Shown: piece after piece, positions 1 through 64,000 of the stretch | How the letters are laid out: every line of letters starts with the position of its first letter | Numbering within the stretch: the first letter of the stretch is position 1 | Assembly: GCA_946803585.1 (NCBI GenBank) | Contig: CAMPEQ010000011.1 | Span: forward strand, 372,001 to 436,000 | Source of the DNA: an uncultured Actinomycetes bacterium | GTDB taxonomy: Bacteria > Actinomycetota > Actinomycetes > S36-B12 > UBA10799 | DNA: 64,000 nt | Direction of reading: 5' to 3' | Translations under genes and position numbers: made by a program | The notes under the pieces: model-generated | Databases searched by the model: none | What the model saw: the letters and a program-made list of their open reading frames with translations, nothing else | What the model was told of the DNA's origin: nothing

Positions 1-55
1 CGCGAGCCATCCCTCTCCCTGCTGACGTTCGTGGGCATCGCGTCCACGCGTCAAT

Positions 56-85
56 CTTGACACTGTCAAGACCAAAGTGTAGCGT
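56..85 (+). promoter_or_regulatory. Promoter with overlapping palindromic operator
   Basis: A perfect 15-bp palindrome, CTTGACACTGTCAAG (56-70), contains the hexamer TTGACA (57-62). This is followed after 17 bp by TAGCGT (80-85), so it reads as a sigma-70-type promoter whose -35 box is covered by an operator. The TGACA-N-TGTCA shape is typical of TetR-family operators. That a repressor binds here is inference, and no regulator gene is inside the window. Confidence 0.6.
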
Positions 86-120
86 TCGATTGCATCTTTA
101 CACCGACAAGATTGAGGACA

Positions 121-618
121 ATGAAAAGACATCTCAACGGCGGACGCTTCACTGCAACCATGGAAGAGGACTTCGTCGTATTCCTCATTGGATCGCGGCT
201 CAACCGGTTGCGCGACGCCCCAAAGATGATCCGCATTGCTCGCCAGATGCGAGCAATGCAAAAGGAGCTGCAGGAAGCTCCTGATTTGGGCTTGTTGCAC
301 ATGGAGGATTTCTTTGGCCGGGTCACGGTGAGTGTTCAGTACTGGCGCGACTTCGAGTCCCTTGAGAACTACGCGAAGTCCAACCACCAAAGTCACCTGC
401 CAGCGTGGCGGGAATACAACCGGCTGATCCGGGATTCAGGCACCATCGGGGTATGGCATGAGACGTACCGAGTCCGAGCAAGTGATCACGAGTCTGTCTA
501 CGTGAACATGCCGACATTCGGGCTCGCGAATGCAGGAGCTCCGAGTCGGCTAGCCAGTTCTAGTACCGCCCGACGGCGTATGGAGGTTGTCCGCACCACG
601 TCTGGAACCGGGCGGTGA
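121..618 (+). CDS. DUF4188 family protein (monooxygenase-like fold)
   Basis: The product is about 165 aa and matches my memory of DUF4188 proteins: an N-terminal GRFTATMEEDFVVFLIG segment, a central QYWRDFESLENYA stretch, HLPAWREYN, and a GVWHETY block followed by the VYVNMP motif. DUF4188 proteins are related to small ferredoxin-fold monooxygenase-like enzymes, and no specific reaction is established. I chose ATG 121. TTG 112 and ATG 160 are in frame, and none has a convincing Shine-Dalgarno sequence. It stands alone behind a promoter with an operator-like palindrome, so it is probably repressed until an inducer is present. The last 20 residues are variable and rich in Arg and Ser. Confidence 0.75.
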   Translation: MKRHLNGGRFTATMEEDFVVFLIGSRLNRLRDAPKMIRIARQMRAMQKELQEAPDLGLLHMEDFFGRVTVSVQYWRDFESLENYAKSNHQSHLPAWREYNRLIRDSGTIGVWHETYRVRASDHESVYVNMPTFGLANAGAPSRLASSSTARRRMEVVRTTSGTGR

Positions 619-624
619 GGTAGT

Positions 625-639
625 GCTGACAGCGTCAGC
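625..639. repeat. Inverted repeat downstream of DUF4188 gene
   Basis: GCTGAC-agc-GTCAGC lies just after the stop codon, and a TGTCAAG half-site resembling the upstream operator follows at 661-667. It could be a weak hairpin or a second regulator site. There is no T-tract. Confidence 0.35.
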
Positions 640-691
640 TCGACAAAGGTACATCGAGAGTGTCAAGCATCAGCCGGAGTAATACAGATCT

Positions 692-767
692 TGGAGCCGC
701 CTAAGAGAGTCGAACTCTTGACCTACGCATTACGAGTGCGTTGCTCTACCAACTGAGCTAAGGCGGC
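692..767 (-). tRNA. tRNA-Thr (anticodon CGT)
   Basis: Read on the minus strand, the sequence folds as a complete cloverleaf. The acceptor is GCCGCCT/AGGCGGC, the D arm TTAGCTCAGTTGGTAGAGC, the anticodon stem ACGCA/TGCGT with loop CTCGTAA, and the T arm has TTCGA. The discriminator is T and CCA is encoded. The CGT anticodon reads ACG. A tRNA-Thr close to the topA-tmk-holB region is familiar from other actinobacteria. Confidence 0.96.
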
Positions 768-964
768 CGGTCGTGCGGGTCTAACCGTACCCAATGCCGA
801 TTGGGTATCGCGTCCCAGCCGCCCTTACTCGTTTCGAACACGAATCTCGGTGAATCGTGACTCACTGTGAGGCAGCTTCATCCGAATGCCCCACAGCGCG
901 CGCGAGCCACGCGCCGCCGGGCAGGATCGAACCAAGCACCCCAACGATTCGCACAGGAGCAAAC

Positions 965-1735
965 ATGAAGAAGCAAAGAGTCACGCTAGCCACGGCAGCG
1001 TTGGGCACCGCCGCACTATGTGGGTCGGCGATTGGGGTCGCCGCGCCTGCAACTGCTGGCGACGTGGGTCTGCCACTGACGAAGGCGCAGATGTTGAGTG
1101 CCTCGCTTCAACTGAGCGACGTTCCGAGTTCATTTAGCGACGACCCGAGTTGGGAGACGGCGTACGGCAAGGGGTCTAAGACGTTCCGATTCGAGATGTG
1201 CGTCGACAAGGACGGCGAGAAGGTCTTCGGGGCCCGCCCCGCTCAGCAGATGAACAGCACCGTCACCCTCGTCGAGAAGTTTGACGACGACGGTGAGCCA
1301 GTCAAACAACGGGTCGTCAGCAGCGACATCTACGGGTACAAGTCAGCAAGCGCCGCGAAGAAGGCGTGGAAGAAGCTCAACCAAGCCACCAAGAGGTGCG
1401 CCAAGAAGATCAACGAGCCGTTCGATATCGGCGATGACTTTGAGCTGCTCGCGATCGTCAAGCAAAAGACCAAACCACTGAATACGTACAACGGAGCCCC
1501 CGGGTTCGCGGTCAAACAGGACGTCGCGATTGAGATTGCCGAGGGCACTCCCGATGAACTCAATATCTACTTGGGTGGCTACACGAACTACCGCCAAGTT
1601 GGCACAACAATTCAGCGGGTGCAGTTCGCCAACCTGAATACCAAAGCCAAGTCAAAATCAAAGATCAAGAAGAAGTGGGCGTCATTCACCCGCTCCGAGT
1701 CAAAGACGATTGCGGGTCGTGTTGCTCGACTTTGA
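965..1735 (+). CDS. Secreted protein of unknown function
   Basis: ATG 965 is preceded by AGGAG at 955-959 with five bases spacing, so I prefer it to the longer ORF from 857. The 256-aa product begins with a Lys-rich n-region, a hydrophobic stretch and an APATAG cleavage site, which is a Sec signal peptide. The mature part is about 225 aa with two cysteines, alternating hydrophobic segments and a Lys-rich end (KAKSKSKIKKKW). It resembles sensor-domain-type extracellular proteins of actinobacteria only in general make-up. I do not recognise the family. It is monocistronic between tRNA-Thr and the SRPBCC gene. Confidence 0.75.
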   Translation: MKKQRVTLATAALGTAALCGSAIGVAAPATAGDVGLPLTKAQMLSASLQLSDVPSSFSDDPSWETAYGKGSKTFRFEMCVDKDGEKVFGARPAQQMNSTVTLVEKFDDDGEPVKQRVVSSDIYGYKSASAAKKAWKKLNQATKRCAKKINEPFDIGDDFELLAIVKQKTKPLNTYNGAPGFAVKQDVAIEIAEGTPDELNIYLGGYTNYRQVGTTIQRVQFANLNTKAKSKSKIKKKWASFTRSESKTIAGRVARL

Positions 1736-1866
1736 TCGTTAGCTCGAACAAAGACGGCAAGTCGCAACGATGCAGCGCCGCAGTACTCTGGCCTCTCACC
1801 GCTCACCAGCGCCAGGGTGGGGTCGACCGAGACGAATCCAAACTGATTGCCTCGGGCGCCAGCGGG

Positions 1867-1877
1867 TACGGTGAATC
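1867..1877 (+). promoter_or_regulatory. -10 box of a leaderless promoter
   Basis: TACGGT (1867-1872) fits TANNNT and stands five bases before ATG 1878, which has no Shine-Dalgarno sequence. Transcription would begin at or next to the start codon. Confidence 0.5.
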
Positions 1878-2315
1878 ATGGCTCGATTCGTGACGACTGT
1901 TGAATCCACTGCACCGCCTAAAGCTGCCTTCGATCTGGTGGCAGACTTCAGCAACATCATGTCGTGGGATCCGGGAGTTAGTTCCGCCGAGCGACTCGAT
2001 GACGGACCGCTGGGCGTAGGGTCGCGCTTTCGCGTTGTTTCGGTGTTCGGACCGCGCCGACTGCCGCTGGAGTACGAGGTTCTCGAGTGGATTGCCCCCA
2101 GCTTTGCAGTACTTCAGGCGAGCAACCGGGACTTCACCTCTCACGACGTCATCTCAGTCGCCAGAACTCCCAAGGGTTCAGCGGTTACCTACGATGCGGA
2201 CCTGCGCCTGCACGGGGCGCGCCGTATCTTCGATCTACCACTTATCGCTGCGTTTCAAGTGATCGGCCGGCGCGCTGGATCAGGGATGCGCAGGGAACTG
2301 AACAAGCTCGGCTAG
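1878..2315 (+). CDS. SRPBCC (polyketide cyclase/START-like) family protein
   Basis: This 145-aa protein has the SRPBCC outline: a first strand ARFVTTVESTAPPKAAFDLVADF, the typical SWDPGV turn around residue 33, a GVGSRFRV strand pair, the central VLEW...VLQASNRDFTSHD region, and a long C-terminal helix. The fold makes a hydrophobic pocket for a lipid-like or aromatic ligand. Sequence alone does not show whether this one is a cyclase, dehydrase or carrier. It lies alone and is probably leaderless. Confidence 0.8.
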   Translation: MARFVTTVESTAPPKAAFDLVADFSNIMSWDPGVSSAERLDDGPLGVGSRFRVVSVFGPRRLPLEYEVLEWIAPSFAVLQASNRDFTSHDVISVARTPKGSAVTYDADLRLHGARRIFDLPLIAAFQVIGRRAGSGMRRELNKLG

Positions 2316-2335
2316 TTCCTGGCTGAGCGTAAGCA

Positions 2336-2347
2336 ACGACTAGTCGT
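2336..2347. promoter_or_regulatory. Perfect palindrome upstream of Rrf2 gene
   Basis: ACGACTAGTCGT is a perfect 12-bp palindrome about 40 bp upstream of a TACTGT hexamer (2386-2391) that precedes the Rrf2 start. Rrf2 regulators often control themselves, so an autoregulatory operator is possible. Confidence 0.35.
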
Positions 2348-2395
2348 GCGCGAGGCACCCACTAGCGATCAACCGGTCTCGGCCATACTGTGACG

Positions 2396-2860
2396 ATGCG
2401 CGTGACGGCGAGAGTGGACTACGCGATCAGGGCGGCCGCAGAGCTGGCAGCGGCACCGGAGAAGTCACACAAGGCAGAGGTACTCGCCAAATCGCAAGGC
2501 ATCTCGCTGAGCTTCTTAGAGACCATCCTCGGCGATCTGCGTCGGGCGGGGCTGGTGACGAGCCATCGGGGCCGCGACGGTGGGCATCAGCTAGCTCGCA
2601 GCCCGGCCGACATCAGTGTTGCCGACGTTGTGCGCGCGCAGACGGGCAATCTGTTCGATATCTACGGCCACCGGCCAGAGGATATGGAATACACCGGCGC
2701 AGCGACTCACCTCACCGACGTCTGGGTCGCAGCCCGATCGGCATACCGTCGCGTGCTCGAGGATGTGACACTGGCCGATCTTGTCGATGGGGTTTTTGGT
2801 GACGATGTCGTTGCGTTGATTGAGCTACCCGACTCGTGGAACTCACACGGGCCGAACTAG
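2396..2860 (+). CDS. Rrf2 family transcriptional regulator, cysteine-free
   Basis: The product is about 154 aa. MRVTARVDYAIRAAAELA at the N-terminus is the family signature, followed by a winged helix-turn-helix (SLSFLETILGDLRRAGLV, then a GRDGGHQLARSP wing, residues about 30-75) and a C-terminal dimerisation helix. The Rrf2 members NsrR, IscR and RsrR ligate Fe-S through three cysteines. This protein has no cysteine at all, so it must sense something else or act through a partner. ATG 2396 aligns best with family starts, and GTG 2390 is also in frame. Its stop overlaps that of the convergent channel gene. Confidence 0.88.
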   Translation: MRVTARVDYAIRAAAELAAAPEKSHKAEVLAKSQGISLSFLETILGDLRRAGLVTSHRGRDGGHQLARSPADISVADVVRAQTGNLFDIYGHRPEDMEYTGAATHLTDVWVAARSAYRRVLEDVTLADLVDGVFGDDVVALIELPDSWNSHGPN

Positions 2861-3660
2861 TCCGGCGGGGCCGCTGAAGTCTGCGGGGCCGAGGACGGTT
2901 GTGGTGAGGTCTGCGGGACCGAGGACTGCGGGTCTGATGATTGCTGGGATGACAACTCGGCGAGGTGCTCGCGGATTTCGCGCAGTTCGGTCATCACGTC
3001 ATCGTCACTCTTCTTCGTTCGCTCGACGAACCAGGTCGCGACGCTGGCCGTGATGATTCCGATCATGGAGATGCCGACCACCATGAGCGCGAACGCCACG
3101 AAGCGTCCGGGGATCGTAACTGGGAAGACATCGCCGTAGCCGACGGTCGTGACCGTCACCCCGGACCACCAGAGTGCATCGCCGAAGGTCTGAATGTTGG
3201 CCCCCGGCGCACCACGTTCAGCGTCCAACATCGCCACGCTGGCGACAACAAGAATGAATGCGGTGGCCAACGCTGCGGAGGTCACCGTTCGACCGACAGC
3301 AAACCGTCCCGCCCGCGAGATCAAGAAGTTCGCAGCGGTAAATACCCGCAAGACTCGCAGTGGCCGCAGCATCGGCAGCACGACTAGCAACACGTCGATG
3401 GGGTGTCGGACCAGGTAGCCCCACGGTCGTCCTGAAAGCCCGGCCCTGACAACCAGGTCTACAACGAAGACCGCCCACAACAGCGCGTTGAACATCTCCA
3501 GCGTGAGCAGGACCCCGGGCGAGAGGTCCGGTGCCAACACAGGAATCGCGTAGAGCACCAAGAAGACGATGGCCACGACCATGAGCGGAACGTGGGTACG
3601 AGCCTCGTACGCAGCCAGGCGATCGCTATTGCGATCGGTTATCTCAAACTCTGCAGCCAC
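2857..3660 (-). CDS. Voltage-gated-type potassium channel family protein
   Basis: This 267-aa membrane protein has a six-helix layout: hydrophobic segments near residues 25-45, 50-75 and 85-110, an S4-like segment with spaced arginines (LRPLRVLRVF), and the pore loop with the selectivity filter TVTTVGYGD followed by the last helix. It should form a tetrameric K+ channel in the cytoplasmic membrane. The C-terminal tail has a predicted coiled-coil (MTELREIREHLAEL) followed by about 30 residues of low-complexity Ser/Pro/Gln repeats. GTG 3660 is preceded by GAGGTGAG. Its stop shares a CTAG tetranucleotide with the convergent Rrf2 gene. Confidence 0.9.
   Translation of the reverse strand: MAAEFEITDRNSDRLAAYEARTHVPLMVVAIVFLVLYAIPVLAPDLSPGVLLTLEMFNALLWAVFVVDLVVRAGLSGRPWGYLVRHPIDVLLVVLPMLRPLRVLRVFTAANFLISRAGRFAVGRTVTSAALATAFILVVASVAMLDAERGAPGANIQTFGDALWWSGVTVTTVGYGDVFPVTIPGRFVAFALMVVGISMIGIITASVATWFVERTKKSDDDVMTELREIREHLAELSSQQSSDPQSSVPQTSPQPSSAPQTSAAPPD
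2879..2926. repeat. Two-copy direct repeat in channel C-terminal coding region
   Basis: GTCTGCGGGGCCGAGGAC (2879-2896) and GTCTGCGGGACCGAGGAC (2909-2926) differ by one base with a 30-bp period. They encode the Ser/Pro/Gln-rich tail of the K+ channel and look like recent slippage or duplication. Confidence 0.75.
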
Positions 3661-3755
3661 GTCTCACCTCGCTATAGCCCTCGGATCTTGTTGCAGGCTA
3701 CGCGGCTAACGCGTGGTATTTCTTGCTATCTGGCGGTGGCAATCAGCCCAACGAA

Positions 3756-4364
3756 CTAACCGATTATCAACCGACGGGCGCCGGCATAGCGCGGGGCCCA
3801 GTAACTGCTGTTGATTGACTCGATCACGACATCGCGATTGGGGTTGTTGGCACCGATCATTCGGCCTTTGCCGATGTACATGGATGCGTGCTGAGATCCA
3901 CCCGAACCCCACAGCAGCAGATCACCGCGCTTGAGGTTCTTCTTGCTGACGCGCTTACCCTTCTTCATCCGAAGCTGGGCTCCGGAGTAGTGCGGGATGT
4001 TGATGCCAGCAGCCTTCTTGTAGATGATTTTGGTGAAGCCTGAGCAGTCGAAGCGCCACGGCGATGATGCACCGGCGACATACTGACCTCGACCTAGGCG
4101 CTTCTTGGCGTACTTGACGACTGACTTGCGGGTTGCGACCGCGCGCACGTGGCGGGCTTTGGCTTTGGCAGCTTTACGAGCCGCTTTAGTTGCCGCCGCA
4201 TCAGCTGGCGTTGTAACCGGCGCTGTGGCGGGCTTGGTTGCAGTCGCTGCACTGAGGCCGGCAACTGACGTTGCTGTCGCCGTCGTGGTGGTCGCGACGG
4301 GGGCCGCGATGGCTGCAGTGGCGGCGACAGCGATGCTGGCGCCAACGAGACGAGATTTACGCAT
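3756..4364 (-). CDS. Secreted NlpC/P60 cell-wall hydrolase
   Basis: The ORF track runs to 4424, but ATG 4364 gives a proper signal peptide (MRKSRLVGASIAVAATAAIAAPVA) and leaves a riboswitch upstream intact. A GGAGGAG lies about 13 bases before this ATG. The 202-aa product has a Thr/Ala-rich linker, a Lys/Arg/Ala helix (AARKAAKAKARH), and an NlpC/P60 domain over the last 120 residues with catalytic Cys in FDCSGF and His in QHASMYIG. These enzymes cut the D-Glu to diamino acid bond in peptidoglycan stems. The c-di-AMP riboswitch in the leader implies control by the second messenger used for turgor and wall homeostasis. Confidence 0.92.
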   Translation of the reverse strand: MRKSRLVGASIAVAATAAIAAPVATTTTATATSVAGLSAATATKPATAPVTTPADAAATKAARKAAKAKARHVRAVATRKSVVKYAKKRLGRGQYVAGASSPWRFDCSGFTKIIYKKAAGINIPHYSGAQLRMKKGKRVSKKNLKRGDLLLWGSGGSQHASMYIGKGRMIGANNPNRDVVIESINSSYWAPRYAGARRLIIG

Positions 4365-4386
4365 ACGGAAAGTCGAACTCCTCCTC

Positions 4387-4533
4387 GAACCGCTTCCCGG
4401 GTTAGCGAACGAACTCGGACGCAAGGAATCGACCTACCAAACGTGCTGGATTCGCCCCGACCTGATGTAGGTCCCCGGTACACCGAGCACCATCCTCCGG
4501 CTTGGGTTCAGCCAGTCAGCGCTGCGGTGATTC
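4387..4533 (-). promoter_or_regulatory. Cyclic di-AMP riboswitch (ydaO/yuaA type)
   Basis: On the minus strand the leader of the NlpC/P60 gene contains, in order, the conserved blocks I know from this class: TACCGGGGACC, GGGGCGAATCC, and the 3' block CCGAGTTCGTTCGCTAACC followed by CGGGAAGCGG. The outer helix can form between GAA..CCGC (5', near 4533) and GCGGTTC (3', near 4387). In Streptomyces and other actinobacteria this riboswitch controls muralytic enzyme genes and shuts them off when c-di-AMP binds. I judged conservation by eye without a covariance search. Confidence 0.85.
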
Positions 4534-4800
4534 AACGAGCTGCTCGCGTCCCGCAGTTGGCGGTGACTGGTACGAACAACAGGGAGGACGCTAGCACCGT
4601 TCTTACCATTCTCTTCCCAAATAGAGGGTCAGATATCGCTGAGCGTAGTTGTCCTAGCGCCTGCTTTGATCGGACTTCGGACTAAATGCCCGATTCCAAG
4701 TGACTCTAAGTAAGTTGTTGATCTTTCAAATGAGTGAGTCTGTTCACAATATTTCTTCGCAAAAGCAGGTGGCGGCGGGCGTTTCTTACCTTCGCTAGCC
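4534..4800. other. Intergenic region upstream of the riboswitch
   Basis: About 270 bp between the riboswitch and the peptidase stop. It must hold the NlpC/P60 promoter on the minus strand. AT-rich stretches occur at 4700-4760, but I see no convincing -35/-10 pair, gene or repeat. Confidence 0.4.
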
Positions 4801-6339
4801 CTAGCTACAGGTGGTGTCAGCCGAGGGCAATTGCCCTGTCAGGAACGCCTGATCAACGGCCTTGGTGACGCACCGGTTTCGGCCGTAGCCAGTGTGCCCG
4901 TCCCCGTCGAAGGTGATGAGAACGCTGCTTGCCAACTGATCGTTGACCTCCTTGGCCCAGCCGTATGGCGTTGCCGGATCGCGAGTCGTACCCACCAACA
5001 GAATCGGTGGTGCCCCTTCGGCGGTAATCACGTGCGGCTCATTAGTTGGCGGTGCGGGATAGTCGTAACAAGGCAAGTTACTCCACGCGAGTTCCCGCCC
5101 GAACGTTGGCGAGGTACTCGCCCACTGCGCTCCGAGTTCCACGGTGCGCGCCGGATCCGCCCGATCAGTTCTGTCCAAACAGTTCACCGCATAGAGCGCA
5201 TCGAGAGAGTTGTCCGAGTACGTACCGTCAGCCTGGCGCCCGGTGAATGAGTTGACGATGTTCATCAGCGGGGCACCGTTGCCCTTGAAACCGGCCCGCA
5301 GTGCCGACCTGAGCTCGCCCCACCCGTACTGCGGCTCATACAAACTGCCGATGATTCCGTTGGTTGCGATGGGACGGGTCAACTCCCGTCCCCCCGAGCC
5401 TTTGATCGCATCCTTACCGACCGCAGCGAGCCAGTCATTGATCTTTGTGGTCGCGGCGGTCGGATCGTCGGGAAGCGGACAGTTCTGGTGGCTAGGGCAG
5501 TCCGCGATAAAACTCGACAAAGCTACCTGGAAGCCGTCGGCCTGACCGCGCGCTAGCTCATCGTTGGTCAGGTCCGGGTTGATGACGCCGTCCAACACGA
5601 ACTGGCCGACCTTGTCGGTGAAGAGATCCGCGTAAGTCAGCCCAAGGAAGCTGCCATAGGAGAGTCCCAAGTAATTGAGTGCCGGCTCGTCCAGCAGTTC
5701 GCGCAAGACATCCATATCGCGTGCAGCTGGCACGGTCCCAATATTGGGTGTGAGATCCGGGGCGTTCGCCTCACACCCCACACCGACCGACGCAGCCGAG
5801 GCGACAGCTTGCTGTTCCTGCTCGGGAGTCTCCGGCGTTCCGAGGGTAGCCACCAACGTGTCGGTCTGCGGACCGTCAAGGCACTCAATGGGCGTGCTCT
5901 TACCAACGCCGCGTGGATCGAATCCGACAATGTCGTACTGCCGCACAATCTCATTGCTCACGAACCCGGCGGCGTATCGCGCGAAGTCGATACCAGAACC
6001 TCCTGGGCCACCGGGATTAACCACGATCGTGCCGCGGCGCTGATTCGGATCTGTCGCGGGAGCCTTCAACATCTCGATCGTGATGGGCTTGGAATCTGGT
6101 GTCGAATAGTCCAGCGGAACCGTGAATGAGGCGCACTGGAAGGTGCCGCCACACTTGCTCCACGTCACCGGCTGGGAGTAGTAACTCCCGAGGTCAACAG
6201 CCACCGTCGACTCAGCCACCGGTGGTTCACTCGTCGTTGATGCGCACCCTGCCAAGACGAGAACGGCAGCGCCAAGCGTGCCAAGAGTTGCGGTTACCGT
6301 CGATTTGGGTGCGAGGCGCTTCGGCCGATTTGCGGTCAC
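4801..6339 (-). CDS. Lipoprotein alpha/beta-hydrolase, tripeptidyl-peptidase-like
   Basis: The 512-aa product starts with a lipoprotein signal (AVLVLAGC, Cys about 31), so it is exported and lipid-anchored. The alpha/beta-hydrolase domain shows the oxyanion-region motif NPGGPGGSG, the nucleophile elbow GLSYGSFLG with Ser near residue 228, and a late DGDGHTGYG carrying the catalytic His. The C-terminal part matches the TAP-like C-terminal domain of the SlpD/SlpE and tripeptidyl-aminopeptidase group. It probably releases short peptides outside the cell. GTG 6339 follows directly after CGATAGGCCG, an element also seen before nhaA, yqeY and a phosphoesterase. It is syntenic with the peptidase next to holB in Streptomyces, as I recall. 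Confidence 0.9.
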   Translation of the reverse strand: MTANRPKRLAPKSTVTATLGTLGAAVLVLAGCASTTSEPPVAESTVAVDLGSYYSQPVTWSKCGGTFQCASFTVPLDYSTPDSKPITIEMLKAPATDPNQRRGTIVVNPGGPGGSGIDFARYAAGFVSNEIVRQYDIVGFDPRGVGKSTPIECLDGPQTDTLVATLGTPETPEQEQQAVASAASVGVGCEANAPDLTPNIGTVPAARDMDVLRELLDEPALNYLGLSYGSFLGLTYADLFTDKVGQFVLDGVINPDLTNDELARGQADGFQVALSSFIADCPSHQNCPLPDDPTAATTKINDWLAAVGKDAIKGSGGRELTRPIATNGIIGSLYEPQYGWGELRSALRAGFKGNGAPLMNIVNSFTGRQADGTYSDNSLDALYAVNCLDRTDRADPARTVELGAQWASTSPTFGRELAWSNLPCYDYPAPPTNEPHVITAEGAPPILLVGTTRDPATPYGWAKEVNDQLASSVLITFDGDGHTGYGRNRCVTKAVDQAFLTGQLPSADTTCS

Positions 6340-6420
6340 CGGCCTATCGTCTCAATTGCTTCCCGTTGATGGGTCGGCCGACCCAATCGCCCTAACTACG
6401 GGTGACGTCCGACGACGTTC

Positions 6421-7617
6421 TCACAATCTGGCTCCGCGTAGCGATGGTCGGCGGAGATCGATCGTGAGGGACTCCATCGCGAGCGCGGGAGCCACACTCG
6501 CCTCGAGAGCAAGCCGGGCGCGTTCGATCGCGTTCACCCGCTGAAGTGTCTCGACTGCCGAACCCGCAGCAGCTTGTCCACGGACCTCCACCGCCATCTC
6601 CTCGTTGATCAGCCCGGCATCATCGGACTCAACAGCGCCAAGCTGAACGGCCAGCACGTCGCGGTAGAAGCCCAACAGATCGATCAGGGCGCGATCAAGC
6701 TGGTCACGTTCGGTCCGAGTCCGGCGAGACTTCTGCCGGTCCTCGAGCTCCTTGAGCGCGCCCTTGACCCCTCTAACGCCTCCGCGAAGCCCCTTCCCCT
6801 GCGCACCCTCGCCCCACGCTAATAGCAGGTCGGCGCGTTCGCGCTCATCGATTGGTCCGGTGATCGAGACAGCATCCTCCTTGGCCGCCGAGACGATCTT
6901 CTGCGCAGCCGCCATACACGATCCCAAGTCGACTAGTTCGGAAGGGATACTCAACACGTCGCGCCGGCGCTGGCGGGCACTCTCATCACGTGCCAGAGCT
7001 TTTGCGCGACCGACGTGGCCTTGGGCAGCGTTGGCCGCGAATCGGGCCGTCTGCTCGGAAATGCCCATCTTTGTCACCAAGTAGTCAGTGACTTCCGCCG
7101 GCGATGGAGTCCTCAACATGATGTGGCGGCAGCGCGATCGAATCGTCGGGAGGACATCTTCAACACTCGGGGTACACAACAACCAGACCGCACGCGGCGG
7201 AGGCTCCTCAATCGCCTTGAGTAGGACGTTGTTGGCCGTCTCGGTCAGTCGATCTGCGTCTTCGATGACGATGACATGCCAGCGACCGCGACTCGGAGCG
7301 ATGGCCGCCCGCGAGACTAACGCGCGCGCGTCAGCGGTCTTGTAGGTGACGCCTTCGGGCCGAACGACCTCAACGTCGGGGTGGGAGCCCTTGCTGACCG
7401 CAACGCACTCATCACACTCGCCACATCCACCGGCCGAACACATCAAAGCCGCTGCAAAGGCACCGGCAGCGCTAGAGCGGCCGCTCCCTGGGGGTCCCGT
7501 CACCAACCAGGCATGAGTCATACCAGGACCGGCCGGGATCTTCCCGGCGTCAGCGGCAGCCAACTGCAAACGTTCAACCACCGAACTCTGGCCGACCAGC
7601 AAGTCCCAAACAGTCAT
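6421..7617 (-). CDS. holB: DNA polymerase III subunit delta prime
   Basis: This is the clamp-loader delta-prime subunit. I start it at ATG 7617 (MTVWDLLVGQ), which aligns with relatives, where the ORF track extends further. The 398-aa protein has a P-loop GPPGSGRSSAA, in which the usual Lys of GKS/T is Arg as in many delta-prime subunits, a CGECDEC zinc module, a Walker-B-like VIVIEDADRLTE, and a sensor/arginine region PTIRSRCRHI. It works with DnaX and HolA to load the beta clamp. CAGAAT stands six bases before the ATG, so it may be leaderless. In most actinobacteria it lies next to tmk, but here a 3-kb module separates them. Confidence 0.93.
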   Translation of the reverse strand: MTVWDLLVGQSSVVERLQLAAADAGKIPAGPGMTHAWLVTGPPGSGRSSAAGAFAAALMCSAGGCGECDECVAVSKGSHPDVEVVRPEGVTYKTADARALVSRAAIAPSRGRWHVIVIEDADRLTETANNVLLKAIEEPPPRAVWLLCTPSVEDVLPTIRSRCRHIMLRTPSPAEVTDYLVTKMGISEQTARFAANAAQGHVGRAKALARDESARQRRRDVLSIPSELVDLGSCMAAAQKIVSAAKEDAVSITGPIDERERADLLLAWGEGAQGKGLRGGVRGVKGALKELEDRQKSRRTRTERDQLDRALIDLLGFYRDVLAVQLGAVESDDAGLINEEMAVEVRGQAAAGSAVETLQRVNAIERARLALEASVAPALAMESLTIDLRRPSLRGARL

Positions 7618-7623
7618 GGCTCG

Positions 7624-7629
7624 ATTCTG
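7624..7629 (-). promoter_or_regulatory. Probable -10 box for holB
   Basis: CAGAAT on the minus strand lies six bases before ATG 7617 with no Shine-Dalgarno sequence in between, which suggests a leaderless transcript. The first base deviates from TANNNT. Confidence 0.35.
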
Positions 7630-7738
7630 CCTCTTACCAATCTTCGAGGGTGGGCCGCTCCCAGTTTGGCGCACTGCACCACCATCACCGCGGTGGGATT
7701 AGCCGTCGCTGATAAGCATCGGCGATATCTGGTTGCGC

Positions 7739-8668
7739 CTAGGCGAGACAACTAGCGTCCTTGACCGTTCCATTTGGGCAGGTGACGTTGACGAACGATG
7801 CTCCGGTATCGGTCAGGCCAGAAATGTTCGCATCGAGTAGGAAAGTGCCGACCAAGGCGGAGTAGCGGACATCGGCCCCGCTCAAGTTTGAGTCGCGCAA
7901 TCCCGTGCCGACGAGATTGGACCCAAGCGCGAACACATTGGAAAGGTTCGCTCCGTCCATGATTGCGCCGTTGAGAGTGGCACCGTAGAAGTACGCCTTC
8001 GAGAAGTCCGTTCCGATGGCGAATGCGCCGTTGAGTTGTGCGTTATCGAAGTTCGTCTTCTTGGCATTCGCGCCGCTGAGGGTGGAGCCGAAGAGGTTAG
8101 CGTTCGTGAAGTCGGTGGTCTTCTTTGCCTTCGTCGGGGGTCCGAACGGCGGTGGCGGCGGGTACTGATTCGACCCAGAGAGGTTAGCGCCGGTGAGGTC
8201 CGCTCCATAGAGGTTGGCGTTGATGAAGCTTGCATTCCGCAGGTTTGCCTTCTTCAGGGTGACTCCGCTGAGGTTCGCGTTGCCTGCCTTGGCCCTATTG
8301 AGTTGAGCTTTTGTCATCGTCGCGCCAGTGAAGTTCGCGAACTTAAGCTTGGCCTTCTTTAGGTTCGCCTTGGTCAGATCGGTATTGCTGAAGTTCGCCG
8401 AACTCAAGTTCGCTTTCGCAAAGTTGGCCTTCTTCAGATTCGCATTGCGGAAGTCAGCGCCCTTGAGCTTGGCGCCCTTGAAGTCCGCACCCTTGAGATT
8501 GCCATGAGCCTGCACAGTCCAGTTCATCGTCACGCCAGCGCACTTCGCACCCTTGGCCAGCGTGCAGGTTGCGCCCTGGGCTGGACTGGTCGCAGCCAGT
8601 AGACCGAAAGCTGCAACGACCGGGACGGTCAGGGCGACGGACAATGTACGAGTTCTCATAATCGGCAT
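7739..8668 (-). CDS. Secreted pentapeptide-repeat protein
   Basis: The 309-aa product starts with a Sec signal peptide (hydrophobic core VALTVPVVAAFGLLAA, cleavage near SPAQGA) and then consists of A(N/D)LxG/A(N/D)FxxA pentapeptide repeats from about residue 55 to the end. A Pro-rich insert (NQYPPPPPFGPP) interrupts them near residue 170, and Cys pairs sit at both ends. The repeats fold as a right-handed square beta-helix. Most known members are cytoplasmic, for example the DNA-mimic gyrase protectors, so export makes a structural or binding role outside the cell more likely. CAGGTG precedes ATG 8668. ATG 8659 is also possible. Confidence 0.88.
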   Translation of the reverse strand: MPIMRTRTLSVALTVPVVAAFGLLAATSPAQGATCTLAKGAKCAGVTMNWTVQAHGNLKGADFKGAKLKGADFRNANLKKANFAKANLSSANFSNTDLTKANLKKAKLKFANFTGATMTKAQLNRAKAGNANLSGVTLKKANLRNASFINANLYGADLTGANLSGSNQYPPPPPFGPPTKAKKTTDFTNANLFGSTLSGANAKKTNFDNAQLNGAFAIGTDFSKAYFYGATLNGAIMDGANLSNVFALGSNLVGTGLRDSNLSGADVRYSALVGTFLLDANISGLTDTGASFVNVTCPNGTVKDASCLA

Positions 8669-8769
8669 TATGCACCTGCCCGGGGCTGATGGGCGGCTCG
8701 TTCACTCGCGGGGGCTATTACCTCAGGTGTGGCCTACCTGCGGCACCCGCACACCCTGCGTAAAAGCCG

Positions 8770-8814
8770 TTGCCGAGATCCCGCGAGGCGGGATAGAATA
8801 CGAACATACGTTCG
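8770..8814 (+). promoter_or_regulatory. SOS promoter with LexA box
   Basis: TTGCCG (8770-8775) and TAGAAT (8793-8798) are separated by 17 bp. The palindrome CGAACATACGTTCG (8801-8814) overlaps the expected transcription start and fits the Gram-positive LexA consensus CGAACRNRYGTTYG. LexA bound here would block initiation until DNA damage. Confidence 0.85.
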
Positions 8815-8849
8815 AAGAAGTGCTAGAGACCTCGGGGGAGGTGGATGAG

Positions 8850-10187
8850 ATGTCGATCGAATTGTGGGGGCAGCCCACTGTTGACGATGCCATGGCAGTG
8901 CTTGGGGCGCTACAAGACGAAGTTGAGACGTTGAGTGGTGTCGATGCATCTGACCGGCTCTCGCGGGTAACAGCGTTGGCAGCACAGCTTGATGCCTACC
9001 GTGTCTCGCTGGTTGACACGATCCGCACGAGTGAGGTGTGGCGGGAGACAGACCCCAACGGCACCCCCGCTTCCTACTTGCGCAACGAGCACCTCATGGA
9101 TCAGCGGCAGGCAAAGTCCGACCTGCGAACCGCCACGGCATTCACCCGATTTCCTGAACTTGCGCAAGCTTGCCGGGCAGGTCGGGTCAGCCGTGCCAAA
9201 GTCGATGTCATCTTGGCGGTTGGGCTGAAGAACCAACATCGGGAAGATGCCCTAGGCGACTTCATTGCCATCTTCGTCGATCTGGCTGCTCGCGTCACGA
9301 TCTCGGACCTGAAGCGAACCCTTGAGCTTTGGGCTGATCAGATCGACCCCCTACCGAGCCCTGGTGACGGCAAGGACGCACATGCCCGACGAGAACTGCG
9401 CATTCACCAGCTCGGCGATGGGGTCAAACTCGATGGCTTCTTCGGCCCCGACCAAGGTATGCGGATCATGGTCGCAATCAACGGTGCCCTTGACCTGCAT
9501 CGCAGGGAGAATCCAGATGCCAAGGGGGCCGCTCAAGCCGATAATGCAAACGCCGAACATGGCAACTACCGGATAACCAATTCGACCGGTTCGCAACGGG
9601 CAGATGCGTTCATTGATGCCATCATCAACCCAATCCTGCAGGCTGGTTCGCTTCCGACTTCCGGCGGCGCTCCGGCCAATATCTGCGTGACAGTGCCACT
9701 CGAGCGCCTGCAGAGTCCAGACTCGCCCGTCGACGTCGATGAGCTCAAGGATCGCTTGGCGAACGGAACTTTGCGCCACCACTCTGCTGCAGTCGGTACG
9801 ACCAACGGTCCGGGCAACTTGCTGATCAACGCAGCCAAGGCCCAACAGCTTTCCTGTGACGCCACGATCCAGCGGATCATCCTGGATCCTGTTGGGAAGC
9901 CGCTGGATATCGGCCGTCGAACTCGCGTGATCCCCGAGCAAATCCGAACCGCCCTCGTCATCCGAGACGGGGGCTGCCGCTTCCCATTCTGCGACAAGCC
10001 AGCTGGATGGACCGAAGGTCACCATATTCAGCATTGGAGCCAGGGCGGGCCAACAAGCCTCGATAACCTCATTCTGCTCTGCTCTAGGCATCACCACCAG
10101 GTTCATTCCGAGCGAATACCGATCACCATGGGGAGAAACGGAATACCGAGAGTCGCGCTCGAGCACCGGTATAGCGATCGTTTGTAG
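8850..10187 (+). CDS. DUF222/HNH endonuclease (13E12-repeat type), SOS-controlled
   Basis: The ORF track starts at 8553, but that reading runs through the promoter and LexA box. ATG 8850 has GGAGG eight bases upstream. The 445-aa product contains the DUF222 region (residues about 15-330) and a C-terminal HNH nuclease domain near 375-425. The HNH domain has CRFPFC, the GHHIQHW core, NLILLC and HHHQVH, so the catalytic His-His-Asn-His set appears complete with a zinc Cys pair. These proteins are known as the 13E12 repeat family in M. tuberculosis, where several members have LexA boxes. They are often multicopy and their target is unknown. The gene interrupts the usual tmk-holB pair. Confidence 0.92.
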   Translation: MSIELWGQPTVDDAMAVLGALQDEVETLSGVDASDRLSRVTALAAQLDAYRVSLVDTIRTSEVWRETDPNGTPASYLRNEHLMDQRQAKSDLRTATAFTRFPELAQACRAGRVSRAKVDVILAVGLKNQHREDALGDFIAIFVDLAARVTISDLKRTLELWADQIDPLPSPGDGKDAHARRELRIHQLGDGVKLDGFFGPDQGMRIMVAINGALDLHRRENPDAKGAAQADNANAEHGNYRITNSTGSQRADAFIDAIINPILQAGSLPTSGGAPANICVTVPLERLQSPDSPVDVDELKDRLANGTLRHHSAAVGTTNGPGNLLINAAKAQQLSCDATIQRIILDPVGKPLDIGRRTRVIPEQIRTALVIRDGGCRFPFCDKPAGWTEGHHIQHWSQGGPTSLDNLILLCSRHHHQVHSERIPITMGRNGIPRVALEHRYSDRL

Positions 10188-10211
10188 CGATGACCTCAGT
10201 GATTGGTGAGG

Positions 10212-10249
10212 TGCCCCACATCGAGGTTACGCATGCGTAGGTTGGGGCA
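10212..10249. repeat. Nested palindrome between HNH and CsbD-like genes
   Basis: Outer arms TGCCCCA (10212-10218) and TGGGGCA (10243-10249) enclose a perfect 12-bp palindrome, TACGCATGCGTA (10228-10239). It may terminate the HNH transcript or serve as an operator for the downstream stress gene. No T-tract follows. Confidence 0.55.
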
Positions 10250-10342
10250 TGATGGAGGTGAGCAACACGAGATCCACCAGGGTTTGCCAGACCAACTATC
10301 GAGTCTGACGAGCCGAGATCTCCCAACCGAGAGGGTGAGCAT

Positions 10343-10537
10343 ATGAGCATCATCGACTCCACCAAGAACACTGCACTGTCCGTCAGCGGTCGCTCCAAAG
10401 AGATCGCCGGATTCGTCTTCAAGAACCGGGACCTTCAGACCGAAGGTAAGGCAGACCAGATCACCGCGAATCTCCGTCGCGCCCGCAGCAAAGGCACCGA
10501 GGCAGTCGCTTCCGTGCGCAAAGCGGCGGGGCTCTAA
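10343..10537 (+). CDS. CsbD-like small stress protein
   Basis: The 64-aa hydrophilic protein carries GRSKEIAGFVFKNRDLQTEGKADQI, which fits the CsbD pattern (GKxKExxGxxxxxxxLxxEGKxxQ), followed by a helical K/R/A tail. CsbD proteins accumulate under general stress (sigma-B control in Bacillus), and their molecular role is not established. ATG 10343 is preceded by GAGAGGGTGAG. It lies between the SOS-type HNH gene and convergent tmk. Confidence 0.7.
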   Translation: MSIIDSTKNTALSVSGRSKEIAGFVFKNRDLQTEGKADQITANLRRARSKGTEAVASVRKAAGL

Positions 10538-10610
10538 TCCGCCGACCGCATTCCGCCCAGCTGTGATCCGCTAGGGCTGATCTAGACCCAGATATATCGC
10601 GATCGCGCGG

Positions 10611-11243
10611 CTAGCCTAGGAGGCTGGTCGTGGCGGTCGCGATGCTATTTGCGATGACATCTGGCGACTGATCCGCCTCGATTACTAGATAGCGCCGCGG
10701 GTGCTCATTCGCCGCCATCAGGAACGCGGATCGCACCATCTCGTGAAAGCCCAGGTTCTCCGACTCCATCCGATCCGGTGCAGCATTCACTTGTCCTGCA
10801 CGGGCTAGACCCACAGTCGGATCGATATCCAGGATCAGCGTCAGATCAGGTAGTAGGCCGCCCGTCGCCCAGTGGCTCAATTCGCGGATCCTCTCGGCGC
10901 CGAGGTCGCGACCGAGGCCTTGGTAGGCAACCGAGGAATCAACGAACCGATCGCAAATAACGATCTTGCCGCTGGCTAACGCTGGTTCGATGAGGGCTGA
11001 GACGTGCTCGGCCCGCGCGGCGGCGAATAGCAACGCCTCGGCGCGTGGATTGAGACCGGAGTATTCGGGGTCGAGCACTAGTTCGCGGATCGCTTCGGCC
11101 CCCGCGGTGCCGCCTGGCTCTCGCGTAACGACGACCTCGTAGCCACTCGCACGAAGTGATGCGGCCAGCCGGGCAACTTGCGTCGACTTCCCTGCGCCTT
11201 CACCGCCTTCAAAGACGATGAACGCTCCCCGCTGAATGTTCAT
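10611..11243 (-). CDS. tmk: Thymidylate kinase
   Basis: The 210-aa enzyme phosphorylates dTMP to dTDP. It shows the P-loop FEGGEGAGKST at residues 10-20, TREPGGT for substrate binding, the DRFVDSS motif near residue 98, and a LID-region AGQVNAAPDRMESE. Length and motif order are those of the family. It begins 19 bp after the topA stop on the same strand, so the two are probably cotranscribed. The usual next gene, holB, is displaced by about 3 kb. Confidence 0.96.
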   Translation of the reverse strand: MNIQRGAFIVFEGGEGAGKSTQVARLAASLRASGYEVVVTREPGGTAGAEAIRELVLDPEYSGLNPRAEALLFAAARAEHVSALIEPALASGKIVICDRFVDSSVAYQGLGRDLGAERIRELSHWATGGLLPDLTLILDIDPTVGLARAGQVNAAPDRMESENLGFHEMVRSAFLMAANEHPRRYLVIEADQSPDVIANSIATATTSLLG

Positions 11244-11262
11244 ACTGCTACTTGACCACGGT

Positions 11263-14007
11263 CTACTTCACAGCCGACTTCTTGGCGGTGCTCTTCTTAG
11301 CAGCACTCTTTTTGGCTGTGCTTTTCTTCGCTGCGGTCTTCTTAGCGGGGGCCTTCTTCGCAGCTTTCTTAGCCCGCTTCTTTGGCGGCCCAGCCGCTCG
11401 GCGATCGGCGAGGAGTTCGACCGCTCGTTGCAGGGTGATCGTATTGGGATCATCCGCAACTCGAAGTGATGCGTTGGTCTCGCCGTCGGTGACGTACGGG
11501 CCGAACCGGCCATCCTTCAACATAATCATCGACTCGGTTGTTGGATCCGGACCGATCTCCTTACCCGGATCGGCTGCCGCGCGTCCGCGCTTCTTCGGCT
11601 CAGCAAGGAGTTTGAGTGCACCCTCCTCGTCGATCGAGAACAGGCTGGGCTCATCGGGCAACGAACGTGATTCCTTATTCCACGTGATGTACGGGCCGTA
11701 GCGGCCGTTACGCGCCAGGATCTCTTCGCCATCCTCGGGGTGGGCACATACGACGCGGGGTAGCGAGAGCAGCTTCATGGCGTCGTCGAAGGTCACGGTG
11801 TCTAGGTTCATGTCCTTGAACAGCGAAGCGGTTCGAGGTTTCACAGTTGCCTTGCGGCGGCGCTTTGGCTTCTTCTCGCCCTCGGCGACTGGCTCGGGTT
11901 CGGGCTCTTCAGGTAGAAGTTCGGTGACGTAAGGACCGTAGCGTCCGGTCTTAGCAACGATGACGTTACCGCTGGCTGGGTCTATCCCAAGTTCGCGATC
12001 ACCCGAGGGCATCGCGAGTAACTCTTCGGCGACCGTTGCGGTTAGCTCGTCCGGTGCCATATCAGCAGGAACGTTCGCTCGTTCGCCATCCTTTTCCAAG
12101 TACGGGCCGTATCGACCGACCCGCAGTAGTGCATCCGAGTCGCGGATAGGGAAGGTAGAGATACCCCGGGCATCGATATCGCCTAGACCAGCAACGAGTT
12201 GGTGCAGACCGGGGAAGTCCTTACCAGCGATTCCGGTACCACCCCGGTAGAAGTTCTCGAGCACCTGTAGCCGGGCCACGTCACCGGAGGCGACCGTATC
12301 GAGCGTCTGTTCCATCGTGGCGGTGAAGTCGTAGTCAACGAGGCCGCCGAAGTGCTCCTCCAGGAGCCGGATAACCGCGAAGGCTAACCAGCTTGGGGTC
12401 AGCGCAGTACCTCGTTTGAATACGTACCCACGATCCACGAGCACCGTCATGATCGAGGCGTAAGTACTTGGACGTCCGATACCGCGTTCTTCGAGCTGCT
12501 TTACCAGGCTGGCTTCGGTAAATCGGGCAGGTGGTTTGGTCGAATGTGGATCGACACTGAGGTCCGCGAGAGTGACCGTCTCCCCTTCGGCAAGAGCCGG
12601 TAGGCGGACCTCTTTCTTCTTACCGTCGTCCGCTGACGTCGCCTCGTCATCGCCCTCTTCGTAGGCGGCAAGGAAACCGGGGAAGGTGACAACCGTCCCG
12701 CTCGCACTGAACTCGGCACGTCGGTCGTCACTGGCCACGGCAGTCAACTTGATCGTGGTGGTAGCGATCTTTGCGTCAGCCATCTGCGACGCGACAGTGC
12801 GCTTCCAGATCAAGTCGTACAGCGCGAACTCATCGCCATGCAGCGTTCCGGCCACCTCAGCGGGAGTGCGGAAGACATCTCCGGACGGGCGAATCGCCTC
12901 GTGCGCCTCTTGGGCGTTCTTAACTTTGCGCTCGTAGCGCCGAGGGGCGGGAGAAACGTGGTCGTCTCCGTATAGCGCACCAGCCTGTTTGCGGGCTGCA
13001 CTAATCGCGGAGTCCGACAACGTGGTGGAGTCGGTACGCATATAGGTAATGAAGCCTCGCTCATAGAGGCCCTGGGCGATACTCATCGTGCGCTGTGCTC
13101 CCCAGCGCAGCTTGTTCGAGGCCTCTCGCTGCAAGGTGGAAGTCATGAACGGGGCAGCGGGTTTGCGCGTTCCGGGACGGCGTTCAACCGAAGTCACCGA
13201 CATCGGAGCATCCGTCAGTGCCGCGGCGAGCCCGCGGGCGCCAGCCTCATCTAGGCGCAGCAGATCGGGCTTCTTGAGCTGTCCGTTGTCGTCGAAGTCG
13301 TTACCGGAAGCAATACGCGAGCCATCCACCGATACCAGCCGAGCGGAGAACGACCCAGGGTCGACTGTCGCAGCGAGGTCCCAATATGAGGCGGTGGTGT
13401 AAGCGATTCGGGCACGTTCGCGGTCAACAATAAGCCGCAGTGCTACCGACTGCACCCGTCCAGCCGACAAGCCCTGCATAACCTTCTTCCACAGGACGGG
13501 CGAGACCTCAAAGCCATAAAGGCGATCGAGGATTCGGCGGGTCTCTTGGGCATCGACAAGGGAGCGATTGAGATCGCGGGTTTGTTCAGAAGCGCGCTGG
13601 ATTGCCTCTTTGGTGATCTCGTGGAAGACCATCCGCTTGACCGGAACCTTGGGTTTGAGGACCTCCAGCAGATGCCAGGCGATGGCCTCTCCCTCGCGGT
13701 CCTCATCTGTTGCGAGTAGGAGCTCGTCAGCTGACTCGAGCTTCTTCTTAAGCTCCGCAACCTTTGCCTTCTTCGACGGCGGAATAACCCAGATCGGCGC
13801 AAAGTCGTTGTCGACATCGATCGCCATCCGCGCCCACGGCAGCCCTTTGTACTTGGCGGGGGTGTCTGCGGCGTTCTTTGGGAGGTCGCGAATATGGCCG
13901 ACACTGGAGTCGACGTCATAGCCAGCGCCCAGGTAACCCTGGATCGTCTTAGCCTTCGCCGGTGACTCGACAATGACGAGGCGCCGAACAACATCTTTCG
14001 TGGGCAC
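11263..14007 (-). CDS. topA: DNA topoisomerase I
   Basis: The 914-aa type IA topoisomerase relaxes negative supercoils. Toprim begins at RRLVIVESPAKAKTIQGYLG and continues to the metal motif TDEDREGEAIAWH. The catalytic Tyr is in GFITYMRTDSTTLS. In place of Cys4 zinc fingers it has four copies of the actinobacterial C-terminal repeat G-R-(Y/F)-GPY, followed by a Lys/Ala tail of about 40 residues (AKKAPAKKTAAKKS type), which in mycobacteria and streptomycetes gives processivity. GTG 14007 has AAGGAG eight bases upstream. Confidence 0.97.
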   Translation of the reverse strand: MPTKDVVRRLVIVESPAKAKTIQGYLGAGYDVDSSVGHIRDLPKNAADTPAKYKGLPWARMAIDVDNDFAPIWVIPPSKKAKVAELKKKLESADELLLATDEDREGEAIAWHLLEVLKPKVPVKRMVFHEITKEAIQRASEQTRDLNRSLVDAQETRRILDRLYGFEVSPVLWKKVMQGLSAGRVQSVALRLIVDRERARIAYTTASYWDLAATVDPGSFSARLVSVDGSRIASGNDFDDNGQLKKPDLLRLDEAGARGLAAALTDAPMSVTSVERRPGTRKPAAPFMTSTLQREASNKLRWGAQRTMSIAQGLYERGFITYMRTDSTTLSDSAISAARKQAGALYGDDHVSPAPRRYERKVKNAQEAHEAIRPSGDVFRTPAEVAGTLHGDEFALYDLIWKRTVASQMADAKIATTTIKLTAVASDDRRAEFSASGTVVTFPGFLAAYEEGDDEATSADDGKKKEVRLPALAEGETVTLADLSVDPHSTKPPARFTEASLVKQLEERGIGRPSTYASIMTVLVDRGYVFKRGTALTPSWLAFAVIRLLEEHFGGLVDYDFTATMEQTLDTVASGDVARLQVLENFYRGGTGIAGKDFPGLHQLVAGLGDIDARGISTFPIRDSDALLRVGRYGPYLEKDGERANVPADMAPDELTATVAEELLAMPSGDRELGIDPASGNVIVAKTGRYGPYVTELLPEEPEPEPVAEGEKKPKRRRKATVKPRTASLFKDMNLDTVTFDDAMKLLSLPRVVCAHPEDGEEILARNGRYGPYITWNKESRSLPDEPSLFSIDEEGALKLLAEPKKRGRAAADPGKEIGPDPTTESMIMLKDGRFGPYVTDGETNASLRVADDPNTITLQRAVELLADRRAAGPPKKRAKKAAKKAPAKKTAAKKSTAKKSAAKKSTAKKSAVK

Positions 14008-14205
14008 GAAACGTGCTCCTTTGCATTGATCTTGTTACTTGGCTGGGTGGTGCTGGGGCGATTCCCCTGTCGACACAATAGGCAATTCCGATATGGACGT
14101 TACCCACGATGTCAAACCGACCCGAGATGTACCCCCACAAATACCGTTTCAAACATTCGCTGGACGTATCCCTTTTGATCGTTCATAGGGCGAGTAGAGA
14201 AAGCG

Positions 14206-14253
14206 AATAGGGCCGTGGGCGACACACCATGGTGTGCCACTCACGACCCTATT
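14206..14253 (-). terminator. Hairpin terminator downstream of hppA
   Basis: AATAGGG-c-CGTG pairs with CACG-a-CCCTATT around an inner ACACCATGGTGT palindrome. On the minus strand it is followed by the pyrimidine-rich CGCTTTCTCT. It lies about 30 bp past the hppA stop. The rest of the 270-bp gap to topA shows nothing I can name. Confidence 0.65.
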
Positions 14254-14281
14254 GCGCGGTGTAGCGGTTGCTAGCTGCTCA

Positions 14282-16738
14282 CTAGCTGACCGGCGTTGAC
14301 TCTTCTTTCGAATCGCCGTTGCCGTTGTCAGCAGCCTCATCGGAGGCCGGTGCGTCAGCGGTGTCACCTGGTGACTGCGGATCGTCGGAACCCTTGAGGT
14401 TCTCGTCGATGTCGTCCTCGCCGACGGCAATCGGGCGACGGTTGCTGATGATGACGGCAGCCACAATGATGGCGGTCGCGCCGGCAGCAATACCTAGCCG
14501 TAGCCCGGTCTGCTCGGTGAGGAACATCGTCACAACTGCTGGTGCGATAAGCAGAGCGACCAAGTTCATGACCTTGATGAGCGGGTTGATGGACGGGCCG
14601 GCGGTGTCCTTGAACGGATCACCGACTGTGTCACCAATAACGGTGGCCTCGTGCGCTGGTGAGCCCTTTCCACCGTAGTTGCCATCCTCGACGTACTTCT
14701 TGGCGTTATCCCATGCCCCACCGGAGTTGGACAAGAAGACGGCCATCAGCAGTCCGGTCGCAATCGTTCCGACCAGGAAGGCACCGAGAGCGCCGATACC
14801 GAGAGAGAACCCAACCGCGATCGGTGTGAGTACCGCGAGCAGGCCAGGTGTGGCCAGCTCACGGAGCGAATCGCGAGTCACGATGTCGACGACGCGAGCG
14901 TACTCAGGCTTCTCCGTACCTTCCATGATGCCGGGGTGATCGCGGAACTGGCGGCGAACCTCGAAGATAACCGCACCTGCGGCACGGGAGACGGCGTTGA
15001 TAGCCAGCCCCGAGAACAGGAACACGACAGCGGCACCGATGATCAGACCGACCAAGTTACGCGGGTTGGCCACATCAAGAATGCCCAGGTACTGGGTTCC
15101 ATTGGTGAAGCCGAGTCCTTCCAGAACACGTGGGGTGCTCTCCTGGACTGATACCACTGCCTCGCTAATCGAGTCTCGGAATGCTCCGAATAGCGCGGTC
15201 GCCGCTAGGACAGCCGTCGCAATCGCGATTCCCTTGGTGATTGCCTTGGTGGTGTTTCCGACAGCGTCCAGGCTGGTAAGAACCTGCGCGCCTTCCTCAT
15301 CAACGTCACCGGACATCTCGGCAATACCTTGGGCATTGTCCGAGATCGGTCCGAACGTATCCATCGCGACGATGACGCCGACGGTGGTGAGCAATCCGGT
15401 ACCGGCCATCGCGATGGCGAACAGGCTCAGCAGCAGCGAACCGCCGCCGAGTAGGAACGCACCGTAGACGGCGGCACATACAACCAGCGCGGAGTAAACA
15501 GCCGACTCCAGCCCGAGTGAGATACCCGAGAGGATGACGGTTGCTGGCCCGGTCAGTGAGGACTGCGAGACGGTGTCGACCGGCTTGCGGTCAGTCTCGG
15601 TGAAGTAGCCCGTGAGGACCTGCATAGCTGCTGCCAGCAAGATTCCGATCAGGACTGCACCGATGATGATGTAGCGGGGGTTAACCGTGGTCAGTTCGAA
15701 GACCTCGAGTCCCAAACGTGGGAAGTCAACGCCCTTGAGCTCGGCCAGTGTGGCTGGTAGGAGCAAGAAGGAACCGACGACGACCAACACGGCCGAGATG
15801 ATCGCCGAGATGAAGAAGCCACGGTTAATGGCGGTCATACCCGAACGGTCGTTCTTTCGCGGCGCAATGGTGAAGATACCGATCATCGCAGTGATGACAC
15901 CAATGGCCGGAATGATCAGCGGAAGAACGAGCCCGATTTCACCGAAGGCTGCCTTACCCAAAATGAGTGCAGCCACGAGCGTGACGGCGTAGGACTCGAA
16001 GAGGTCAGCTGCCATACCCGCGCAGTCGCCCACGTTGTCGCCGACGTTGTCAGCGATGGTGGCGGCGTTGCGGGGGTCATCCTCTGGGATGCCTTGCTCG
16101 ACCTTGCCGACCAGGTCGGCGCCGACGTCGGCAGCCTTGGTGAAGATTCCGCCACCGACTCGCATGAACATAGCGAGAAGAGCGGCACCAAATCCGAAGC
16201 CTTCAAGGACCTTGGGGGCGTCTCCCTTATAGATAAGGACGACGAGCGCGGCACCGAAGAGTCCAAGCCCAACGGTGAACATTCCGGCAACGCCACCGGA
16301 GCGGATCGCGATCTTCATCGCTGGAACCTCGCCCGCGTCTTGCGCGGCGGCTGCGACGCGAACGTTGGCCCGAACTGCTAGCCACATTCCGACGTAGCCC
16401 GTGACACCGGAGAACACTGCTCCGACGACGAAGAAGATGGACCGACCGATTCGCTCCGAGTTGGTCTCGGCCGGAAGCAGGAATAAAACGAAGAAGACGA
16501 TGACAGCAAAGATGCTGAGCGTCTTGAACTGGCGGGTCAGGTATGCGGCGGCGCCCTCTTGCACGGCCCCGGCGATCTCCTGCATGTTCTCAGTGCCCTG
16601 GCTGTTGGCGAGTACGCCACGAACCAGGACCGCCGCCACTACCAGCGCTAGTAAGGCAATGAGAGCCACAATCACCGCGTAGGTGAAGTTGGCGCCTTCT
16701 AGCGCGACAGTGACGTCGGCAGCCAAAACTGCTGACAT
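14282..16738 (-). CDS. hppA: Membrane-bound proton-translocating pyrophosphatase, K+-independent type
   Basis: The 818-aa polytopic protein couples PPi hydrolysis to H+ export. It has the substrate motif DVGADLVGKVEQGIPEDDPRN, the NVGDNVGDCAGM block, and a C-terminal NTSGGAWDN-like segment (SNSGGAWDNAKKYVEDG) with GDTVGDPFKDTAGPS. The diagnostic position reads GNTTKAITKG. Lys in place of Ala marks the K+-independent subfamily. About 16 helices are expected. The C-terminus carries an unusual acidic tail of about 45 residues rich in D, E, S and P. It is monocistronic with a strong hairpin downstream. Confidence 0.96.
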   Translation of the reverse strand: MSAVLAADVTVALEGANFTYAVIVALIALLALVVAAVLVRGVLANSQGTENMQEIAGAVQEGAAAYLTRQFKTLSIFAVIVFFVLFLLPAETNSERIGRSIFFVVGAVFSGVTGYVGMWLAVRANVRVAAAAQDAGEVPAMKIAIRSGGVAGMFTVGLGLFGAALVVLIYKGDAPKVLEGFGFGAALLAMFMRVGGGIFTKAADVGADLVGKVEQGIPEDDPRNAATIADNVGDNVGDCAGMAADLFESYAVTLVAALILGKAAFGEIGLVLPLIIPAIGVITAMIGIFTIAPRKNDRSGMTAINRGFFISAIISAVLVVVGSFLLLPATLAELKGVDFPRLGLEVFELTTVNPRYIIIGAVLIGILLAAAMQVLTGYFTETDRKPVDTVSQSSLTGPATVILSGISLGLESAVYSALVVCAAVYGAFLLGGGSLLLSLFAIAMAGTGLLTTVGVIVAMDTFGPISDNAQGIAEMSGDVDEEGAQVLTSLDAVGNTTKAITKGIAIATAVLAATALFGAFRDSISEAVVSVQESTPRVLEGLGFTNGTQYLGILDVANPRNLVGLIIGAAVVFLFSGLAINAVSRAAGAVIFEVRRQFRDHPGIMEGTEKPEYARVVDIVTRDSLRELATPGLLAVLTPIAVGFSLGIGALGAFLVGTIATGLLMAVFLSNSGGAWDNAKKYVEDGNYGGKGSPAHEATVIGDTVGDPFKDTAGPSINPLIKVMNLVALLIAPAVVTMFLTEQTGLRLGIAAGATAIIVAAVIISNRRPIAVGEDDIDENLKGSDDPQSPGDTADAPASDEAADNGNGDSKEESTPVS

Positions 16739-16943
16739 TCGGGTCTCCTTGTCACGGTGAAGTAGGGCAAAATCTCGCGCTCAACGCGGTAGCTCTACAA
16801 CGAACGCAGGCATGCCGCATAGACGAGGCTCGACCCTAGCCTTCGGAACCGCCTCGTGTTCAAGGCGGCGAATTGCCGCGAGTGTATGCCGAAAGAGTGA
16901 CAGAAGTTGCGACCGACCCCCGAGGGTGCCGTCAAATATCTGA

Positions 16944-17327
16944 TCAGGCCGCGTTGTCGGCAGGCCAGGACATCTCAACGCGAGAACCGCCACCGGCAGA
17001 CTCGACTGTGCTCTGCTGCGCCAGACTAGAAATCAGCGCGAGGGCCATCTCATCAATAGCGTCTGGAGTCGCCACTAGCTCGACTTGGTCAAACACCCGC
17101 ACGTGGAATCGATTGGGTACGTCCTCTAGTTCAATCCGTACCTCTGCTGAGCTGCGGGCATCTTGATGACGCAGCACCGCGCGAGCGCACGCCTCGCCAA
17201 CTGCCTGGCGTAGTTCGTCCAAGATATCTTCACTTACTCCACCGCGGCGAGCAGCGGAACTCGCGACGAGACGAGCGAGGCGCACATGCTCCGTCCCGGG
17301 CGGGATTCGCAAGATAGCGGTGGACAT
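16944..17327 (-). CDS. Anti-sigma regulatory factor, HATPase_c_2 kinase
   Basis: The 127-aa protein from ATG 17327 has a GHKL-type anti-sigma kinase outline: ELRQAVGEACARAVLRH supplies the N-box-like helix with E and A/R residues, VRVFDQ the G1-like strand, and ALALISSLAQQ the following helix. The G1 and G2 glycine motifs are weak, as in the SCO3548-like proteins beside BldG. It starts one base after the STAS gene stop (TGA-T-ATG), indicating translational coupling. Its probable role is to phosphorylate or bind the STAS partner and sequester an unknown sigma factor. Confidence 0.78.
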   Translation of the reverse strand: MSTAILRIPPGTEHVRLARLVASSAARRGGVSEDILDELRQAVGEACARAVLRHQDARSSAEVRIELEDVPNRFHVRVFDQVELVATPDAIDEMALALISSLAQQSTVESAGGGSRVEMSWPADNAA

Positions 17328-17328
17328 A

Positions 17329-17664
17329 TCAGGCAGCCAACGCGTCATCGACGCTCGCGTGAATGCCGATCACCGCGTCCAAGCCCGTGATCCGAAAGAC
17401 CTTAGTGATCCGATCAGTCGTCGCGACGACATCGAGCGAACCGTCGGACTCGCGCAGACGTTTGAGTGCTTTGACGAGGACTCCGAGCCCGGTCGAGTCC
17501 AGGAACTCAACATTCGAAAGGTCGATGACAACCCGAGTTGCGCCATCGGAGATCAGCGCTGAGACGGCCACGTCGAGTTCGGGGGCGGTATGGACGTCAA
17601 CCTCGCCTGCGACTTCCACGATTGAGCGGCCCTGTTCCTGGCGGGTGGCTAGCGTGATCTCCAC
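17329..17664 (-). CDS. STAS-domain anti-sigma factor antagonist, BldG-like
   Basis: The 111-aa protein consists of one STAS domain. VEVAGEVDVHTAPELD is the first strand-helix, FLDSTGLGVLVKALKR holds the phosphorylatable Ser, and KVFRITGLDAVIGIH the end. Identity to Streptomyces BldG along this length is evident by eye. I place the start at GTG 17664 (VEITLATR), matching BldG, where the ORF track begins at 17724. Paired with the kinase gene downstream it makes a partner-switching module controlling a sigma factor not present in the window. Confidence 0.88.
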   Translation of the reverse strand: MEITLATRQEQGRSIVEVAGEVDVHTAPELDVAVSALISDGATRVVIDLSNVEFLDSTGLGVLVKALKRLRESDGSLDVVATTDRITKVFRITGLDAVIGIHASVDDALAA

Positions 17665-17762
17665 AGTGTGGCCCTTCGGTTGTTCTTGTCTATTGCGGCG
17701 AGTCTCTCGGGGTAACTTTTGCACAAATCACCCGACGATGATCGCGCGGGATCACTCGTGAT

Positions 17763-18158
17763 TCAGTCTGCGCCTCGCTGCGGCGCTCCCGCCCGGGCCG
17801 TCATCTTGATTCGCGGTGCGCGATTACCTGCTCGTGCTGCCAATGCCGTGAGGAGTTTGCCCGGTGAGACGGCGACCTGCACCTCTACGTCGGATGAAGC
17901 TGTCGAGCAACGGGTCAGCGTAGCGCCGTTTGCGGCAACGATACGGCGCGCGACCGCGCATTGCGTCCCATCAAGGACGTGCTCAGCCCCAGCAAGAGCA
18001 CCCAGATCGGCCGCAGCGGCTGCCTTGGCTCGACCGGATGCAAGCTCGGTCATCGCAATCCCAACCAGTCCGAGCACCAGAACCAAAGAGATTGCCGTGA
18101 GCCAGACGACGGTCGCAGCACCTCGATCTGCTCTATCGGCACGCCAACGTGTCGTCAT
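17763..18158 (-). CDS. TadE/TadG-like pilus-locus protein (Rv3654c type)
   Basis: The 131-aa protein has a basic start ending in DRGAATVVW, then one hydrophobic helix (LTAISLVLVLGLVGIAM), an Ala-rich amphipathic continuation and a C-terminal part with two Cys. This is the layout of the secretion-neighbourhood TadE-like protein of the actinobacterial Tad locus. A prepilin-type Gly is present but the Glu at +5 is not. It overlaps the preceding TadE gene by four bases. The expected role is a minor pseudopilin or cell-surface assembly factor. Confidence 0.75.
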   Translation of the reverse strand: MTTRWRADRADRGAATVVWLTAISLVLVLGLVGIAMTELASGRAKAAAAADLGALAGAEHVLDGTQCAVARRIVAANGATLTRCSTASSDVEVQVAVSPGKLLTALAARAGNRAPRIKMTARAGAPQRGAD

Positions 18159-18595
18159 CGTGGTTCCACCTGCGCCACGGCCCGACTCGAGACCTTCAGC
18201 GAGGGCAGCGCAAAGATCGGGTCGAGTCCAGTGGTGACAACGACCGTCACCTCGCCGCCATTTCCTGAGCCGGAGCGGTTGATGCGCACGTTTGCATCGG
18301 AGTAGGACTGGCGCGCAGTCGCCACTATCTGTGCGTTCGTGTCCCCTCGGGCTGCTGCCCGGGCTGCCGCACGGGCGGATTCCTGCGTTCTCACATGGGC
18401 GATCCCCACCCCAATCGCATAGATCATCAGGCCCAACACGACGGTGACTGCCAGCAGCCCCACGGCAATTTCAGCCGTCACCATCCCACGGTCGCGTGAG
18501 CAGCGAAGGACCCCACAGTTAGCGCAGTTGCCTGGCCCGCCCCGGGGGTCAGGGCGGAAGCCCCGACCCCCGTTCGGCCGACTTAGCCCAACCAC
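18155..18595 (-). CDS. tadE: TadE-family minor pilin
   Basis: The hydrophobic N-region RDRG-MVTAEIAVGLLAVTVVLGLMIYAIGVGI is a class III prepilin-like signal with Gly before the cleavage point and Glu at +5. It is followed by an Ala/Arg amphipathic helix and a soluble C-terminal part. GTG 18595 overlaps the upstream pilin gene by 13 bases, and ATG 18484 would remove most of the leader. Which is used is open. It is translationally coupled to the next gene through an ATGA overlap. Confidence 0.8.
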   Translation of the reverse strand: MVGLSRPNGGRGFRPDPRGGPGNCANCGVLRCSRDRGMVTAEIAVGLLAVTVVLGLMIYAIGVGIAHVRTQESARAAARAAARGDTNAQIVATARQSYSDANVRINRSGSGNGGEVTVVVTTGLDPIFALPSLKVSSRAVAQVEPR

Positions 18596-18762
18596 GAGAA
18601 GGCTCGTTGCACGACGCTCCAGAGGAGGTCCTGAACGTCAGGGCTCTGCAGCAGTTTGAGTAGTAGGCCGCCAAAGCCCGCAGCTGCGACAGTGCCCACT
18701 GCATACTCGGCTGTTGACATTCCAGCGTCCTCATCAACGACGCGTGCCAAGTGCTTCTTCAT
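18583..18762 (-). CDS. DUF4244 protein, Flp-like major pilin (59 aa, absent from ORF track)
   Basis: This 59-aa ORF falls just under the track cutoff. It begins MKKHLARVVDEDAG and continues MSTAEYAVGTVAAAGFGGLLLKLL, followed by a short C-terminal helix ending AFSWLG. The junction G|MSTAEY matches the Flp prepilin rule G/XXXXEY, so cleavage should leave a small hydrophobic pilin. A GGGGGAG stands seven bases before the ATG. It is the first gene of the downstream TadE pair and by position is the likely main pilus subunit. Confidence 0.85.
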   Translation of the reverse strand: MKKHLARVVDEDAGMSTAEYAVGTVAAAGFGGLLLKLLQSPDVQDLLWSVVQRAFSWLG

Positions 18763-18977
18763 TTCCGTACTCCCCCATTGTCTTGCGGGTGCCCGAGGAC
18801 CCCCGCATCATTCGGCGACCCAAATGACCACCGATACCCGTGTTCGGATATGACCTAAGCCTCGTCTGATTTGGCGTTGCGGAGGTAAGAGAAATTGTTC
18901 GCTGGGGATAACGAGTCAGCTAGCGCTGGCCTGTGAATGACCGGTTGTTGTGCAGGGACGAGTGCGAGTTCACGCAC
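18763..18977. other. Intergenic region inside Tad locus
   Basis: This 215-bp gap separates tadC from the pilin genes and probably contains the pilin promoter on the minus strand. I see no other gene or strong repeat. Confidence 0.4.
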
Positions 18978-19778
18978 TCACGAGGCCAACCCGTTGGCAA
19001 TCAAACTGGCGATAAGCGGGACAACGCCGAGCAGCATGAAGGCAGGCAAGAAACACAGGCCCAAGGGCCCGACAGCCTTCACCCCGACGGCCTTTGCCGC
19101 CTGATCTAGCTGCGCCTTGCGCGTTGAGCGCAGGTCGTCACCAACTCTCAGCAACGTCGCGGACAGCGGTGCGCCCGTCTCAGCAGAGCGCAGAATCGCC
19201 CGGGCAATAGGCGCCAACGACGGCTCGTTGGTCAGCGGTAGCCAGACCCGCCGATGATCCGCCCCGAGCTCGAACTGTGCGACGCATTCACGCAGCAGTT
19301 CTGCGCTCGGACCTCCGATCGCTTGTGCAGTAGCAGCAGTTGCGCCCGGGGTTGACGCTCCGCTAGCTACACATGCGGCCAGCAGGTCGGCGACCATCGC
19401 CGCGCTCACTTCAATCTGGACTCGTCGACGTCGATCGTCTGCCGGTTCTAGCCGCCGTAGCGCTCGGGGCCCGAAGACGACCACCCCCACGGCCAGCCCA
19501 ACCCCGAGGACTCCACCGACGAGGAAGAACAGCGCACACCCCGCCACAACGCACGCGATCACTTGCAATCGGGCGGTCCGCTGCGCAGCGGCGACTTCGT
19601 TCTCTTGGCGTTGTGCCAACACCGCGTCCGACACAGATTCCCGCGACTGCACCCGGGCAACCTGCGAACTCCGTCGTTGCGAGACACCGGCGAGGCGCTC
19701 ATGCACGGGCCGACTACCCAACATCAGGTAGCACGCGACTGCGGCACAAACAGCGCAGAACCAACCAGCAGTCGTCAT
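18978..19778 (-). CDS. tadC: Type II secretion F-domain protein (TadC)
   Basis: The 266-aa integral membrane protein has hydrophobic helices near residues 5-20, 75-105 and 240-262, with the T2SSF domain between (EVSAAMVADLLAACVASG, ARAILRSAETGAPLSATLLRVGDDLR). It is one of two inner-membrane platform proteins of the Tad pilus machine. Its start overlaps the tadB stop by four bases. Confidence 0.88.
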   Translation of the reverse strand: MTTAGWFCAVCAAVACYLMLGSRPVHERLAGVSQRRSSQVARVQSRESVSDAVLAQRQENEVAAAQRTARLQVIACVVAGCALFFLVGGVLGVGLAVGVVVFGPRALRRLEPADDRRRRVQIEVSAAMVADLLAACVASGASTPGATAATAQAIGGPSAELLRECVAQFELGADHRRVWLPLTNEPSLAPIARAILRSAETGAPLSATLLRVGDDLRSTRKAQLDQAAKAVGVKAVGPLGLCFLPAFMLLGVVPLIASLIANGLAS

Positions 19779-20461
19779 AGCAGCACCTCAACGGAGCGGG
19801 TGAGGCGCGCGATCCACCACAGCCCGACAGCTTCCAGAGCGCATCCGAGCACGAGAACCAGCCAACCCCACGGGGAACCAAACAACCAGGCCAGCGGGGA
19901 GGCACCTAACCCGCTTCCCAACAACATCCCCAGGATTGGCAACCCGGCAAGAACTCGCGCTGTTGCTCGCGGTCCAGCGAGCTGAGCGGATAGCTCTGCT
20001 CTTGCGAGCTCCGCCTGAGACTGGGCAATTGCCAGTCGATCTGCTGCCTGTGCAAGACCAGCACCTGACCCCTCCGCGACTCGCCATAGCGCTGCCAGTG
20101 AGCGCAATACCGGAAGCTCTCCTTGTGCTGCGGCTACCTCCAACGCTCGGGGTACGTCGCCCCCGAGCTCGGCTACCGCCACGACTTGGGCGCCAACACC
20201 ACCGGGGCTTGATTGTTGTGCTCGCACGAAGGCTTGCCGAACCGGCTGACCCGCGCGCAGTTCGGCAGCAAAGGCCGCAACTAGTTCAATGGCCGCACGG
20301 CGTTGCCGCGTATGTAGTGCGCGACGTCGAAAGTGTCGGACCCATCGCTTCTCGGTCGTTCGAGTCGTCAACGGCTGTCGAAGGTGAACGAGTGAACGTG
20401 GCGGACGTGTGGCCAACAACAATGCGGAAGCGACGAGAGCGCCGATCAATACAGGTGTCAC
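19775..20461 (-). CDS. tadB: Type II secretion F-domain protein (TadB)
   Basis: The 228-aa protein has an N-terminal membrane segment, a basic cytoplasmic stretch, the F-domain (AAFAAELRAGQPVRQAFVRA, LAAQGELPVLRSLAALWRVAEGSGAGLAQA) and two C-terminal membrane helices. It should pair with TadC as the platform on which the CpaF ATPase acts. Four-base overlaps on both sides show tight coupling within the operon. Confidence 0.88.
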   Translation of the reverse strand: MTPVLIGALVASALLLATRPPRSLVHLRQPLTTRTTEKRWVRHFRRRALHTRQRRAAIELVAAFAAELRAGQPVRQAFVRAQQSSPGGVGAQVVAVAELGGDVPRALEVAAAQGELPVLRSLAALWRVAEGSGAGLAQAADRLAIAQSQAELARAELSAQLAGPRATARVLAGLPILGMLLGSGLGASPLAWLFGSPWGWLVLVLGCALEAVGLWWIARLTRSVEVLL

Positions 20462-21678
20462 AAGTCATCCGCTGTGAGCTGTACCGAGAGCCTCGCGGCT
20501 AAGGCTGCACCCGCTGGTCGTAAATGAACGCCGTCGGTGGTGAAGTCCACCGCCGGGTGAGCACTGACGAGTCCGTTCGACTCGCGCACGAGCGTATGGA
20601 TTCCCGCCACTCGTCGTACCCCGTCGCGGTCACGATCGATGTGGATCACGGCATCAAGCCCAGCTGCGACCTGCGAATGTAGGGCATCGCGCCCGAGCCC
20701 CGCCGCGAGTGCTAGCGCTTCTAGCCTGGCCGGTACGTCTGCTGAGCTGTTCGCGTGGACGGTTCCGCAACCACCCTCATGGCCGGTATTGAGCGCAGCC
20801 AGGAGGTCAATCACCTCAGCACCCCGGACCTCTCCAACAACCAGGCGATCGGGTCGCATCCGTAGGGCTTGTTTGACCAGATCGCGCATACTCACATGGC
20901 CCGATCCCTCGACGTTCGCTGGACGAACCTCCAGTCGGACTACGTGCTCATGATCTGGATCGAGCTCACCAGAATCCTCAACGATGAGGGTCCGCTCACC
21001 AGCTGGTACGAGTGAAAGCAACGCGCTCAGCAGGGTGGTCTTGCCGGTGCCGGTACCCCCGGAAACGAGGAAGGCCGCTCGAGACTGGACAAGGGCGAGC
21101 AGCCACGGAATCGCCCGCTCCGGGATTGTTCCCAAGTCGGCTAAGTCCGCCAAGGTGAATACCCGGCGGCGAGGGATTCGCAAGGAGATACACGTCCCTC
21201 TAGGCGCGATCGGTGGCAGTACCGCGTGCAGGCGGGTTCCGTCGGTCATTCGGGCGTCGACGTAGGGAGTTGCCTCGTCCAATCGGCGGTTGGCGGCCGC
21301 TGCTAGGCGCTGCGCTAGGCGGCGGACGGCACCTTCGTCCCGAAACCGAATCGTGGTACGGGTCAACCCGTTTCCCTCGTCCACCCAGACAGACTCCGGG
21401 CCGTTGACTAGAACATCCGTGACATGCGGGGCGCGCAGTAACGCCTCGAGTGGACCTGCCCCGGCAAGCTCACTTCGCAATGCGACCACGACGTCGAGCA
21501 CAGCGGCATCGCCAAGGATGGCGCCTTCTGACTGCAGCGCGGATGCCACCCGAGAAGGGGTCGGCTGATCGCCATTGGCGGCTAGTCGGTCACGAACTCG
21601 GTCAACTAGGGCCTCCGGCACGGTTGGCCGCTGCGGCGTCGCGGAAGGTAGCCGCAATGAGCTCATCTCCGACGTCAT
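20458..21678 (-). CDS. cpaF: Tad pilus assembly ATPase (CpaF/TadA)
   Basis: The 406-aa secretion ATPase has an N-terminal domain, then [15 protein letters not shown], Walker [15 protein letters not shown] near residue 212, the Asp box [20 protein letters not shown], Walker [15 protein letters not shown], and the His box [14 protein letters not shown]. All motifs are intact. It powers pilin extrusion as a hexamer at the cytoplasmic face. It overlaps both neighbours by four bases. Confidence 0.95.
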
Positions 21679-22934
21679 CTGCGCCTGCTATCGCCGGCAA
21701 TCCCAACGGCGGACAACACGGCGGTGCTGGCCTTTCGCAGGCCACCTCTGACTCCGACTGGAGGTAGGCCCTGCTCCAGGCGGCGGTCCACTCGGCTATC
21801 ACCCGGGATGTCACACAACAATGGGATCCCGAGCGAATCGGCGATCCGATAGGCCTCGAGTCCGACCGGAGCGGGACCTCGAACGACGAGTTGCAGGTTG
21901 GCCCCGGCCAACTCCTCGCTTTCCAGCAGGCGAGCTGCGCTCACGACAGCAGTACTACGCCTCGGCACGACCAGCGCAACCATGGCACTACGGCAGACCA
22001 CCTCTGCAGCCGAGTCCCCGAGGGTCCGCGGGAGGTCGATCGACATGAAGTCACAGGACTGGGCAAGCGCGTCGATTGTTGCCCCAGCGACCCCCGGCCC
22101 CAGAGTGTGCACCCGAGAGTCTCCCCACCCGAGGACAGCAACATCGGCGAACCTCGGCAGTGCCGATAGCAGCGAGTCCCCCCGAACTCGACCCTTTGTT
22201 TGCGCGAGCTCCTCCCAGGACAGACCTACCGGACGATCAGCTCCGAGCAGGGTCGCCAACCCCGACCCAACCGGGTCGAGATCCACCGTGCAAGCGGGTC
22301 GCCCTAGCTGGGCGGCGCCGACCGCTAGAGCAATACTGAGCGAGCTTGCGCCCGCACCTCCGCATGCTCCCAAGACGGCGATGGTCGGCGCGCTCGCGCG
22401 ACCCTCTACTCCTACGGCGGCGAGACGGTCAACCAGCCAGACCTCGCCCTCGGGAAGTAAGGCAACCCGATCGGCACCCAGGGCCGCGGCCCGTTGCCAC
22501 ACCGAATCGTTCGCCCCAGGTGCCCGCGTAGCCACGATTACCCCAGCACGGCGGGGAACAAATCCCTGGGACAGTTCCCCTGCCACATCTGCCCCCAATA
22601 CGACGAGGCGGTGATTACTCCAGCGGCTGCGCAGTGCACCTGGGGTAGTCGCGACGTCGGGCTCCACCCCGGCCGCTGCGGCTAGCCGCAGGAGGTCATC
22701 GAGGAGCTCCACATCGTCCGTTGCCAGCAGCGGTCTGCGCGACGGTGCGTGATCAACCGCCAGCGGATTCGCTCCTTGGCCCGTCAAGGGATCGCTGGTT
22801 CGGGCACTCGACCAGCCGCTGAGGTGCTGGGCGGAACCGCTGCCTTGTCCCGTCGCGGGAGTCCAACGCGGATCGCCGGATCTAGGTGTTGCAGCCGTTG
22901 AAACCATGGAGCTAGCGTCATCGACAACGCGCAA
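21675..22934 (-). CDS. ssd: CpaE/Ssd-like septum-site or pilus-localising protein
   Basis: The 419-aa protein has a Pro/Ser/Gly-rich N-terminus (about 70 residues), a receiver-like segment (ELLDDLLRLAAAAGVEPDV...VVLGADV) and a MinD/ParA-like domain from residue 180. The deviant Walker A reads GACGGAGASSLSIAL, where the usual GKGGVGKS/T lysines are missing, as in Ssd of mycobacteria and CpaE-like proteins of actinobacterial Tad loci. It probably positions the Tad machine or modulates division and may not hydrolyse ATP normally. It is the first gene of the operon. ATG 22907 is an alternative start. Confidence 0.85.
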   Translation of the reverse strand: MRVVDDASSMVSTAATPRSGDPRWTPATGQGSGSAQHLSGWSSARTSDPLTGQGANPLAVDHAPSRRPLLATDDVELLDDLLRLAAAAGVEPDVATTPGALRSRWSNHRLVVLGADVAGELSQGFVPRRAGVIVATRAPGANDSVWQRAAALGADRVALLPEGEVWLVDRLAAVGVEGRASAPTIAVLGACGGAGASSLSIALAVGAAQLGRPACTVDLDPVGSGLATLLGADRPVGLSWEELAQTKGRVRGDSLLSALPRFADVAVLGWGDSRVHTLGPGVAGATIDALAQSCDFMSIDLPRTLGDSAAEVVCRSAMVALVVPRRSTAVVSAARLLESEELAGANLQLVVRGPAPVGLEAYRIADSLGIPLLCDIPGDSRVDRRLEQGLPPVGVRGGLRKASTAVLSAVGIAGDSRRR

Positions 22935-22958
22935 TAGTGAGACCGGAAGCTCTGGACT

Positions 22959-23000
22959 TGTGGAAAGAGTCGAAGCGGATCCTGGTCTGTGGAAAGACTC
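22959..23000. repeat. Direct repeat upstream of ssd
   Basis: TGTGGAAAGAGTC (22959-22971) and TGTGGAAAGACTC (22988-23000) differ at one base and are 29 bp apart, just upstream of the ssd start. They could be regulator half-sites of the Tad operon. Confidence 0.45.
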
Positions 23001-23043
23001 CGTCGCTGCGGTTGGCGACTACCGAGAACGGGCAGGAAACGAG

Positions 23044-23075
23044 GAAGACCCCCGCGGGGGGAAGCGGGGGTCTTC
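23044..23075. terminator. Perfect 12-bp GC-rich hairpin between divergent genes
   Basis: GAAGACCCCCGC and GCGGGGGTCTTC form a perfect 12-bp stem with an 8-base loop. It resembles an intrinsic terminator but lies between two divergent genes, so it would end an unseen short transcript or act as an attenuator in a long leader. On the minus strand it is followed by CTCGTTTCC. Confidence 0.6.
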
Positions 23076-23078
23076 AAA

Positions 23079-23135
23079 CCGACGTGGGGGACGTCGGCGT
23101 GGTCGGTACGTGACCGAGTGGTCACAGTATGTACC
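23079..23135. repeat. Two further palindromes next to the 12-bp hairpin
   Basis: CCGACGT-ggggg-ACGTCGG (23079-23097) is followed by GTGACC-gagt-GGTCAC (23110-23125) flanked by GGTAC and GTACC (23105-23135). Together with the preceding hairpin, three inverted repeats occupy 92 bp, the densest such cluster in the window. The flanking parts of this 392-bp gap show no gene. Confidence 0.55.
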
Positions 23136-23326
23136 GCTCGGCGGAACCGATGCAACTACTAATGACCCTGTCAGCCTAGTAATTTTCAAGGCCTCTGCAA
23201 CCGCCATCTCCGCACCCATACTCACGGCCTGGAATTGAGGCACTGAACTTCCGTCACCGGTAGGGTCGACAACAAGAACAGATTCTCCTTAGCCGTTAGC
23301 CGTACTTTCACGAAAGGCACGCGATC

Positions 23327-24103
23327 ATGGCCACTGCCGCAGCATTCTTCGATTTGGATAAGACCCTCTTGGCCAAGTCAAGCACGCTGGCCTATGCAAA
23401 GCCCCTGTACGAGAGCGGGATGATCACCCGCAAGGACCTTCTCCGCAGCGCCTACGCCCAGTCCGTTTACATCATTGCCGGTGCCAACGATGACCAGATG
23501 GATCAGATGCGGGTGTACATGTCCGAGATGGTCAAGGGCTGGGATGTTGAGCAGGTCCGCGAAATCGCCCGGGAGGCATTGGCGACCGTTATCGAACCAA
23601 TCGTCTACTCCGAGGCCCTGCAGCTCTTCGATGAACACCATGCCGCTGGCCGCGATGTGGTTGTCATCTCGTCATCGGGTACCGAGATCATTGAGCCGAT
23701 CTGCGAGCTCCTCGGGGCCGATCTCGCGATTGGAACCCAGGTAGAGATAGAGGATGGCAAGTACACCGGCGAAGTCCTCTTCTACGCCTATGGCGAGGGC
23801 AAGGCCGACGCAATGCGCGCGCTAGCGACCGATCGTGGATATGACCTCGAGCAGTGTTTCGCGTACTCCGATTCGATGACCGACGTGCCCATGCTCGAGG
23901 TCGTGGGACACCCCGTTGCGACAAACCCCGATAAGGATCTACGCGCGCTAGCTAAAGATCGGGTGTGGCCAGTCCTGGACTTCCGCAAGCCGGTAGATAT
24001 GGCAGCACGCGAGACCCAGCAGCGCAATCGGGCCGCCGGCGCGGCAGTAGGAGCAGCGGCGTTGGGCCTCGCCTGGTACGCGGCACATCGACTACGCCGC
24101 TAG
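23327..24103 (+). CDS. HAD-superfamily phosphatase, SerB-like (HAD-IB)
   Basis: The 258-aa protein has the catalytic FFDLDKT with nucleophile Asp9 and acid/base Asp11, motif II VVISSSGTE, the motif III Lys near EGKADAM, and motif IV YSDSMTDVPML. A helical cap lies between residues 20 and 95. The C-terminus has an Ala-rich membrane helix (AGAAVGAAALGLAWYAA). The substrate is unknown. Family members cleave phosphoserine or phospholipid headgroup phosphates. Its divergent position beside ssd mirrors Rv3660c/Rv3661 of mycobacteria. AAAGG precedes the ATG. Confidence 0.9.
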   Translation: MATAAAFFDLDKTLLAKSSTLAYAKPLYESGMITRKDLLRSAYAQSVYIIAGANDDQMDQMRVYMSEMVKGWDVEQVREIAREALATVIEPIVYSEALQLFDEHHAAGRDVVVISSSGTEIIEPICELLGADLAIGTQVEIEDGKYTGEVLFYAYGEGKADAMRALATDRGYDLEQCFAYSDSMTDVPMLEVVGHPVATNPDKDLRALAKDRVWPVLDFRKPVDMAARETQQRNRAAGAAVGAAALGLAWYAAHRLRR

Positions 24104-24316
24104 GGCGAATACCTCCGAGAACACCGTTCTCCCATGGCCAGAATAGTCCTATTGGGGGATGACAGCAGCCCGGAATGAGAGTAGAAAAGTCTTGTGAACG
24201 ACCGATAGGTCGCAAGCACTGGAAGCAGTACCCACGCGGCGTACAACCCACGCAGAGGGTCCGGTCCTACGAGGCCGATCACCGCACGCATGATCACTGC
24301 ATCCGGCGCATATTGT

Positions 24317-24343
24317 GGAGCCCTCGCCATTGGCGGGGGCTCC
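24317..24343. terminator. Hairpin between convergent HAD and Fic-like genes
   Basis: GGAGCCC-t-CGCC-att-GGCG-g-GGGCTCC forms an 11-bp interrupted stem. It lies about 40 bp beyond the Fic-like stop on the minus strand and could serve both convergent genes. No good T-tract follows on either strand. The remainder of the 280-bp gap has no gene I trust. Confidence 0.6.
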
Positions 24344-24383
24344 CGCCGTTTCAGCAAGCGTCATTCAATCAAGTGTCTGGTGG

Positions 24384-25193
24384 CTATCGCGCTGGCAATT
24401 CCGCGAGGCGATCCGAGCTGAGGCGTGCCCCTACAGCAACCGATTCCGCACAGAATCTGATCCAGCGAGCGACCCCATCTGGTGTCCCGGAGACGTAGTT
24501 ACGAACAGCATCAACGTAGGCCGGGCGCCCGATCGAGTACATCGCCGCATCGGTCATGACGAGCAGGTCCGGGTCGACACCTCGGGCTCCCAACACGACC
24601 CGCATTGCTGCTCGAGCAACCAGCCCGCTTCCCCACTCAAACGGACGTAGCGCCACGAGTTCGCCGTGAATGATCGCGGCCTCGATGATCGCCGGGGCCC
24701 CGGAATCGGAGGTGGCGATCTCAACGAGACCTGACAATCGAATCTTCATCGAGTTCACGTCTGGCACCGCTTTGATCCGTAGCGGGTCGTCCACCTGTAC
24801 CCCATCGCGGGGACGACCGAGGCGGTCGGAATCCTCCACGACATCGGCGGCAACTAGCGAGTGCATCCGAGCAAGTGCCTGCATGGGAGCGGTAGGCCAC
24901 ACCAGCAGCTGATCGCGCAAGGACTCCTCGAGGCGCCACACACCGGCAGCAGCTCGCCCGATTGGCGAGTCGTCAAAGGCATCGCCGGAAGACCACGCTG
25001 ACATCGAAATATCTATCCCGTCGATCGCCGCCGAAGCGCGGGCGTTCTGGCGGGATACATCTACCCGAAGCGCGGCACCTTTGGCGCCAAGCGCACGATC
25101 CCAGAGTAACGAATCGACTCGGTCACGAGCACTCGCAATCGAGTCAGCAACACCCGGGAGATCGGCTAGGGGCGAGATGAAGTCTTGAGTCAC
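24384..25193 (-). CDS. Degenerate Fic-fold protein
   Basis: The 269-aa protein carries an inhibitory-helix-like NARASAAIDGI near residue 52 and a core segment HGELVALRPFEWGSGLVARA near residue 175 that lines up with the Fic motif HPFxxGNGRxxR. The catalytic His is Arg and the GNGR becomes GSGL, so AMP transfer is not expected. Streptomyces carries a similar gene in the same place near acs, usually labelled oxidoreductase without clear basis, and with the same degenerate core as I recall it. A structural or regulatory function seems more likely. It lies 10 bp downstream of the deacetylase gene on the same strand. Confidence 0.75.
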   Translation of the reverse strand: MTQDFISPLADLPGVADSIASARDRVDSLLWDRALGAKGAALRVDVSRQNARASAAIDGIDISMSAWSSGDAFDDSPIGRAAAGVWRLEESLRDQLLVWPTAPMQALARMHSLVAADVVEDSDRLGRPRDGVQVDDPLRIKAVPDVNSMKIRLSGLVEIATSDSGAPAIIEAAIIHGELVALRPFEWGSGLVARAAMRVVLGARGVDPDLLVMTDAAMYSIGRPAYVDAVRNYVSGTPDGVARWIRFCAESVAVGARLSSDRLAELPAR

Positions 25194-25203
25194 AGTGGCA
25201 AGA

Positions 25204-26394
25204 CTATTGCGCCTGCGTCGGACGTGCTTGCAACTGCGCGGAGACGGCCGGGTCTTGTGCCTCCATGAAGTTCACCAAATCCAGTGTCGAGATGAACTGG
25301 ACGTCTGGGTGCTTCTCCTTGGTATCGATGATGAAGCGGTTGAGCGCCTTGGTGTAGGCGCCACAAACCCAATCGTTCATGTGATTCCCGAGGATGAGCG
25401 GGGCACGGTTACCGTCGCGCACTGCCCGCAGTGCATCAGAATACGAATCGTAGGTCTGATCCTCGATCTGCTGACACTTTGCGCTAGAGGCCGTCTGCTT
25501 CCCATCGTTCTGGTTGACCAGGAAGTTGTAGTCCATCGACAAGGTCGCATAGCCTGCACCAATCACCTTGATGGTCTGCAGCGGGACATCCCACAGAGTG
25601 TTCTTCATCTGCTGTGGCCAACGCAGAGTTCCCGAGTTCGAGGTGTCGTATCGGTAGCCGGCCTTCTTGAAGGCCTTGTACATCGCCGAGCGTTTGCCTT
25701 CTAGGCACGGAGTACGGCCGCCCTTAACCACAGATGAGTTGAACGGCAGCGGACCCGCATCGGCAGCTTGGGGATTGAAGGTCCGCCAATCGTCCAGGAT
25801 CGTGTTGAACTGCTCGATCTCACTCGACCACTGCGATGCCGACCAGCTCGCCACCCCCGTTGGTCCACAGAAGTGGCCGAGGTAGTGAGTTCCGATCTCG
25901 TGCCCGGCGTTCCAAGCTTCGCTGAGCTTGTTGATCCGCAGTCCAACCAAGTCCGGGTCGGCGAACCCGATATCGGAGGTGCCCCGCGGTTTCCCCGGAG
26001 GGGAGTAGTTCTTCTTCATCGCATTATCTGGCAGCAAGTAGACACCAGAAATGTAGAACGAGAACCGGCCATCCACCTTCTGAGCAGTGTCTAGGTAACG
26101 CTGCATCAACCCGGTCTTACTCTCGACACCACCGTCGAAGGAGACAACGACGAACTGAGGAGGTTGCTCACCCGGCGCTAGCTTCTGGATCTCGAACTCT
26201 GGCTGCGGGTCAGGCGGGGTGGTTACCCCTGAGGTATCAACCTCAAGCGGAGCATCTGGATCAATGAGCTTCGCCGGACCCTCGACCGGCCTATCCGCAG
26301 CAGTCGAAGAATCGTCGCTAGGAAGAAGTAACGCGACGACCCCAACGATTGCTAGGGCCGCAACCAATAGGGCGATCAGCGGTCTGCGACTCAT
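25204..26394 (-). CDS. Membrane-anchored polysaccharide deacetylase-like protein (NodB fold)
   Basis: The 396-aa protein has one N-terminal membrane helix (LIALLVAALAIVGVVALLL), an acidic/Pro linker, and a NodB-like domain from about residue 80. Motif 1 is SFDGG in place of TFDDG, so the usual metal-binding second Asp is missing. The metal histidines in HEIGTHYLGH are retained and NHMNDWV may supply the late His. Family members remove acetyl groups from cell-wall sugars. Activity here is uncertain. It is divergent from acs, with a direct repeat between them, and is probably cotranscribed with the Fic-like gene. Confidence 0.82.
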   Translation of the reverse strand: MSRRPLIALLVAALAIVGVVALLLPSDDSSTAADRPVEGPAKLIDPDAPLEVDTSGVTTPPDPQPEFEIQKLAPGEQPPQFVVVSFDGGVESKTGLMQRYLDTAQKVDGRFSFYISGVYLLPDNAMKKNYSPPGKPRGTSDIGFADPDLVGLRINKLSEAWNAGHEIGTHYLGHFCGPTGVASWSASQWSSEIEQFNTILDDWRTFNPQAADAGPLPFNSSVVKGGRTPCLEGKRSAMYKAFKKAGYRYDTSNSGTLRWPQQMKNTLWDVPLQTIKVIGAGYATLSMDYNFLVNQNDGKQTASSAKCQQIEDQTYDSYSDALRAVRDGNRAPLILGNHMNDWVCGAYTKALNRFIIDTKEKHPDVQFISTLDLVNFMEAQDPAVSAQLQARPTQAQ

Positions 26395-26419
26395 CTACGT
26401 CAACTCCATGAGGACTTAG

Positions 26420-26447
26420 TACGACGAACTAGGTATACGACGAATTA
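26420..26447. repeat. Direct repeat between deacetylase gene and acs
   Basis: TACGACGAACTA (26420-26431) and TACGACGAATTA (26436-26447) are spaced 16 bp, about one and a half helical turns, in the divergent promoter region. They are candidate regulator sites. Confidence 0.4.
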
Positions 26448-26504
26448 TGTAATAGCGATTGGGTCAATCTGGTCGGGGGGATGGTCAATAGTCTGCCTGA
26501 CCGA

Positions 26505-26517
26505 TAGGTTTTCGGTT
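26505..26517 (+). promoter_or_regulatory. -10 box of a probable leaderless acs promoter
   Basis: TAGGTT (26505-26510) precedes GTG 26518 by seven bases. No Shine-Dalgarno sequence is present. Confidence 0.45.
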
Positions 26518-28473
26518 GTGACATCTGATGGATTCGAGAATCTTCTTCATGAACGCCGCGTGTTTGCCCCCAGCGATGAGTTCAAGGCTCAGGCAAACGC
26601 TCAGCCGTCATTGTACGGTGCGGCCGACGCCGACCGACTCGCCTTTTGGGAGGACCAGGCTGGTCGCCTGCACTGGGATCGAAAATGGGATCTCCCATTG
26701 GACTGGACGGATGCGCCATTCGCGCAGTGGTTCGTCGGCGGGAAGCTCAACGTTGCAGTGAACTGCGTTGATCGACATGTCAACGATGGATACGGCGAGC
26801 AGGTTGCCATCCACTTCGAGGGCGAGCCGGGCGACACCCGGGCGATCACCTACCAACAACTCCAAGATGAGGTGTGCCAGGCTGCCAATGCCCTGGTTGA
26901 GCTCGGAATCGAGGCCGGTGACAGAGTCGCGATCTATCTCCCAATGATCCCTGAGGCAGTGATCTCGATGCTGGCGTGTGCCCGCCTCGGAGCGGCCCAT
27001 TCGGTGATCTTTGGTGGCTTCAGTGCTGAAGCCCTTCGCAGCCGCATCAATGATGCCCAAGCCAAGCTCGTCATCACCGCCGATGGCGGTTACCGCAGGG
27101 GGAAGGCTGCCGCGCTCAAACCAGCGGTGGACGAGGCTGTGACCGAGACACCCTCGGTTAACAACGTGTTGGTGGTCGAGCGAACCGGACAGGAAGTCGA
27201 ATGGACCCAGCGGGATCTCCGGTGGAAGGACCTCGTCGGTCGCCAGTCGACTACCCACGTCCCACAGGCCTTCGATAGCGAACACCCACTGTTCATTCTG
27301 TACACCTCCGGCACCACCGGCAGCCCTAAGGGGATCCTGCATACCTCCGGGGGCTACCTCACCCAGACTGCTTACACCCACTACAACGTCTTCGACTTCA
27401 AGGCCAACACCGATGTCTTCTGGTGCACCGCTGACATCGGGTGGATCACCGGCCACAGTTACGTCGTCTACGGTCCACTGGCCAACCGGGCGACGCAGGT
27501 GCTCTACGAGGGCACACCAGACAGCCCACACCAAGGTCGCTGGTGGGAGATCATCGAGAAGTACGGCGTTACGACCCTCTACACCGCGCCAACGGCAATC
27601 CGGACTTTCTCCAAGTGGGGACGTGAGATCCCGCAGGAGTTCGATCTGTCGTCCTTACGCCTACTAGGCAGTGTCGGTGAACCGATTAATCCCGAAGCCT
27701 GGATGTGGTACCGCTCAGTCATCGGCGGGAATCGCTGTCCAATCGTTGACACCTGGTGGCAAACCGAGACCGGTGCCATCATGATCAGTCCGCTACCCGG
27801 GATTACTGAGTGCAAGCCGGGCTCCGCTATGCGCCCACTGCCTGGCATTTGCGCCAAGATCGTCGACGATGCTGGCGTACCGGTCGGCAATAGCGAGGGT
27901 GGATATCTGGTTTTGGATGAACCATGGCCAGCGATGTTGCGCGGTATCTGGGGAGACCCGCAGCGCTACATCGAGACCTACTGGTCTCGCTGGCCTGGGG
28001 TGTACTTCGCTGGCGATGGCGCCAAGTACGACTCCCAAGGCGCAATGTGGCTCCTAGGTCGGGTGGACGATGTCATGAATATCTCCGGTCACCGCATCTC
28101 GACTGCCGAGGTTGAGTCAGCGCTCGTCTCCCATCCAGCAACGGCCGAGGCCGCGGTCGTGGGTGCCAACGATGAGACAACCGGACAGGCGATCGTCGCC
28201 TTTGTAATCTTGCGAGAGCATGCCGAGATTTCCGAATCAACGGTGGATGATCTACGCGCTCATGTCGCCCGGGAAATCGGACCAATCGCGAAACCTCGAC
28301 AGGTCCTCATCGTCAAGGAACTCCCAAAGACCCGGTCAGGAAAGATCATGCGTCGCCTCCTACGTGACGTCGCGGAGAACCGTAGCCTAGGAGATATGTC
28401 GACCTTGGCTGATCCCGCTGTCATGGGCCTCATCGCCGATGGGCTCTCCGCGCCAGGGGCGGTCGAGGACTAG
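26518..28473 (+). CDS. acs: Acetyl-CoA synthetase
   Basis: The 651-aa AMP-forming enzyme converts acetate, ATP and CoA to acetyl-CoA. It has the adenylate motif YTSGTTGSPKG near residue 262, WCTADIGWITGHSYVVYGPL, WWQTETGAIMISP, YFAGDGAKYD and the hinge GRVDDVMNISGHRIST. The C-terminal PKTRSGKIMRR carries the regulatory Lys (about 608) that is acetylated in this family. Length is typical. It stands where acs stands in mycobacteria (Rv3667) and Streptomyces. Confidence 0.97.
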   Translation: MTSDGFENLLHERRVFAPSDEFKAQANAQPSLYGAADADRLAFWEDQAGRLHWDRKWDLPLDWTDAPFAQWFVGGKLNVAVNCVDRHVNDGYGEQVAIHFEGEPGDTRAITYQQLQDEVCQAANALVELGIEAGDRVAIYLPMIPEAVISMLACARLGAAHSVIFGGFSAEALRSRINDAQAKLVITADGGYRRGKAAALKPAVDEAVTETPSVNNVLVVERTGQEVEWTQRDLRWKDLVGRQSTTHVPQAFDSEHPLFILYTSGTTGSPKGILHTSGGYLTQTAYTHYNVFDFKANTDVFWCTADIGWITGHSYVVYGPLANRATQVLYEGTPDSPHQGRWWEIIEKYGVTTLYTAPTAIRTFSKWGREIPQEFDLSSLRLLGSVGEPINPEAWMWYRSVIGGNRCPIVDTWWQTETGAIMISPLPGITECKPGSAMRPLPGICAKIVDDAGVPVGNSEGGYLVLDEPWPAMLRGIWGDPQRYIETYWSRWPGVYFAGDGAKYDSQGAMWLLGRVDDVMNISGHRISTAEVESALVSHPATAEAAVVGANDETTGQAIVAFVILREHAEISESTVDDLRAHVAREIGPIAKPRQVLIVKELPKTRSGKIMRRLLRDVAENRSLGDMSTLADPAVMGLIADGLSAPGAVED

Positions 28474-28493
28474 GCCAAATCCGCCTATTTGGC
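28474..28493 (+). terminator. Hairpin after acs
   Basis: GCCAAAT-ccgcct-ATTTGGC starts at the base after the stop codon TAG. The stem is 7 bp and no T-run follows, so it is at best a weak terminator or an mRNA-end stabiliser. Confidence 0.5.
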
Positions 28494-28573
28494 AACGGCG
28501 CAGACCCCTACCACCGACAGGTTCCTTGTGCAACGGTCCATCCGCGCTGATTCCCGTGACTCAAATGTGATCG

Positions 28574-28583
28574 GATAGGGCCC
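28574..28583 (+). promoter_or_regulatory. GATAGGGCCC element directly before nhaA start
   Basis: The element abuts ATG 28584. The same GATAGG(G)CC block is found against the starts of the 6339 peptidase, yqeY and the phosphoesterase. It is too close to the start to be a normal Shine-Dalgarno sequence. Confidence 0.5.
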
Positions 28584-29795
28584 ATGGCAACCACCCCCAC
28601 GACTGTCGCGAAAGTCCCACGCGCTGTCGTTGAGTCCCTGCGTGACGAGACCATCGGTGGCGCCATCCTGCTGGTTGCGGCCGCGCTAGCCCTGATCTGG
28701 GCGAACTCCCCGTGGTCAGCCGAGTACTTCACCCTGGCCAACACCGAAGTCGGCCCCGAAGCACTTCACCTCAATCTGTCTCTGAGTACCTGGGCCGCAG
28801 ACGGACTCCTTGCGGTCTTCTTCTTCGTTGCTGGACTCGAGCTCAAGTACGAGTTCGTTCGCGGCTCCCTCCGGCAATTCTCAACCGCGATCGTGCCGGT
28901 CGCCGCCGCGCTCGGCGGAATGATCATTCCTGCGGCCCTGTTTTTCACTATCAACCTCACCTCCGATATCGGCCAGACCTCCGGGTGGGGTATTCCGATG
29001 GCCACCGATATCGCCTTCGCGCTGGCGGTACTTGCGGTTGCCGGGCGTCGTTTGCCGGTCCAGGTCCGCATCTTCCTTTTGACCCTGGCCGTCGTCGATG
29101 ACCTCGGCGCGATCACCGTCATCGCGCTGTTCTACACCGAAGCTGTTCAAGCCGTGCCGTTGCTGATCGCCGCGGTCCTGCTCGGTGTCTACGCCTACCT
29201 GCAAAAGAAGCGCGTGCGTGCGTGGTACATCTACATCCCACTCGCCCTAGTGATCTGGGATATGGTCCACCGCTCCGGAGTTCATGCCACGGTCGCTGGC
29301 GTCGCACTCGGTCTACTTACCCGCGCGAAGCTCGATCCAGGCGAGGAGGAGGCACCAGCCGAGCGGCTGCAGCATCGAGTGCACCCGATCTCTGCTGGGT
29401 TCTGCGTGCCACTGTTTGCCTTCTTCGCCGCTGGTATCAGCTTGGCCGGTATTAACCCCGTCCAAGCCCTCACCGAACCGCTCGGACTAGGCATCATCGT
29501 CGGCCTTGTCGTCGGTAAACCCATCGGCGTGATGGGCGGAGCCTTCCTCGTGACGCGGTTCAAGAACGTCAACATCCCCGACATCCTGCATTGGCGCGAC
29601 ATCCTCGCAGTTGGAATCGTGGCCGGCGTCGGCTTCACCGTTTCACTGCTCATCGCCGAACTGGCCTTCGAAGGCGACCACATCCTGTTGACCGATGCCA
29701 AACTCGCGATCCTGGTGGCATCAGTTGTGTCAGCTTTGCTGGCTTCTATCGCACTAATTCGCCGCGGCCGCCATCACGATGCCGTTTCAAGTTAG
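28584..29795 (+). CDS. nhaA: Na+/H+ antiporter NhaA
   Basis: The 403-aa membrane protein shows the NhaA marks: GAILLVAAALALIWANSPW in helix I, ADGLLAVFFFVAGLELKYEF, GWGIPMATDIAFALAVLAV, and LTLAVVDDLGAITVIALFYT with the two adjacent Asp of the ion-binding site, followed later by GVGFTVSLLIAELAF. It exchanges two H+ for one Na+ and supports pH and salt homeostasis. The stop codon TAG lies inside the -10 box of the following gene. Confidence 0.96.
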   Translation: MATTPTTVAKVPRAVVESLRDETIGGAILLVAAALALIWANSPWSAEYFTLANTEVGPEALHLNLSLSTWAADGLLAVFFFVAGLELKYEFVRGSLRQFSTAIVPVAAALGGMIIPAALFFTINLTSDIGQTSGWGIPMATDIAFALAVLAVAGRRLPVQVRIFLLTLAVVDDLGAITVIALFYTEAVQAVPLLIAAVLLGVYAYLQKKRVRAWYIYIPLALVIWDMVHRSGVHATVAGVALGLLTRAKLDPGEEEAPAERLQHRVHPISAGFCVPLFAFFAAGISLAGINPVQALTEPLGLGIIVGLVVGKPIGVMGGAFLVTRFKNVNIPDILHWRDILAVGIVAGVGFTVSLLIAELAFEGDHILLTDAKLAILVASVVSALLASIALIRRGRHHDAVSS

Positions 29796-29798
29796 CCT
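29793..29798 (+). promoter_or_regulatory. -10 box of leaderless promoter overlapping nhaA stop
   Basis: TAGCCT contains the nhaA stop codon TAG and lies seven bases before ATG 29806. The downstream gene can therefore be transcribed independently and leaderless. Confidence 0.4.
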
Positions 29799-29805
29799 AG
29801 CTCCC

Positions 29806-30234
29806 ATGACGACCACACCAACTCAGGATCCGAACCGGGTCGACCCCTCCGTCAAGGAGCTTGTTACCTCGGCCGCCAAAGACGTCTCGACCATGGTGTC
29901 GGCCCAAGTTGAGCTCGCTAAGGCAGAGCTACAGGCCAGCGCCAGGCAAGCCGGATCGGCCTTTGGGCTCATCGCTGTGGCCGCCGTACTGGCTGGAGTT
30001 GGCGGCCTCTTCCTCCTGGTCACAATCGCTTATGTGCTGGTCGCACTCGGCCTTCCAGTCTGGGCTGGATTCGGGATTGTCACCCTGGTTCTGTTCATCG
30101 TCGCGATCATTCTTGGCCTCGTCGGAGCTCGGCACGCGAAGAAGGTCAAGGGACTCGACGAGACGAAGAAAGAGATCGAGCTGACGAAGACCGCTCTCTC
30201 AGGGGCCATCCCACCTAGTAGCAGCAACCAGTAG
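29806..30234 (+). CDS. Phage-holin-superfamily III-like membrane protein (DUF1469)
   Basis: The 142-aa protein from ATG 29806 has an amphipathic N-terminal helix (VKELVTSAAKDVSTMVSAQVELAKAELQ) and two hydrophobic helices near residues 50-75 and 80-105, followed by a charged C-terminal helix. This is the actinobacterial DUF1469 layout. The holin label comes from fold similarity. There is no prophage here, and a membrane-stress or envelope role is more likely. The ORF track start at 29779 would overlap nhaA. Confidence 0.8.
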   Translation: MTTTPTQDPNRVDPSVKELVTSAAKDVSTMVSAQVELAKAELQASARQAGSAFGLIAVAAVLAGVGGLFLLVTIAYVLVALGLPVWAGFGIVTLVLFIVAIILGLVGARHAKKVKGLDETKKEIELTKTALSGAIPPSSSNQ

Positions 30235-30267
30235 CGGTCCGAACAAGCCCGCACGACACCTGATCCG

Positions 30268-31245
30268 TTGACTACTTACACGCCCGAGCAGGCCATTGCG
30301 GCAACCGGCCCGTGGTCTCATCGTGAGATTGCCGCCAACAGCGCGCGTTTTCACGCGGTCAGCGCCGGCGAGGGGCCACTAGTTCTCCTACTCCACGGGT
30401 TCCCGCAGTTCTGGTGGACCTGGCGCCACCTACTACCCGAACTCGCCGATGCTGGCTACCGCGCGGTCGCCGTTGATTTGCGCGGCTACGGGGGCAGCGA
30501 CCACCCCCCACGTGGATACGACCTCAACACAGCCGCCAAGGACGTCGGGGCAATTATTCGAAGTCTGGGAGAACCGAATGCGACGGTGATCGGTCAGGGA
30601 ATGGGTGCACTCCTGGGATGGTCAACGGCAGCATTGGACCCCGAGGTAGTAAACCGCCTGGTGGCAATCTCCATGCCGCACCCGGTTCGGATGCGGCAAG
30701 CGCTGCTCTCTGATCGTGGCCAGCTCGCGGCCTCAAGCTATCTGTTGGGGTTCCAACGGCCGTGGATCCCAGAGCGTCAACTCGTTCGCGATGATGCCCA
30801 GCAGATCGAGCACTACCTGTCATCGTGGTCTGCCGATCCAGCTTGGCCCGACGATGAGGCCAGCGCCCGCTACCGGGCCGCATTCCAAATCGGCAATACC
30901 GCTCACTGCGCGCTGGAGTACTACCGCTGGATCGTTCGATCCATCATGCGTACCGACGGGCGCCGATTCGCCGACCTGGCGAGCTCCAACAAAATCACTG
31001 CACCAGTACTACAGATCCAGGGTGCGGCAGATCGAACGATCCTCCCACGCACTGCCGCGGGCTCGCGCGAGTTCGTGGCTGGGCCATACGCCTGGCGTAG
31101 CTTGCCGGAAGTTGGCCACTTCCCGCAGGAAGAGCAACCGCACGTCGTTGACTCGCTTATTTTGGACTGGTTAGCCAGTAATCCGCCGTGGGACGATCCG
31201 CCAGCAGACCAAACGTCACTGCCCAGTTCGCCTTCACCGGCCTAG
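30268..31245 (+). CDS. Alpha/beta-hydrolase (epoxide-hydrolase-like) lacking a normal nucleophile
   Basis: The 325-aa protein starts with TTG 30268. It has the family landmarks VLLLHGFPQFWWTWR with the HGxP oxyanion motif, VAVDLRGYGGSDHP, VNRLVAISMPHP, and the late acid/His parts QGAADRTI and LPEVGHFPQEEQP. The nucleophile elbow reads GQGMGAL, so the usual Asp or Ser is replaced by Gly. Either another residue is used or it is not a hydrolase. Streptomyces genes in this context show similar elbows as I recall. The C-terminus is a Pro/Ser tail. Confidence 0.85.
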   Translation: MTTYTPEQAIAATGPWSHREIAANSARFHAVSAGEGPLVLLLHGFPQFWWTWRHLLPELADAGYRAVAVDLRGYGGSDHPPRGYDLNTAAKDVGAIIRSLGEPNATVIGQGMGALLGWSTAALDPEVVNRLVAISMPHPVRMRQALLSDRGQLAASSYLLGFQRPWIPERQLVRDDAQQIEHYLSSWSADPAWPDDEASARYRAAFQIGNTAHCALEYYRWIVRSIMRTDGRRFADLASSNKITAPVLQIQGAADRTILPRTAAGSREFVAGPYAWRSLPEVGHFPQEEQPHVVDSLILDWLASNPPWDDPPADQTSLPSSPSPA

Positions 31246-31274
31246 CTGAGAATCGCTGCGGGGCGGGTAGCTGA

Positions 31275-32468
31275 CTACTTGGCGCACGGTCCGGTCGACA
31301 CCGCTTGAGTGCCGCGCAGCCCCGCTCTGATCGCAGGTTCCACCTGTTCGGCCGTTAGCGCGTAAGCCGTCTGCGCATCCCCCTGCGCCTGGGCGAAGAT
31401 AACCCCGGCGACGTCGCCATTAGCCGTGAGGAATGGTCCCCCCGAGTTGCCCGGTCGAGCTGATCCACGCAACGCGTACACCTCGCGAGACACACCCGAT
31501 TTACCGTAGATGTCGGTTCCGCGGGCCACATCACCCGGGATGGTTCCGCGAACCCGCGCTGCGCCAACCTTCATCGGGCCGCCACCTGGATATCCAGCGA
31601 TCACCCCATCATCACCACGATCGAGTGGCCCAGACATCTCAAGGGTGGGCGCTTGGAGTCCTGGAACATCCAAGATGGCCACGTCGATGCGCGGGTCAAA
31701 GTACACGGTGGTTCCGCGGAGCTGGCCTTGGCGAGGGACGGAGACGCTGGGCTGCTCTACCCCGGCAACAACGTGTGCGTTTGTCAGGACCCGGTTGCGG
31801 CCGACGACGAACCCCGAACCGGTGAAGCCGGAGTTACACGACGGTGCGGAGCCCTGCACCTTTACAACCGAGCGCAATGACGCCTGCACCGCCTGGTTCT
31901 TCACCACAGCTGTTTCTGGGGCGTCGACCGGAGCAGGGGGTAATACCCCAAAGCTGTCGAACAGTTGCGGCAGCCCGGAGTCATCCACCAGGACCCGCAG
32001 ATTGCCAACGAAGTCGCGTGCCTGGGTCGGTACGACCCCATCCAGGGTCGTGAGCAGTGCTGAGGAGCGAACCGAGGCTGACACGCTGGAGGTCGGCAAG
32101 GCCGAGGCAGTCGCGGCTAGTACCCAGGCGACAATCGCAATAGCGAGAACGTTCAGCGCCGCGCCTCCGAAGTTATCGACCAGCCGGGCTGGCTCCCACG
32201 TGATTCGGTCGCGCAGGTAGCGGCCCAGGCCGGAGGTAAGGACCTGTCCCACGATCGCGAAGCCGATGACCATACCGACCGTCAGCACGAGACCGGCCAT
32301 CCCGCTGACATCGAATCTGGAGAGTAGCCACGGTGCCAGGAAGGACCCCAGCAGACCGCCACCGATAAACCCAATGAAGGACAGAAACGCTGAGACGAAG
32401 CCGTGACGCCACCCGGACCAGGCGAAGACAATCACCGCGCCGATCACGATCAAGTCAACGAAGTTCAT
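31275..32468 (-). CDS. marP: MarP-like membrane serine protease (CvpA + trypsin fold)
   Basis: The 397-aa protein has four N-terminal membrane helices (CvpA-like, residues 1-130), an extracytoplasmic linker with VVKNQAVQASLRSVVKVQG, and a chymotrypsin-fold domain. His near 232 (LTNAHVVAG), Asp near 260 (DPRIDVAILDV) and Ser near 341 (RPGNSGGPF) complete the triad. MarP (Rv3671c) protects mycobacteria against acid and oxidative stress by acting on a peptidoglycan hydrolase. The same gene order with nudix, tlpA and nth supports orthology. CAPSCNSG and the late TGPC supply Cys that may pair. AGGAGGTGAAG precedes the start. Confidence 0.92.
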   Translation of the reverse strand: MNFVDLIVIGAVIVFAWSGWRHGFVSAFLSFIGFIGGGLLGSFLAPWLLSRFDVSGMAGLVLTVGMVIGFAIVGQVLTSGLGRYLRDRITWEPARLVDNFGGAALNVLAIAIVAWVLAATASALPTSSVSASVRSSALLTTLDGVVPTQARDFVGNLRVLVDDSGLPQLFDSFGVLPPAPVDAPETAVVKNQAVQASLRSVVKVQGSAPSCNSGFTGSGFVVGRNRVLTNAHVVAGVEQPSVSVPRQGQLRGTTVYFDPRIDVAILDVPGLQAPTLEMSGPLDRGDDGVIAGYPGGGPMKVGAARVRGTIPGDVARGTDIYGKSGVSREVYALRGSARPGNSGGPFLTANGDVAGVIFAQAQGDAQTAYALTAEQVEPAIRAGLRGTQAVSTGPCAK

Positions 32469-32505
32469 ATCTTCACCTCCTCCTAGAGACTCTCTTGGGT
32501 AAGTG

Positions 32506-33240
32506 TCACCTATCTACCTGTGAACCACCAGGGTTGCGCCACCCGTCGTCGAACGGGACGGTCCGGGCCCCTGCCAGCCATGGCTGCTCCCACCCCGCGA
32601 GGGCAATCAATCGATCGAGCAGCATCCCGGTGAAACCCCACACCAACATGTCGTCGATCTCAAAACCCGCGCCGATATAGCCAGCCGGGTGTGAGACCTG
32701 GACACGGTTTGCCGGATCGCTCAGTTGACTGATTCGCACTCGGTGAACGCTGGCAACCTCAGCTGGGTCTCCGACGGCAACCGGGGATGGGTTCTTCCAC
32801 CAGCCCAGCACTGGGGTGACGACGAATCCGGAGGGCCGGATCCACATCTGCGGCAGGGTCGCAACCGGCACCACCCCTCGTGGGTCGAGTTGGGTCTCCT
32901 CTTGCGCTTCCCGTAGCGCGGTGGCAATCGGCCCAGTGTCAGTCGGGTCTTGCGCGCCACCGGGAAATGCCGGCTGACCGGCGTGGGCACGCATTTCTAG
33001 CGCGCGTTGAATAAGCAGGACGTCTAGCTCCGAGGTCGGCGAATCGCTGCCGGTCGAACCGCTCTCGGAGAACAAGACGAGTACAGACGAATGGCGTGCC
33101 GCGACATCTGCCGGTGGCAGGAACCGTGTCATGTCATCAAGGTCCGGCCCAGTAATCGCGGTGATTAACGGTCGGTACCACTGCGGAATCGTCTGCGGTT
33201 GCACTAGGACGTCGACTCGATCTCTCGGGGTCTGCCTCAT
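32506..33240 (-). CDS. NUDIX CoA pyrophosphatase-like hydrolase
   Basis: The 244-aa protein has the UPF0035-type lead RAHAGQPAFPGGAQDPTD and a Nudix box in GGAQDPTDTGPIATALREAQEET with the REXQEE core. Relatives hydrolyse CoA or its derivatives to 4'-phosphopantetheine and 3',5'-ADP. It lies between tlpA and marP as in mycobacteria (Rv3672c) and overlaps tlpA by four bases. Confidence 0.88.
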   Translation of the reverse strand: MRQTPRDRVDVLVQPQTIPQWYRPLITAITGPDLDDMTRFLPPADVAARHSSVLVLFSESGSTGSDSPTSELDVLLIQRALEMRAHAGQPAFPGGAQDPTDTGPIATALREAQEETQLDPRGVVPVATLPQMWIRPSGFVVTPVLGWWKNPSPVAVGDPAEVASVHRVRISQLSDPANRVQVSHPAGYIGAGFEIDDMLVWGFTGMLLDRLIALAGWEQPWLAGARTVPFDDGWRNPGGSQVDR

Positions 33241-33896
33241 GTCAACTGCACCCCTAAGTACTGCTCGACTAGTTCCGCGAGCTCCTGCTCGCTCGTCACG
33301 ATATTGGCTCGCCCGGCGATCTCACCGTCGGGCCTCACGAAGATGGTGGTCGGGACACCAACGACCGATAGACCGGCCCGGATCTTTGACTCTGGATCCT
33401 GCACCGATGGGAAGGACATATTGGTTGCGGCGGCCATTCCGAGTGCGGCTATTTGGTCATCGGCCATGTCGATTCCGAGGAAGCCAACCTCGGTGCTGTT
33501 CTCCCGGTAGAACTGCCCCATCATCGGCAGCTCCTCCCGACAAGGGCCGCACCACGATGCCCACACATTGACGACGTAAGGCTTCCCGCGCAGACCAGCT
33601 AGATGAACGTCGGGGCCCTGCCCCAAACAAGACAACGTCAGCTCAGGGAGGCCACCAGCAACCGGCTCGATTGAGGCATCACTCGTGGGGCAGTCAGCTA
33701 GCCCCGCCTCCTCGATTAGCTGCGCTGAAGCTCCATCGGAGGTTCCCGGTGCAGGCACCGTTGTCTCCTGCGTTGGCAGCGCCGATCCTGCCGGGGCAGA
33801 TCCGTCTTGGGCGCCGCAGGCAGTCAACCCGAACACTGCAGCGATGGCTGCAAACACGGCCAGTGGCCAACTACGCCGATGGGATCTCCACATCAT
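33237..33896 (-). CDS. TlpA-like thioredoxin-fold lipoprotein
   Basis: I start this gene at ATG 33896, which overlaps the nth stop as ATGA. The 219-aa product begins with a basic n-region, a hydrophobic helix and the lipobox LTAC. The thioredoxin-like domain has the redox motif [13 protein letters not shown] near residue 120, VGFLGIDM, and the cis-Pro [14 protein letters not shown]. Two further Cys (ADCPTS and LSCLG) sit before the domain. It probably reduces or exchanges disulfides outside the membrane. It is coupled to nth and the nudix gene in one operon (nth, tlpA, nudix). Confidence 0.9.
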
Positions 33897-34639
33897 GCCG
33901 GGGGTCCAGACTTGATCAACTTTGCCGCTACCACCGGATCCGTCGGTCCCTCCCCAAACGAGGGACACCACTTCGCCACCGGACAGGCCCCGCAGGCTGG
34001 GCGCCGAGAGAAACAGCACCGACGGCCATGGAAGATCATTTGATGAGAGAGCGGGGTCCAGTCCTTACGCGGAAAGAGCGCGCCAACCTCTGCTTCCACC
34101 TTCACCGGGTCGGCCTCGTCGGTCCAGCCGAATCGCCTCGAGAGGCGACCAAAGTGGGTGTCAACTGTGATCCCGGGAGTATCGAACGCATTCCCGAGCA
34201 CGACGTTGGCCGTCTTGCGGCCAACACCGGGCAACGTCACTAGCTCCTTGAGCTTGTTGGGAACCTCACCGTCGTAGCGTTCACAGACCGCTTGAGCCAT
34301 CCCCAGTAAGGAGTTCGTCTTAGCGCGAAAGAACCCGGTCGATCGGATGATCTCTTCGAGCTCCTCACGGTTGGCGGCCGCCAACGCGTGCGCATCCGGA
34401 TATCGGGCGAATAGCTCTGGAGTCACCATATTCACTCGCACATCTGTGCACTGCGCCGACAGAATCGTTGCGACCAGCAGCTGTAGCGGCGTCTCAAAGG
34501 TCAGCTCGCAGTGTGCGTCTGGATATGTCTGTGCCAGCACCCGTCCTATCTTGCGAGCGCGGCGAACGAGCTGGGTGTGAGTCTGTTCAGCGTTAGCCCC
34601 TTTGGCTGACGTCCCGCTCACTCCCGCCCTTGTGACCAC
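33893..34639 (-). CDS. nth: Endonuclease III
   Basis: The 248-aa base-excision enzyme removes oxidised pyrimidines and cuts the abasic site. The helix-hairpin-helix [17 protein letters not shown] holds the catalytic Lys and [14 protein letters not shown] the Asp. The [4Fe-4S] loop is C-x6-C-x2-C-x5-C ([17 protein letters not shown]). The start is GTG 34639, and the N-terminal 15 residues are likely disordered. It heads the nth-tlpA-nudix operon. Confidence 0.96.
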
Positions 34640-34795
34640 CCGATCAGCCTACGCCGGCGATATTTCGCGGGTGATTCGGTTCAAGTCCACGGGGGGTGGG
34701 CCGATAGGTAGGTAGCGAACAGGCAACCGCCACTTCGCTAAGCAGCTCCTGTGAAAGGGAGTCTTGGTCAAGCTCAACGGAAAGGATCCACAGCA

Positions 34796-35323
34796 ATGTC
34801 ACCCGATCCCGTGTTGAGCCTGCACCCTGCCCTGGCTGGAGCGGAACCACCCAACGATGACCTCACCCTCCTAGAGCTCGATCAGCTGAGGGAGCGGCGG
34901 AAAGCACTCACGGAGCGGGAGGCACAGGTCTCCTACTGGCGACGGATCATTCAGGCCCGACTAGACCTCATCCGCGATAGCTCTATCCACGGGGCTGCCA
35001 CGGCAGAAGGTCTTGAGCGAGTTCTGACCCAGCAGCTAGGGGCCAACCAACGTTTGGGAATCTTGAGCGTTCAGCCTCGCGGCGCGGCCCCCCTCGCTGG
35101 CCTCGACCGGCTCTGGAATCGAACGGTTGGTGATGACCAGGCGGCCGGTACTGAACTAGAAGCCGACCTATTGGCAGCCGAGCGCGAGCTCTCTTCCCTT
35201 CGTTCAAGGCTCTTCGGACAGATCGACGCCGCCACTGCAGAGATGATTCGGCGGTATCGCGAGAACCCTCGGCTTGCCTTCACCGCACTTCCTAGCCGGG
35301 AAAACAGGCCGGCGCCGCTGTAG
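34796..35323 (+). CDS. rsiG: RsiG-like c-di-GMP-responsive anti-sigma factor
   Basis: The 175-aa protein from ATG 34796 (AAAGGA nine bases upstream) is mostly two long helices. Residues 42-57 read E-AQV-S-YW-R-RII-Q-ARL-D, an exact match to the published RsiG c-di-GMP motif E(X)3S(X)2R(X)3Q(X)3D. Residues 129-144 give a second copy, E-REL-S-SL-R-SRL-F-GQI-D, with Phe in place of Gln. In Streptomyces, RsiG bound to c-di-GMP holds the sporulation sigma factor WhiG. No WhiG gene is in the window, so the target sigma is unknown. A GGDEF enzyme lies 10 kb away. The middle region (60-118) is a less ordered linker. Confidence 0.82.
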   Translation: MSPDPVLSLHPALAGAEPPNDDLTLLELDQLRERRKALTEREAQVSYWRRIIQARLDLIRDSSIHGAATAEGLERVLTQQLGANQRLGILSVQPRGAAPLAGLDRLWNRTVGDDQAAGTELEADLLAAERELSSLRSRLFGQIDAATAEMIRRYRENPRLAFTALPSRENRPAPL

Positions 35324-35469
35324 GTCGGTCTCGTGTTGTGCGCAAACTCGTTCGAATATTGTTCAGGGACTCTCTCAGCGTGCAAGACTGAGGTGGCTTG
35401 CGCCACAATCAGCGCTGCAATGGTTGTTTAAATAGGGCATTGACGATCCAGAGTTTCGAGAGGTATTCC

Positions 35470-36144
35470 GTGGAAGATGTACTGAGTCGCGCACCGATGT
35501 TTGCGGCCCTCGATCCGGAGGCTGCAGCAGCGCTGCAGGCCTCAATGGAAACGCTGTCCCTAGGCAAAGGACAGGTCCTCTTCAACGAGGGCGAGCGTGG
35601 TGACCGGCTCTATGTGATCACCGAAGGCAAGATGAAACTCGGCCACACCTCAACCGACGGACGCGAGAGTCTGCTCGCTGTCCTCGGCCCGGCGGAACTT
35701 CTCGGCGAGCTCTCACTCTTCGATCCCGGCCCACGAACCGCGACTGCAACCGCTTTGACCGAAACTTCCTTGATGGGGCTAGGTCATGCGGCTTTGCGAC
35801 CTTGGCTGACCGGGCGACCCGAAGTCGCCGAAGCACTGTTGCAAGCGCTTGCTCAACGTCTGCGACGCACGAACGATCAAATGGCCGATCTGGTGTTCTC
35901 GGATGTACCCGGACGGGTTGCTAAGACGCTACTAGATCTTGGCGAGAAGTTCGGACGGCCATTACCTGATGGTGTCCACGTCACCCACGACATGACCCAG
36001 GAAGAACTCGCTCAGCTCGTTGGGGCCTCCCGCGAGACGGTCAACAAGGCACTGGCGGACTTCGCTGCTCGCGGCTGGATCCGCCTCGAATCACGATCGG
36101 TCGTGCTGATCGATCCTGAGCGACTCGACCGCCGATCCAAGTAG
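35470..36144 (+). CDS. crp: Crp/Fnr-family transcriptional regulator (actinobacterial Crp)
   Basis: The start is GTG 35470 (VEDVLSRAPMF) with GAGAGG six bases upstream; the ORF track begins 72 bases earlier. The 224-aa product has a cyclic-nucleotide domain with GELLGELSLFDPGPRTATATALTE, containing the Glu and Arg that contact cAMP, a long dimer helix, and an HTH with MTQEELAQLVGASRETVNKALADF. It aligns well with Streptomyces Crp (SCO3571) and mycobacterial Crp (Rv3676), global regulators of development and metabolism. The stop codon lies in a hairpin shared with the convergent gene. Confidence 0.94.
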   Translation: MEDVLSRAPMFAALDPEAAAALQASMETLSLGKGQVLFNEGERGDRLYVITEGKMKLGHTSTDGRESLLAVLGPAELLGELSLFDPGPRTATATALTETSLMGLGHAALRPWLTGRPEVAEALLQALAQRLRRTNDQMADLVFSDVPGRVAKTLLDLGEKFGRPLPDGVHVTHDMTQEELAQLVGASRETVNKALADFAARGWIRLESRSVVLIDPERLDRRSK

Positions 36145-36158
36145 TCGCCAACGACTAC
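36141..36158. terminator. Hairpin spanning both convergent stop codons
   Basis: GTAGTCG-ccaa-CGACTAC contains the crp stop TAG in its left arm and the MBL gene stop (minus strand) in its right arm. It is a compact bidirectional end signal without T-tracts. Confidence 0.55.
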
Positions 36159-37048
36159 GAGCGCAGATAGCTCACCTGGGCTCGGACACTTAAAAGCGCC
36201 GCCGGCCAGACACTCCTAGGCACATCGGCGTACACCATCTCAACGATGCGATAGGCCATGGCTTCTTCGTAATCGCTAGCGCTGCTGTCCCCGGGTGAGC
36301 CCACGGCGTGGGGTGTCGGGTGTTCGGCGGCCATCTCATGGGTGAGTGACTCGAGGGCGACGCGCACCTGTTCAAGTCGCTCCTGGCGGTGCGCCAAGTA
36401 AGCGTCAATAGTTCCAGCCGGATCACTGAGCGTGGGTCCGTGGCCGGGTAAAATCTGGGCAACGTTGGCTTCTTGAACCACCTCCCGCAACCGGAGGAGG
36501 GAATCGAGGTACTCCCGCAGTTGGCCGTCCGGATGAGCCACCACTGTCGTCCCGCGGCCCAGCACGGTGTCTCCGGTCAATAGTGATTCGTCCTGAGGTA
36601 ACACGAACGATAGCGAGTCCGAAGTGTGTCCCGGAGTCGCAATCACCCGTAGTTCGACCCCACCAAGTTCCAGAACGTCACCCGCTTCTAGGCCCTCAGT
36701 CCCGAGCTGATGCCGCGGATCGAGGGCCTGAACGCCACATCCGGCACGGTCGGCGAATAAACGAGCACCCGCACTGTGGTCGGCATGACCGTGGGTCAAC
36801 AGGATTCGGTCAATCCGTGCATCACGCTGGGCGACCGCCTCGGCGACGGCGTCCCAATGCGCCTCATCGTCGGGGCCGGGATCAATGATCCCGACGGACC
36901 CAGATCCGGGAACACCGACGATCCAAGTATTTGTCCCGTCCAGCGTCATGGGCGATGGATTCGGGGCGAGGACACAGGTAGCCACTTCCGTGACGTGCCC
37001 GCCTACCCACGGTCCCGCGGATCCTGGCATTCCAATCATTCCGGTCAC
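36155..37048 (-). CDS. Metallo-beta-lactamase-fold hydrolase
   Basis: The 297-aa protein has the metal motif LTHGHADHSAGARLFAD near residue 90, TPGHTSDSLSFVLP, LLTGDTVLGRG and LPGHGPTLSDP, which are the complete glyoxalase-II-like metal ligands. The C-terminal third is helical (LAHRQERLEQVRVALESL), as in the LACTB2-like group. The substrate is unknown. GTG 37048 overlaps the stop of the upstream nudix gene as GTGA. Confidence 0.88.
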   Translation of the reverse strand: MTGMIGMPGSAGPWVGGHVTEVATCVLAPNPSPMTLDGTNTWIVGVPGSGSVGIIDPGPDDEAHWDAVAEAVAQRDARIDRILLTHGHADHSAGARLFADRAGCGVQALDPRHQLGTEGLEAGDVLELGGVELRVIATPGHTSDSLSFVLPQDESLLTGDTVLGRGTTVVAHPDGQLREYLDSLLRLREVVQEANVAQILPGHGPTLSDPAGTIDAYLAHRQERLEQVRVALESLTHEMAAEHPTPHAVGSPGDSSASDYEEAMAYRIVEMVYADVPRSVWPAALLSVRAQVSYLRS

Positions 37049-37968
37049 GATGGGCGGCCTTCCCGATCGATCAGACTGGTATGCACCCCGCCGGACTCCG
37101 AACCGGCCGGTGCGCCCGAACTCGACGTTAGGGCCTTCTCGGTGCGAACATCCACCAGATTCCAGCTAATCCCGCCGGGCTGGTCAGGGTCGGCAACTGG
37201 ATGGGGCATCAATGGCAGCACCGACTCGGTGCCCAGTGCGTGCGCAAGAGCCTGGGCATCGTGCTCCAGCGTCGGGGATACCTTGGTCAATCTCACGAAC
37301 GATGACAGCACCGCAACCGTCGGTGGCAACATCAGTAGGTCGCCACGGCCGTACTCGTCTAGGGCCTGCGATGGCGTGAGCCAGGCATGGCGGTCTGATT
37401 CGCCTGACGTCTGCGCGACCTCGCCGGAGGCCTCCAAAGCCACGGCGTAGAAGCGGGTGTCATAGCGGCGATCTTCCACTGCCGGAGTAGCCCAGTGCGC
37501 GATGTAGGACATGGAGAGGGCGACTCCTTCACCAAGGTCGACACCGGCCTCCTCGGACGTCTCGCGAACCGCTGCAAAGCGGGCAGCGAGGGTGTCCTCA
37601 CCGATCGTGTCGCTGGCCCGCGAGGCGAACTCCAGAAAATGACTCGGCGGGCTCATTTGCGCCGTGGAATCGACCCAAGCCTGGGCACGCTCAATATCGA
37701 TGGGATCGACTGCTCCACCGGGGAAGACGTACATCCCGGCAGCAAAGGCCATCGTCGACACCCGCCGCTGAAGATAAACCTCGACGCCAGCGTCGGTGTC
37801 CCGAAGCAGCACAATCGTGCCAGCGTGACGCAACGGTGGCGCTCGCCAGTCCTTACCCGCCGGTGTTCCGGCACCCTCGCTGCCGCCGTCACCTTGATCG
37901 AGCCCGACCAACAGCCGGGCTCGGGCCAATAGGTGCTCGGGCATTCGCAACCGAGAGAACTCGGCCAT
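37045..37968 (-). CDS. NUDIX hydrolase with split Nudix box
   Basis: The 307-aa protein has an N-terminal extension, VYLQRRVSTMAFAAGMYVFPGGAVDP, then an insertion of about 45 residues before FAAVRETSEEAGVDL. The Nudix box is therefore interrupted between its Gly and REXXEE halves, as in the larger NUDT19-like actinobacterial proteins. The substrate is unknown, with CoA derivatives possible. It starts directly after the RidA stop (TAG-ATG) and overlaps the MBL gene. Confidence 0.85.
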   Translation of the reverse strand: MAEFSRLRMPEHLLARARLLVGLDQGDGGSEGAGTPAGKDWRAPPLRHAGTIVLLRDTDAGVEVYLQRRVSTMAFAAGMYVFPGGAVDPIDIERAQAWVDSTAQMSPPSHFLEFASRASDTIGEDTLAARFAAVRETSEEAGVDLGEGVALSMSYIAHWATPAVEDRRYDTRFYAVALEASGEVAQTSGESDRHAWLTPSQALDEYGRGDLLMLPPTVAVLSSFVRLTKVSPTLEHDAQALAHALGTESVLPLMPHPVADPDQPGGISWNLVDVRTEKALTSSSGAPAGSESGGVHTSLIDREGRPS

Positions 37969-38478
37969 CTAGTCGACCACCTCAACGATGAGTTCGAGTT
38001 CCACTGGTGAGTTCAGCGGCAGACTGGCGACGCCGACAGCGGAGCGGGCATGGGCCCCGGCGCTCGGCCACACCTCACCGATGAGCTCACTGGCCCCATT
38101 AAGGACCTGGGGATGCGAGGTGAAACCGGGTACTGCGGCCACGTAGCCGGTCAGCTTGACCACTCGAACGATCTTGTCAAGGTCGTCAATCACTGTCCCG
38201 ATAGCTGCGATTGCGTTAAGTGCGGCAACTGCAGCACATTCGGCCGCGAACTCGACGTCAATCAGATTTTGGTCGATCACCCAGCCATCAACCACTGCGT
38301 CATCGGGCATATCCGCCACTACGCCGCGGGCCAGCAGGGCTCCATCGACCAGCGGCAACTGCCCGGCGGTGAACACCAGGGAGCCAGTCCGGACCGCCGG
38401 CACATACGCTGCCAGCGGTGTCGCGGGCTTCGGTAGCTCTCGGCCTGCATTTGCCAGCCTCTGCACGACCGTCAACAT
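37969..38478 (-). CDS. RidA family protein
   Basis: The 169-aa protein has the RidA core: YVPAVRTGSLVFTAGQLPLVDG, ECAAVAALNAIAAIGT, DKIVRVVKLTGYVAAVPGF and ARSAVGVASLPLNSPVELELIVEV, including the Arg (ARSAVG) that binds carboxylates. RidA proteins hydrolyse reactive enamines and imines. This is the longer YjgF/Rv3678c-like actinobacterial variant with an insertion after the first strands. It forms an operon with the nudix and MBL genes. Confidence 0.88.
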   Translation of the reverse strand: MLTVVQRLANAGRELPKPATPLAAYVPAVRTGSLVFTAGQLPLVDGALLARGVVADMPDDAVVDGWVIDQNLIDVEFAAECAAVAALNAIAAIGTVIDDLDKIVRVVKLTGYVAAVPGFTSHPQVLNGASELIGEVWPSAGAHARSAVGVASLPLNSPVELELIVEVVD

Positions 38479-38487
38479 GGCAGCTGC

Positions 38488-38643
38488 CTAGGCGACGGGA
38501 CGCTTGAAGTAGGCAACGAGGTTCTCCGCGTTGGGGCCGGGAACGATCTGTACGAGCTCCCAGCCATCGCGGCCGAAGTTGTCCAAGATTGCCTTGGTGT
38601 TGTGGATGAGTAGCGGTGCGGTGAGGTACTCCCAAGTCGTCAT
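38488..38643 (-). CDS. DUF4177 small protein
   Basis: The 51-aa protein from ATG 38643 (MTTWEYLTAPLL) has the DUF4177 pattern WEY...L...GRDGWELVQIVPG...AYFKRP. Its function is unknown. TAGAGT lies eight bases before the ATG without a Shine-Dalgarno sequence, so it is probably leaderless. It ends nine bases before RidA on the same strand and likely heads that operon. Confidence 0.85.
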   Translation of the reverse strand: MTTWEYLTAPLLIHNTKAILDNFGRDGWELVQIVPGPNAENLVAYFKRPVA

Positions 38644-38651
38644 ACCAACAA

Positions 38652-38657
38652 ACTCTA
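38652..38657 (-). promoter_or_regulatory. -10 box of leaderless promoter for DUF4177 operon
   Basis: TAGAGT on the minus strand is a good TANNNT hexamer eight bases before ATG 38643. Confidence 0.4.
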
Positions 38658-38713
38658 AGCCCGGCTGGGTCACATGTTCACGTCGCAGCCTGCTTACGGC
38701 ATCGCGAGATGGC

Positions 38714-38725
38714 TACGCTGTTGTT
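38714..38725 (+). promoter_or_regulatory. -10 box of leaderless promoter for ArsA pair
   Basis: TACGCT (38714-38719) stands six bases before GTG 38726. It defines the start I chose, because the longer ORF of the track would run upstream through this promoter. Confidence 0.5.
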
Positions 38726-39760
38726 GTGCCCTCTGCTAGCAAATCCACGTCACCGGAGAAGGACCGGCGAGTGAGCGACTGGCCCGCAGTCCGCCTCCAC
38801 GTCGTCTCCGGTAAAGGTGGCACCGGTAAGACCACCGTCGCAGCTGCCCTGGCATTAGCCCTGGCTTCCGGTGGGAAGCGGGTTCTGCTGATGGAGGTCG
38901 AGGGTCGCCAGGGGATCGCCCAACTCTTTGACACTGCTCCCCTACCGTACGAGGAACGCTTAGTCGCGGTTGCCCCTGACGGAGGCGAGGTGTTCGCCCT
39001 CGCGGTCGATACCGAGGCGGCGCTACTTGAGTACTTGGAGATGTTCTACAACATCAAGCGAGCCGGTTCAGTACTGCGCAAAGTCGGCGCTATCGACTTC
39101 GCGACAACAATCGCTCCCGGACTGCGAGACGTTCTGTTGACCGGAAAGGCAATTGAGGCAGTCAAACGTGGCGAGCGTAGTGGCGAGCCGGTGTACGACG
39201 CCGTGGTGATGGACGCGCCGCCCACTGGACGGATCACTCGGTTCCTGAATGTGACTGGTGAGGTCGGTGGGCTGGCCAAAGTCGGGCCGATCAGGTCGCA
39301 GTCGGACTCCGTCATGGGTGTGATTGCCTCCAAACGAACCGCCGTTCACCTCGTAACTCTGCTGGAAGAGATGCCGGTGCAGGAAACCCTGGACGGTATT
39401 GAGGAGCTCAAGGCCGACAAGCTCCCGGTGGGTGCAGTGATCGTCAATATGATGCGCAAACCTCGCCTTAGCTCGACCGAATTGAAGGACGCGCTAGCTG
39501 GAACCCTGGATGAGGCGAATATTCGAGCCGGCGTCCAAGCCGCCTCACTGCCAACACGAATCAGCGCCGACAGCGTTGTCACAGCCCTCACGACCGAGGC
39601 GAGCGAGCACGCCCAACGGGTCGACTTGGAGCAGGCTGAGCGAAAGCGCCTCGGTGCCACCGACCAGCCGATCTATGAACTCCCCGAGATGAATGGTGGA
39701 ATCGACTTGGGTGCGCTCTATGCCTTGGCCCGGCTCTTGCGCCAGCAAGGGGCAGCGTGA
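38726..39760 (+). CDS. ArsA-family ATPase, first of a pair
   Basis: From GTG 38726 the product has 344 aa. Walker A is VVSGKGGTGKTTVAAALA near residue 35, followed by the switch motif VMDAPPTGRITRFLN and the VIVNMM strand. It aligns with Rv3679 and Streptomyces SCO3577-type proteins. In mycobacteria the Rv3679-Rv3680 pair forms a heterodimer linked to glycerol and redox homeostasis. The Cys metal site of true arsenite pumps is absent. The stop overlaps the next start as GTGA. Confidence 0.88.
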   Translation: MPSASKSTSPEKDRRVSDWPAVRLHVVSGKGGTGKTTVAAALALALASGGKRVLLMEVEGRQGIAQLFDTAPLPYEERLVAVAPDGGEVFALAVDTEAALLEYLEMFYNIKRAGSVLRKVGAIDFATTIAPGLRDVLLTGKAIEAVKRGERSGEPVYDAVVMDAPPTGRITRFLNVTGEVGGLAKVGPIRSQSDSVMGVIASKRTAVHLVTLLEEMPVQETLDGIEELKADKLPVGAVIVNMMRKPRLSSTELKDALAGTLDEANIRAGVQAASLPTRISADSVVTALTTEASEHAQRVDLEQAERKRLGATDQPIYELPEMNGGIDLGALYALARLLRQQGAA

Positions 39761-40971
39761 TGGCTACTACTGAAGGAACCTCGAAAGCGAAGCCGCGAAG
39801 CGCTTCAGGGCCGAGCGCGGCTCTACCCGATTCCTGCCCGATCCTGGACACGGATGCACTAATCGACGATCCCGGGGTCAACGTCATCGTTTGCTGCGGA
39901 TCCGGCGGCGTCGGGAAGACCACGACGGCAGCAGCGTTAGCCCTTCGGGCCGCCGAGCGTGGCCGGAAAGTCTGCGTTCTTACGATCGACCCAGCCCGCC
40001 GGTTAGCTCAATCGATGGGACTCACCGAACTCGATAACACCCCGCGCCAAGTCAAGGGAATCCAAGCGAAGGGCGAGGGTTCCCTGGACGCAATGATGTT
40101 GGATATGAAGCGCACGTTCGACGAGATCGTGATCTCGTCATCGGAGCCGGAGCGCGCCCAGACCATCCTTGATAACCCGTTCTATCAAGCACTCTCGAGT
40201 TCTTTTGCCGGGACTCAGGAGTACATGGCGATGGAGAAGCTTGGACAACTGCGCCAATCTGCCCAGGAGAGCGGTCGATGGGATCTGATCATCGTTGATA
40301 CCCCGCCCTCGCGCTCAGCCCTCGACTTCTTGGACGCGCCAAAGCGACTCGGATCATTTCTCGATGGCCGCCTGATGAAGATTCTGGCAGCCCCGGCCAA
40401 AGGTGCCGGACGATTCGGCGCCAAGGTCTTCTCGACCAGTATCGGAGTTGTGACCGGAACGCTCACCAAGGTTATCGGCGCCCAAGTACTGCAAGATCTA
40501 CAAACGTTCGTTGCCTCGTTCGACGCGCTCTTTGGCGGATTCCGGGAACGCGCCGAGGCGACGTATGCGCAACTACAAGCCGACGACACCCGCTTCATCG
40601 TGGTGGCCGCACCCGAACGCGATGCGCTCCGGGAGGCCTCGTACTTCGTCGAGCGACTAGCCGTGGAGGATATGCCGCTCGCCGGTTTGGTACTGAACCG
40701 AGTGCAACCGGTGATCTTGCCGGAACTATCCCCCGAGACTGCGATTGCCGGCGCGGACCGCTTGTCCGAGGCCGACGAGCATCACTTGACCGCTGGAATG
40801 CTGCGGCTTCATGCTGACCGAGTACAGAATGCCCAACGCCAGCGCAGACTCGCCGAGCGTTTTTGTGCTGCTCACCCAAAGGTCCCAGCCGCATCCGTGG
40901 CCGCCCTAGCCGGCGATGTCCACGACTTAGACGGACTACGCGAGGTTGCTGTCGGCCTAGCCAATGGCTAG
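39757..40971 (+). CDS. ArsA-family ATPase, second of a pair
   Basis: The 404-aa partner of the preceding protein has Walker A VCCGSGGVGKTTTAAALA near residue 50, LTIDPARRLAQSMGL, the DTPPSRSALDFLDAP switch II and a C-terminal helical region. It starts at GTG 39757 or ATG 39760, inside the stop of its neighbour, which ensures coupled synthesis as expected for a heterodimer. The last nine codons are part of a strong hairpin. Confidence 0.9.
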   Translation: MMATTEGTSKAKPRSASGPSAALPDSCPILDTDALIDDPGVNVIVCCGSGGVGKTTTAAALALRAAERGRKVCVLTIDPARRLAQSMGLTELDNTPRQVKGIQAKGEGSLDAMMLDMKRTFDEIVISSSEPERAQTILDNPFYQALSSSFAGTQEYMAMEKLGQLRQSAQESGRWDLIIVDTPPSRSALDFLDAPKRLGSFLDGRLMKILAAPAKGAGRFGAKVFSTSIGVVTGTLTKVIGAQVLQDLQTFVASFDALFGGFRERAEATYAQLQADDTRFIVVAAPERDALREASYFVERLAVEDMPLAGLVLNRVQPVILPELSPETAIAGADRLSEADEHHLTAGMLRLHADRVQNAQRQRRLAERFCAAHPKVPAASVAALAGDVHDLDGLREVAVGLANG

Positions 40972-40984
40972 CGCGACAGCAACC
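40944..40984. terminator. Long hairpin overlapping the end of the second ArsA gene
   Basis: GGTTGCTGTCG (40944-40954) pairs with CGACAGCAACC (40974-40984), and the inner CTAGCCA-a-TGGCTAG pairs again, giving 18 bp of stem within 41 nt. The stop TAG (40969-40971) is inside the stem. It is placed to serve both this gene and the convergent whiB gene. Confidence 0.75.
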
Positions 40985-41009
40985 TAGGCGAGGGGCAATC
41001 TAGAAGCGC

Positions 41010-41372
41010 TTAAGCAACCGCATTGCGTGCGGCTGGTGCCGCATCACGGACGGAGACGACTGCTGCCGTGGCTTGGGTGGGGATACCGATCGCGGATTGC
41101 GCGTGGACGGTCCGGGCGGTCTCAAGTAGTTCGCGCCATGAGGTGACCTCGGGGCGACGGCGAAGCAGCGCGCGGCGCTCTCGCTCGGTCATTCCTCCCC
41201 ATACGCCGAACTCGATCTGATTATCCAGTGAATCAGCCAGACATTCGGTACGAACGGAACAGCCGAAACAGACGGCCTTGGCGCGGTTCTGCGCCGCTCC
41301 CTGTACGAACAGCTTGTCTGGGTCTGTCCCTCGACACGCCGCCTGAGCTGGCCAGTCATTCATCCACTTCAT
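41010..41372 (-). CDS. wblA: WhiB-family Fe-S regulator (WblA/WhiB4 type)
   Basis: The 120-aa protein carries the four Wbl cysteines (C13, C35, C38, C44; spacing C-x21-C-x2-C-x5-C), the turn GVWGGMTERERRALLRRRP, and a low-complexity tail. The [4Fe-4S] cluster senses oxygen or NO, and Wbl proteins act with the housekeeping sigma factor. Its position between the ArsA pair and ponA2 equals whiB4 (Rv3681c) and wblA (SCO3579), regulators of redox response and of the switch to sporulation and antibiotic production. GAAGGG stands five bases before the ATG. Confidence 0.93.
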   Translation of the reverse strand: MKWMNDWPAQAACRGTDPDKLFVQGAAQNRAKAVCFGCSVRTECLADSLDNQIEFGVWGGMTERERRALLRRRPEVTSWRELLETARTVHAQSAIGIPTQATAAVVSVRDAAPAARNAVA

Positions 41373-41501
41373 GGTTACCCTTCACAGGTACTAGTAGTAG
41401 GTACGTGAACCGCTAGCGGTTCAGTCTCATGGAAAGTCCGAGGGCAGCCATGCGCCTGGTCCCCTCGGTACGTCACTCAACCCCGTGCTGTGACGCGTCA
41501 C

Positions 41502-41517
41502 GTAACCGTACGTTTAC
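41502..41517. promoter_or_regulatory. Near-palindrome in the whiB-ponA2 divergent region
   Basis: GTAACCGTACGTTTAC is a 16-bp palindrome with one mismatched pair, centred on CGTACG. It lies between the divergent whiB and PBP genes and may bind a shared regulator. Confidence 0.4.
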
Positions 41518-41534
41518 CCTCCGCTCATCAAAAG

Positions 41535-41569
41535 GTCCTAAATGACTAACTTGTGTAGCCATTTAGGAC
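41535..41569 (+). promoter_or_regulatory. Perfect 10-bp inverted repeat over the PBP ribosome-binding region
   Basis: GTCCTAAATG (41535-41544) and CATTTAGGAC (41560-41569) are perfectly complementary with a 15-base spacer. The right arm contains AGGA, the only Shine-Dalgarno-like block before TTG 41574. As RNA the hairpin would hide it, and as DNA it could be an operator. Confidence 0.6.
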
Positions 41570-41573
41570 TAAG

Positions 41574-43829
41574 TTGAATGTGTCACGTCAGACAATCGCC
41601 GCTTATTCGTCCCAAACGAAACCAGACAGCATATTCTCTCGTCACATGGGAGTGTCTGGAACCCCTCGCCGCCGCATGCAGCCAACCGACGTCCGTCAGT
41701 TCGTGCTGGTCAGTATGCTCGCCGGGGTCATTGTCGCAGCGATGGCTTTGCCCTTTGTCGGGACGGCCGCGTTTGCCGCCCGCCAGGCCTCGGTCACCTT
41801 CGATTCCCTCCCACAAGAGCTGAAGTCGCTACCGCTGCCACAGCGCACGTACCTAGAAGCAAATGACGGCACGGTCTTCGCAACGCTGTATGACGAGAAT
41901 CGCGTTGTCGTTCCGCTCGACCAGATCTCCCCGAAGATTCAAGAAGCCGCGATCGCTACTGAAGACGCTCGATTCTTCGAGCACAACGGTGTCGACCTAA
42001 AGGGATCCGCGCGAGCACTTGTCGCTAACTCCCAGGCTGGTGATGTCCAACAGGGTAGTTCGACCATCACCATGCAGTACGTGCGCAACCTACTCATTAC
42101 TAGCGCCGAGAACGACGACGAGATCGAGCAAGCCCGGGCGCGCACGATCGGACGCAAACTCCAAGAGATGCGCTACGCCTTGGCCATCGAGAAGAAGATG
42201 ACAAAGGCCGAGATCCTTCAGGGCTATCTCAATGTCAGCTACTTCGGTGCCGGAGCCTACGGCGTGGAAGCGGCTGCTAAGCGCTACTTCAACACCACCG
42301 CCGCCAAGGTGACCCTGCCGCAAGCGGCAACCCTGGCTGGACTCGTCCAGCAGCCAGTCGGCTACGACCCCACCCAGAACCCGCAAATCGCCCAGGTTCG
42401 ACGCAACGTCGTCTTGGACAAGATGGAGGAAGCCGGGTTCATTACCTTCGCTGAGGCCGCCAAGGCCAAGCAGGTCCCCATCAAGAAGACCCTCGATCCA
42501 CAGCAAGTTGCTAACGGGTGCTCAGTGAGTAAGTACCCGTTCTACTGCGACTACACCGTCAACCAGATCAAGAACGATACTCGTTACGGCGAGACCCAAG
42601 AAGAGCGCGACGACCTGCTGCGTCGAGGCGGATTCACGATCCAGACCGGGCTTGACCTGACAGCACAAAAGGCCTCCGAGCGCGCAGTCAAGCGCTATAT
42701 CCCGGCTAAGGACCCCAGCAAGAAGGCCGCCGCTATCGCGATGGTCGAACCTGGGACGGGCGACGTTCTGGCGCTAGCTCAGAACCGGCCCTGGGGAACC
42801 GAGGGCAAGTACAACACCACCTACAACTACGCGGTTGACCAAGCCGACGGTGGAACGATCGGGATGCAGGCCGGATCGACGTTCAAGATCTTCACCCTCG
42901 CCGCCGCAATCGAAAAGGGCATCAACCCCAACGAGGTCATCTACAGCCCGCAGCGTAAGACTTTTGCAGCCGGCGACTGGGGATGCGGTAAGGACTTCAA
43001 CCAGCCGTCCTACACGGTGAACAACTCAACCGGGTCCGGCAACTTCAACATGTGGACCGGCGCCGCCCGCTCCGTCAATACCTACTTCGTTGAACTACAG
43101 CGCCAAGCCGGGCTCTGCCGGACGGTCGATGTCGCTGAGCGTATGGGCGTGACCTTGGGCAACGGTGAGGATCTACACCGCTACCCCTCTTTCACGCTCG
43201 GCTCAATGGAGGTCTCGCCAGTCGCAGTCGCAGGCGCCTACGCGGCTTTCGCGAATCATGGGGTCTTCTGTCGTCCCCACGCCGTCACATCGATTGCCAA
43301 TCTCAAGGGCGAGAAGCTCTACAAGGACGAGGGCAACTGCACTCGGGCGGTGAGCCGTGGAGTGGCTGACGCAACCACTGCCATCCTCACCGGAGTCGTT
43401 GATGGCCCCATCAGTGGCCGTACCGGCCAGAAGATGTCGCTTGGCCGCGAAGCCACCGGCAAGACCGGTACGACCGATACGAGTGCGGCTGTCTGGTACG
43501 CCGGATACACCCCACAGATCGCGGCTGCAGTCTGGTCTGGCGATCCACGCGGCGGCTTCAAGTACCCCATGGACAACGTGACGATCAACGGCCAGTACTA
43601 CGACGAGGTCTTTGGGTCGTCGCTACCGGGGCCGATCTGGCGATCCGCAATGCTCGGGGCACTGAGCAACGAGCCCGCCAAGGACTTCGATCTAGAAGCG
43701 AAGTTCAACCTACGCACCGCGAAGAACGGTGGCGTGAACGGTGGCACGACCTACTCCACCTACACGGGCAATGTGCCGGAAGAGCCGGATGACAATCCGT
43801 ACAACTTCAACTTCAACTTCCGTCGCTAG
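41574..43829 (+). CDS. ponA2: Bifunctional penicillin-binding protein (class A, PonA2-like)
   Basis: The protein is 751 aa if read from TTG 41574; ATG 41646 or 41676 are alternatives. After one membrane helix (residues about 42-70) comes the glycosyltransferase 51 domain (ATEDARFFEHNGVD, GSSTITMQYVRN, KAEILQGYLNVSYFGAGAYGVEAAA). The transpeptidase follows with SxxK in AGSTFKIF near 433, SVN near 500 and KTG in ATGKTGTTD near 629. No PASTA domain follows; the end is a short N/F/P tail. It polymerises and crosslinks peptidoglycan. Context (whiB4, then a metallophosphoesterase) equals Rv3681c-Rv3683. Confidence 0.95.
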   Translation: MNVSRQTIAAYSSQTKPDSIFSRHMGVSGTPRRRMQPTDVRQFVLVSMLAGVIVAAMALPFVGTAAFAARQASVTFDSLPQELKSLPLPQRTYLEANDGTVFATLYDENRVVVPLDQISPKIQEAAIATEDARFFEHNGVDLKGSARALVANSQAGDVQQGSSTITMQYVRNLLITSAENDDEIEQARARTIGRKLQEMRYALAIEKKMTKAEILQGYLNVSYFGAGAYGVEAAAKRYFNTTAAKVTLPQAATLAGLVQQPVGYDPTQNPQIAQVRRNVVLDKMEEAGFITFAEAAKAKQVPIKKTLDPQQVANGCSVSKYPFYCDYTVNQIKNDTRYGETQEERDDLLRRGGFTIQTGLDLTAQKASERAVKRYIPAKDPSKKAAAIAMVEPGTGDVLALAQNRPWGTEGKYNTTYNYAVDQADGGTIGMQAGSTFKIFTLAAAIEKGINPNEVIYSPQRKTFAAGDWGCGKDFNQPSYTVNNSTGSGNFNMWTGAARSVNTYFVELQRQAGLCRTVDVAERMGVTLGNGEDLHRYPSFTLGSMEVSPVAVAGAYAAFANHGVFCRPHAVTSIANLKGEKLYKDEGNCTRAVSRGVADATTAILTGVVDGPISGRTGQKMSLGREATGKTGTTDTSAAVWYAGYTPQIAAAVWSGDPRGGFKYPMDNVTINGQYYDEVFGSSLPGPIWRSAMLGALSNEPAKDFDLEAKFNLRTAKNGGVNGGTTYSTYTGNVPEEPDDNPYNFNFNFRR

Positions 43830-43843
43830 CTAAACGACTTTCC

Positions 43844-43892
43844 CTAGTCGGCAGTCGCTAGTCGGCAGTCGCTAGCCGGCAGTCGCTAGCCG
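43844..43892. repeat. 14-bp micro-tandem repeat across yqeY stop
   Basis: CTAGTCGGCAGTCG (43844-43857) is repeated exactly (43858-43871) and once with one change (CTAGCCGGCAGTCG, 43872-43885). A partial fourth unit, CTAGCCG, holds the yqeY stop codon. The array lies between convergent ponA2 and yqeY. Confidence 0.9.
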
Positions 43893-44347
43893 ATGAGGCG
43901 CTTCTTTACCTCGGCGGCGACCTGGGCGCCATCTGCGCGGCCAGCGACCTGCGGCTGAACAATCTTCATCACAGCACCCATTCCTCGGGGGCCATCAGCG
44001 CCGGACTCTGTGATCGCTGCGGTGATAATCGCGTCAAGTTCCGCGGCGTCGAGTTGGGCGGGAAGGTAGTCGGCTAGGACCGCGAGTTCGGCTGTCTCGC
44101 GGTCTGCCAGGTCTGCTCGGTTGGCCTCGTTGTAGGCGGTCACGGCCTCCTTACGCTTCTTTGCCTCCTTGGTCAGCACCAGCACGACCTCGTCATCGGT
44201 AAGCTCCCGCGACTCCTTGCCGGAGACCTCCTCATTGGTCACCGCGGTCAATGCCATCCGCAGCGTCGAGGAACTAACCTCGTCACGGGCCTTCATTGCC
44301 GTCGTGAGATCTGATTTAAGTTGGTTCTTCATCGTGGAATCGCTCAT
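43886..44347 (-). CDS. yqeY: GatB/YqeY domain protein
   Basis: From ATG 44347 the product has 153 aa, the normal YqeY length; the track start at 44521 is too early. It shows MKNQLKSDLTTAMKARDEVSSSTLRMALTAV, ELTDDEVVLVLTKEAKKRKEAV, LADYLPAQLDAAEL, GPRGMGAVMKIVQPQVAGRADG and a final AAEVKKRLIG. The fold equals the tail domain of the GatB amidotransferase that grips tRNA. The free-standing role is not established. It is divergent from the phosphoesterase gene, and both starts carry the GATAGGGCC element. Confidence 0.92.
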   Translation of the reverse strand: MSDSTMKNQLKSDLTTAMKARDEVSSSTLRMALTAVTNEEVSGKESRELTDDEVVLVLTKEAKKRKEAVTAYNEANRADLADRETAELAVLADYLPAQLDAAELDAIITAAITESGADGPRGMGAVMKIVQPQVAGRADGAQVAAEVKKRLIG

Positions 44348-44453
44348 GGCCCTATCTAACTGCACAATGAGGCAGATCGGCGCGCGACTTCTCCGCGACG
44401 AGGTACAGCGTCGAGATTCCTCCGTGTGCAGAACATGCGACGATAGGGCCATG
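44345..44453. promoter_or_regulatory. Mirror-image start elements in divergent promoter region
   Basis: CATGGCCCTATC (44345-44356) and GATAGGGCCATG (44442-44453) form a perfect 12-bp inverted repeat that includes both start codons of the divergent yqeY and phosphoesterase genes, 85 bp apart. The shared part is the GATAGGGCC-ATG element. Confidence 0.7.
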
Positions 44454-45383
44454 GCTTTGCGCTCCCGACCGATCATCCACACTCTCGGCGGGACAGTGGC
44501 GGCAGGCGCCGTCCTCGGCACGGCAGTCCTGGCCTACTCGCTGATCGAAGCTCGCTCCTACCGATTGCGACAGGTAGTGGCGCCTGTTCTAGCCCCTGGA
44601 TCCAACGATCTGCGAGTACTACATCTTTCCGATCTGCACCTAACCCCCGGCCAATCGGACAAGATCGCCTGGGTCAACTCGTTAGCGGAACTAGAACCGG
44701 ACTTCGTTGTGGGCACCGGCGACTTCCTCGCACACCGCGATTCGGTTGGCCCGCTAGCCAATGCCCTAGGACCGCTGTTGCAAGTACCCGGAGCCTTTGT
44801 CCTCGGATCGAATGATTACTTCTCGCCAGGGATGAGCAACCCACTGGCCTACCTGCGCGGTCCATCCGAACGTGACCGAGGCAAACCCGATCTACCCTGG
44901 CAAGAACTCGTCTCCGCGCTGTCCTCCGGGGGCTGGGCAGATCTAACAAATCGCCACGACATGATGACCGTAAATCACGACCTCATTGACATGCGCGGAG
45001 TGGATGATCCGCACATCACCCGGGACGACTACTCCGCGGTCGCCGGACCGTTCGATCCCACTGCCGCACTGCGCCTCGGGGTAGCCCACGCGCCGTACCT
45101 ACGCGTCATCGACGCGATGGCCGCCGACGGCGCGGACCTGATTCTGGCTGGGCACACCCATGGTGGCCAGGTCTGCATTCCCGGATACGGCGCACTCGTG
45201 ACAAACTGTGATCTTGATACAGCCCGGGTCAAGGGGTTGAGCCAGCACCACGAATCGACAATGCACGTATCAGCGGGACTCGGTACCAGTCCGTTCGCAC
45301 CGATCAGGCTCGCTTGCCCGCCGGAGGCGACTCTGCTGCGGCTCGTTGCCCGAGAATCAGTCGCGGACCACATTCCCGCCTGA
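44451..45383 (+). CDS. Membrane-anchored metallophosphoesterase
   Basis: From ATG 44451 the product has 310 aa. One N-terminal hydrophobic helix (TLGGTVAAGAVLGTAVLAYSLI) anchors the calcineurin-like domain: LHLSDLHLTPG, VVGTGDFLAH, VLGSNDYF (variant of GNHD with Ser) and LILAGHTHGGQVCIPG. These supply the two-metal site. It is YkuE/Rv3683-like and follows ponA2 as in mycobacteria. The substrate is unknown. Its last 27 bases overlap the convergent diguanylate cyclase gene. Confidence 0.9.
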   Translation: MALRSRPIIHTLGGTVAAGAVLGTAVLAYSLIEARSYRLRQVVAPVLAPGSNDLRVLHLSDLHLTPGQSDKIAWVNSLAELEPDFVVGTGDFLAHRDSVGPLANALGPLLQVPGAFVLGSNDYFSPGMSNPLAYLRGPSERDRGKPDLPWQELVSALSSGGWADLTNRHDMMTVNHDLIDMRGVDDPHITRDDYSAVAGPFDPTAALRLGVAHAPYLRVIDAMAADGADLILAGHTHGGQVCIPGYGALVTNCDLDTARVKGLSQHHESTMHVSAGLGTSPFAPIRLACPPEATLLRLVARESVADHIPA

Positions 45384-46583
45384 GTCCTTCGCCCGATAAA
45401 GGGCCTGGTCGGCGCGCCGTACTAGCTCAGCAACCGCCTCACCCCCGCGCAGTGTCGCCGCACCGAAACTCGCCGCGCACCCGAGGGAATCAGCAGCAAG
45501 GCGCATCCGCTCCGCGACAGCCCTGGCTCCAACCAAATCTGTCTGCCGCAGCAACACAAGAAACTCATCCCCACCGAGGCGCCCGGCCGCATCAGCCGCA
45601 CGCAACTCGCTTTGGATGGCCTGCGCCATATCCTTGATCTTCGCGTCACCAACCGCGTGGCCACCCGTATCGTTGGCTTCCTTCAAGCCATCGAGATCGA
45701 CGACCAATACCGAAAACAGGTCATCGGCTAACCCCGCGTCGGTCCACATTCGGTCTGCCGCGTTGAATACTGCTCGCCGATTCGGCATACCTGTCAACGG
45801 GTCAGTAAAGGAGAGCTCGATGAGTCTGTTATTCACACTCACGGCTTCGCGCCGCTCGTTCTCTCGCCGCGTGACGTCAAAGAAGGTAACCGCGATATCG
45901 GATAACACTCCCTGTGAGTTGAACCGTGGCTGAGCGTTCACCTCACACCATGTGATCGCGCCTTGCACGCTCCGGATCCCCACGAGTTGACCCTTCACCG
46001 AACTACCTGCAAGAACCTGCATCACCGGAAACCGCTCGACTGGTAACGGCTCCATCGCCTCATCGAGGAACTGCCACTCAGGATCGGTCGCAACGCGGCC
46101 CGCCACATGCTCAACTCCAAGTATCTCCGATGCCTTCGTATTCGCCTCAATAATCGAGGTATCTGGAGCGTGCAGCACCACAGCTGCATCAACTGCGGCC
46201 ATCGCCGAAGCAGAACGGCTCTCCGTTACATTCGAGAAGAAGATTGCGACGAGACCATCGCCCAGCGGAACGTACTCATTTCGCAACCACCGCCACGCGC
46301 CAGCTAAATCGGCGAACCCGAACTCGCTCGTCGACCGCTCGCCCTGCGCGGCAGCTCGCCATGCGTAGTCAACCGGACGGTCCCCGACCACCCCAGTCGT
46401 GACAAGAGGGAACGTCTCGACCAGGCGCTTACCTAGATGGCTCTCGAGATCGAAACCAACATCTTGACTAGCTGCCTGATTAGCCCATTCGAGTACCAAA
46501 TCAGCCGGATCGTCGCCGTGGGCACGCCACACTGCAACACCAAGAGGGCACACAGCAAGGATCCTGTGGAAATCAACCCTCAT
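45357..46583 (-). CDS. PAS-GGDEF diguanylate cyclase
   Basis: ATG 46583 has GAGGGGG six bases upstream; the longer track ORF would enter the tRNA-Pro region. The 408-aa soluble protein has PAS-like sensor segments (residues about 5-115 and 120-240), then a GGDEF domain with DPLTGMPNRRAVF, LVVDLDGLKEANDTGGHAVGD and the intact active site AGRLGGDEFLVLL near 335. An RAAD I-site lies five residues before GGDEF, indicating feedback inhibition by c-di-GMP. No EAL domain is attached. It is the only c-di-GMP enzyme in the window and could supply the RsiG-like protein. Confidence 0.93.
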   Translation of the reverse strand: MRVDFHRILAVCPLGVAVWRAHGDDPADLVLEWANQAASQDVGFDLESHLGKRLVETFPLVTTGVVGDRPVDYAWRAAAQGERSTSEFGFADLAGAWRWLRNEYVPLGDGLVAIFFSNVTESRSASAMAAVDAAVVLHAPDTSIIEANTKASEILGVEHVAGRVATDPEWQFLDEAMEPLPVERFPVMQVLAGSSVKGQLVGIRSVQGAITWCEVNAQPRFNSQGVLSDIAVTFFDVTRRENERREAVSVNNRLIELSFTDPLTGMPNRRAVFNAADRMWTDAGLADDLFSVLVVDLDGLKEANDTGGHAVGDAKIKDMAQAIQSELRAADAAGRLGGDEFLVLLRQTDLVGARAVAERMRLAADSLGCAASFGAATLRGGEAVAELVRRADQALYRAKDSGGNVVRD

Positions 46584-46664
46584 AGCAGCCCCCTCGTTAG
46601 CTCCTGCGGGTAACGATACGCCCCCTGTGCCACTTTGATCAACAGACGGAACCGAGCACCCCAT

Positions 46665-46808
46665 GCCCACGCTGCGCGCGGACGGCCAACAATTTTGTCG
46701 GGGTAGCGGGAGCCGTCGCAATACGCGCTACGCGCGCTCCTCCCAAATCCCACAAGCAAACTAAAATTATTGGCCGCCCACGCTGCGCGCGGACGGCCAA
46801 TAATTTTG

Positions 46809-46822
<14 letters not shown>
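46665..46822. repeat. 47-bp direct repeat containing the 3' end of tRNA-Pro
   Basis: 46665-46711 and 46776-46822 are identical at 46 of 47 positions. Each holds the last 13 bases of tRNA-Pro (minus strand) and the same downstream sequence with TTTTG and GGCCG. Between them a stretch resembling GTAGCGCG of the tRNA D arm and acceptor remains, so the distal copy looks like a decayed partial tRNA-Pro gene. Confidence 0.8.
46763..46807 (-). terminator. Intrinsic terminator of tRNA-Pro
   Basis: AAAATTATTGGCCG (46763-46776) and CGGCCAATAATTTT (46794-46807) are perfect 14-bp arms with a GC-rich 17-base loop. On the minus strand it directly follows tRNA-Pro and ends in AATAATTTT. Confidence 0.85.
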
Positions 46823-46882
<60 letters not shown>

Positions 46883-46957
46883 TGACCGCAAAAGCGGCAA
46901 CCTGCGGGAGTCTACAAGCTTGCGATTACGCAGCGCCCAACACCCGACCGGTCAGCA

Positions 46958-48028
46958 CTAGCTCGAGGACATTTGAGCCGCCAAGAGCTCCGCAATTTGG
47001 GCTGTATTGAGGGCTGCACCCTTACGCAAGTTGTCCCCACACACAAACAGGTCAAGGGCAAACGGATCATCGATCGCCTTGCGAATGCGACCGACATAGG
47101 TGGGGTCGGTACCCACGACGTCAATCGGAGTCGGGAACTCCAACGCCTCCGGACGATCATTGAGGACGACCGATTCGGCTTGGCGCAAGAGTTCCTGAGC
47201 TTGGGCTTGGTCGACCTCAGTGTCGAATACCGCGTGGACCGACAGCGAATGCGTTGTAATGACCGGCACCCGCACGCAGGTTGCCGACACCTTGAGCTCA
47301 GGCAAACCAAGAATCTTGCGTGACTCGTTGCGAACCTTCATCTCCTCGGAGGTGTAGCCACCCTCCTTCAGCGAGCCCGCCCACGGCACGACATTGAGGG
47401 CCAGCGGCGCTGGGAAGGAATCCCCGGGCTCGACCACTCGACGTACATCGCCTGGACGATCGCCCACCTTGCCGTCGGCTGCCACCGCAGCGATCTGAGC
47501 GCGCAGATCATCGATTCCGGCCTGACCCGCGCCAGAGGCGGCCTGGTAGGACGCCACCACTAGCTCCTTCAGGCCGTACTCCCGGTGCAGCGCTCCCAGC
47601 ACGACAATCATCGACAGCGTGGTGCAGTTGGGGTTGCTAATAATGCCGCGCGGAGGATTCATCGCGGCATCAGGATTGACCTCAGGCACGACTAGCGGAA
47701 CATCTGGCTCCATTCGGAAGGCTCCCGAGTTGTCTACCGCGATTGCCCCCCGCGAGGCCGCGATCGGCGCCCAATGGCTCGAGACCTCATCGGGAACGTC
47801 GAACATCGCGACATCGACACCGTCAAATACCTCCGGCGCCAGCGCGATGACCTCGACCTCTTCACCGCGAACCTGCAGTTTGCGACCTGCGGACCGCTCA
47901 GAAGCAATCAGCCGGATCTCACCCCAGACATCGGCCCGCGTCGAGAGGATGTCGAGCATCACTGTGCCTACGGCGCCGGTGGCTCCAACGACTGCCAAGG
48001 TTGGCTTAGAAGACCTATCTGCACTCAC
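46958..48028 (-). CDS. asd: Aspartate-semialdehyde dehydrogenase
   Basis: The 356-aa enzyme reduces aspartyl phosphate to the semialdehyde, the second step towards Lys, Thr, Met and diaminopimelate. It has the NADP motif [13 protein letters not shown], the catalytic Cys in [11 protein letters not shown] near residue 130, [10 protein letters not shown], and [12 protein letters not shown] near the C-terminus. It starts three bases after the lysC stop, forming the classical lysC-asd operon. Confidence 0.97.
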
Positions 48029-48031
48029 GAT

Positions 48032-48544
48032 CTAACGCCCCGTTCCTGCGTAGACAACTGCTTCACCATCGGCATCAAGACCGAAAGCGGTATGAATCGC
48101 TTGGACTGCCCGAGCAGCTTCCTCCACCCGAGTTACCACCGAGATGCGGATCTCTGAGGTCGAGATCATCTCTACGTTAATCCCAGCATCGGCAAGTGCA
48201 CGGAAGGTCGTGGCCGACACCCCTGGGTGGGATCGCATCGCTGCCCCAACCAACGAGATCTTGGCGACCTTCTCGTCGTAGATCAACTCTTCGAATCCTA
48301 GCTCCTCCTGGTGCTCAAGGAGCATGACTTTGGTCCGCTCGCCATCAGCCATAGCGATTGTGAAGGTGATGTCGGTATGCCCAGCGGCCGACACGTTCTG
48401 CACGATCATGTCGAGGTTCACCTCTGATGCCGCTAGCAACTCGAAGACCGCAGCCGCCCGACCTGGCTTATCGGCTATTCCGGCGATCGTGATCTTGGCT
48501 TCAGAGAGGTCGTGAGTGACCCCTGAGATGATTGCGTGCTCCAC
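48032..48544 (-). CDS. lysC: Aspartokinase beta subunit from internal start
   Basis: Inside lysC, AAGGAG lies five bases before an in-frame GTG (48544), which begins [17 protein letters not shown]. Translation from here gives a 170-aa beta chain made only of the two ACT domains, the arrangement known for Corynebacterium glutamicum aspartokinase alpha2-beta2. The ribosome-binding site is better than that of most genes here. Confidence 0.75.
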
Positions 48545-49297
48545 ATTGGCTCCTTCTATGAACTCGGCAGTGGTAACGAGAGTGCCTGGTGCATCGCTGA
48601 ACGACGACCGAACCCACAGTGGCATTTGCGAGCGCCGAGCGTATTCGACACAGCGCAGGTGTAGGACCTTGGCACCGTTCGCGGCAAGTTCGAGCATCTC
48701 CTCGTAGGTGGTAATCGGCACCTGGCGGGCCTTCGGGGCGATCCGCGGATCGGCAGAGAAGATGCCGTCAACATCGGTGTAGATCTCGCACTTGTCGGCC
48801 TTTAGCGCTGCCGCCAACGCAACTGCGGTGGTGTCTGAGCCGCCCCGCCCGAGGGTGGTGATGTCTTTGGTGTCCTGGGAGACACCTTGGAAGCCGGCAA
48901 CGATCGGGATCGCTCCCTTGCTGATGGCTTCAGAAATACGCCCCGGAGTGACATCGATGATCTTCGCTGCACCATGGGATGCGGTCGTGATCAACCCAGC
49001 TTGCGAGCCGGTGTAGGAACGCGCTTGGTAGCCCAAGTCGGCGATCGCCATCGCTAGCACTGCCATGGAAATCCGCTCACCGGCGGTGAGGAGCATGTCG
49101 AGCTCACGTGCCGGTGGTGCAGGTGAGACCTGCTCAGCTAGTTCGAGTAGCTCGTCGGTCGTGTCGCCCATAGCTGAAACGACCACCACGCAGTCGTCGC
49201 CGTTGGCTACCGTCTCAACGATTCGTTTAGCGACCCGGCGGACACTCGCCGCATCGGCAACGGAGGATCCGCCGTACTTCTGGACTACCAGCCCCAT
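48032..49297 (-). CDS. lysC: Aspartokinase (alpha subunit)
   Basis: The 421-aa kinase phosphorylates aspartate. The kinase domain begins [15 protein letters not shown] and contains [45 protein letters not shown] and [16 protein letters not shown]. Two ACT domains follow from residue 265 ([20 protein letters not shown] and [41 protein letters not shown]) for feedback control by lysine and threonine. The same frame encodes a beta subunit from an internal start. It is cotranscribed with asd. Confidence 0.97.
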
Positions 49298-49409
49298 ATA
49301 AGGCTCCAGGTTCTAGTGACAGGTTCGTGTGGTGGAAAGTTGAATCGGCGGAGTAGTCAGTCTACGTGGCGCGGTGATGACCCCACCACACTACTCTCCT
49401 GCGGTCGCG

Positions 49410-50009
49410 CTAGCCCGAGACTTGTCGACGTCCCGAGAATGCCCGACCCAAGGTGACCTCATCGGCGTATTCCAAGTCGCCGCCGACCGGCAGCCCACTG
49501 GCCAAGCGCGAGACCGTCATTCCCAGTGGGCTAAGCAGTCTGGCCAGATACGTTGCCGTCGCCTCGCCCTCGAGATTGGGGTCAGTGGCGATCACTACCT
49601 CGCTCACCGTCCCATCAGCCAAGCGCGTCATCAACTCTCTGACGCGCAAATCGTCCGGACCGATCCCGTCGATTGGACTAATCGCTCCGCCGAGAACGTG
49701 GTAGATCCCGCGGTACTCCCGCGTTCGCTCAACCGCGACGACGTCTTTGGGCTCCTCGACGACACAGATCATCGATCGGTCTCGGCGGTTATCCGAGCAG
49801 ACCTTGCAGCGTTCTTCCTCGCTGACATTGCCGCAGTCAACGCAGAAGCGCACCTTGTCTTTGACTGCGATCATCGCCTCGGCAAGGTGGCGGACATCTT
49901 GTTCTTCGGCCTGCAAAATGTGGAAGGCAATCCGCTGGGCGCTCTTAGGGCCCACACCCGGTAGACGACCTAGTTCGCCCACCAGATCGGCGATAGCTCC
50001 ATCAAACAT
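49410..50009 (-). CDS. recR: Recombination protein RecR
   Basis: The 199-aa protein has the helix-hairpin-helix [20 protein letters not shown], the Cys4 zinc finger [16 protein letters not shown], and a Toprim domain with [16 protein letters not shown] and [21 protein letters not shown]. It loads RecA at gaps with RecO and RecF. AAGGAG precedes ATG 50009. It follows dnaX by eight bases. The YbaB gene usually found between the two is missing. Confidence 0.96.
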
Positions 50010-50017
50010 CTCCTTGC

Positions 50018-52129
50018 TCAGCCCCCGTCGTATTCAGTGATCTGCACGCCGCCGAGTTCCCGTTTGAGTAACTCGATTCCGGCGACCTCGTCGACATCAA
50101 CGCTGTCAGCGACCTCGTCCTCGTTTTCCTGCTTGCTAGCGGCGGGGTCTGCGGGCCGCTGATTGGACGAATCCGACTGCTGCTGCGACCCGCTCGACGA
50201 AGGCGCGGCCGCCGGTCGTTGCGCCCCGTCACCACTGACGAGTTGGATCCGCAACGGTACGCCGATAACGGACTTGGTTACCTGTGCCACGGTCTCATCG
50301 TGTGAGTTGGTCTGCTGGTAGCGCTTGACCGTCCCGATGTCCTTGTGCGACGCAACCAGAATGTTACCCTCGACAGAGACTGGGTGGGCAGGAAGCAACA
50401 TCATCCACACGACCTTGGACTGACTGCGGATACCTTCGAGCACTGTGGGCCACAGCGCTCGTACTTGCTCGATCGAGACATCGCCAGCCGTGGGGGCCGC
50501 AGCTGAATCGACCGGGGAGTCGACCGCGGAATCGATCGGGGAGTCGTTCGGGGTCTCGACCGGGGTGTCGTTGGGCTCAGCGACCGGGTCCTTCCTCGCC
50601 GCAGGCTCACTCGCGGCCGAGACAGGTGCCGCCGACATCGTTGGCCGCTTCGGTGGGCCAGACCGCGGCCGCTGATTCACTGATCCGGACCTGGCTTGTT
50701 CGGGCTCTACTCGTTCGGGTTCTGATCGCACTGGTTCTGCGGGCCCGGGTTCCGTGCCCTCGGCGTTTGCGGCCTCGGGCTTGGCGGGCTCGGGTTTGGC
50801 TGTCTCGGGCGCAACATCGGAGAGCCGCCCGGGCGGGGTGGGCGCACTCGAGGTTGGAGCAGAAGCTTGGACGGTCCCCTGCGCCGACTCCTGAATCGCA
50901 GCTGAGGCTGAAGGGAGTGCGGTTGCCGCCGCCGCTGGGCTAGACGAGGTCACCGGTCGCGGCGAGGAAGTAGCCACTCCCCGTTCGAGATACTCAACCC
51001 GTGCTACGAGCGACTGCGGACCGGTGTCGGCAGCGGGCAGTACGAGTCGGGCGGCGAGGAGTTCGAGTTGGAGCCGCGGCGCCGTCGCGCCCTTGAGTTC
51101 CGATAGCCCCTTACTCACCAGGTCAGCGTGGCGGCTGAGCTCGCCGTGCCCAAAGCGGGTCGCCTGCTCGCGTAGTTCTCCCAGCCGGTCAATCGGCCCA
51201 TCAATCAGACCGGATTCAGCGGCATCTGGGACACCCGCCACGATGAGCAGGTCGCGCAGCCGCTCCAACAGATCCGTAACAAACCGGCGCGGATCATGAC
51301 CGGTCTCGACCACCGCATCGATCAGGCGAAAGAGCGTCGCGCCGTCGTAGTCAGCCATGGCTAGGACCAGTTCGTCAATGAGCGCCGCATCGGTCACCCC
51401 CAGTTGGGTAGCGGCCTCTTCATAAGTAAGGCCGGCCGGACCCGAACCAGCCAGAAGCTGACCCATGATCGACAGGGAATCGCGAACCGAGCCGTCAGCT
51501 GCTCGACTGACAAGGGCCAGCGCACCAGGATCGGCGGTAAACCCTTCCTGCTCGCAGATACTCGCGAGGTGGGCCTGCAATGTGCGGGCGGGAACGAGGC
51601 GAAACCCGTAGTGATGGGTTCGGGATCGAATCGTTCCGATGATCTTGTCTGGCTCTGTGGTCGCAAAGACGAATCGCAAATGCGGTGGCGGTTCCTCCAC
51701 CAGCTTGAGCAGCGCGTTCGCTGCTCCTGGGCCGAGTTGATGCGCCTCGTCAATGATGTAGATCTTGTAGCGACTCGATGCCGGGGCGTAGACGGCCTTC
51801 TCGCGTAGATCTCGTGCATCGTCGACGAGCCCATGGGTCGCGGCATCCATCTCGATCACGTCGATCGAACCCGACCCGTTTGGTGCCAAGTCAACGCAGC
51901 TATTGCACTGCCCACAAGGGGTCGACGTCGGTCCCTGTTCGCAGTTCAGCGACCGCGCCAAGATGCGCGCACTCGAGGTCTTCCCACACCCACGCGGGCC
52001 GGAAAACAGATAGGCGTGGTGGACTCGATCATGGTCTAGAGCTCGACCTAGCGGCTCAACGACGTGGTCTTGACCGATCACCTCAGCGAGGGTTCCCGGG
52101 CGGTACTTGCGATATAGGGCGAGGCTCAC
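50018..52129 (-). CDS. dnaX: DNA polymerase III subunits gamma and tau
   Basis: The 703-aa clamp-loader ATPase begins at GTG 52129 with [21 protein letters not shown]. Walker A is [17 protein letters not shown]. The zinc module has C-x8-C-x2-C-x2-C spacing (ending CGQCNSC), Walker B is [10 protein letters not shown] and sensor 1 [16 protein letters not shown]. Residues 400-560 are a low-complexity P/A/E/S linker with repeats such as EPERVEPEQ and [13 protein letters not shown]. The C-terminal domain that binds the polymerase follows. I see no obvious slippery heptamer for a frameshifted gamma form. Confidence 0.96.
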
Positions 52130-52230
52130 GAGGACACCCTACGTGGCCCGAAATCCTCGCGAGGGTCACACAAGATTCTTAGGCCCACAAATCCTGCTAG
52201 CGTCAAAGGAACTCGCTCTTGGAGGGTGTC

Positions 52231-52746
52231 ATGGCCTTTTTCCTTACATCGTGGGTCATCACGGTGCTCGGATGGATTGTTCACGTTTTCCTCGACCGTG
52301 TGCCAGACCGTCGAACTAAACACCGCGTCATCGAACTCCTGCTGCTCTGGATGCTCGTTGTCACGGGCGTATTCGGCCTCAGCAGCGGAATCATGCACAT
52401 CTCTGGGATGTCCGGGATGCTCGCTGAGGGGATCGGTTACGCACCGTCGATGTTCCAGTGGGAGGTCGGCTGGGGCGATATCGCGCTATCGGTGATTCTG
52501 ATCGGAACCGCGTGGAAGTCGCTTCGAGGGACTTGGATGACAGCGGCGGTCGTGGTTCTGACGATTCAGTACGGTGGCGACGCGATCGGTCACGTCATGC
52601 AGTACGTCGCACACGACAACACCGCACCAGACAACGTGTGGGCGATTCCCTCGGACATCATGCAACCGATCATCGCGATCGTCCTACTCCTCGTTTACCG
52701 AGCAGGACAGCGAAAGCTCGCGCAGACGACGCAACCGACTGCCTAG
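52231..52746 (+). CDS. DUF6790-like integral membrane protein
   Basis: GGAGGGTG precedes ATG 52231, so I use this start and not TTG 52219. The 171-aa protein has four hydrophobic helices (near 5-22, 37-55, 80-100 and 140-160) joined by short loops, with HISGMSGMLAEGIGY and QYGGDAIGHVMQYVAHDN in exposed parts. It resembles DUF6790 proteins, whose function is unknown. Its stop starts a 14-bp tandem repeat. Confidence 0.7.
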   Translation: MAFFLTSWVITVLGWIVHVFLDRVPDRRTKHRVIELLLLWMLVVTGVFGLSSGIMHISGMSGMLAEGIGYAPSMFQWEVGWGDIALSVILIGTAWKSLRGTWMTAAVVVLTIQYGGDAIGHVMQYVAHDNTAPDNVWAIPSDIMQPIIAIVLLLVYRAGQRKLAQTTQPTA

Positions 52747-52780
52747 GAACAACCGCGCAGGAACAACTGCGTAGGAAAAA
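52744..52780. repeat. 14-bp micro-tandem repeat starting at DUF6790 stop
   Basis: TAGGAACAACCGCG (52744-52757) is followed by CAGGAACAACTGCG (52758-52771) and a degenerate third unit, TAGGAAAAA. The first TAG is the stop codon of the membrane protein gene. Confidence 0.85.
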
Positions 52781-52782
52781 AT

Positions 52783-52870
52783 TGGCGGAGGATAGGGGAT
52801 TCGAACCCCTGAGGGCGTTAACCCAACCCGCTTTCCAAGCGAGCGCCATAGGCCACTAGGCGAATCCTCC
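52783..52870 (-). tRNA. tRNA-Ser (anticodon GGA)
   Basis: On the minus strand, GGAGGAT/ATCCTCC forms the acceptor, the anticodon stem CTCGC/GCGGG carries loop TTGGAAA (GGA), and a long variable arm (TTGGGTTAACGCCCT) marks a class II tRNA. The T loop is TTCGAAT. The discriminator is G and CCA is encoded. Its 5' side faces the SRP RNA promoter. Confidence 0.95.
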
Positions 52871-52888
52871 GTCGATGAGATTACCGGG

Positions 52889-52919
52889 TTGGCTTAGCGG
52901 AGGCATCACCGCGTACAGT
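52889..52919 (+). promoter_or_regulatory. Promoter of SRP RNA
   Basis: TTGGCT (52889-52894) and TACAGT (52914-52919) are separated by 19 bp. The RNA 5' end predicted from its terminal helix is seven bases downstream of TACAGT. Confidence 0.55.
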
Positions 52920-52925
52920 GTTGGT

Positions 52926-53013
52926 CGACCCCTCGCGTGGTGTCACCTCGTCAATCCCCCCAGGGCCGGAAGGCAGCAAGGGTCCACGAGCTCTGGCAGG
53001 TGCGCGGGGGGTC
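52926..53013 (+). ncRNA. ffs: Signal recognition particle RNA (4.5S type)
   Basis: The conserved apical domain CCAGGGCCGGAAGGCAGCAAGGG is present with the GGAA tetraloop and internal-loop AGCA. Ends GACCCCTCGCG and CGCGGGGGGTC pair to form the long terminal helix, giving an RNA of about 88 nt, the bacterial short form. A pyrimidine-rich CCCTTTCATTT follows. It binds Ffh and FtsY for membrane targeting. The location between tRNA-Ser and dnaX is standard in actinobacteria. Confidence 0.93.
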
Positions 53014-53083
53014 CCTTTCATTTACCAGTTCATTACCTTCTCTCAGACGGCCACTCCGGTGGGCTATCGAGATTCATTCGCTC

Positions 53084-53095
53084 TATGCTGCAAGA
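53084..53095 (+). promoter_or_regulatory. -10 box of leaderless promoter
   Basis: TATGCT (53084-53089) stands six bases before GTG 53096 and fixes the start of the next gene well downstream of the ORF-track start. Confidence 0.5.
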
Positions 53096-53431
53096 GTGAT
53101 TTTCAAGGCTGTGGGCGAGAAGCGCCCCTACGACGACCACGAGTTCACCGTGACCGAGTGGGCGCAATTGCCTCCCACCCAGGTTCGGCTAGCAGAGCTC
53201 ATCACCACCAAGCGGACCCTCGACCTAGACGCCCTGCTGTCGGAGGACTCCACCTTCTTTGGCGACCTGTTTGCTCACGTCGTCAAGTGGCAAGGCGATC
53301 TCTACCTCGAGGACGGTCTGCACCGAGCGGTTCGAGCGGCGCTTCAACAGCGGCCAATGCTGCACGCGCGAATCCTCGATCTCGACACCATCGACCTCGA
53401 AGAGTTCCGTAGCCAGCAACAAGCTGGCTAA
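53096..53431 (+). CDS. Conserved actinobacterial protein of unknown function
   Basis: The ORF track starts inside the SRP RNA. The real start is most likely GTG 53096 (VIFKAVGEKRPYDDHEFT), giving 111 aa. The motif-rich core VRLAELITTKRTLDLDALLSEDSTFFGDLFAHVVKW and YLEDGLHRAVRAALQQR is strongly conserved in actinobacteria beside dnaX/ffs. Databases often label it VapB-family antitoxin, but there is no toxin gene next to it here. The function is unknown to me. Confidence 0.8.
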   Translation: MIFKAVGEKRPYDDHEFTVTEWAQLPPTQVRLAELITTKRTLDLDALLSEDSTFFGDLFAHVVKWQGDLYLEDGLHRAVRAALQQRPMLHARILDLDTIDLEEFRSQQQAG

Positions 53432-53469
53432 CTGCCCTGCGGCACTAGAGCGGCTGAGAGGTGCAGTCT

Positions 53470-53910
53470 GTGTTCGAAAGAACTTACGAGATCCGCTGGG
53501 ATGACGTCGACGCCCTCCAGCACGTGCGCCACACCGCGTACTCGACCTATGCCGCGCAGAGTCGCCTCGGCCTGTTCGCCGAGTTCGGGGTCGACTTCGA
53601 CCCGTCGAAGCTGAGCTTCGCCCCGATCCTGTTCACGGAGAACCTTGCCTATCGCCGGGAGATCCGCCTGAAGGACACGATCCGCGTTACCTCCGCAATG
53701 CTCGGCCTCAGCGCTGATTCCGCCCGCTGGGCGATCATTCACGAGGCGTACCGAGGCGACGGTCAACTCGCTGCCACGATCGAAGTAACCGGCGCCTGGA
53801 TTGACCTGGGTAAACGGAAACTAGTGGCTCCACCAGCCGAGGTCTCTGCGCGAATGCACGACCTACCACGCTCACCGAACTTCGAGATGATCGTCAGATC
53901 TAGCTCGTAG
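53470..53910 (+). CDS. Acyl-CoA thioesterase (hotdog fold, 4HBT type)
   Basis: GTG 53470 has GAGAGG eight bases upstream; GTG 53461 is the track start. The product of about 146 aa shows TYEIRWDDVDALQHVRHTAYSTYA with the Asp of the 4-hydroxybenzoyl-CoA thioesterase family, VDFDPSKLSFAPIL, RREIRLKDTIRVT and AATIEVTGAWIDLGKRK. Such enzymes cleave acyl-CoA or related thioesters in the cytoplasm. The native substrate cannot be told from sequence. Confidence 0.85.
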   Translation: MFERTYEIRWDDVDALQHVRHTAYSTYAAQSRLGLFAEFGVDFDPSKLSFAPILFTENLAYRREIRLKDTIRVTSAMLGLSADSARWAIIHEAYRGDGQLAATIEVTGAWIDLGKRKLVAPPAEVSARMHDLPRSPNFEMIVRSSS

Positions 53911-53928
53911 CCATCTCTAGCGCAGATA

Positions 53929-54786
53929 TCAGCCCGCAGATCCGTGCAGCGGGATACCGAAGAGCCCGCTGAGACCATTGGCAACGAGAGCCACCGCGAT
54001 CGCCAGCACGATGAACCCGAAGATCCTGGTCATGGCATCGATACCAGTTGGGCCCAAGCGGGCGTTGATCGCTCCGGCCGTCAGCAGGCAGATGGCCGCG
54101 AGTACGGCAATGACACCGATACCGATCATTGCTCCGACCGTGTCCAGGGCAGTCGTGGCCTGAGCTGCCAGACCTATCGTGACGCCAATCGCTCCAGGCC
54201 CGGCGAGCATCGGCATCGCCATCGGCGAGAAGGACACGTCGGCACTGGCGTTCTTCGGAGGCTCACTACTCGAGACATCACCGGGATGACTAGTCGCACC
54301 CGTTGCAGCGGTCTCTCCCTTTGCAGACGAGGTATCCGCCGTCTTTGTCTTCGAGGTCGCATCACGACGGTCTTTGGCAGCCAGTTGGCTCACGCCCTTG
54401 GGAAGGTGCGTCACAGTTGAGACGATGCTGGTGGTCGCGCTAGCCACACTTCGCTTGAACCCGCGGTGATGCAGCTCGCGAACATCCTGTTGGCTAAGCC
54501 GGGGCTGGCCGGTGGACATCTGCCAGCCCGTGTGACCAACGATCAACCCTCCGGCGATCTGAAGCATCCCCAGCGATAGGTCAAAGAACGCCAGAATCGC
54601 GTTGCCGACCAACAGTGAGACGCCCAGAATGGCGAAGGCGAACATGGCCGATCGCAGCGCCTGGCGTCGCTGCTCGCTTGCCGAATAATCCTGGGTCAAC
54701 GAGGCAAAGAGCGGGACAGCTCCAAGCGGATTGACCAGGGGAAATAGTCCAGCCGCCGCTAACCCGATGAAACTCAACCATTGCAT
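53929..54786 (-). CDS. marC: MarC-family membrane protein
   Basis: The 285-aa protein from ATG 54786 has about six helices. FPLVNPLGAVPLFASLTQDYS is the family signature in the first third, and MAMPMLAGPGAIGVTIGLA the second half signature. Between them sits an unusually long cytoplasmic insertion of about 75 residues rich in T, S, K and A. MarC proteins are NAAT-like with unclear function despite the name. TAGCGT lies six bases before the ATG. Confidence 0.9.
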   Translation of the reverse strand: MQWLSFIGLAAAGLFPLVNPLGAVPLFASLTQDYSASEQRRQALRSAMFAFAILGVSLLVGNAILAFFDLSLGMLQIAGGLIVGHTGWQMSTGQPRLSQQDVRELHHRGFKRSVASATTSIVSTVTHLPKGVSQLAAKDRRDATSKTKTADTSSAKGETAATGATSHPGDVSSSEPPKNASADVSFSPMAMPMLAGPGAIGVTIGLAAQATTALDTVGAMIGIGVIAVLAAICLLTAGAINARLGPTGIDAMTRIFGFIVLAIAVALVANGLSGLFGIPLHGSAG

Positions 54787-54792
54787 AGCCAA

Positions 54793-54798
54793 ACGCTA
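54793..54798 (-). promoter_or_regulatory. -10 box of leaderless marC promoter
   Basis: TAGCGT on the minus strand ends six bases before ATG 54786. Confidence 0.45.
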
Positions 54799-54898
54799 CT
54801 AACTGGCGCTGACACTTGCTACGTCAGCGACCTGCTGGCGGAGCAACCCTGGTTGTTGCTTCCGAGACCTGGACAAGGTGTCCGCACCACACCGGACA

Positions 54899-54938
54899 TA
54901 GAAAAACTCGCGAACCTGAGGGCTCACGAGTTTTTCTA
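54899..54938. terminator. Strong bidirectional terminator after tRNA-Ser(CGA)
   Basis: TAGAAAAACTCG (54899-54910) and CGAGTTTTTCTA (54927-54938) are perfect 12-bp arms with T5/A5 inside. On the minus strand it lies about 25 bp after tRNA-Ser and matches a classical intrinsic terminator. Confidence 0.9.
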
Positions 54939-54961
54939 CGTCCACCATGGGAGGACAGGTG

Positions 54962-55048
54962 CGGTGGCGGTGGGATTTGAACCCACGGTGGGTTTGACCC
55001 CACACAACATTTCGAGTGTTGCACCTTCGGCCGCTCGGACACGCCACC
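54962..55048 (-). tRNA. tRNA-Ser (anticodon CGA)
   Basis: On the minus strand, GGTGGCG/CGCCACC is the acceptor, the anticodon stem CAACA/TGTTG carries loop CTCGAAA (CGA), the variable arm is long (TGGGGTCAAACCCACC), and the T loop is TTCAAAT. The discriminator is G. CCA is not encoded. It reads UCG. Confidence 0.95.
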
Positions 55049-55234
55049 GCCAGAAAAGGTACCCGCACATGAGTACTCCCCGTGATGCGGGGCACCGCAA
55101 CGCCCACTAGCCGGACGACACCGACGCAGCGGACTACCCGATAGTTCCCAAGACCAAAGTCAAGAATGGGCCAAGATGTGTTGAACCTTCGGAACGAATT
55201 TCGACTACCTGCCGCACTTCCCGCGGTTGAGCCG

Positions 55235-55246
55235 TACGGTTGAACA
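55235..55246 (+). promoter_or_regulatory. -10 box of leaderless promoter
   Basis: TACGGT (55235-55240) stands six bases before ATG 55247, with no Shine-Dalgarno sequence. It is the same hexamer as before 1878 and 62836. Confidence 0.5.
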
Positions 55247-56407
55247 ATGACTTCCTCCGCGCGGACTTCTGCGCTTCTGGCTGCCTCTTGCGTCGGCGCC
55301 CTGGCATTTGCCGCGGGCGTACCGGCCGCTTCAGCATCTGCTTCCCCAAATGCAGCTCCAACCGCTGATGACCGGCCGAGCGTTCGAGTCATCGGTGGCA
55401 CCGATGCCAACCTGTCGACAACGCCGTGGTTCCTGCAGTTCGCGCCAAAGAACGGCGGAGGTGGGGCCTCGCTGTGTGGAGCGACGAAGATTAAGAAGCG
55501 GTGGGCAGTGACTGCTGCTCACTGCGTCTCGACGCCTAGCGGAATCGCCAAGGTGGGTGCCGGGAAGAGCTTCGTGCTGGCCAATCCCTCGACCCGCAAT
55601 GAGGGAACCCGCTACTACTTGGACTACATCGTCGTGAATCCCAAGTACAACCCGAACTCGGCCGCCAATCTCAACGATATTGCGCTGCTGCGGATGTCCA
55701 AGAAGCTCCCCGGGGGCACGCTCAAACCGAACGCCGATAAGTCACAAACTGTGGCCGGTACGCCCTCAGCAGTCTACGGATTCGGGGAACGGATTGCCGA
55801 TAAGCCGTCGTCTGTTGCCACAGTCCTACAAGAGGGCCAGGTCCAGGACTTGATTGGGCCGAACGATCCCGCGTGCGGCTCCTACGGCAAGAACTACCAC
55901 CCATCGACCCAGCTTTGTGCGGGCCTACCGGCCGGTGGAATCGATGCCTGCCAAGGCGACTCGGGCGGCCCGCTCGTTGCAACTGTGGGCGGCAAACTGC
56001 GTCTCACCGGGATCGTTAGCTCGGGCTACGGCTGTGCGTTGGCCGACTATCCCGGGATCTACACCCGGGTCTCGACCTACGCCAAGTGGATGTCGAAGTA
56101 CACGACCGGAAAGTTCAATATCACTTCGAACTGCAAGGGTTCCTCGTGCAAGGTCAAGCGCGGAAATCAGCGAAAGATCAAGCTAAAGAACCTCACCCCC
56201 AACAAGGGCAGCTACAAAGTCTGGGCGAACAAGAAGAAGTTGGTCTCCATCCACAATGCCAAGGGAGTCGTCTGGGGCAACGAGGCGGCCAAGGCCAAGG
56301 TCAAGGTCACGACTAAGAAGAAGAAGTGCGTCAAGGTGAAGGTCAAGGCAAGCGGAACGCCGAAGAAGGTCTTCAAGATCTCCACAAACAGCAACAACCG
56401 CTGCTAA
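55247..56407 (+). CDS. Secreted trypsin-like serine protease with basic C-terminal domain
   Basis: The 386-aa protein has a signal peptide (LLAASCVGALAFAAGVPAASA), a propeptide, and the activation junction VRVIGGTDA. Catalytic His is in VTAAHC (about 91), Asp in LNDIALL (about 144) and Ser in CQGDSGGP (about 239). The residue six before the Ser is Asp (IDACQGDS), which predicts cleavage after Arg or Lys. After the S1 domain (to about 285) comes a domain of about 100 residues with four Cys and very many Lys, ending NNRC, possibly for wall or substrate binding. It is monocistronic. Confidence 0.94.
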   Translation: MTSSARTSALLAASCVGALAFAAGVPAASASASPNAAPTADDRPSVRVIGGTDANLSTTPWFLQFAPKNGGGGASLCGATKIKKRWAVTAAHCVSTPSGIAKVGAGKSFVLANPSTRNEGTRYYLDYIVVNPKYNPNSAANLNDIALLRMSKKLPGGTLKPNADKSQTVAGTPSAVYGFGERIADKPSSVATVLQEGQVQDLIGPNDPACGSYGKNYHPSTQLCAGLPAGGIDACQGDSGGPLVATVGGKLRLTGIVSSGYGCALADYPGIYTRVSTYAKWMSKYTTGKFNITSNCKGSSCKVKRGNQRKIKLKNLTPNKGSYKVWANKKKLVSIHNAKGVVWGNEAAKAKVKVTTKKKKCVKVKVKASGTPKKVFKISTNSNNRC

Positions 56408-56453
56408 CGACTTCGCTGGCTACGACTTCGCTAGCTAGGACTCCGTTGGCTGG
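56404..56453. repeat. 15-bp micro-tandem repeat across two convergent stops
   Basis: CTA(A)CGACTTCGCTGG (56404-56419), CTACGACTTCGCTAG (56420-56434) and CTAGGACTCCGTTGG (56435-56449) are three imperfect copies. The first contains the protease stop TAA and the second the tadA stop on the minus strand. Confidence 0.85.
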
Positions 56454-56901
56454 CAAAGAAGTCGCGCAATAGTTGGCCGGATTCCTCGGCCAGTACTCCG
56501 CTGACTACCTCCGGGCGATGGTTGAGCTGACGATCGCGTACTAAGTCCCAGCAGCTTCCGACGGCCCCCGCCTTCTCGTCAAACGCGCCGAAGACCAGCC
56601 GCTCGATTCGGGCCGAGACTATCGCCCCTGCACACATAACGCAGGGTTCGAGTGTGACCGCTAAGGTCGCCCCATCCAAGCGCCAGGAGCCGAGTGCCTC
56701 CGCCGCTTCTCGTAGAGCCACGATCTCGGCGTGACCTGTCGGATCATGGTCGGCCTCGCGTCGATTCACGCCGCGACCTATGACCTCACCACCAGCGCTC
56801 ACAACGACGGCCCCGACCGGCACATCACCTACGGGGGTAGCGTTCGCGGCCAGATCAAGCGATAGCCGGATGAGCTCCTGGTCAGACGGTTCGATCAGCA
56901 C
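56431..56901 (-). CDS. tadA: tRNA-specific adenosine deaminase
   Basis: The 156-aa enzyme converts A34 to inosine in tRNA-Arg(ACG). It has the zinc motif PTGHAEIVALREAAEAL, with catalytic Glu after His, and EPCVMCAGAIVSARI. Length is normal. The GTG start abuts the stop codon of the preceding gene (TAA-GTG), so the two are translationally coupled. Confidence 0.95.
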   Translation of the reverse strand: MLIEPSDQELIRLSLDLAANATPVGDVPVGAVVVSAGGEVIGRGVNRREADHDPTGHAEIVALREAAEALGSWRLDGATLAVTLEPCVMCAGAIVSARIERLVFGAFDEKAGAVGSCWDLVRDRQLNHRPEVVSGVLAEESGQLLRDFFASQRSPS

Positions 56902-57384
56902 TTATGCGCGGGCCTCGAACAACGACTCGTACTTGTTGCCGAAGCCCAGACGACGCGCGATAGCCGAGAGCACCTCGTCGGGATACAACTCCTCGTCCTC
57001 GGAGAGGATCGCCAACTCCGAACCACTCATCCCAAGGTCGCGTAGCAGTGTGAGGTCACCGGCAGGTGTGAGCTCATCAAGGTCCTCATCCTCTGGCAAC
57101 GGGAGGTCGAGCTCGTCAAGTACCTCCGCAGCGAGTGGCCAATCCAAGGCCGCGGCCACATCGGAGAGCAGGTACCGCGACTCCCGCCGATCCGTTCTAG
57201 CGACGATGAAGAAGTCCTCCGCGACGCTGACAAGTCCGATCACACCGTTGTCGGCTGGGTGGGCGCTCAGCGCGCCGATCAGGGTTCGCTGGGAAAGCCC
57301 TGTGCGCCGCGGTAACCGCGAGACCTGCCACTGCCCATCCTCGAGCCAGGCGGCCACTACAAAGTCGATCGCGTCCTCGTCCAT
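56902..57384 (-). CDS. tRNA adenosine deaminase-associated protein
   Basis: The 160-aa acidic protein matches the small family found directly upstream of tadA in actinobacteria. It has FVVAAWLEDGQWQVSRLPRRTG, an ALSAHPADNGVIGLVSVAEDFFIVAR stretch, and an acidic centre LPLPEDEDLDELTPAGDLTLL. No biochemical function is known. Partnership with TadA is inferred from constant adjacency and coupling. Confidence 0.85.
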   Translation of the reverse strand: MDEDAIDFVVAAWLEDGQWQVSRLPRRTGLSQRTLIGALSAHPADNGVIGLVSVAEDFFIVARTDRRESRYLLSDVAAALDWPLAAEVLDELDLPLPEDEDLDELTPAGDLTLLRDLGMSGSELAILSEDEELYPDEVLSAIARRLGFGNKYESLFEARA

Positions 57385-57510
57385 TATTGCCAGATCCTTC
57401 CGCGATCTATCGGTGGCGAATCACCACCACCGGTGAGACTGACACACCCTCGGCCCTAGCGTGGACCCACGTCCCCCAAACGCCAACCCCTAGCGAGTAA
57501 ACAGCACGTA

Positions 57511-57538
57511 ATTGTTGCTACATCATTGTTGCTACATC
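57511..57538. repeat. 14-bp perfect tandem duplication across pntB stop
   Basis: ATTGTTGCTACATC occurs twice in succession without a mismatch. The second copy contains the last codon and the stop codon of pntB (minus strand GATGTAG). The remaining gap to 57384 shows no gene. Confidence 0.92.
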
Positions 57539-58962
57539 GCCTTAACAGCAGTGACGACCTTGGTCAACGATTCCTTTGCGTCCCCGAAGAGCATCGTCGT
57601 CTTGGGGTCGAAGAGGATCTCGTTCTCGATTCCGGCGAAGCCCGGGCGCATCGAGCGCTTAAGGAATACAACTTGCTCGGCGTCGGCGACATCGAGAATC
57701 GGCATCCCGTAAATGGGCGCCGACGGATCGGACTTCGCGGCCGGATTGACCACGTCGTTCGCTCCGACGACCATTACGACATCGGTCGAGGAGAACTCGG
57801 GGTTGATCTCGTCCATCTCTTTGAGTTGCTCGTAGGGCACATTCGCCTCGGCGAGCAGCACGTTCATATGTCCAGGCATGCGACCGGCGACTGGGTGGAT
57901 CGCGTAGTCGACCTCGATCCCGCGCTCGTTGAGCAAGTCGACCAACTCGCGGATCTGGTGCTGAGCCTGGGCAACAGCGAGCCCGTAGCCCGGAACGATG
58001 ATGACCTTGTTCGCGTAGCCGAGCATGATGGCGACATCTTCCGGCCCAGCGGACTTGACGGGACGATCCTCGCCGCCGCCCGTGCCAGCGGAGGCGGTCT
58101 GGGCTTTGAAAGCGCCGAACATCGTATTGGTGAGCGGACGCCCCATCGCCTTGGCCATCTCCTTGGTCAGCAGCGTTCCCGAGGCGCCGACCAGCGTTCC
58201 GGCGACGATGAGCAGAACGTTGCCCAGGACGTAGCCGCTTGCCGCAACCGAGAGTCCGGTGAAGGCGTTGAGTAGCGAGATGATGATCGGAACATCTGCG
58301 CCACCGACCGGCATAACCAACAGCAGACCAAGTAGTGCGGACAGAACGAGCAGGACGACCAGGATCCAGATGGCCGGGGTGACGACCAGCCAAACCGCAA
58401 ACACCAGTGCGGCTGCACCCACCAGCGAGGTCAGATACTGACCACCTGGAATCAGGATCGGTCGAGTCGTGATGGCTTCTTGTAGCTTCAGGAAGGTCAG
58501 GATCGAGCCAGTAAAGGACACCGAACCGACAATGACGGTGAAGACGGTTGCGGCCAGGACACCCTTTGATTCGGTCATGCCAGCGTCGAGGAACTCGATA
58601 ACCGAGACGAGCGCTGCGGCGCCACCGCCAACACCGTTGAATAGGGCGACTAGCTGGGGCATCGCCGTCATTTGAACGCGGCGAGCGGCCGGGTAACCGA
58701 CGACGATACCGATTGCCATCGCCCCGAGGATGAGTGGAAGGTTCTTCATCCCGGGGTGGGCGAAGAACAGCGTCACTACGGCGATGAGGGCACCCGCGGC
58801 ACCCAGCATGTTGCCGTTTCGGGCGGTCTTCGGTCCGGAAAGGCCCTTGAGCGCAAGAACGAAGCAGATCGCGACAAAGAGGTCGACGAGTTGTGCCCAG
58901 ACTGGAACGTCGCCGACGACTCCGCCGGCTGCAATTCCGCCGGGGCTAAAAATGGAGGTCAC
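57532..58962 (-). CDS. pntB: NAD(P) transhydrogenase subunit beta
   Basis: The 476-aa protein has nine or so membrane helices in its first 270 residues (AGALIAVVTLFFAHPG, LVALFNGVGGGAAALVSVIEF, VTGSILTFLKLQEA), followed by the NADP(H)-binding domain with VIIVPGYGLAVAQAQHQIREL, GRMPGHMNVLLAEANVPYEQL, DVVMVVGANDVVNPAA and LFGDAKESL. It uses the proton gradient to make NADPH. It overlaps pntAb by four bases. A tandem duplication crosses its stop. Confidence 0.96.
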   Translation of the reverse strand: MTSIFSPGGIAAGGVVGDVPVWAQLVDLFVAICFVLALKGLSGPKTARNGNMLGAAGALIAVVTLFFAHPGMKNLPLILGAMAIGIVVGYPAARRVQMTAMPQLVALFNGVGGGAAALVSVIEFLDAGMTESKGVLAATVFTVIVGSVSFTGSILTFLKLQEAITTRPILIPGGQYLTSLVGAAALVFAVWLVVTPAIWILVVLLVLSALLGLLLVMPVGGADVPIIISLLNAFTGLSVAASGYVLGNVLLIVAGTLVGASGTLLTKEMAKAMGRPLTNTMFGAFKAQTASAGTGGGEDRPVKSAGPEDVAIMLGYANKVIIVPGYGLAVAQAQHQIRELVDLLNERGIEVDYAIHPVAGRMPGHMNVLLAEANVPYEQLKEMDEINPEFSSTDVVMVVGANDVVNPAAKSDPSAPIYGMPILDVADAEQVVFLKRSMRPGFAGIENEILFDPKTTMLFGDAKESLTKVVTAVKAM

Positions 58963-59273
58963 TTCGAGGCCTCCTGGCTGTCAGCCTTCGGCGCTTTCTT
59001 GGGCTTGAACATCTCAAGCATTCGGTCGGTGACGGCGAATCCGCCAACCAGGTTGATGGTTGCCAACACAATCGCTATCAGTCCCAGCACCAATGGCAGC
59101 GTCGTATCAGCATTACCGGTGACAAGGATGGCACCCACTAAGACGATGCCGTGGATCGCGTTCGCTCCCGACATCAACGGGGTGTGAAGCACCGTCGATA
59201 CCTTGGAGACGACCTCGAATCCGACAAAGATCGAGAGGATAAAGATGGTGAGCAGCGCTACTCCGGAATCCAT
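58959..59273 (-). CDS. pntAb: NAD(P) transhydrogenase subunit alpha part 2 (membrane)
   Basis: The 104-aa protein has three membrane helices with the conserved HTPLMSGANAIHGIVLVGAI segment and a Lys/Pro-rich C-terminal tail. A separate alpha2 gene shows the three-subunit transhydrogenase form (as in Rhodospirillum and mycobacteria), in contrast to the fused alpha of E. coli. Its start overlaps the stop of pntAa, and its stop overlaps pntB. Confidence 0.95.
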   Translation of the reverse strand: MDSGVALLTIFILSIFVGFEVVSKVSTVLHTPLMSGANAIHGIVLVGAILVTGNADTTLPLVLGLIAIVLATINLVGGFAVTDRMLEMFKPKKAPKADSQEASK

Positions 59274-60388
59274 CAGGCCACGTCCTTTCTGATCTCACCG
59301 TTGAGGACAACAGCGCACCCGTCGAAGACCTCGTCTTCGGGATCGAGAACCAGTTCGCCTTCTTTCACTGCTAGGCCCAGCAGCGCCACGACATTCATTG
59401 CGTAGAGCCGAGAAGCGTGAACTGGCATCTGGCTTGCGACATCTTTGGCACCCCAGATCCGAACACCATCGACGGTGACTTCTTCACCTGGAACTGACCC
59501 CTCGACGTTTCCGCCGGTCTCGGCCGCCAAGTCGACCACGACTGAGCCGGGCTTCATCCCCGTGAGCATCTCGGCGGTGACCAGGCGCGGTGCTTGCCGA
59601 CCCGGTACGGCCGCAGTAGTGATGAGCACATCGGACTCAGTGATGTAGGGCGTGAGCAGTTCGCGTTGGCGTGCGGCTCGGTCTTCGCTCATCTCACGGG
59701 CATATCCACCGCCGGCCTCGAGTGCCTCGAGGTCCAGCTCAATGAAGGAGGCACCCATCGACTTCACCTCATCGGCGGAGGCCGCGCGAACGTCGTAGGC
59801 CGACACAACCGAACCCAGCCGCTTTGCGGTAGCGATCGCTTGTAGGCCAGCGACTCCGGCACCCAGAACGAGCACCTTAGCCGGTGGAATCGTGCCAGCT
59901 GCGGTCATGAATAGCGGGAAGAAGCGAGGTAGACGGTCGGCACCAACGACAGCGCTTCGGTAGCCGGTAACGAGGGCCTGGGAGGTCAGCGCATCCATTG
60001 ACTGGGCGCGTGAGATCCGCGGAACCAAGTCGAACGATAGGGCAGTTGCCTGCGCCTGCGCGATTGCCCGGATTGCTTCCCCGTCAGTGGTGGGCGCCAG
60101 AAAACTGAGCGCAACTGCACCCGGTTTCAGCGACTGTCCACGGTCGGGGTCAAGCGGACGGACGCTAGCGACAATATCCGCCGAAGCGAACGCTGCTGCC
60201 ACGTCGGCCTCAGCGACCACCGTTGCACCCGCCTCGGTGTAGTCGTCATTCGTAGCGAACGACTCGTCCCCGGCACCTGATTGAACGCTCACCTCGAGCC
60301 CGAGAGCGGCCAGCTTTGCGACCGTGTCGGGTACTAGCGCAACGCGCCGTTCCCCTTCGCGAGTCTCTGTCGGCACAAATAGTTTCAC
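59273..60388 (-). CDS. pntAa: NAD(P) transhydrogenase subunit alpha part 1 (NAD binding)
   Basis: The 371-aa soluble subunit resembles alanine dehydrogenase: KLFVPTETREGERRVALVPDTVAKL at the start, the Rossmann glycine motif VLVLGAGVAGLQAIATAKRLGS near residue 172, SAYDVRAASADEVKSMGA, and VSVQSGAGDESFATN. It binds NADH and passes hydride to the beta subunit. GTG 60388 has GGAGGTG eight bases upstream. First gene of the pntAa-pntAb-pntB operon. Confidence 0.96.
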   Translation of the reverse strand: MKLFVPTETREGERRVALVPDTVAKLAALGLEVSVQSGAGDESFATNDDYTEAGATVVAEADVAAAFASADIVASVRPLDPDRGQSLKPGAVALSFLAPTTDGEAIRAIAQAQATALSFDLVPRISRAQSMDALTSQALVTGYRSAVVGADRLPRFFPLFMTAAGTIPPAKVLVLGAGVAGLQAIATAKRLGSVVSAYDVRAASADEVKSMGASFIELDLEALEAGGGYAREMSEDRAARQRELLTPYITESDVLITTAAVPGRQAPRLVTAEMLTGMKPGSVVVDLAAETGGNVEGSVPGEEVTVDGVRIWGAKDVASQMPVHASRLYAMNVVALLGLAVKEGELVLDPEDEVFDGCAVVLNGEIRKDVA

Positions 60389-60568
60389 CTAAGCCCACCT
60401 CCGGTCATTCGCCTGACGATAAAGGGCTATGGATCCGTGATTTACACGCGCCCCCATAGAATGTGACCTAGCCGGATTGCCAGAACCCCTTAGAACGTAA
60501 CGAATTCGGGCCAGATCACGAGCGTGCCGGTACCTCACCAAGTGCGATGTCGATGTCATTCTTCTATC

Positions 60569-61225
60569 ATGTCTCGCACCCTAAGTCGGCCCCGACGTCT
60601 CTCCTACTCCATTGCCGCCGTCAGTGCACTCGGCATCGCGCTCACCGGTTGTTCTAGCGGTAGCGACTCGGCGACTGATTCCTCGTCGCCGTCATCACAA
60701 CAGAGCGCAAGTCCAGAACCGAGCGCCGTTCCGGCCTCCTTCAAGTCCACGGTGACCTCCGTTCGATCCTGGGTCAGTGACGTAGGCAAGAAGAAGGATG
60801 GCCAACAGACCTACGGAGTCAACATCCTCGAGGGGACGACACAGATCAACGACGTCACCGTCCGGGTTCGGAATATGGGAACAGTCGACTACACCGAAGG
60901 CAGCGGAGACTTCGGCGGATTCGTCGAGCTGGTCTGGAGCGATGGCACCACCTTAGGAATGCGGCAAAACGGCGCGGCGAGCTTTGACGAGTCGAGTGAG
61001 AAGACCACATTCGAAGCCGACCTTGAGGTCATCAACGGATCTGGCTCGCTAAGCGGTACGACCGGAACCGGAAACTGGACAGGAAACCGCAAGGCATCCC
61101 TCGGCGGCGCCGTGGTCATGAAGGTCACCCTTGACCTAGTGAACGCCCCGAAGCTAATCACCGGCGAGGATAACTCTCGCAACCCCACTCCGACTGAGAC
61201 GTACTCAGCAACAATCGCTCCGTAG
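60569..61225 (+). CDS. Lipoprotein of unknown function
   Basis: From ATG 60569 (MSRTLSRPRR) the 218-aa product has a lipoprotein signal ending ALTGC (Cys28), a Ser/Pro/Ala linker to about residue 58, and a beta-rich domain with VTVRVRNMGTVDYTEGSGDFGGFV and GGAVVMKVTLDLVNAP. The outline resembles small extracellular immunoglobulin-like lipoproteins, but I recognise no family. CATTCT lies six bases before the ATG, so it may be leaderless. It converges with the MFS gene. Confidence 0.72.
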   Translation: MSRTLSRPRRLSYSIAAVSALGIALTGCSSGSDSATDSSSPSSQQSASPEPSAVPASFKSTVTSVRSWVSDVGKKKDGQQTYGVNILEGTTQINDVTVRVRNMGTVDYTEGSGDFGGFVELVWSDGTTLGMRQNGAASFDESSEKTTFEADLEVINGSGSLSGTTGTGNWTGNRKASLGGAVVMKVTLDLVNAPKLITGEDNSRNPTPTETYSATIAP

Positions 61226-61236
61226 CCCCGGACTAC

Positions 61237-62697
61237 CTAGCCGACATGCGCGGGAACATCAGCGTCGGCTAGGTCGCTAGGTTTGGCATTGATCAGTGTG
61301 AAGGCCAAGACTGCGGCTATCGCCAGAATCGCCGCGGCCCACATGAAGGCCGTCGTATAGCCATCAACCAGTGCCTCCGGCATCGCTTGAGCACCATTTG
61401 CCACGACAAAGGCCGCCGTTGCCGATGCAGCGAGCGTGTTGAGTAGGGCAGTCCCGAGTGACCCACCTATCTGCTGTGTCGTATTGACCATCGCCGATGC
61501 GACTCCCGCATCGTGTTTTGCCACCCCGGTCAAGGCCGTGCTAGCAAGCGGCACGAACGTTAGGCCTAGCCCCACCGACATGAGGATCTGCGAGGGCAGC
61601 ACGTGAGTGGCGTAGGCGGTATCGACGCCGATCTGGGTCAGCCATCCAAGCCCGAGCGCACTCAACACAAGGCCGCCGGTCATCAGTGGACGTGGACCGA
61701 ACTTTGGCAATAGTTGCGATGCAAGACCTGCAGCGAGGATCACTCCAACGCTGAACGGCAAGAAGGCGAAGCCCGCCTTGAGCGCAGAATACCCAAGTGT
61801 TCCCTGCATGTAGAACGTGAGGAAGAGGAACATCCCGAATAGCGCAAGCCCCACCATCAAGGACACGAGGAAGGAACCACCACGATTGCGGTCCAACACC
61901 ACTCGCATAGGTAGCAACGGGTGAGACGTCCTCGTCTCGATCAGCACGAAGACCACGAGTAGGACGACACCGGCAGCGATGAACCCGAGGGTTTCCGCCG
62001 AGGTCCAACTGTCGACCGCTTTTGTGAATCCGTAGACCAGTGAGACAAGCCCGAGGGTGACCGTCACCGCGCCGGGGACGTCATAGCGGCGATCACCTTC
62101 TGCGCGGCTCTCCGTGACCAAAGGAATCGCCATAAAAACAGCGAAAATCGCGACGGGGACATTAACGAGCAGGCACCAGTGCCAGGAGAGGTATTCCGTC
62201 AGTACTCCGCCGAGAATGAGCCCCAGCGCGGCACCACCTCCAGCGATCGCACCGTAGACACCGAACGCTTTTGCTCGCTCCTTAGGCTCGGTGAAGGTAA
62301 CCGTGATCAACGACAGCGCGGCAGGTGCTAGCAGCGCGGCAAATACACCTTGTAGTCCTCTGGCAGCAAAAAGCATGCCTTGATTCACGGCTAGTCCACC
62401 GAGTGCCGACGCTGCAGCAAAGCCGATCAGGCCGATGATGAAGGTGCGCTTGCGCCCCGTGTAGTCGGCAATTCGGCCGCCCAGAAGTAGTAGACCGCCG
62501 AAGGTCAACGTGTAGGCCGTGACAACCCATTGACGATCGGCATCCGAGATTCCGAGATCCGCCTGTGCCGACGGCAAGGCGATATTGACGATACTGGCGT
62601 CGAGCACCACCATCAGTTGTGCGATCGCGATAACGGCGAGCCCTAGCCACTTCCGATCGGATTTGACCTCAGTGGGAATCGCAGATGGAATCGTCAT
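61237..62697 (-). CDS. MFS drug-type exporter (DHA2 family, 14 helices)
   Basis: The 486-aa transporter has VVLDASIVNIALP with the helix-1 Asp, motif A GGRIADYTGRKRTF in the first loop, and the antiporter motif C region in helix 5 (GAIAGGGAALGLILGG). About 14 hydrophobic segments are visible. Such proteins expel drugs, dyes or secondary metabolites in exchange for protons; the substrate is unknown. GAGAGGACACC precedes ATG 62697. An inverted repeat overlaps its probable -35 box, and the aspartic-protease-like gene diverges from it. Confidence 0.92.
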   Translation of the reverse strand: MTIPSAIPTEVKSDRKWLGLAVIAIAQLMVVLDASIVNIALPSAQADLGISDADRQWVVTAYTLTFGGLLLLGGRIADYTGRKRTFIIGLIGFAAASALGGLAVNQGMLFAARGLQGVFAALLAPAALSLITVTFTEPKERAKAFGVYGAIAGGGAALGLILGGVLTEYLSWHWCLLVNVPVAIFAVFMAIPLVTESRAEGDRRYDVPGAVTVTLGLVSLVYGFTKAVDSWTSAETLGFIAAGVVLLVVFVLIETRTSHPLLPMRVVLDRNRGGSFLVSLMVGLALFGMFLFLTFYMQGTLGYSALKAGFAFLPFSVGVILAAGLASQLLPKFGPRPLMTGGLVLSALGLGWLTQIGVDTAYATHVLPSQILMSVGLGLTFVPLASTALTGVAKHDAGVASAMVNTTQQIGGSLGTALLNTLAASATAAFVVANGAQAMPEALVDGYTTAFMWAAAILAIAAVLAFTLINAKPSDLADADVPAHVG

Positions 62698-62734
62698 GGT
62701 GTCCTCTCAGTTGGCACCTAGAGGCACCACGAAG

Positions 62735-62748
62735 CTTGACAACTCAAG
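62735..62748 (-). promoter_or_regulatory. Inverted repeat over MFS promoter -35
   Basis: CTTGA-caac-TCAAG overlaps TTGTCA (minus strand, 62742-62737), which is followed after about 16 bp by TAGGTG. A TetR- or MarR-type repressor site for the exporter is plausible, but no regulator gene is adjacent. Confidence 0.4.
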
Positions 62749-62823
62749 TTCTGGACGTGGATATTCCCGACAGACTCTGAATGTGAGCACAGTCTCGTTC
62801 CAGGCTGATCGCACCGAGCGCGG

Positions 62824-62835
62824 TACGGTCAGTCG
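62824..62835 (+). promoter_or_regulatory. -10 box of leaderless promoter
   Basis: TACGGT (62824-62829) is six bases before GTG 62836, the same arrangement as at 55235. Confidence 0.5.
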
Positions 62836-63924
62836 GTGGCGACCTCAGCAACCCGTGACCGGCGGCGTGAGCTGACGATAGTGGTAGCTGCCGCGCTTGT
62901 GTTCTCGCCGCTACTCGCTGGTTGCGGGCACGGCCAACTCCTGGGTCCTGATCCGTTTACCGCAACGACCCTAGACGGGGTCACGATGGATCTAGCGATG
63001 CCAACGATCGGCGGGGCACAGCCCTACCTCACACTCGACGTCTCAGTAGGTGGAGCCAAGGCGGCGCCCATGCTCGTCGATACCGCGTCGCCTGGGATTC
63101 GTATTCTGAAGACCAAAGTCAACCAGAAGAAGATCACGCGGACTTCCACGCCAGTCAACGTTGAGTTCGTCGACGGCACGACTTTCGACGGGGTTGAGGC
63201 CAGCGCCTCGTTTAGCTTCGGCGGTGTTCAGACGGCCGGGCCGATCAACTTCCACCTGATTACGAAGGTGAGCTGCCATTCGCGAAATCCAACGTGCGCG
63301 GGGGCGGACGGCATCAAGGCTTACAGCCAGGTGCAGCCGTTTGCCGGCATCTTCGGCATTGGCCTCTACAGTGCGCCGATTTACAGCCCCCTGAGTCAGC
63401 TCGACGGCGGACCGGCGAGCTCGTTCACGATCGCCTCGAACGCCAAGACGAAGTCTGGCACCCTCACCCTCAACGCGATCCCGACCGATCCGGCCGCGAC
63501 CTACTCACTGCCCAAGTGGTCTGAGCCGCTACCCAATGGGGTCCCATCGTGGGCCAGCAATGAGGCAAACGCTTGTTGGTCCTTTGGTCCCGCGACGCCG
63601 ACGTGTGTGGCGACCGCGTTCGATACGGGGGCTCCGTTCACTTTGGTCAATCAAGCGGTACCTGATTCACCACCGGTTGGCGAGGTGACAGCACCAGCTC
63701 AGCTGACCCTGTTCAGCAATCAGGACCGGCAAGCGGTGTGGTCGGTAACGGCGGGAGATACGCCCGGGAAGAACAAAATGACCATCACCCCGGCGGCAGC
63801 TGGTGAGGCGGTCAACTCAGGCAGCGCGATCTTCCGCTCGCTAGCGGTGACATTTGATTCGCGCAGTGGTCGGGTCCTGCTCGCACCCATTGCCGGGACT
63901 GGTTCGCCTACCGTTGAGCCTTAG
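62836..63924 (+). CDS. Lipoprotein with bilobal aspartic-protease-like fold
   Basis: The 362-aa product has a lipoprotein signal (AALVFSPLLAGC, Cys29). MLVDTASPGIRIL at Asp81 and TAFDTGAPFTLVN at Asp263 are two separate DT(A/G)-type motifs about 180 residues apart, each after a hydrophobic strand, which is the pattern of the two lobes of pepsin-like proteases. Four Cys cluster as CHSRNPTC and CWSFGPATPTC. DUF3443-type proteins show similar motifs. Protease activity is inference. The gene is divergent from the MFS exporter and leaderless. Confidence 0.75.
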   Translation: MATSATRDRRRELTIVVAAALVFSPLLAGCGHGQLLGPDPFTATTLDGVTMDLAMPTIGGAQPYLTLDVSVGGAKAAPMLVDTASPGIRILKTKVNQKKITRTSTPVNVEFVDGTTFDGVEASASFSFGGVQTAGPINFHLITKVSCHSRNPTCAGADGIKAYSQVQPFAGIFGIGLYSAPIYSPLSQLDGGPASSFTIASNAKTKSGTLTLNAIPTDPAATYSLPKWSEPLPNGVPSWASNEANACWSFGPATPTCVATAFDTGAPFTLVNQAVPDSPPVGEVTAPAQLTLFSNQDRQAVWSVTAGDTPGKNKMTITPAAAGEAVNSGSAIFRSLAVTFDSRSGRVLLAPIAGTGSPTVEP

Positions 63925-64000
63925 GTCATCGCCGTGAGCTCGTCGAGATCTCCGTGGACCTCGAGGCCGGCACATTCCCCAACCTCATCGAAGAGCACAT
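63921..64000 (-). CDS. C-terminal end of an unidentified gene (partial)
   Basis: On the minus strand an open frame enters from the window edge and ends with TAA at 63923-63921. The visible 25 residues read LFDEVGECAGLEVHGDLDEL followed by TAMT. The composition looks coding and the stop overlaps that of the convergent gene by two bases. Too little is present for identification. Confidence 0.5.
   Translation of the reverse strand, partial: VLFDEVGECAGLEVHGDLDELTAMT

Follow-up and report, generated by a model that had tools for sequence, protein, structure and literature searches.

Among the c-di-AMP riboswitches that precede genes for cell wall hydrolases, the nlpC riboswitch of Corynebacterium glutamicum (RSnlpC) has been shown to be an OFF switch that most likely acts on translation, and pairing with the ribosome-binding site has been proposed for it (PMC9960051). 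The window, by which we mean the whole 64-kb stretch of DNA analysed here, carries an aptamer of the same type directly upstream of an NlpC/P60 gene in an actinobacterial genome from which the cyclase gene disA appears to have been deleted. We consider it probable, at roughly 0.7, that this leader is the relic of a translational c-di-AMP OFF switch left behind after disA was lost, the copy in the window being in decay and a second copy in the same genome being nearly intact.

The aptamer and its target gene

A cmscan search of the window with all Rfam families placed a match to RF00379 (c-di-AMP, ydaO/yuaA) on the minus strand at 4523-4376, covering model positions 1-134 of 134 and scoring 45.6 bits where the gathering score is 38. 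The E value was 2.2e-7 in this search and 2.2e-9 when the whole genome was searched with RF00379 alone. By its full-model covariance score the leader therefore belongs to the family. A narrower scan returned the same match, and in the all-family scan it was the sole riboswitch in the window. The product of the gene downstream matches PF00877 at 90.4 bits (cut-off 23) and is thus an NlpC/P60 protein, so that a c-di-AMP riboswitch before an NlpC/P60 hydrolase, as put forward in a preliminary description of this DNA, is borne out, and the check with the Rfam ydaO-yuaA model that it had suggested gave a significant score. Elsewhere in the window lie a bacterial small SRP RNA (52924-53019, 67.8 bits) and, near it, a tRNA gene (52786-52870).

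The conserved blocks on which that description had relied do occur in the correct order on the minus strand, CCGGGGACC at 4478-4470, GGGGCGAATCC at 4458-4448 and GCTAACC at 4406-4400, with the motifs GGGGACC, GGGGCGAATC and GCTAACC all retained. Its limits for the element (4387-4533) overlap the match but differ from those of cmscan (4376-4523), and the closing helix that it had thought possible is only partly present, as the 4-bp P1 of the model has one non-standard pair; the GGGC/GCCC helix likewise has one. Neither a sigma-70-like promoter nor an intrinsic terminator was found near the aptamer. Common descent with RF00379 is clear from the score and from synteny; we call the aptamer a degenerate descendant of RF00379 and not a proven working member.

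The leader and its surroundings are listed in Table 1. The Shine-Dalgarno sequence follows immediately 3' of the aptamer core, and a predicted 5-bp pseudoknot (CCUUG/CGAGG) would cover its 5' part. When loops and tails were swapped between genomes, duplex prediction favoured the native pairing only weakly because all the Shine-Dalgarno sequences are alike, and we therefore infer the pseudoknot from the analogous 3' pseudoknot of ydaO. The predicted loop/Shine-Dalgarno pairing, the lack of a terminator and the precedent in C. glutamicum make a translational mechanism the likely one for this riboswitch. Accessibility of the Shine-Dalgarno sequence in the free minimum-energy fold was 0.25 in the window against 0.24, 0.28 and 0.58 in congeners; as these values do not separate the window from its relatives, we make no claim about the default level of expression.

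Table 1. Features of the two leaders. Positions refer to the window except where a contig or locus is named.
Feature	Position	Strand	Basis or remark
RF00379 c-di-AMP (ydaO/yuaA) riboswitch aptamer	4376-4523	-	cmscan, full model
NlpC/P60 peptidoglycan hydrolase gene, 202 aa	3756-4364	-	ATG at 4364; PF00877
Shine-Dalgarno GAGGAGG	4380-4386	-	sequence; ATG spacing resembles congeners
Loop CCUUG, can pair with CGAGG at 4383-4387	4422-4426	-	duplex prediction
CA to TC, CGTCAGCTAACC to CGTTCGCTAACC	4407-4408	-	neither column varies in 71 distinct core haplotypes
C to T, invariant column, G-C pair to G-U	4412	-	core alignment and model alignment
C to T, invariant column, GGGGACCC to GGGGACCT	4469	-	core alignment
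T to C against congeners, specific to this lineage, variable column	4459	-	completes GACCU/AGGUC hairpin
C to T, U-U mismatch with 4432	4419	-	helix GGGC/GCCC in congeners
G to T, opposite 4419 in the U-U mismatch	4432	-	congener comparison
Second aptamer (L002)	C11:516420-516593 (L002 1501-1674)		43.2 bits, RF00379
Paralogous NlpC/P60 gene, 188 aa	L002 1684-2250		downstream of L002 aptamer

The architecture is shared with other members of the genus. Three congeners (G008, G009 and G010) have one RF00379 match each, at 71.5-75.3 bits, and these aptamers precede orthologues of the NlpC/P60 gene of the window with 61-63% identity. A gene for a TAP-like hydrolase adjoins both the window gene and the congener orthologues, joined in L056 by holB. 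When the window protein was used to query the genome collection, a single relative was returned. The genome to which the window belongs (2.71 Mb in 11 contigs, 98.8% complete) contains two RF00379 matches in all, the second of which (L002) stands before a paralogous hydrolase gene.

The radA-disA-mutY locus

A DisA-type cyclase had been expected in the organism on the strength of the riboswitch, and this is contradicted by the genome. The DAC domain defines the only known family of c-di-AMP synthases, and no significant match to it (PF02457) was found in the whole assembly, while 11 of 14 control genomes were positive. Even at a lax threshold the best PF02457 score in the genome was only 12.9 bits, in a stretch (C11:560523-560633) that was rejected as a candidate, nothing DisA-like being found in its three reading frames. 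The disA search that had been suggested fared no better with DisA of a congener as the query, tblastn against the genome giving a best E of 0.2 across a stretch of 48 residues. As a non-DAC source of cyclic dinucleotides, a SMODS-type CD-NTase (PF18144) was looked for in the genome and not found. A protein of the DHH family is still encoded; the c-di-AMP phosphodiesterase PdeA belongs to this family, which also has other roles.

The site at which disA would be expected is closed. In the three congeners, in two genomes of the same family (G004 and G003) and in G013, disA adjoins radA and a hypothetical gene in convergent orientation, after which comes mutY. In the genome of the window, radA (RadA at C11:303802) overlaps that same gene by CTAG, Ppx, MutY and ClpC occupy their expected positions, and the stretch is free of N and lies inside a contig of 890,945 bases; disA has thus been deleted in place and not lost to a gap at the radA site. 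We also weighed, and rejected, an exchange of the radA region by recent horizontal transfer. RadA is 79% identical to that of the congener G010 as against 70% to that of G007, which also lacks disA, and this pattern favours vertical descent with deletion in place. An ordinary, working c-di-AMP riboswitch served by a DisA cyclase would account for the RF00379 match and the NlpC/P60 context, and it describes the congeners well; with the cyclase gene present neither at its syntenic position nor elsewhere in the assembly, we regard it as highly improbable for this genome.

Core changes in the two aptamers

The core of the aptamer was compared across 95 aptamers from the 43 genomes of the order with a match, which comprise 71 distinct haplotypes in addition to this genome's own two; 29 of 60 core columns were near-invariant, with conservation of 97% or more across the order. 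No near-invariant column is violated in 84 of the 95 aptamers. The aptamer of the window violates four of the 29, by C to T at 4469 and at 4412 and by CA to TC at 4408-4407; it is exceeded only by that of L116, with five violations, whose source genome (G034) has no DAC hit. The CA of CGTCAGCTAACC is altered in the window alone among the aptamers compared. In a relative-rate comparison of core positions, with G004 or G003 as the outgroup, seven lineage-specific changes fell on the lineage of the window and none on that of the congener (7:0, p 0.016), and four proteins of the disA locus changed evenly (90:82, p 0.59, outgroup G013). This excess is good evidence of decay, and not overwhelming, since the count of seven changes is small. 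In L002 only one near-invariant core column is violated, the low score of that aptamer appears to be due mainly to long insertions in variable loops, and its leader has a loop/Shine-Dalgarno complementarity of its own. That one copy is damaged and not the other may reflect chance after a recent loss of disA, or the second aptamer may still serve a purpose.

Some of the changes could be read as signs of a new ligand. The substitution at 4469 and that at 4459 together complete a hairpin in the predicted fold, allowing GACCU (4469-4473) to pair with AGGUC (4459-4463), and this hairpin (4459-4473) would occupy part of the conserved GGGGACC block; in addition, two adjacent invariant bases are altered together in the change of CA to TC. 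Aptamer variants of altered specificity exist in other riboswitch classes, a report on guanidine-IV variants reportedly being an example of such close relatives, and the CA to TC change together with the new hairpin might denote a variant with another small molecule as its ligand. We give this little credence, as the variant occurs in a single species, the paralogous L002 aptamer is unaltered at these columns and changes that break helices, such as the U-U at 4432/4419, look like decay.

A more serious competitor is a functional switch that is still fed, whether by c-di-AMP from outside, by an enzyme without a DAC domain or by a cyclase in an assembly gap, and in which the lesions are tolerated. 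The near-intact state of L002, the retention of an intact aptamer by G025, which has no disA, and a score in the window above the Rfam threshold would all fit such a switch, and a relocated cyclase might lie in a gap, as the genome is split among 11 contigs with 1.2% of it missing. It is nonetheless unlikely in our view, given that neither a DAC domain nor a SMODS-type CD-NTase was found, that the syntenic disA site is closed and that the window aptamer alone alters bases invariant in 71 distinct haplotypes. Less likely still, and clearly so, is a history in which both orphan aptamers diverged once disA was gone, the intact one becoming a sensor of c-di-AMP from neighbours in the community and that of the window being re-tuned to another ligand.

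The explanation that we prefer, in which a switch has been orphaned by deletion of its cyclase gene, would run as follows. The aptamer ahead of the NlpC/P60 wall hydrolase was inherited vertically from a switch, probably a translational OFF switch, that occurs alongside DisA in the congeners; in the ancestors, as in the congeners, c-di-AMP made by DisA would stabilise the aptamer, and in its ligand-bound form the pseudoknot loop would pair with the Shine-Dalgarno sequence and repress the hydrolase. With disA deleted from the radA-disA-mutY locus in this species, the switch would probably receive no endogenous ligand and so stay ligand-free, and the hydrolase would presumably no longer be held down by c-di-AMP. 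The aptamer of the window would then drift under relaxed selection, the second aptamer being as yet nearly intact. c-di-AMP itself is presumably absent from the cells of this organism. The arrangement of aptamer and hydrolase is borne out, and a present-day link between wall cleavage and endogenous c-di-AMP is doubtful in this organism because there is no cyclase and invariant columns of the aptamer are mutated.

Distribution of the cyclase across the order and comparison with known systems

Across the order, RF00379 was found in 37 of 48 genomes with a DAC hit and in 6 of the 51 lacking one (Fisher p 2e-11, which is only indicative because the 99 genomes are related). In a sample of the class restricted to completeness of 98% or more, 38 of 148 genomes had no DAC domain; a search of 30 of these 38 that lie outside the order gave no RF00379 match. 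Riboswitches therefore tend to disappear along with the cyclase, and the genome of the window looks like an intermediate. Loss of disA across the order is suggested to be a repeated event. In two of the six DAC-negative genomes with RF00379, G098 and G097, completeness is only 90% and 82%, so that the absence of disA there may be a gap.

In G025 (L120), G007 (L117), G014 (L119) and G021 (L126), too, radA runs directly into the hypothetical convergent gene, with mutY following and disA absent; in none of these was there a significant DAC hit; in G014, G021 and G007 the overlap is the same four bases as in the genome of the window. G025 carries an aptamer (L034, G025:C162:51640-51804) of 70.4 bits upstream of a distant NlpC/P60 homologue. 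It has no core violations despite the closed disA locus, and together with the single violation in L002 this indicates that decay is not universal. The leader of L116 (G034:C11:19550-19715) is a severely degraded RF00379-like element of 30 bits, below the gathering score, in a genome of 1.3 Mb that is 94% complete, and is possibly another relic riboswitch. Two well-conserved RF00379 aptamers (L107 and L087) occur in G053, a genome 96% complete with no significant DAC hit, where the neighbourhood of radA differs and disA may either lie in a gap or have been lost.

The presence of a riboswitch is commonly read as proof of its ligand, a rule that fails here: the switch is real, the sole known synthase family is missing, and what we see looks like a sensor outliving its signal. 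The genome offers a natural experiment on the fate of c-di-AMP control over wall hydrolases once the messenger is lost, with controls available in the intact aptamers of the same genus and in the nearly intact sister copy of the same genome. If loss of disA has been repeated, the order could reveal how a second-messenger system is dismantled; a search of the open-licence literature yielded no publication about c-di-AMP in it.

The layout itself, an aptamer before an NlpC/P60 gene, is ordinary and has experimental precedent in C. glutamicum. RSnlpC and the leader of the window have in common an RF00379-type aptamer before an NlpC/P60 gene, the lack of a terminator and a proposed Shine-Dalgarno pseudoknot (PMC9960051). 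The two differ in that C. glutamicum has DisA and PdeA, whereas in the genome of the window no DAC gene was found and lesions lie at columns invariant among its relatives. To ydaO/yuaA (RF00379) of Bacillus subtilis and Thermoanaerobacter the likeness consists in the full-length model match and in core blocks that occur in order; unlike these, the leader of the window lacks a terminator-type expression platform, has UC for the CA of CGUCAGCUAACC and has one GGGC/GCCC pair broken. The orthologous aptamers of G008, G009 and G010 share both gene order and target gene with the window but score 71.5-75.3 bits, show none of its four core violations and have disA next to radA.

Follow-up and report, generated by a model that had tools for sequence, protein, structure and literature searches.

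Does the small protein encoded between nth and crp in the window (the whole stretch of 64,000 nucleotides of an uncultured actinobacterium analysed here) act as RsiG, the c-di-GMP-armed anti-sigma factor of WhiG, and if so, which sigma factor does it hold? According to PMC8325347, c-di-GMP is known to target no sigma/anti-sigma complex other than RsiG-WhiG, and RsiG is present as a single copy with one exception among the genomes. The protein, here named RsiG-B, is a little-noticed second RsiG paralogue that is encoded beside crp in many actinobacteria. The reading that we favour, with a probability of roughly 0.6, is that RsiG-B is a c-di-GMP-armed anti-sigma factor of a WhiG-class sigma factor and is transcribed by that same sigma factor (negative feedback).

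A twin-motif gene between nth and crp

The gene, its motifs and its neighbours are located as follows:

34796..35323, plus strand: rsiG-B, encoding a twin-motif RsiG-family protein of 175 amino acids, start codon ATG; matches PF22802 and belongs to a clade apart from Streptomyces venezuelae RsiG
34919..34966, plus strand: c-di-GMP motif 1 (residues 42-57, EAQVSYWRRIIQARLD), exact E(X)3S(X)2R(X)3Q(X)3D
35180..35227, plus strand: c-di-GMP motif 2 (residues 129-144, ERELSSLRSRLFGQID), with Phe in place of the His typical of the family
33893..34639, minus strand: nth, endonuclease III (HhH-GPD, EndIII), divergent upstream neighbour; profile match, conserved synteny
35398..36144, plus strand: crp-family regulator, downstream neighbour, longest open reading frame; PF00027 and PF13545, conserved synteny
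45357..46721, minus strand: PAS-GGDEF diguanylate cyclase with RxxD I-site; PF00990, 116 bits

The window gene is real. Both motifs are at the places given in the original prediction, the first exact and the second with F for Q; in terms of the twin-motif pattern E(X)3S(X)2R(X)3[Q/H](X)3D, motif 2 deviates at the Q/H position and keeps the rest. The strict motif occurs once in the 67,343 amino acids of the window's open reading frames (0.03 occurrences expected from shuffles), and two loose motifs were found in one shuffled open reading frame in 0 of 200 rounds. The gene order is also as had been described, with nth upstream and divergent and crp downstream on the same strand; the true start of crp may be near 35470-35497. 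The GGDEF enzyme noted 10 kb away is present and has its I-site, the RxxD being located five residues before the GGDEF (RAADAAGRLGGDEF). The genome has 20 GGDEF matches, this one included, and the nearness of the enzyme to rsiG-B thus carries little weight: a functional meaning of this neighbourhood was dropped.

Elsewhere in the window, a TadA-like secretion ATPase (PF00437, 200 bits) with adjoining membrane and ParA-like genes (18978-22934, minus strand) indicates a probable Tad pilus cluster. The same genome has a type IV pilus cluster on contig C11 (positions 10009-16559 of the stretch 470001-490000, L215) with genes for a PAS-GGDEF protein, the major pilin, PilT, PilB and PilC; a c-di-GMP-binding domain of the MshE type is present in this PilB (NF053729, 56 vs 38 bits).

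Family membership and predicted fold

RsiG-B matches the Pfam family RsiG (PF22802) in two stretches with an E-value of 2.5e-16 and 59.6 bits (curated cut-off 27). Strong sequence matches in the PDB are restricted to the RsiG proteins of Rubrobacter and Streptomyces, with Rubrobacter radiotolerans RsiG as best match to helix 1. A template-free AlphaFold model, built from an alignment of B-type proteins only (54 rows), has long helices at residues 28-60 and 115-156 with a pLDDT of about 90 or more, which carry motif 1 and motif 2, respectively. When this model was used in a fold search, the four best PDB matches were all S. venezuelae RsiG (TM 0.42-0.48, probability 0.98-1.00); these were the only meaningful matches, at E-values that were in no case below 0.001. 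The model thus predicts an antiparallel coiled coil of two long motif-bearing helices, and Pfam, PDB sequence matches, model and fold search all support the RsiG-type family and paired-helix fold first proposed for this gene. As a member of this family, RsiG-B would be expected to bind a c-di-GMP dimer.

RsiG-B and RsiG-A are paralogues

The genome that contains the window (2.71 Mb, 98.8% complete) encodes a second RsiG protein with both motifs, on contig C3, adjoining ygfZ. This protein, RsiG-A, matches S. venezuelae RsiG with an E-value of 7.6e-34, compared to 9.7e-4 for the window gene. A phylogenetic tree of 143 rows, in which exact rooting and the order within clades are not resolved, has a long branch (1.66, SH-aLRT 98) that separates two groups: one side contains all nth-crp, Nocardioides and third copies (clade B), the other S. 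venezuelae RsiG and the ygfZ-type copies (clade A). The genome also has one WhiG (335 amino acids, C7:458109-458789), encoded on a different contig from rsiG-B, which at 397 bits exceeds the NCBIfam cut-off for WhiG (343 bits) and whose gene adjoins, by inspection, a XerC-like gene. A second match to the FliA/WhiG profile, at C8:16655, is SigF-like and below the cut-off (143 bits).

As the genome encodes WhiG and, with RsiG-A, also has the gene orthologous to Streptomyces RsiG, the window gene is a paralogue rather than an RsiG without WhiG. The initial description of the gene as lacking WhiG nearby holds within the window but is misleading for the genome, where WhiG is not missing, and its reading as RsiG itself is not compatible with the tree. 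Judged by sequence comparison, RsiG-B is an ancient paralogue, and the Streptomyces RsiG orthologue of this genome is RsiG-A.

Distribution and synteny

When the B alignment was used to scan 85,462 species genomes, 80 loci were obtained, from Candidatus Nanopelagicales, Frankiales, Acidothermaceae, Motilibacter, Nocardioides and others. Related loci were found with the pattern Ex[QR][VI]SYWRR[IL], and the conservation of E, S and R in motif 1 is therefore partly by construction, while positions 11 and 15 of motif 1 and all of motif 2 are unaffected. In 62 of the 80 loci, rsiG-B adjoins nth and/or crp (Nanopelagicales, Frankiales and Acidothermaceae); the remaining 18 are of Nocardioidaceae type (hand count). 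An A copy is present in 34 of 50 genomes with RsiG-B (hand count), and 43 of the 50 named RsiG-B genomes encode a FliA/WhiG sigma factor above the cut-off. Six RsiG-B MAGs have no FliA/WhiG match at E <= 1e-50, and in a seventh the sole match is truncated and falls short of the curated cut-off. G159, which belongs to the six, nonetheless has a sigma factor gene beside rsiG-B.

Across 395 genomes sampled evenly from the class and counted by eye, the E-values of matches to B (1e-45 to 1e-64) were well separated from those to A (1e-8 to 1e-20), with one divergent third copy (5e-30) as an exception between the two ranges. About 59 of these genomes have RsiG-B; about 45 matched Streptomyces-like genomes (one genus, 6-11 Mb) have A and no B. 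Within the window's order, each of the 27 genomes whose WhiG scores at least 269 bits has RsiG too, and nearly all of the other genomes have neither; a genome that lacks RsiG almost always lacks such a WhiG.

In a published survey of 134 genomes, the one second RsiG copy was that of Acidothermus cellulolyticus 11B, which was counted and not studied (PMC8325347); in the present set, genomes with two copies are frequent in several lineages. An Acidothermus MAG (L083, L180) has rsiG-B between nth and crp in addition to RsiG-A, and the second RsiG of A. cellulolyticus 11B is probably an RsiG-B orthologue.

The order nth-rsiG-B-crp in 62 of 80 loci could mean that the siting beside crp is functional and that RsiG-B acts together with the CRP encoded next to it, so that control by c-di-GMP and by cAMP would be linked. 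We consider this very unlikely: the whole block of NUDIX, TlpA, nth, crp and metallo-hydrolase genes is conserved, so that the place of rsiG-B beside crp may be passive, and the Nocardioides and third copies are sited elsewhere.

Some further loci deserve mention. Four Frankiales-like MAGs have third RsiG copies of B-type (L195-L198), which adjoin a histidinol-phosphate aminotransferase-like gene in at least two cases (by inspection). Degenerate third RsiG-like genes are found near GGDEF genes at L200:2655-5803 and L201; the one of L200 has lost motif residues and lies behind a GGDEF-EAL gene, which it overlaps on the same strand. The rsiG-B genes of three MAGs labelled Bifidobacterium breve and Acidobacteria (L101, L102, L108) group in freshwater-actinobacterium and Nocardioidaceae branches; these records are probably mislabelled or mixed bins.

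The second motif

Motif 1 is nearly invariant at its last two positions in the nth-crp copies (Q in 65 of 66, D in 66 of 66). In motif 2, position 11 is H in 60 and F in 6 of the 66 copies, and position 15 is D in 35, A in 17, S in 6, E in 4, T in 3 and Q in 1, while D is found in 47 of 50 A copies. With motif 1 fixed and position 15 of motif 2 variable, site 1 is retained in the B clade while site 2 drifts. In the structure of Rubrobacter RsiG, likewise, the c-di-GMP dimer is held less firmly at one of its ends (PMC8325347).

In the reading taken from the original prediction, the window protein would be the Streptomyces RsiG orthologue, with the Phe in place of Gln at position 11 as an asymmetry that may change ligand stoichiometry. 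This is highly improbable. By tree and match strengths the gene is not that orthologue, and the residue typical of the family at this position is His, which is commoner than Gln. The window protein has H to F as its sole change and keeps E129, S133, R136 and D144; the Phe is shared with the sister species (G010) and is found on three separate branches of the tree in all, as would be expected for a tolerated stacking substitution. It thus does not by itself imply a changed stoichiometry, and altered stoichiometry was rejected as a conclusion from it. The Phe could still stack on guanine.

The relaxed motif 2 in clade B raises the question of whether the RsiG-B complex may differ. RsiG-B could be a competitor or c-di-GMP sink that binds c-di-GMP, or WhiG unproductively, and so relieves RsiG-A, with positive feedback as the outcome. 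This is improbable, as the window protein retains all polar residues of motif 2, and as Nocardioides, which has B-type RsiG only and has it beside a sigma factor gene, possesses no RsiG-A to be relieved. An anti-sigma function of RsiG-B on a WhiG-class sigma factor remains our preferred reading.

The probable sigma factor partner

In Nocardioides, rsiG-B is found either between pilT and pilB in the type IV pilus cluster or before a sigma factor gene: at four loci (L108, L121, L130, L131) it is directly upstream of a FliA/WhiG-type sigma factor gene on the same strand, and two isolates (L203, L204) have pilus genes, rsiG-B and the sigma factor gene within one stretch of 20 kb. This gene order is the strongest indication that the proteins of clade B act on a sigma factor of the FliA/WhiG class.

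The region expected to contact the sigma factor is the loop between the helices, as in S. venezuelae RsiG (PMC8325347):

34976..35137, plus strand: loop joining the two long helices (residues 61-114), with B-type signature up to the invariant W107; defined by loop consensus and model helices

The B loop has the consensus PPLPDL..LW with an invariant Trp and differs from the A-type loop. RsiG-B could therefore be a c-di-GMP-armed anti-sigma factor of another sigma factor, for example one of SigB/SigF-type on C8, with RsiG-A alone serving WhiG, and the SigF-like profile match described above would be a candidate. By inspection, the gene of this SigF-like protein sits behind an RsbW-like kinase gene and thus may already own an anti-sigma factor, and the Nocardioides copies adjoin a FliA/WhiG-type gene; together with the promoter described below, this makes another sigma factor an unlikely partner. 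A different sigma partner, as suggested earlier, keeps a low probability; the Nocardioides operons point to the FliA/WhiG class. With WhiG encoded in the same genome and a sigma factor as neighbour in Nocardioides, RsiG-B may bind WhiG in a c-di-GMP-dependent way.

A candidate WhiG-type promoter upstream of rsiG-B

The comparison of orthologous upstream regions, and only this comparison, revealed a promoter signal:

34681..34707, plus strand: candidate WhiG/FliA-type promoter, TCAA-N15-GCCGATAG; position and spacing are kept, with 88 bp from the -10 element to the ATG

The published WhiG/flagellar consensus is TAAA / GCCGATAA. The window site is near the start codon and has two mismatches to TAAA-N15-GCCGATAA, which is within the limit of two mismatches or fewer used for the WhiG regulon. 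A TCAAG-N14/15-GCCGAT element pointing at rsiG-B is present in 33 of 64 loci. When the pattern T[AC]A[AG]-N-[GA][CGT]CGA[AT] was counted with spacers from 6 to 27 in the 64 orthologous upstream regions, it was found towards rsiG-B with spacer 15 in 16 and with spacer 16 in 17 regions and with any other spacer in at most 3; on the reverse strand it was absent at spacers 15 and 16. The corresponding numbers towards the gene for 50 rsiG-A upstream regions are 0 (spacer 15) and 2 (spacer 16). The element is absent upstream of rsiG-B in Nocardioides, and in about half of the nth-crp copies none was detected.

A PSSM built from the sites of other genomes was used to scan 2.27 of the 2.71 Mb of the own genome, and the rsiG-B site is among the top five matches. 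Three of these five are intergenic and before a gene (rsiG-B, an M23 peptidase and an unknown protein), compared to about 3% of all matches above threshold. A genome-wide search for the strict TAAA-N15-GCCGATAA with one mismatch was uninformative (2 matches vs 6 in the control), and the pilA, pilT, pilB, GGDEF and whiG genes of the own genome have no convincing site of the published consensus. WhiG is the likely reader of the rsiG-B promoter because the consensus fits and because WhiG is the only clear FliA/WhiG sigma factor of the genome. The promoter suggests that WhiG switches on its own brake.

Similar sites were noted elsewhere. In 15 of 50 A loci (L022, L023, L032, L046, L165, L177, L180, L182, L185, L186, L189-L192, L194) the same element (TCAA-N16-GCCGA) points away from rsiG-A at a divergent gene, with a DUF4388 in all four tested; the WhiG regulon may include this gene. 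The best intergenic sites of the own genome precede the genes of the M23 peptidase (C8:55075-56013), the unknown protein (C8:204514-205266), a lysozyme-like protein (C8:64736-65587) and a CBM2/GH18 protein (C11:888805-890946), a possible cell-wall regulon.

A proposed circuit and its known relatives

At high c-di-GMP, the two long antiparallel helices of RsiG-B would bind c-di-GMP through both motifs; this would order the loop and the C-terminus, which would then clasp a sigma factor of the FliA/WhiG class by its sigma2/sigma4 domains. The clasped sigma factor, most likely the only WhiG of the genome, would be held inactive. Since a promoter of the WhiG type precedes rsiG-B, free WhiG would lead to more RsiG-B, its own c-di-GMP-armed anti-sigma factor, and this negative feedback would cap or shut off the WhiG response. 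RsiG-A, which is without such a promoter, would be a standing brake on WhiG, and the feedback by RsiG-B would come on top.

RsiG-B shares with S. venezuelae RsiG (PDB 6PFJ/6PFV), a c-di-GMP-armed anti-sigma factor of WhiG, the twin motifs, two long helices with a loop and a WhiG in the same genome, but differs in its conserved loop and C-terminal tail, its separate paralogous clade, the His or Phe in motif 2, the nth-crp siting and the WhiG-type promoter. The single-motif RsiG of R. radiotolerans (PDB 7LQ2-7LQ4; PMC8325347) has the same motif but is a homodimer with one motif and no long loop, while RsiG-B has two motifs in one chain; it has a published link to type IV pili (PMC8325347), which recalls the pilus clusters that contain rsiG-B in Nocardioides. 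The proposed circuit would be analogous to flgM/fliA logic with c-di-GMP as the gate. FlgM of enteric bacteria is an anti-sigma factor of the sigma-28-class factor FliA and is transcribed by that sigma factor, as proposed for RsiG-B, but is a protein unrelated to RsiG-B and is relieved by export rather than gated by c-di-GMP.

More tentatively, many actinobacteria may have one WhiG under two c-di-GMP-armed anti-sigma factors, RsiG-A, which would be constitutive, and RsiG-B, which WhiG would induce and in which one c-di-GMP half-site is fixed and the other relaxed. If true, this would provide a two-threshold c-di-GMP switch with built-in, c-di-GMP-gated negative feedback. The existence of another conserved lineage of RsiG, distinguished by its loop, by a second ligand site that is relaxed and by a WhiG-type promoter, would turn RsiG-WhiG into a feedback circuit, would allow the evolution of anti-sigma specificity to be tested and would extend the switch to the type IV pili of Nocardioides and to uncultured freshwater and soil actinobacteria.
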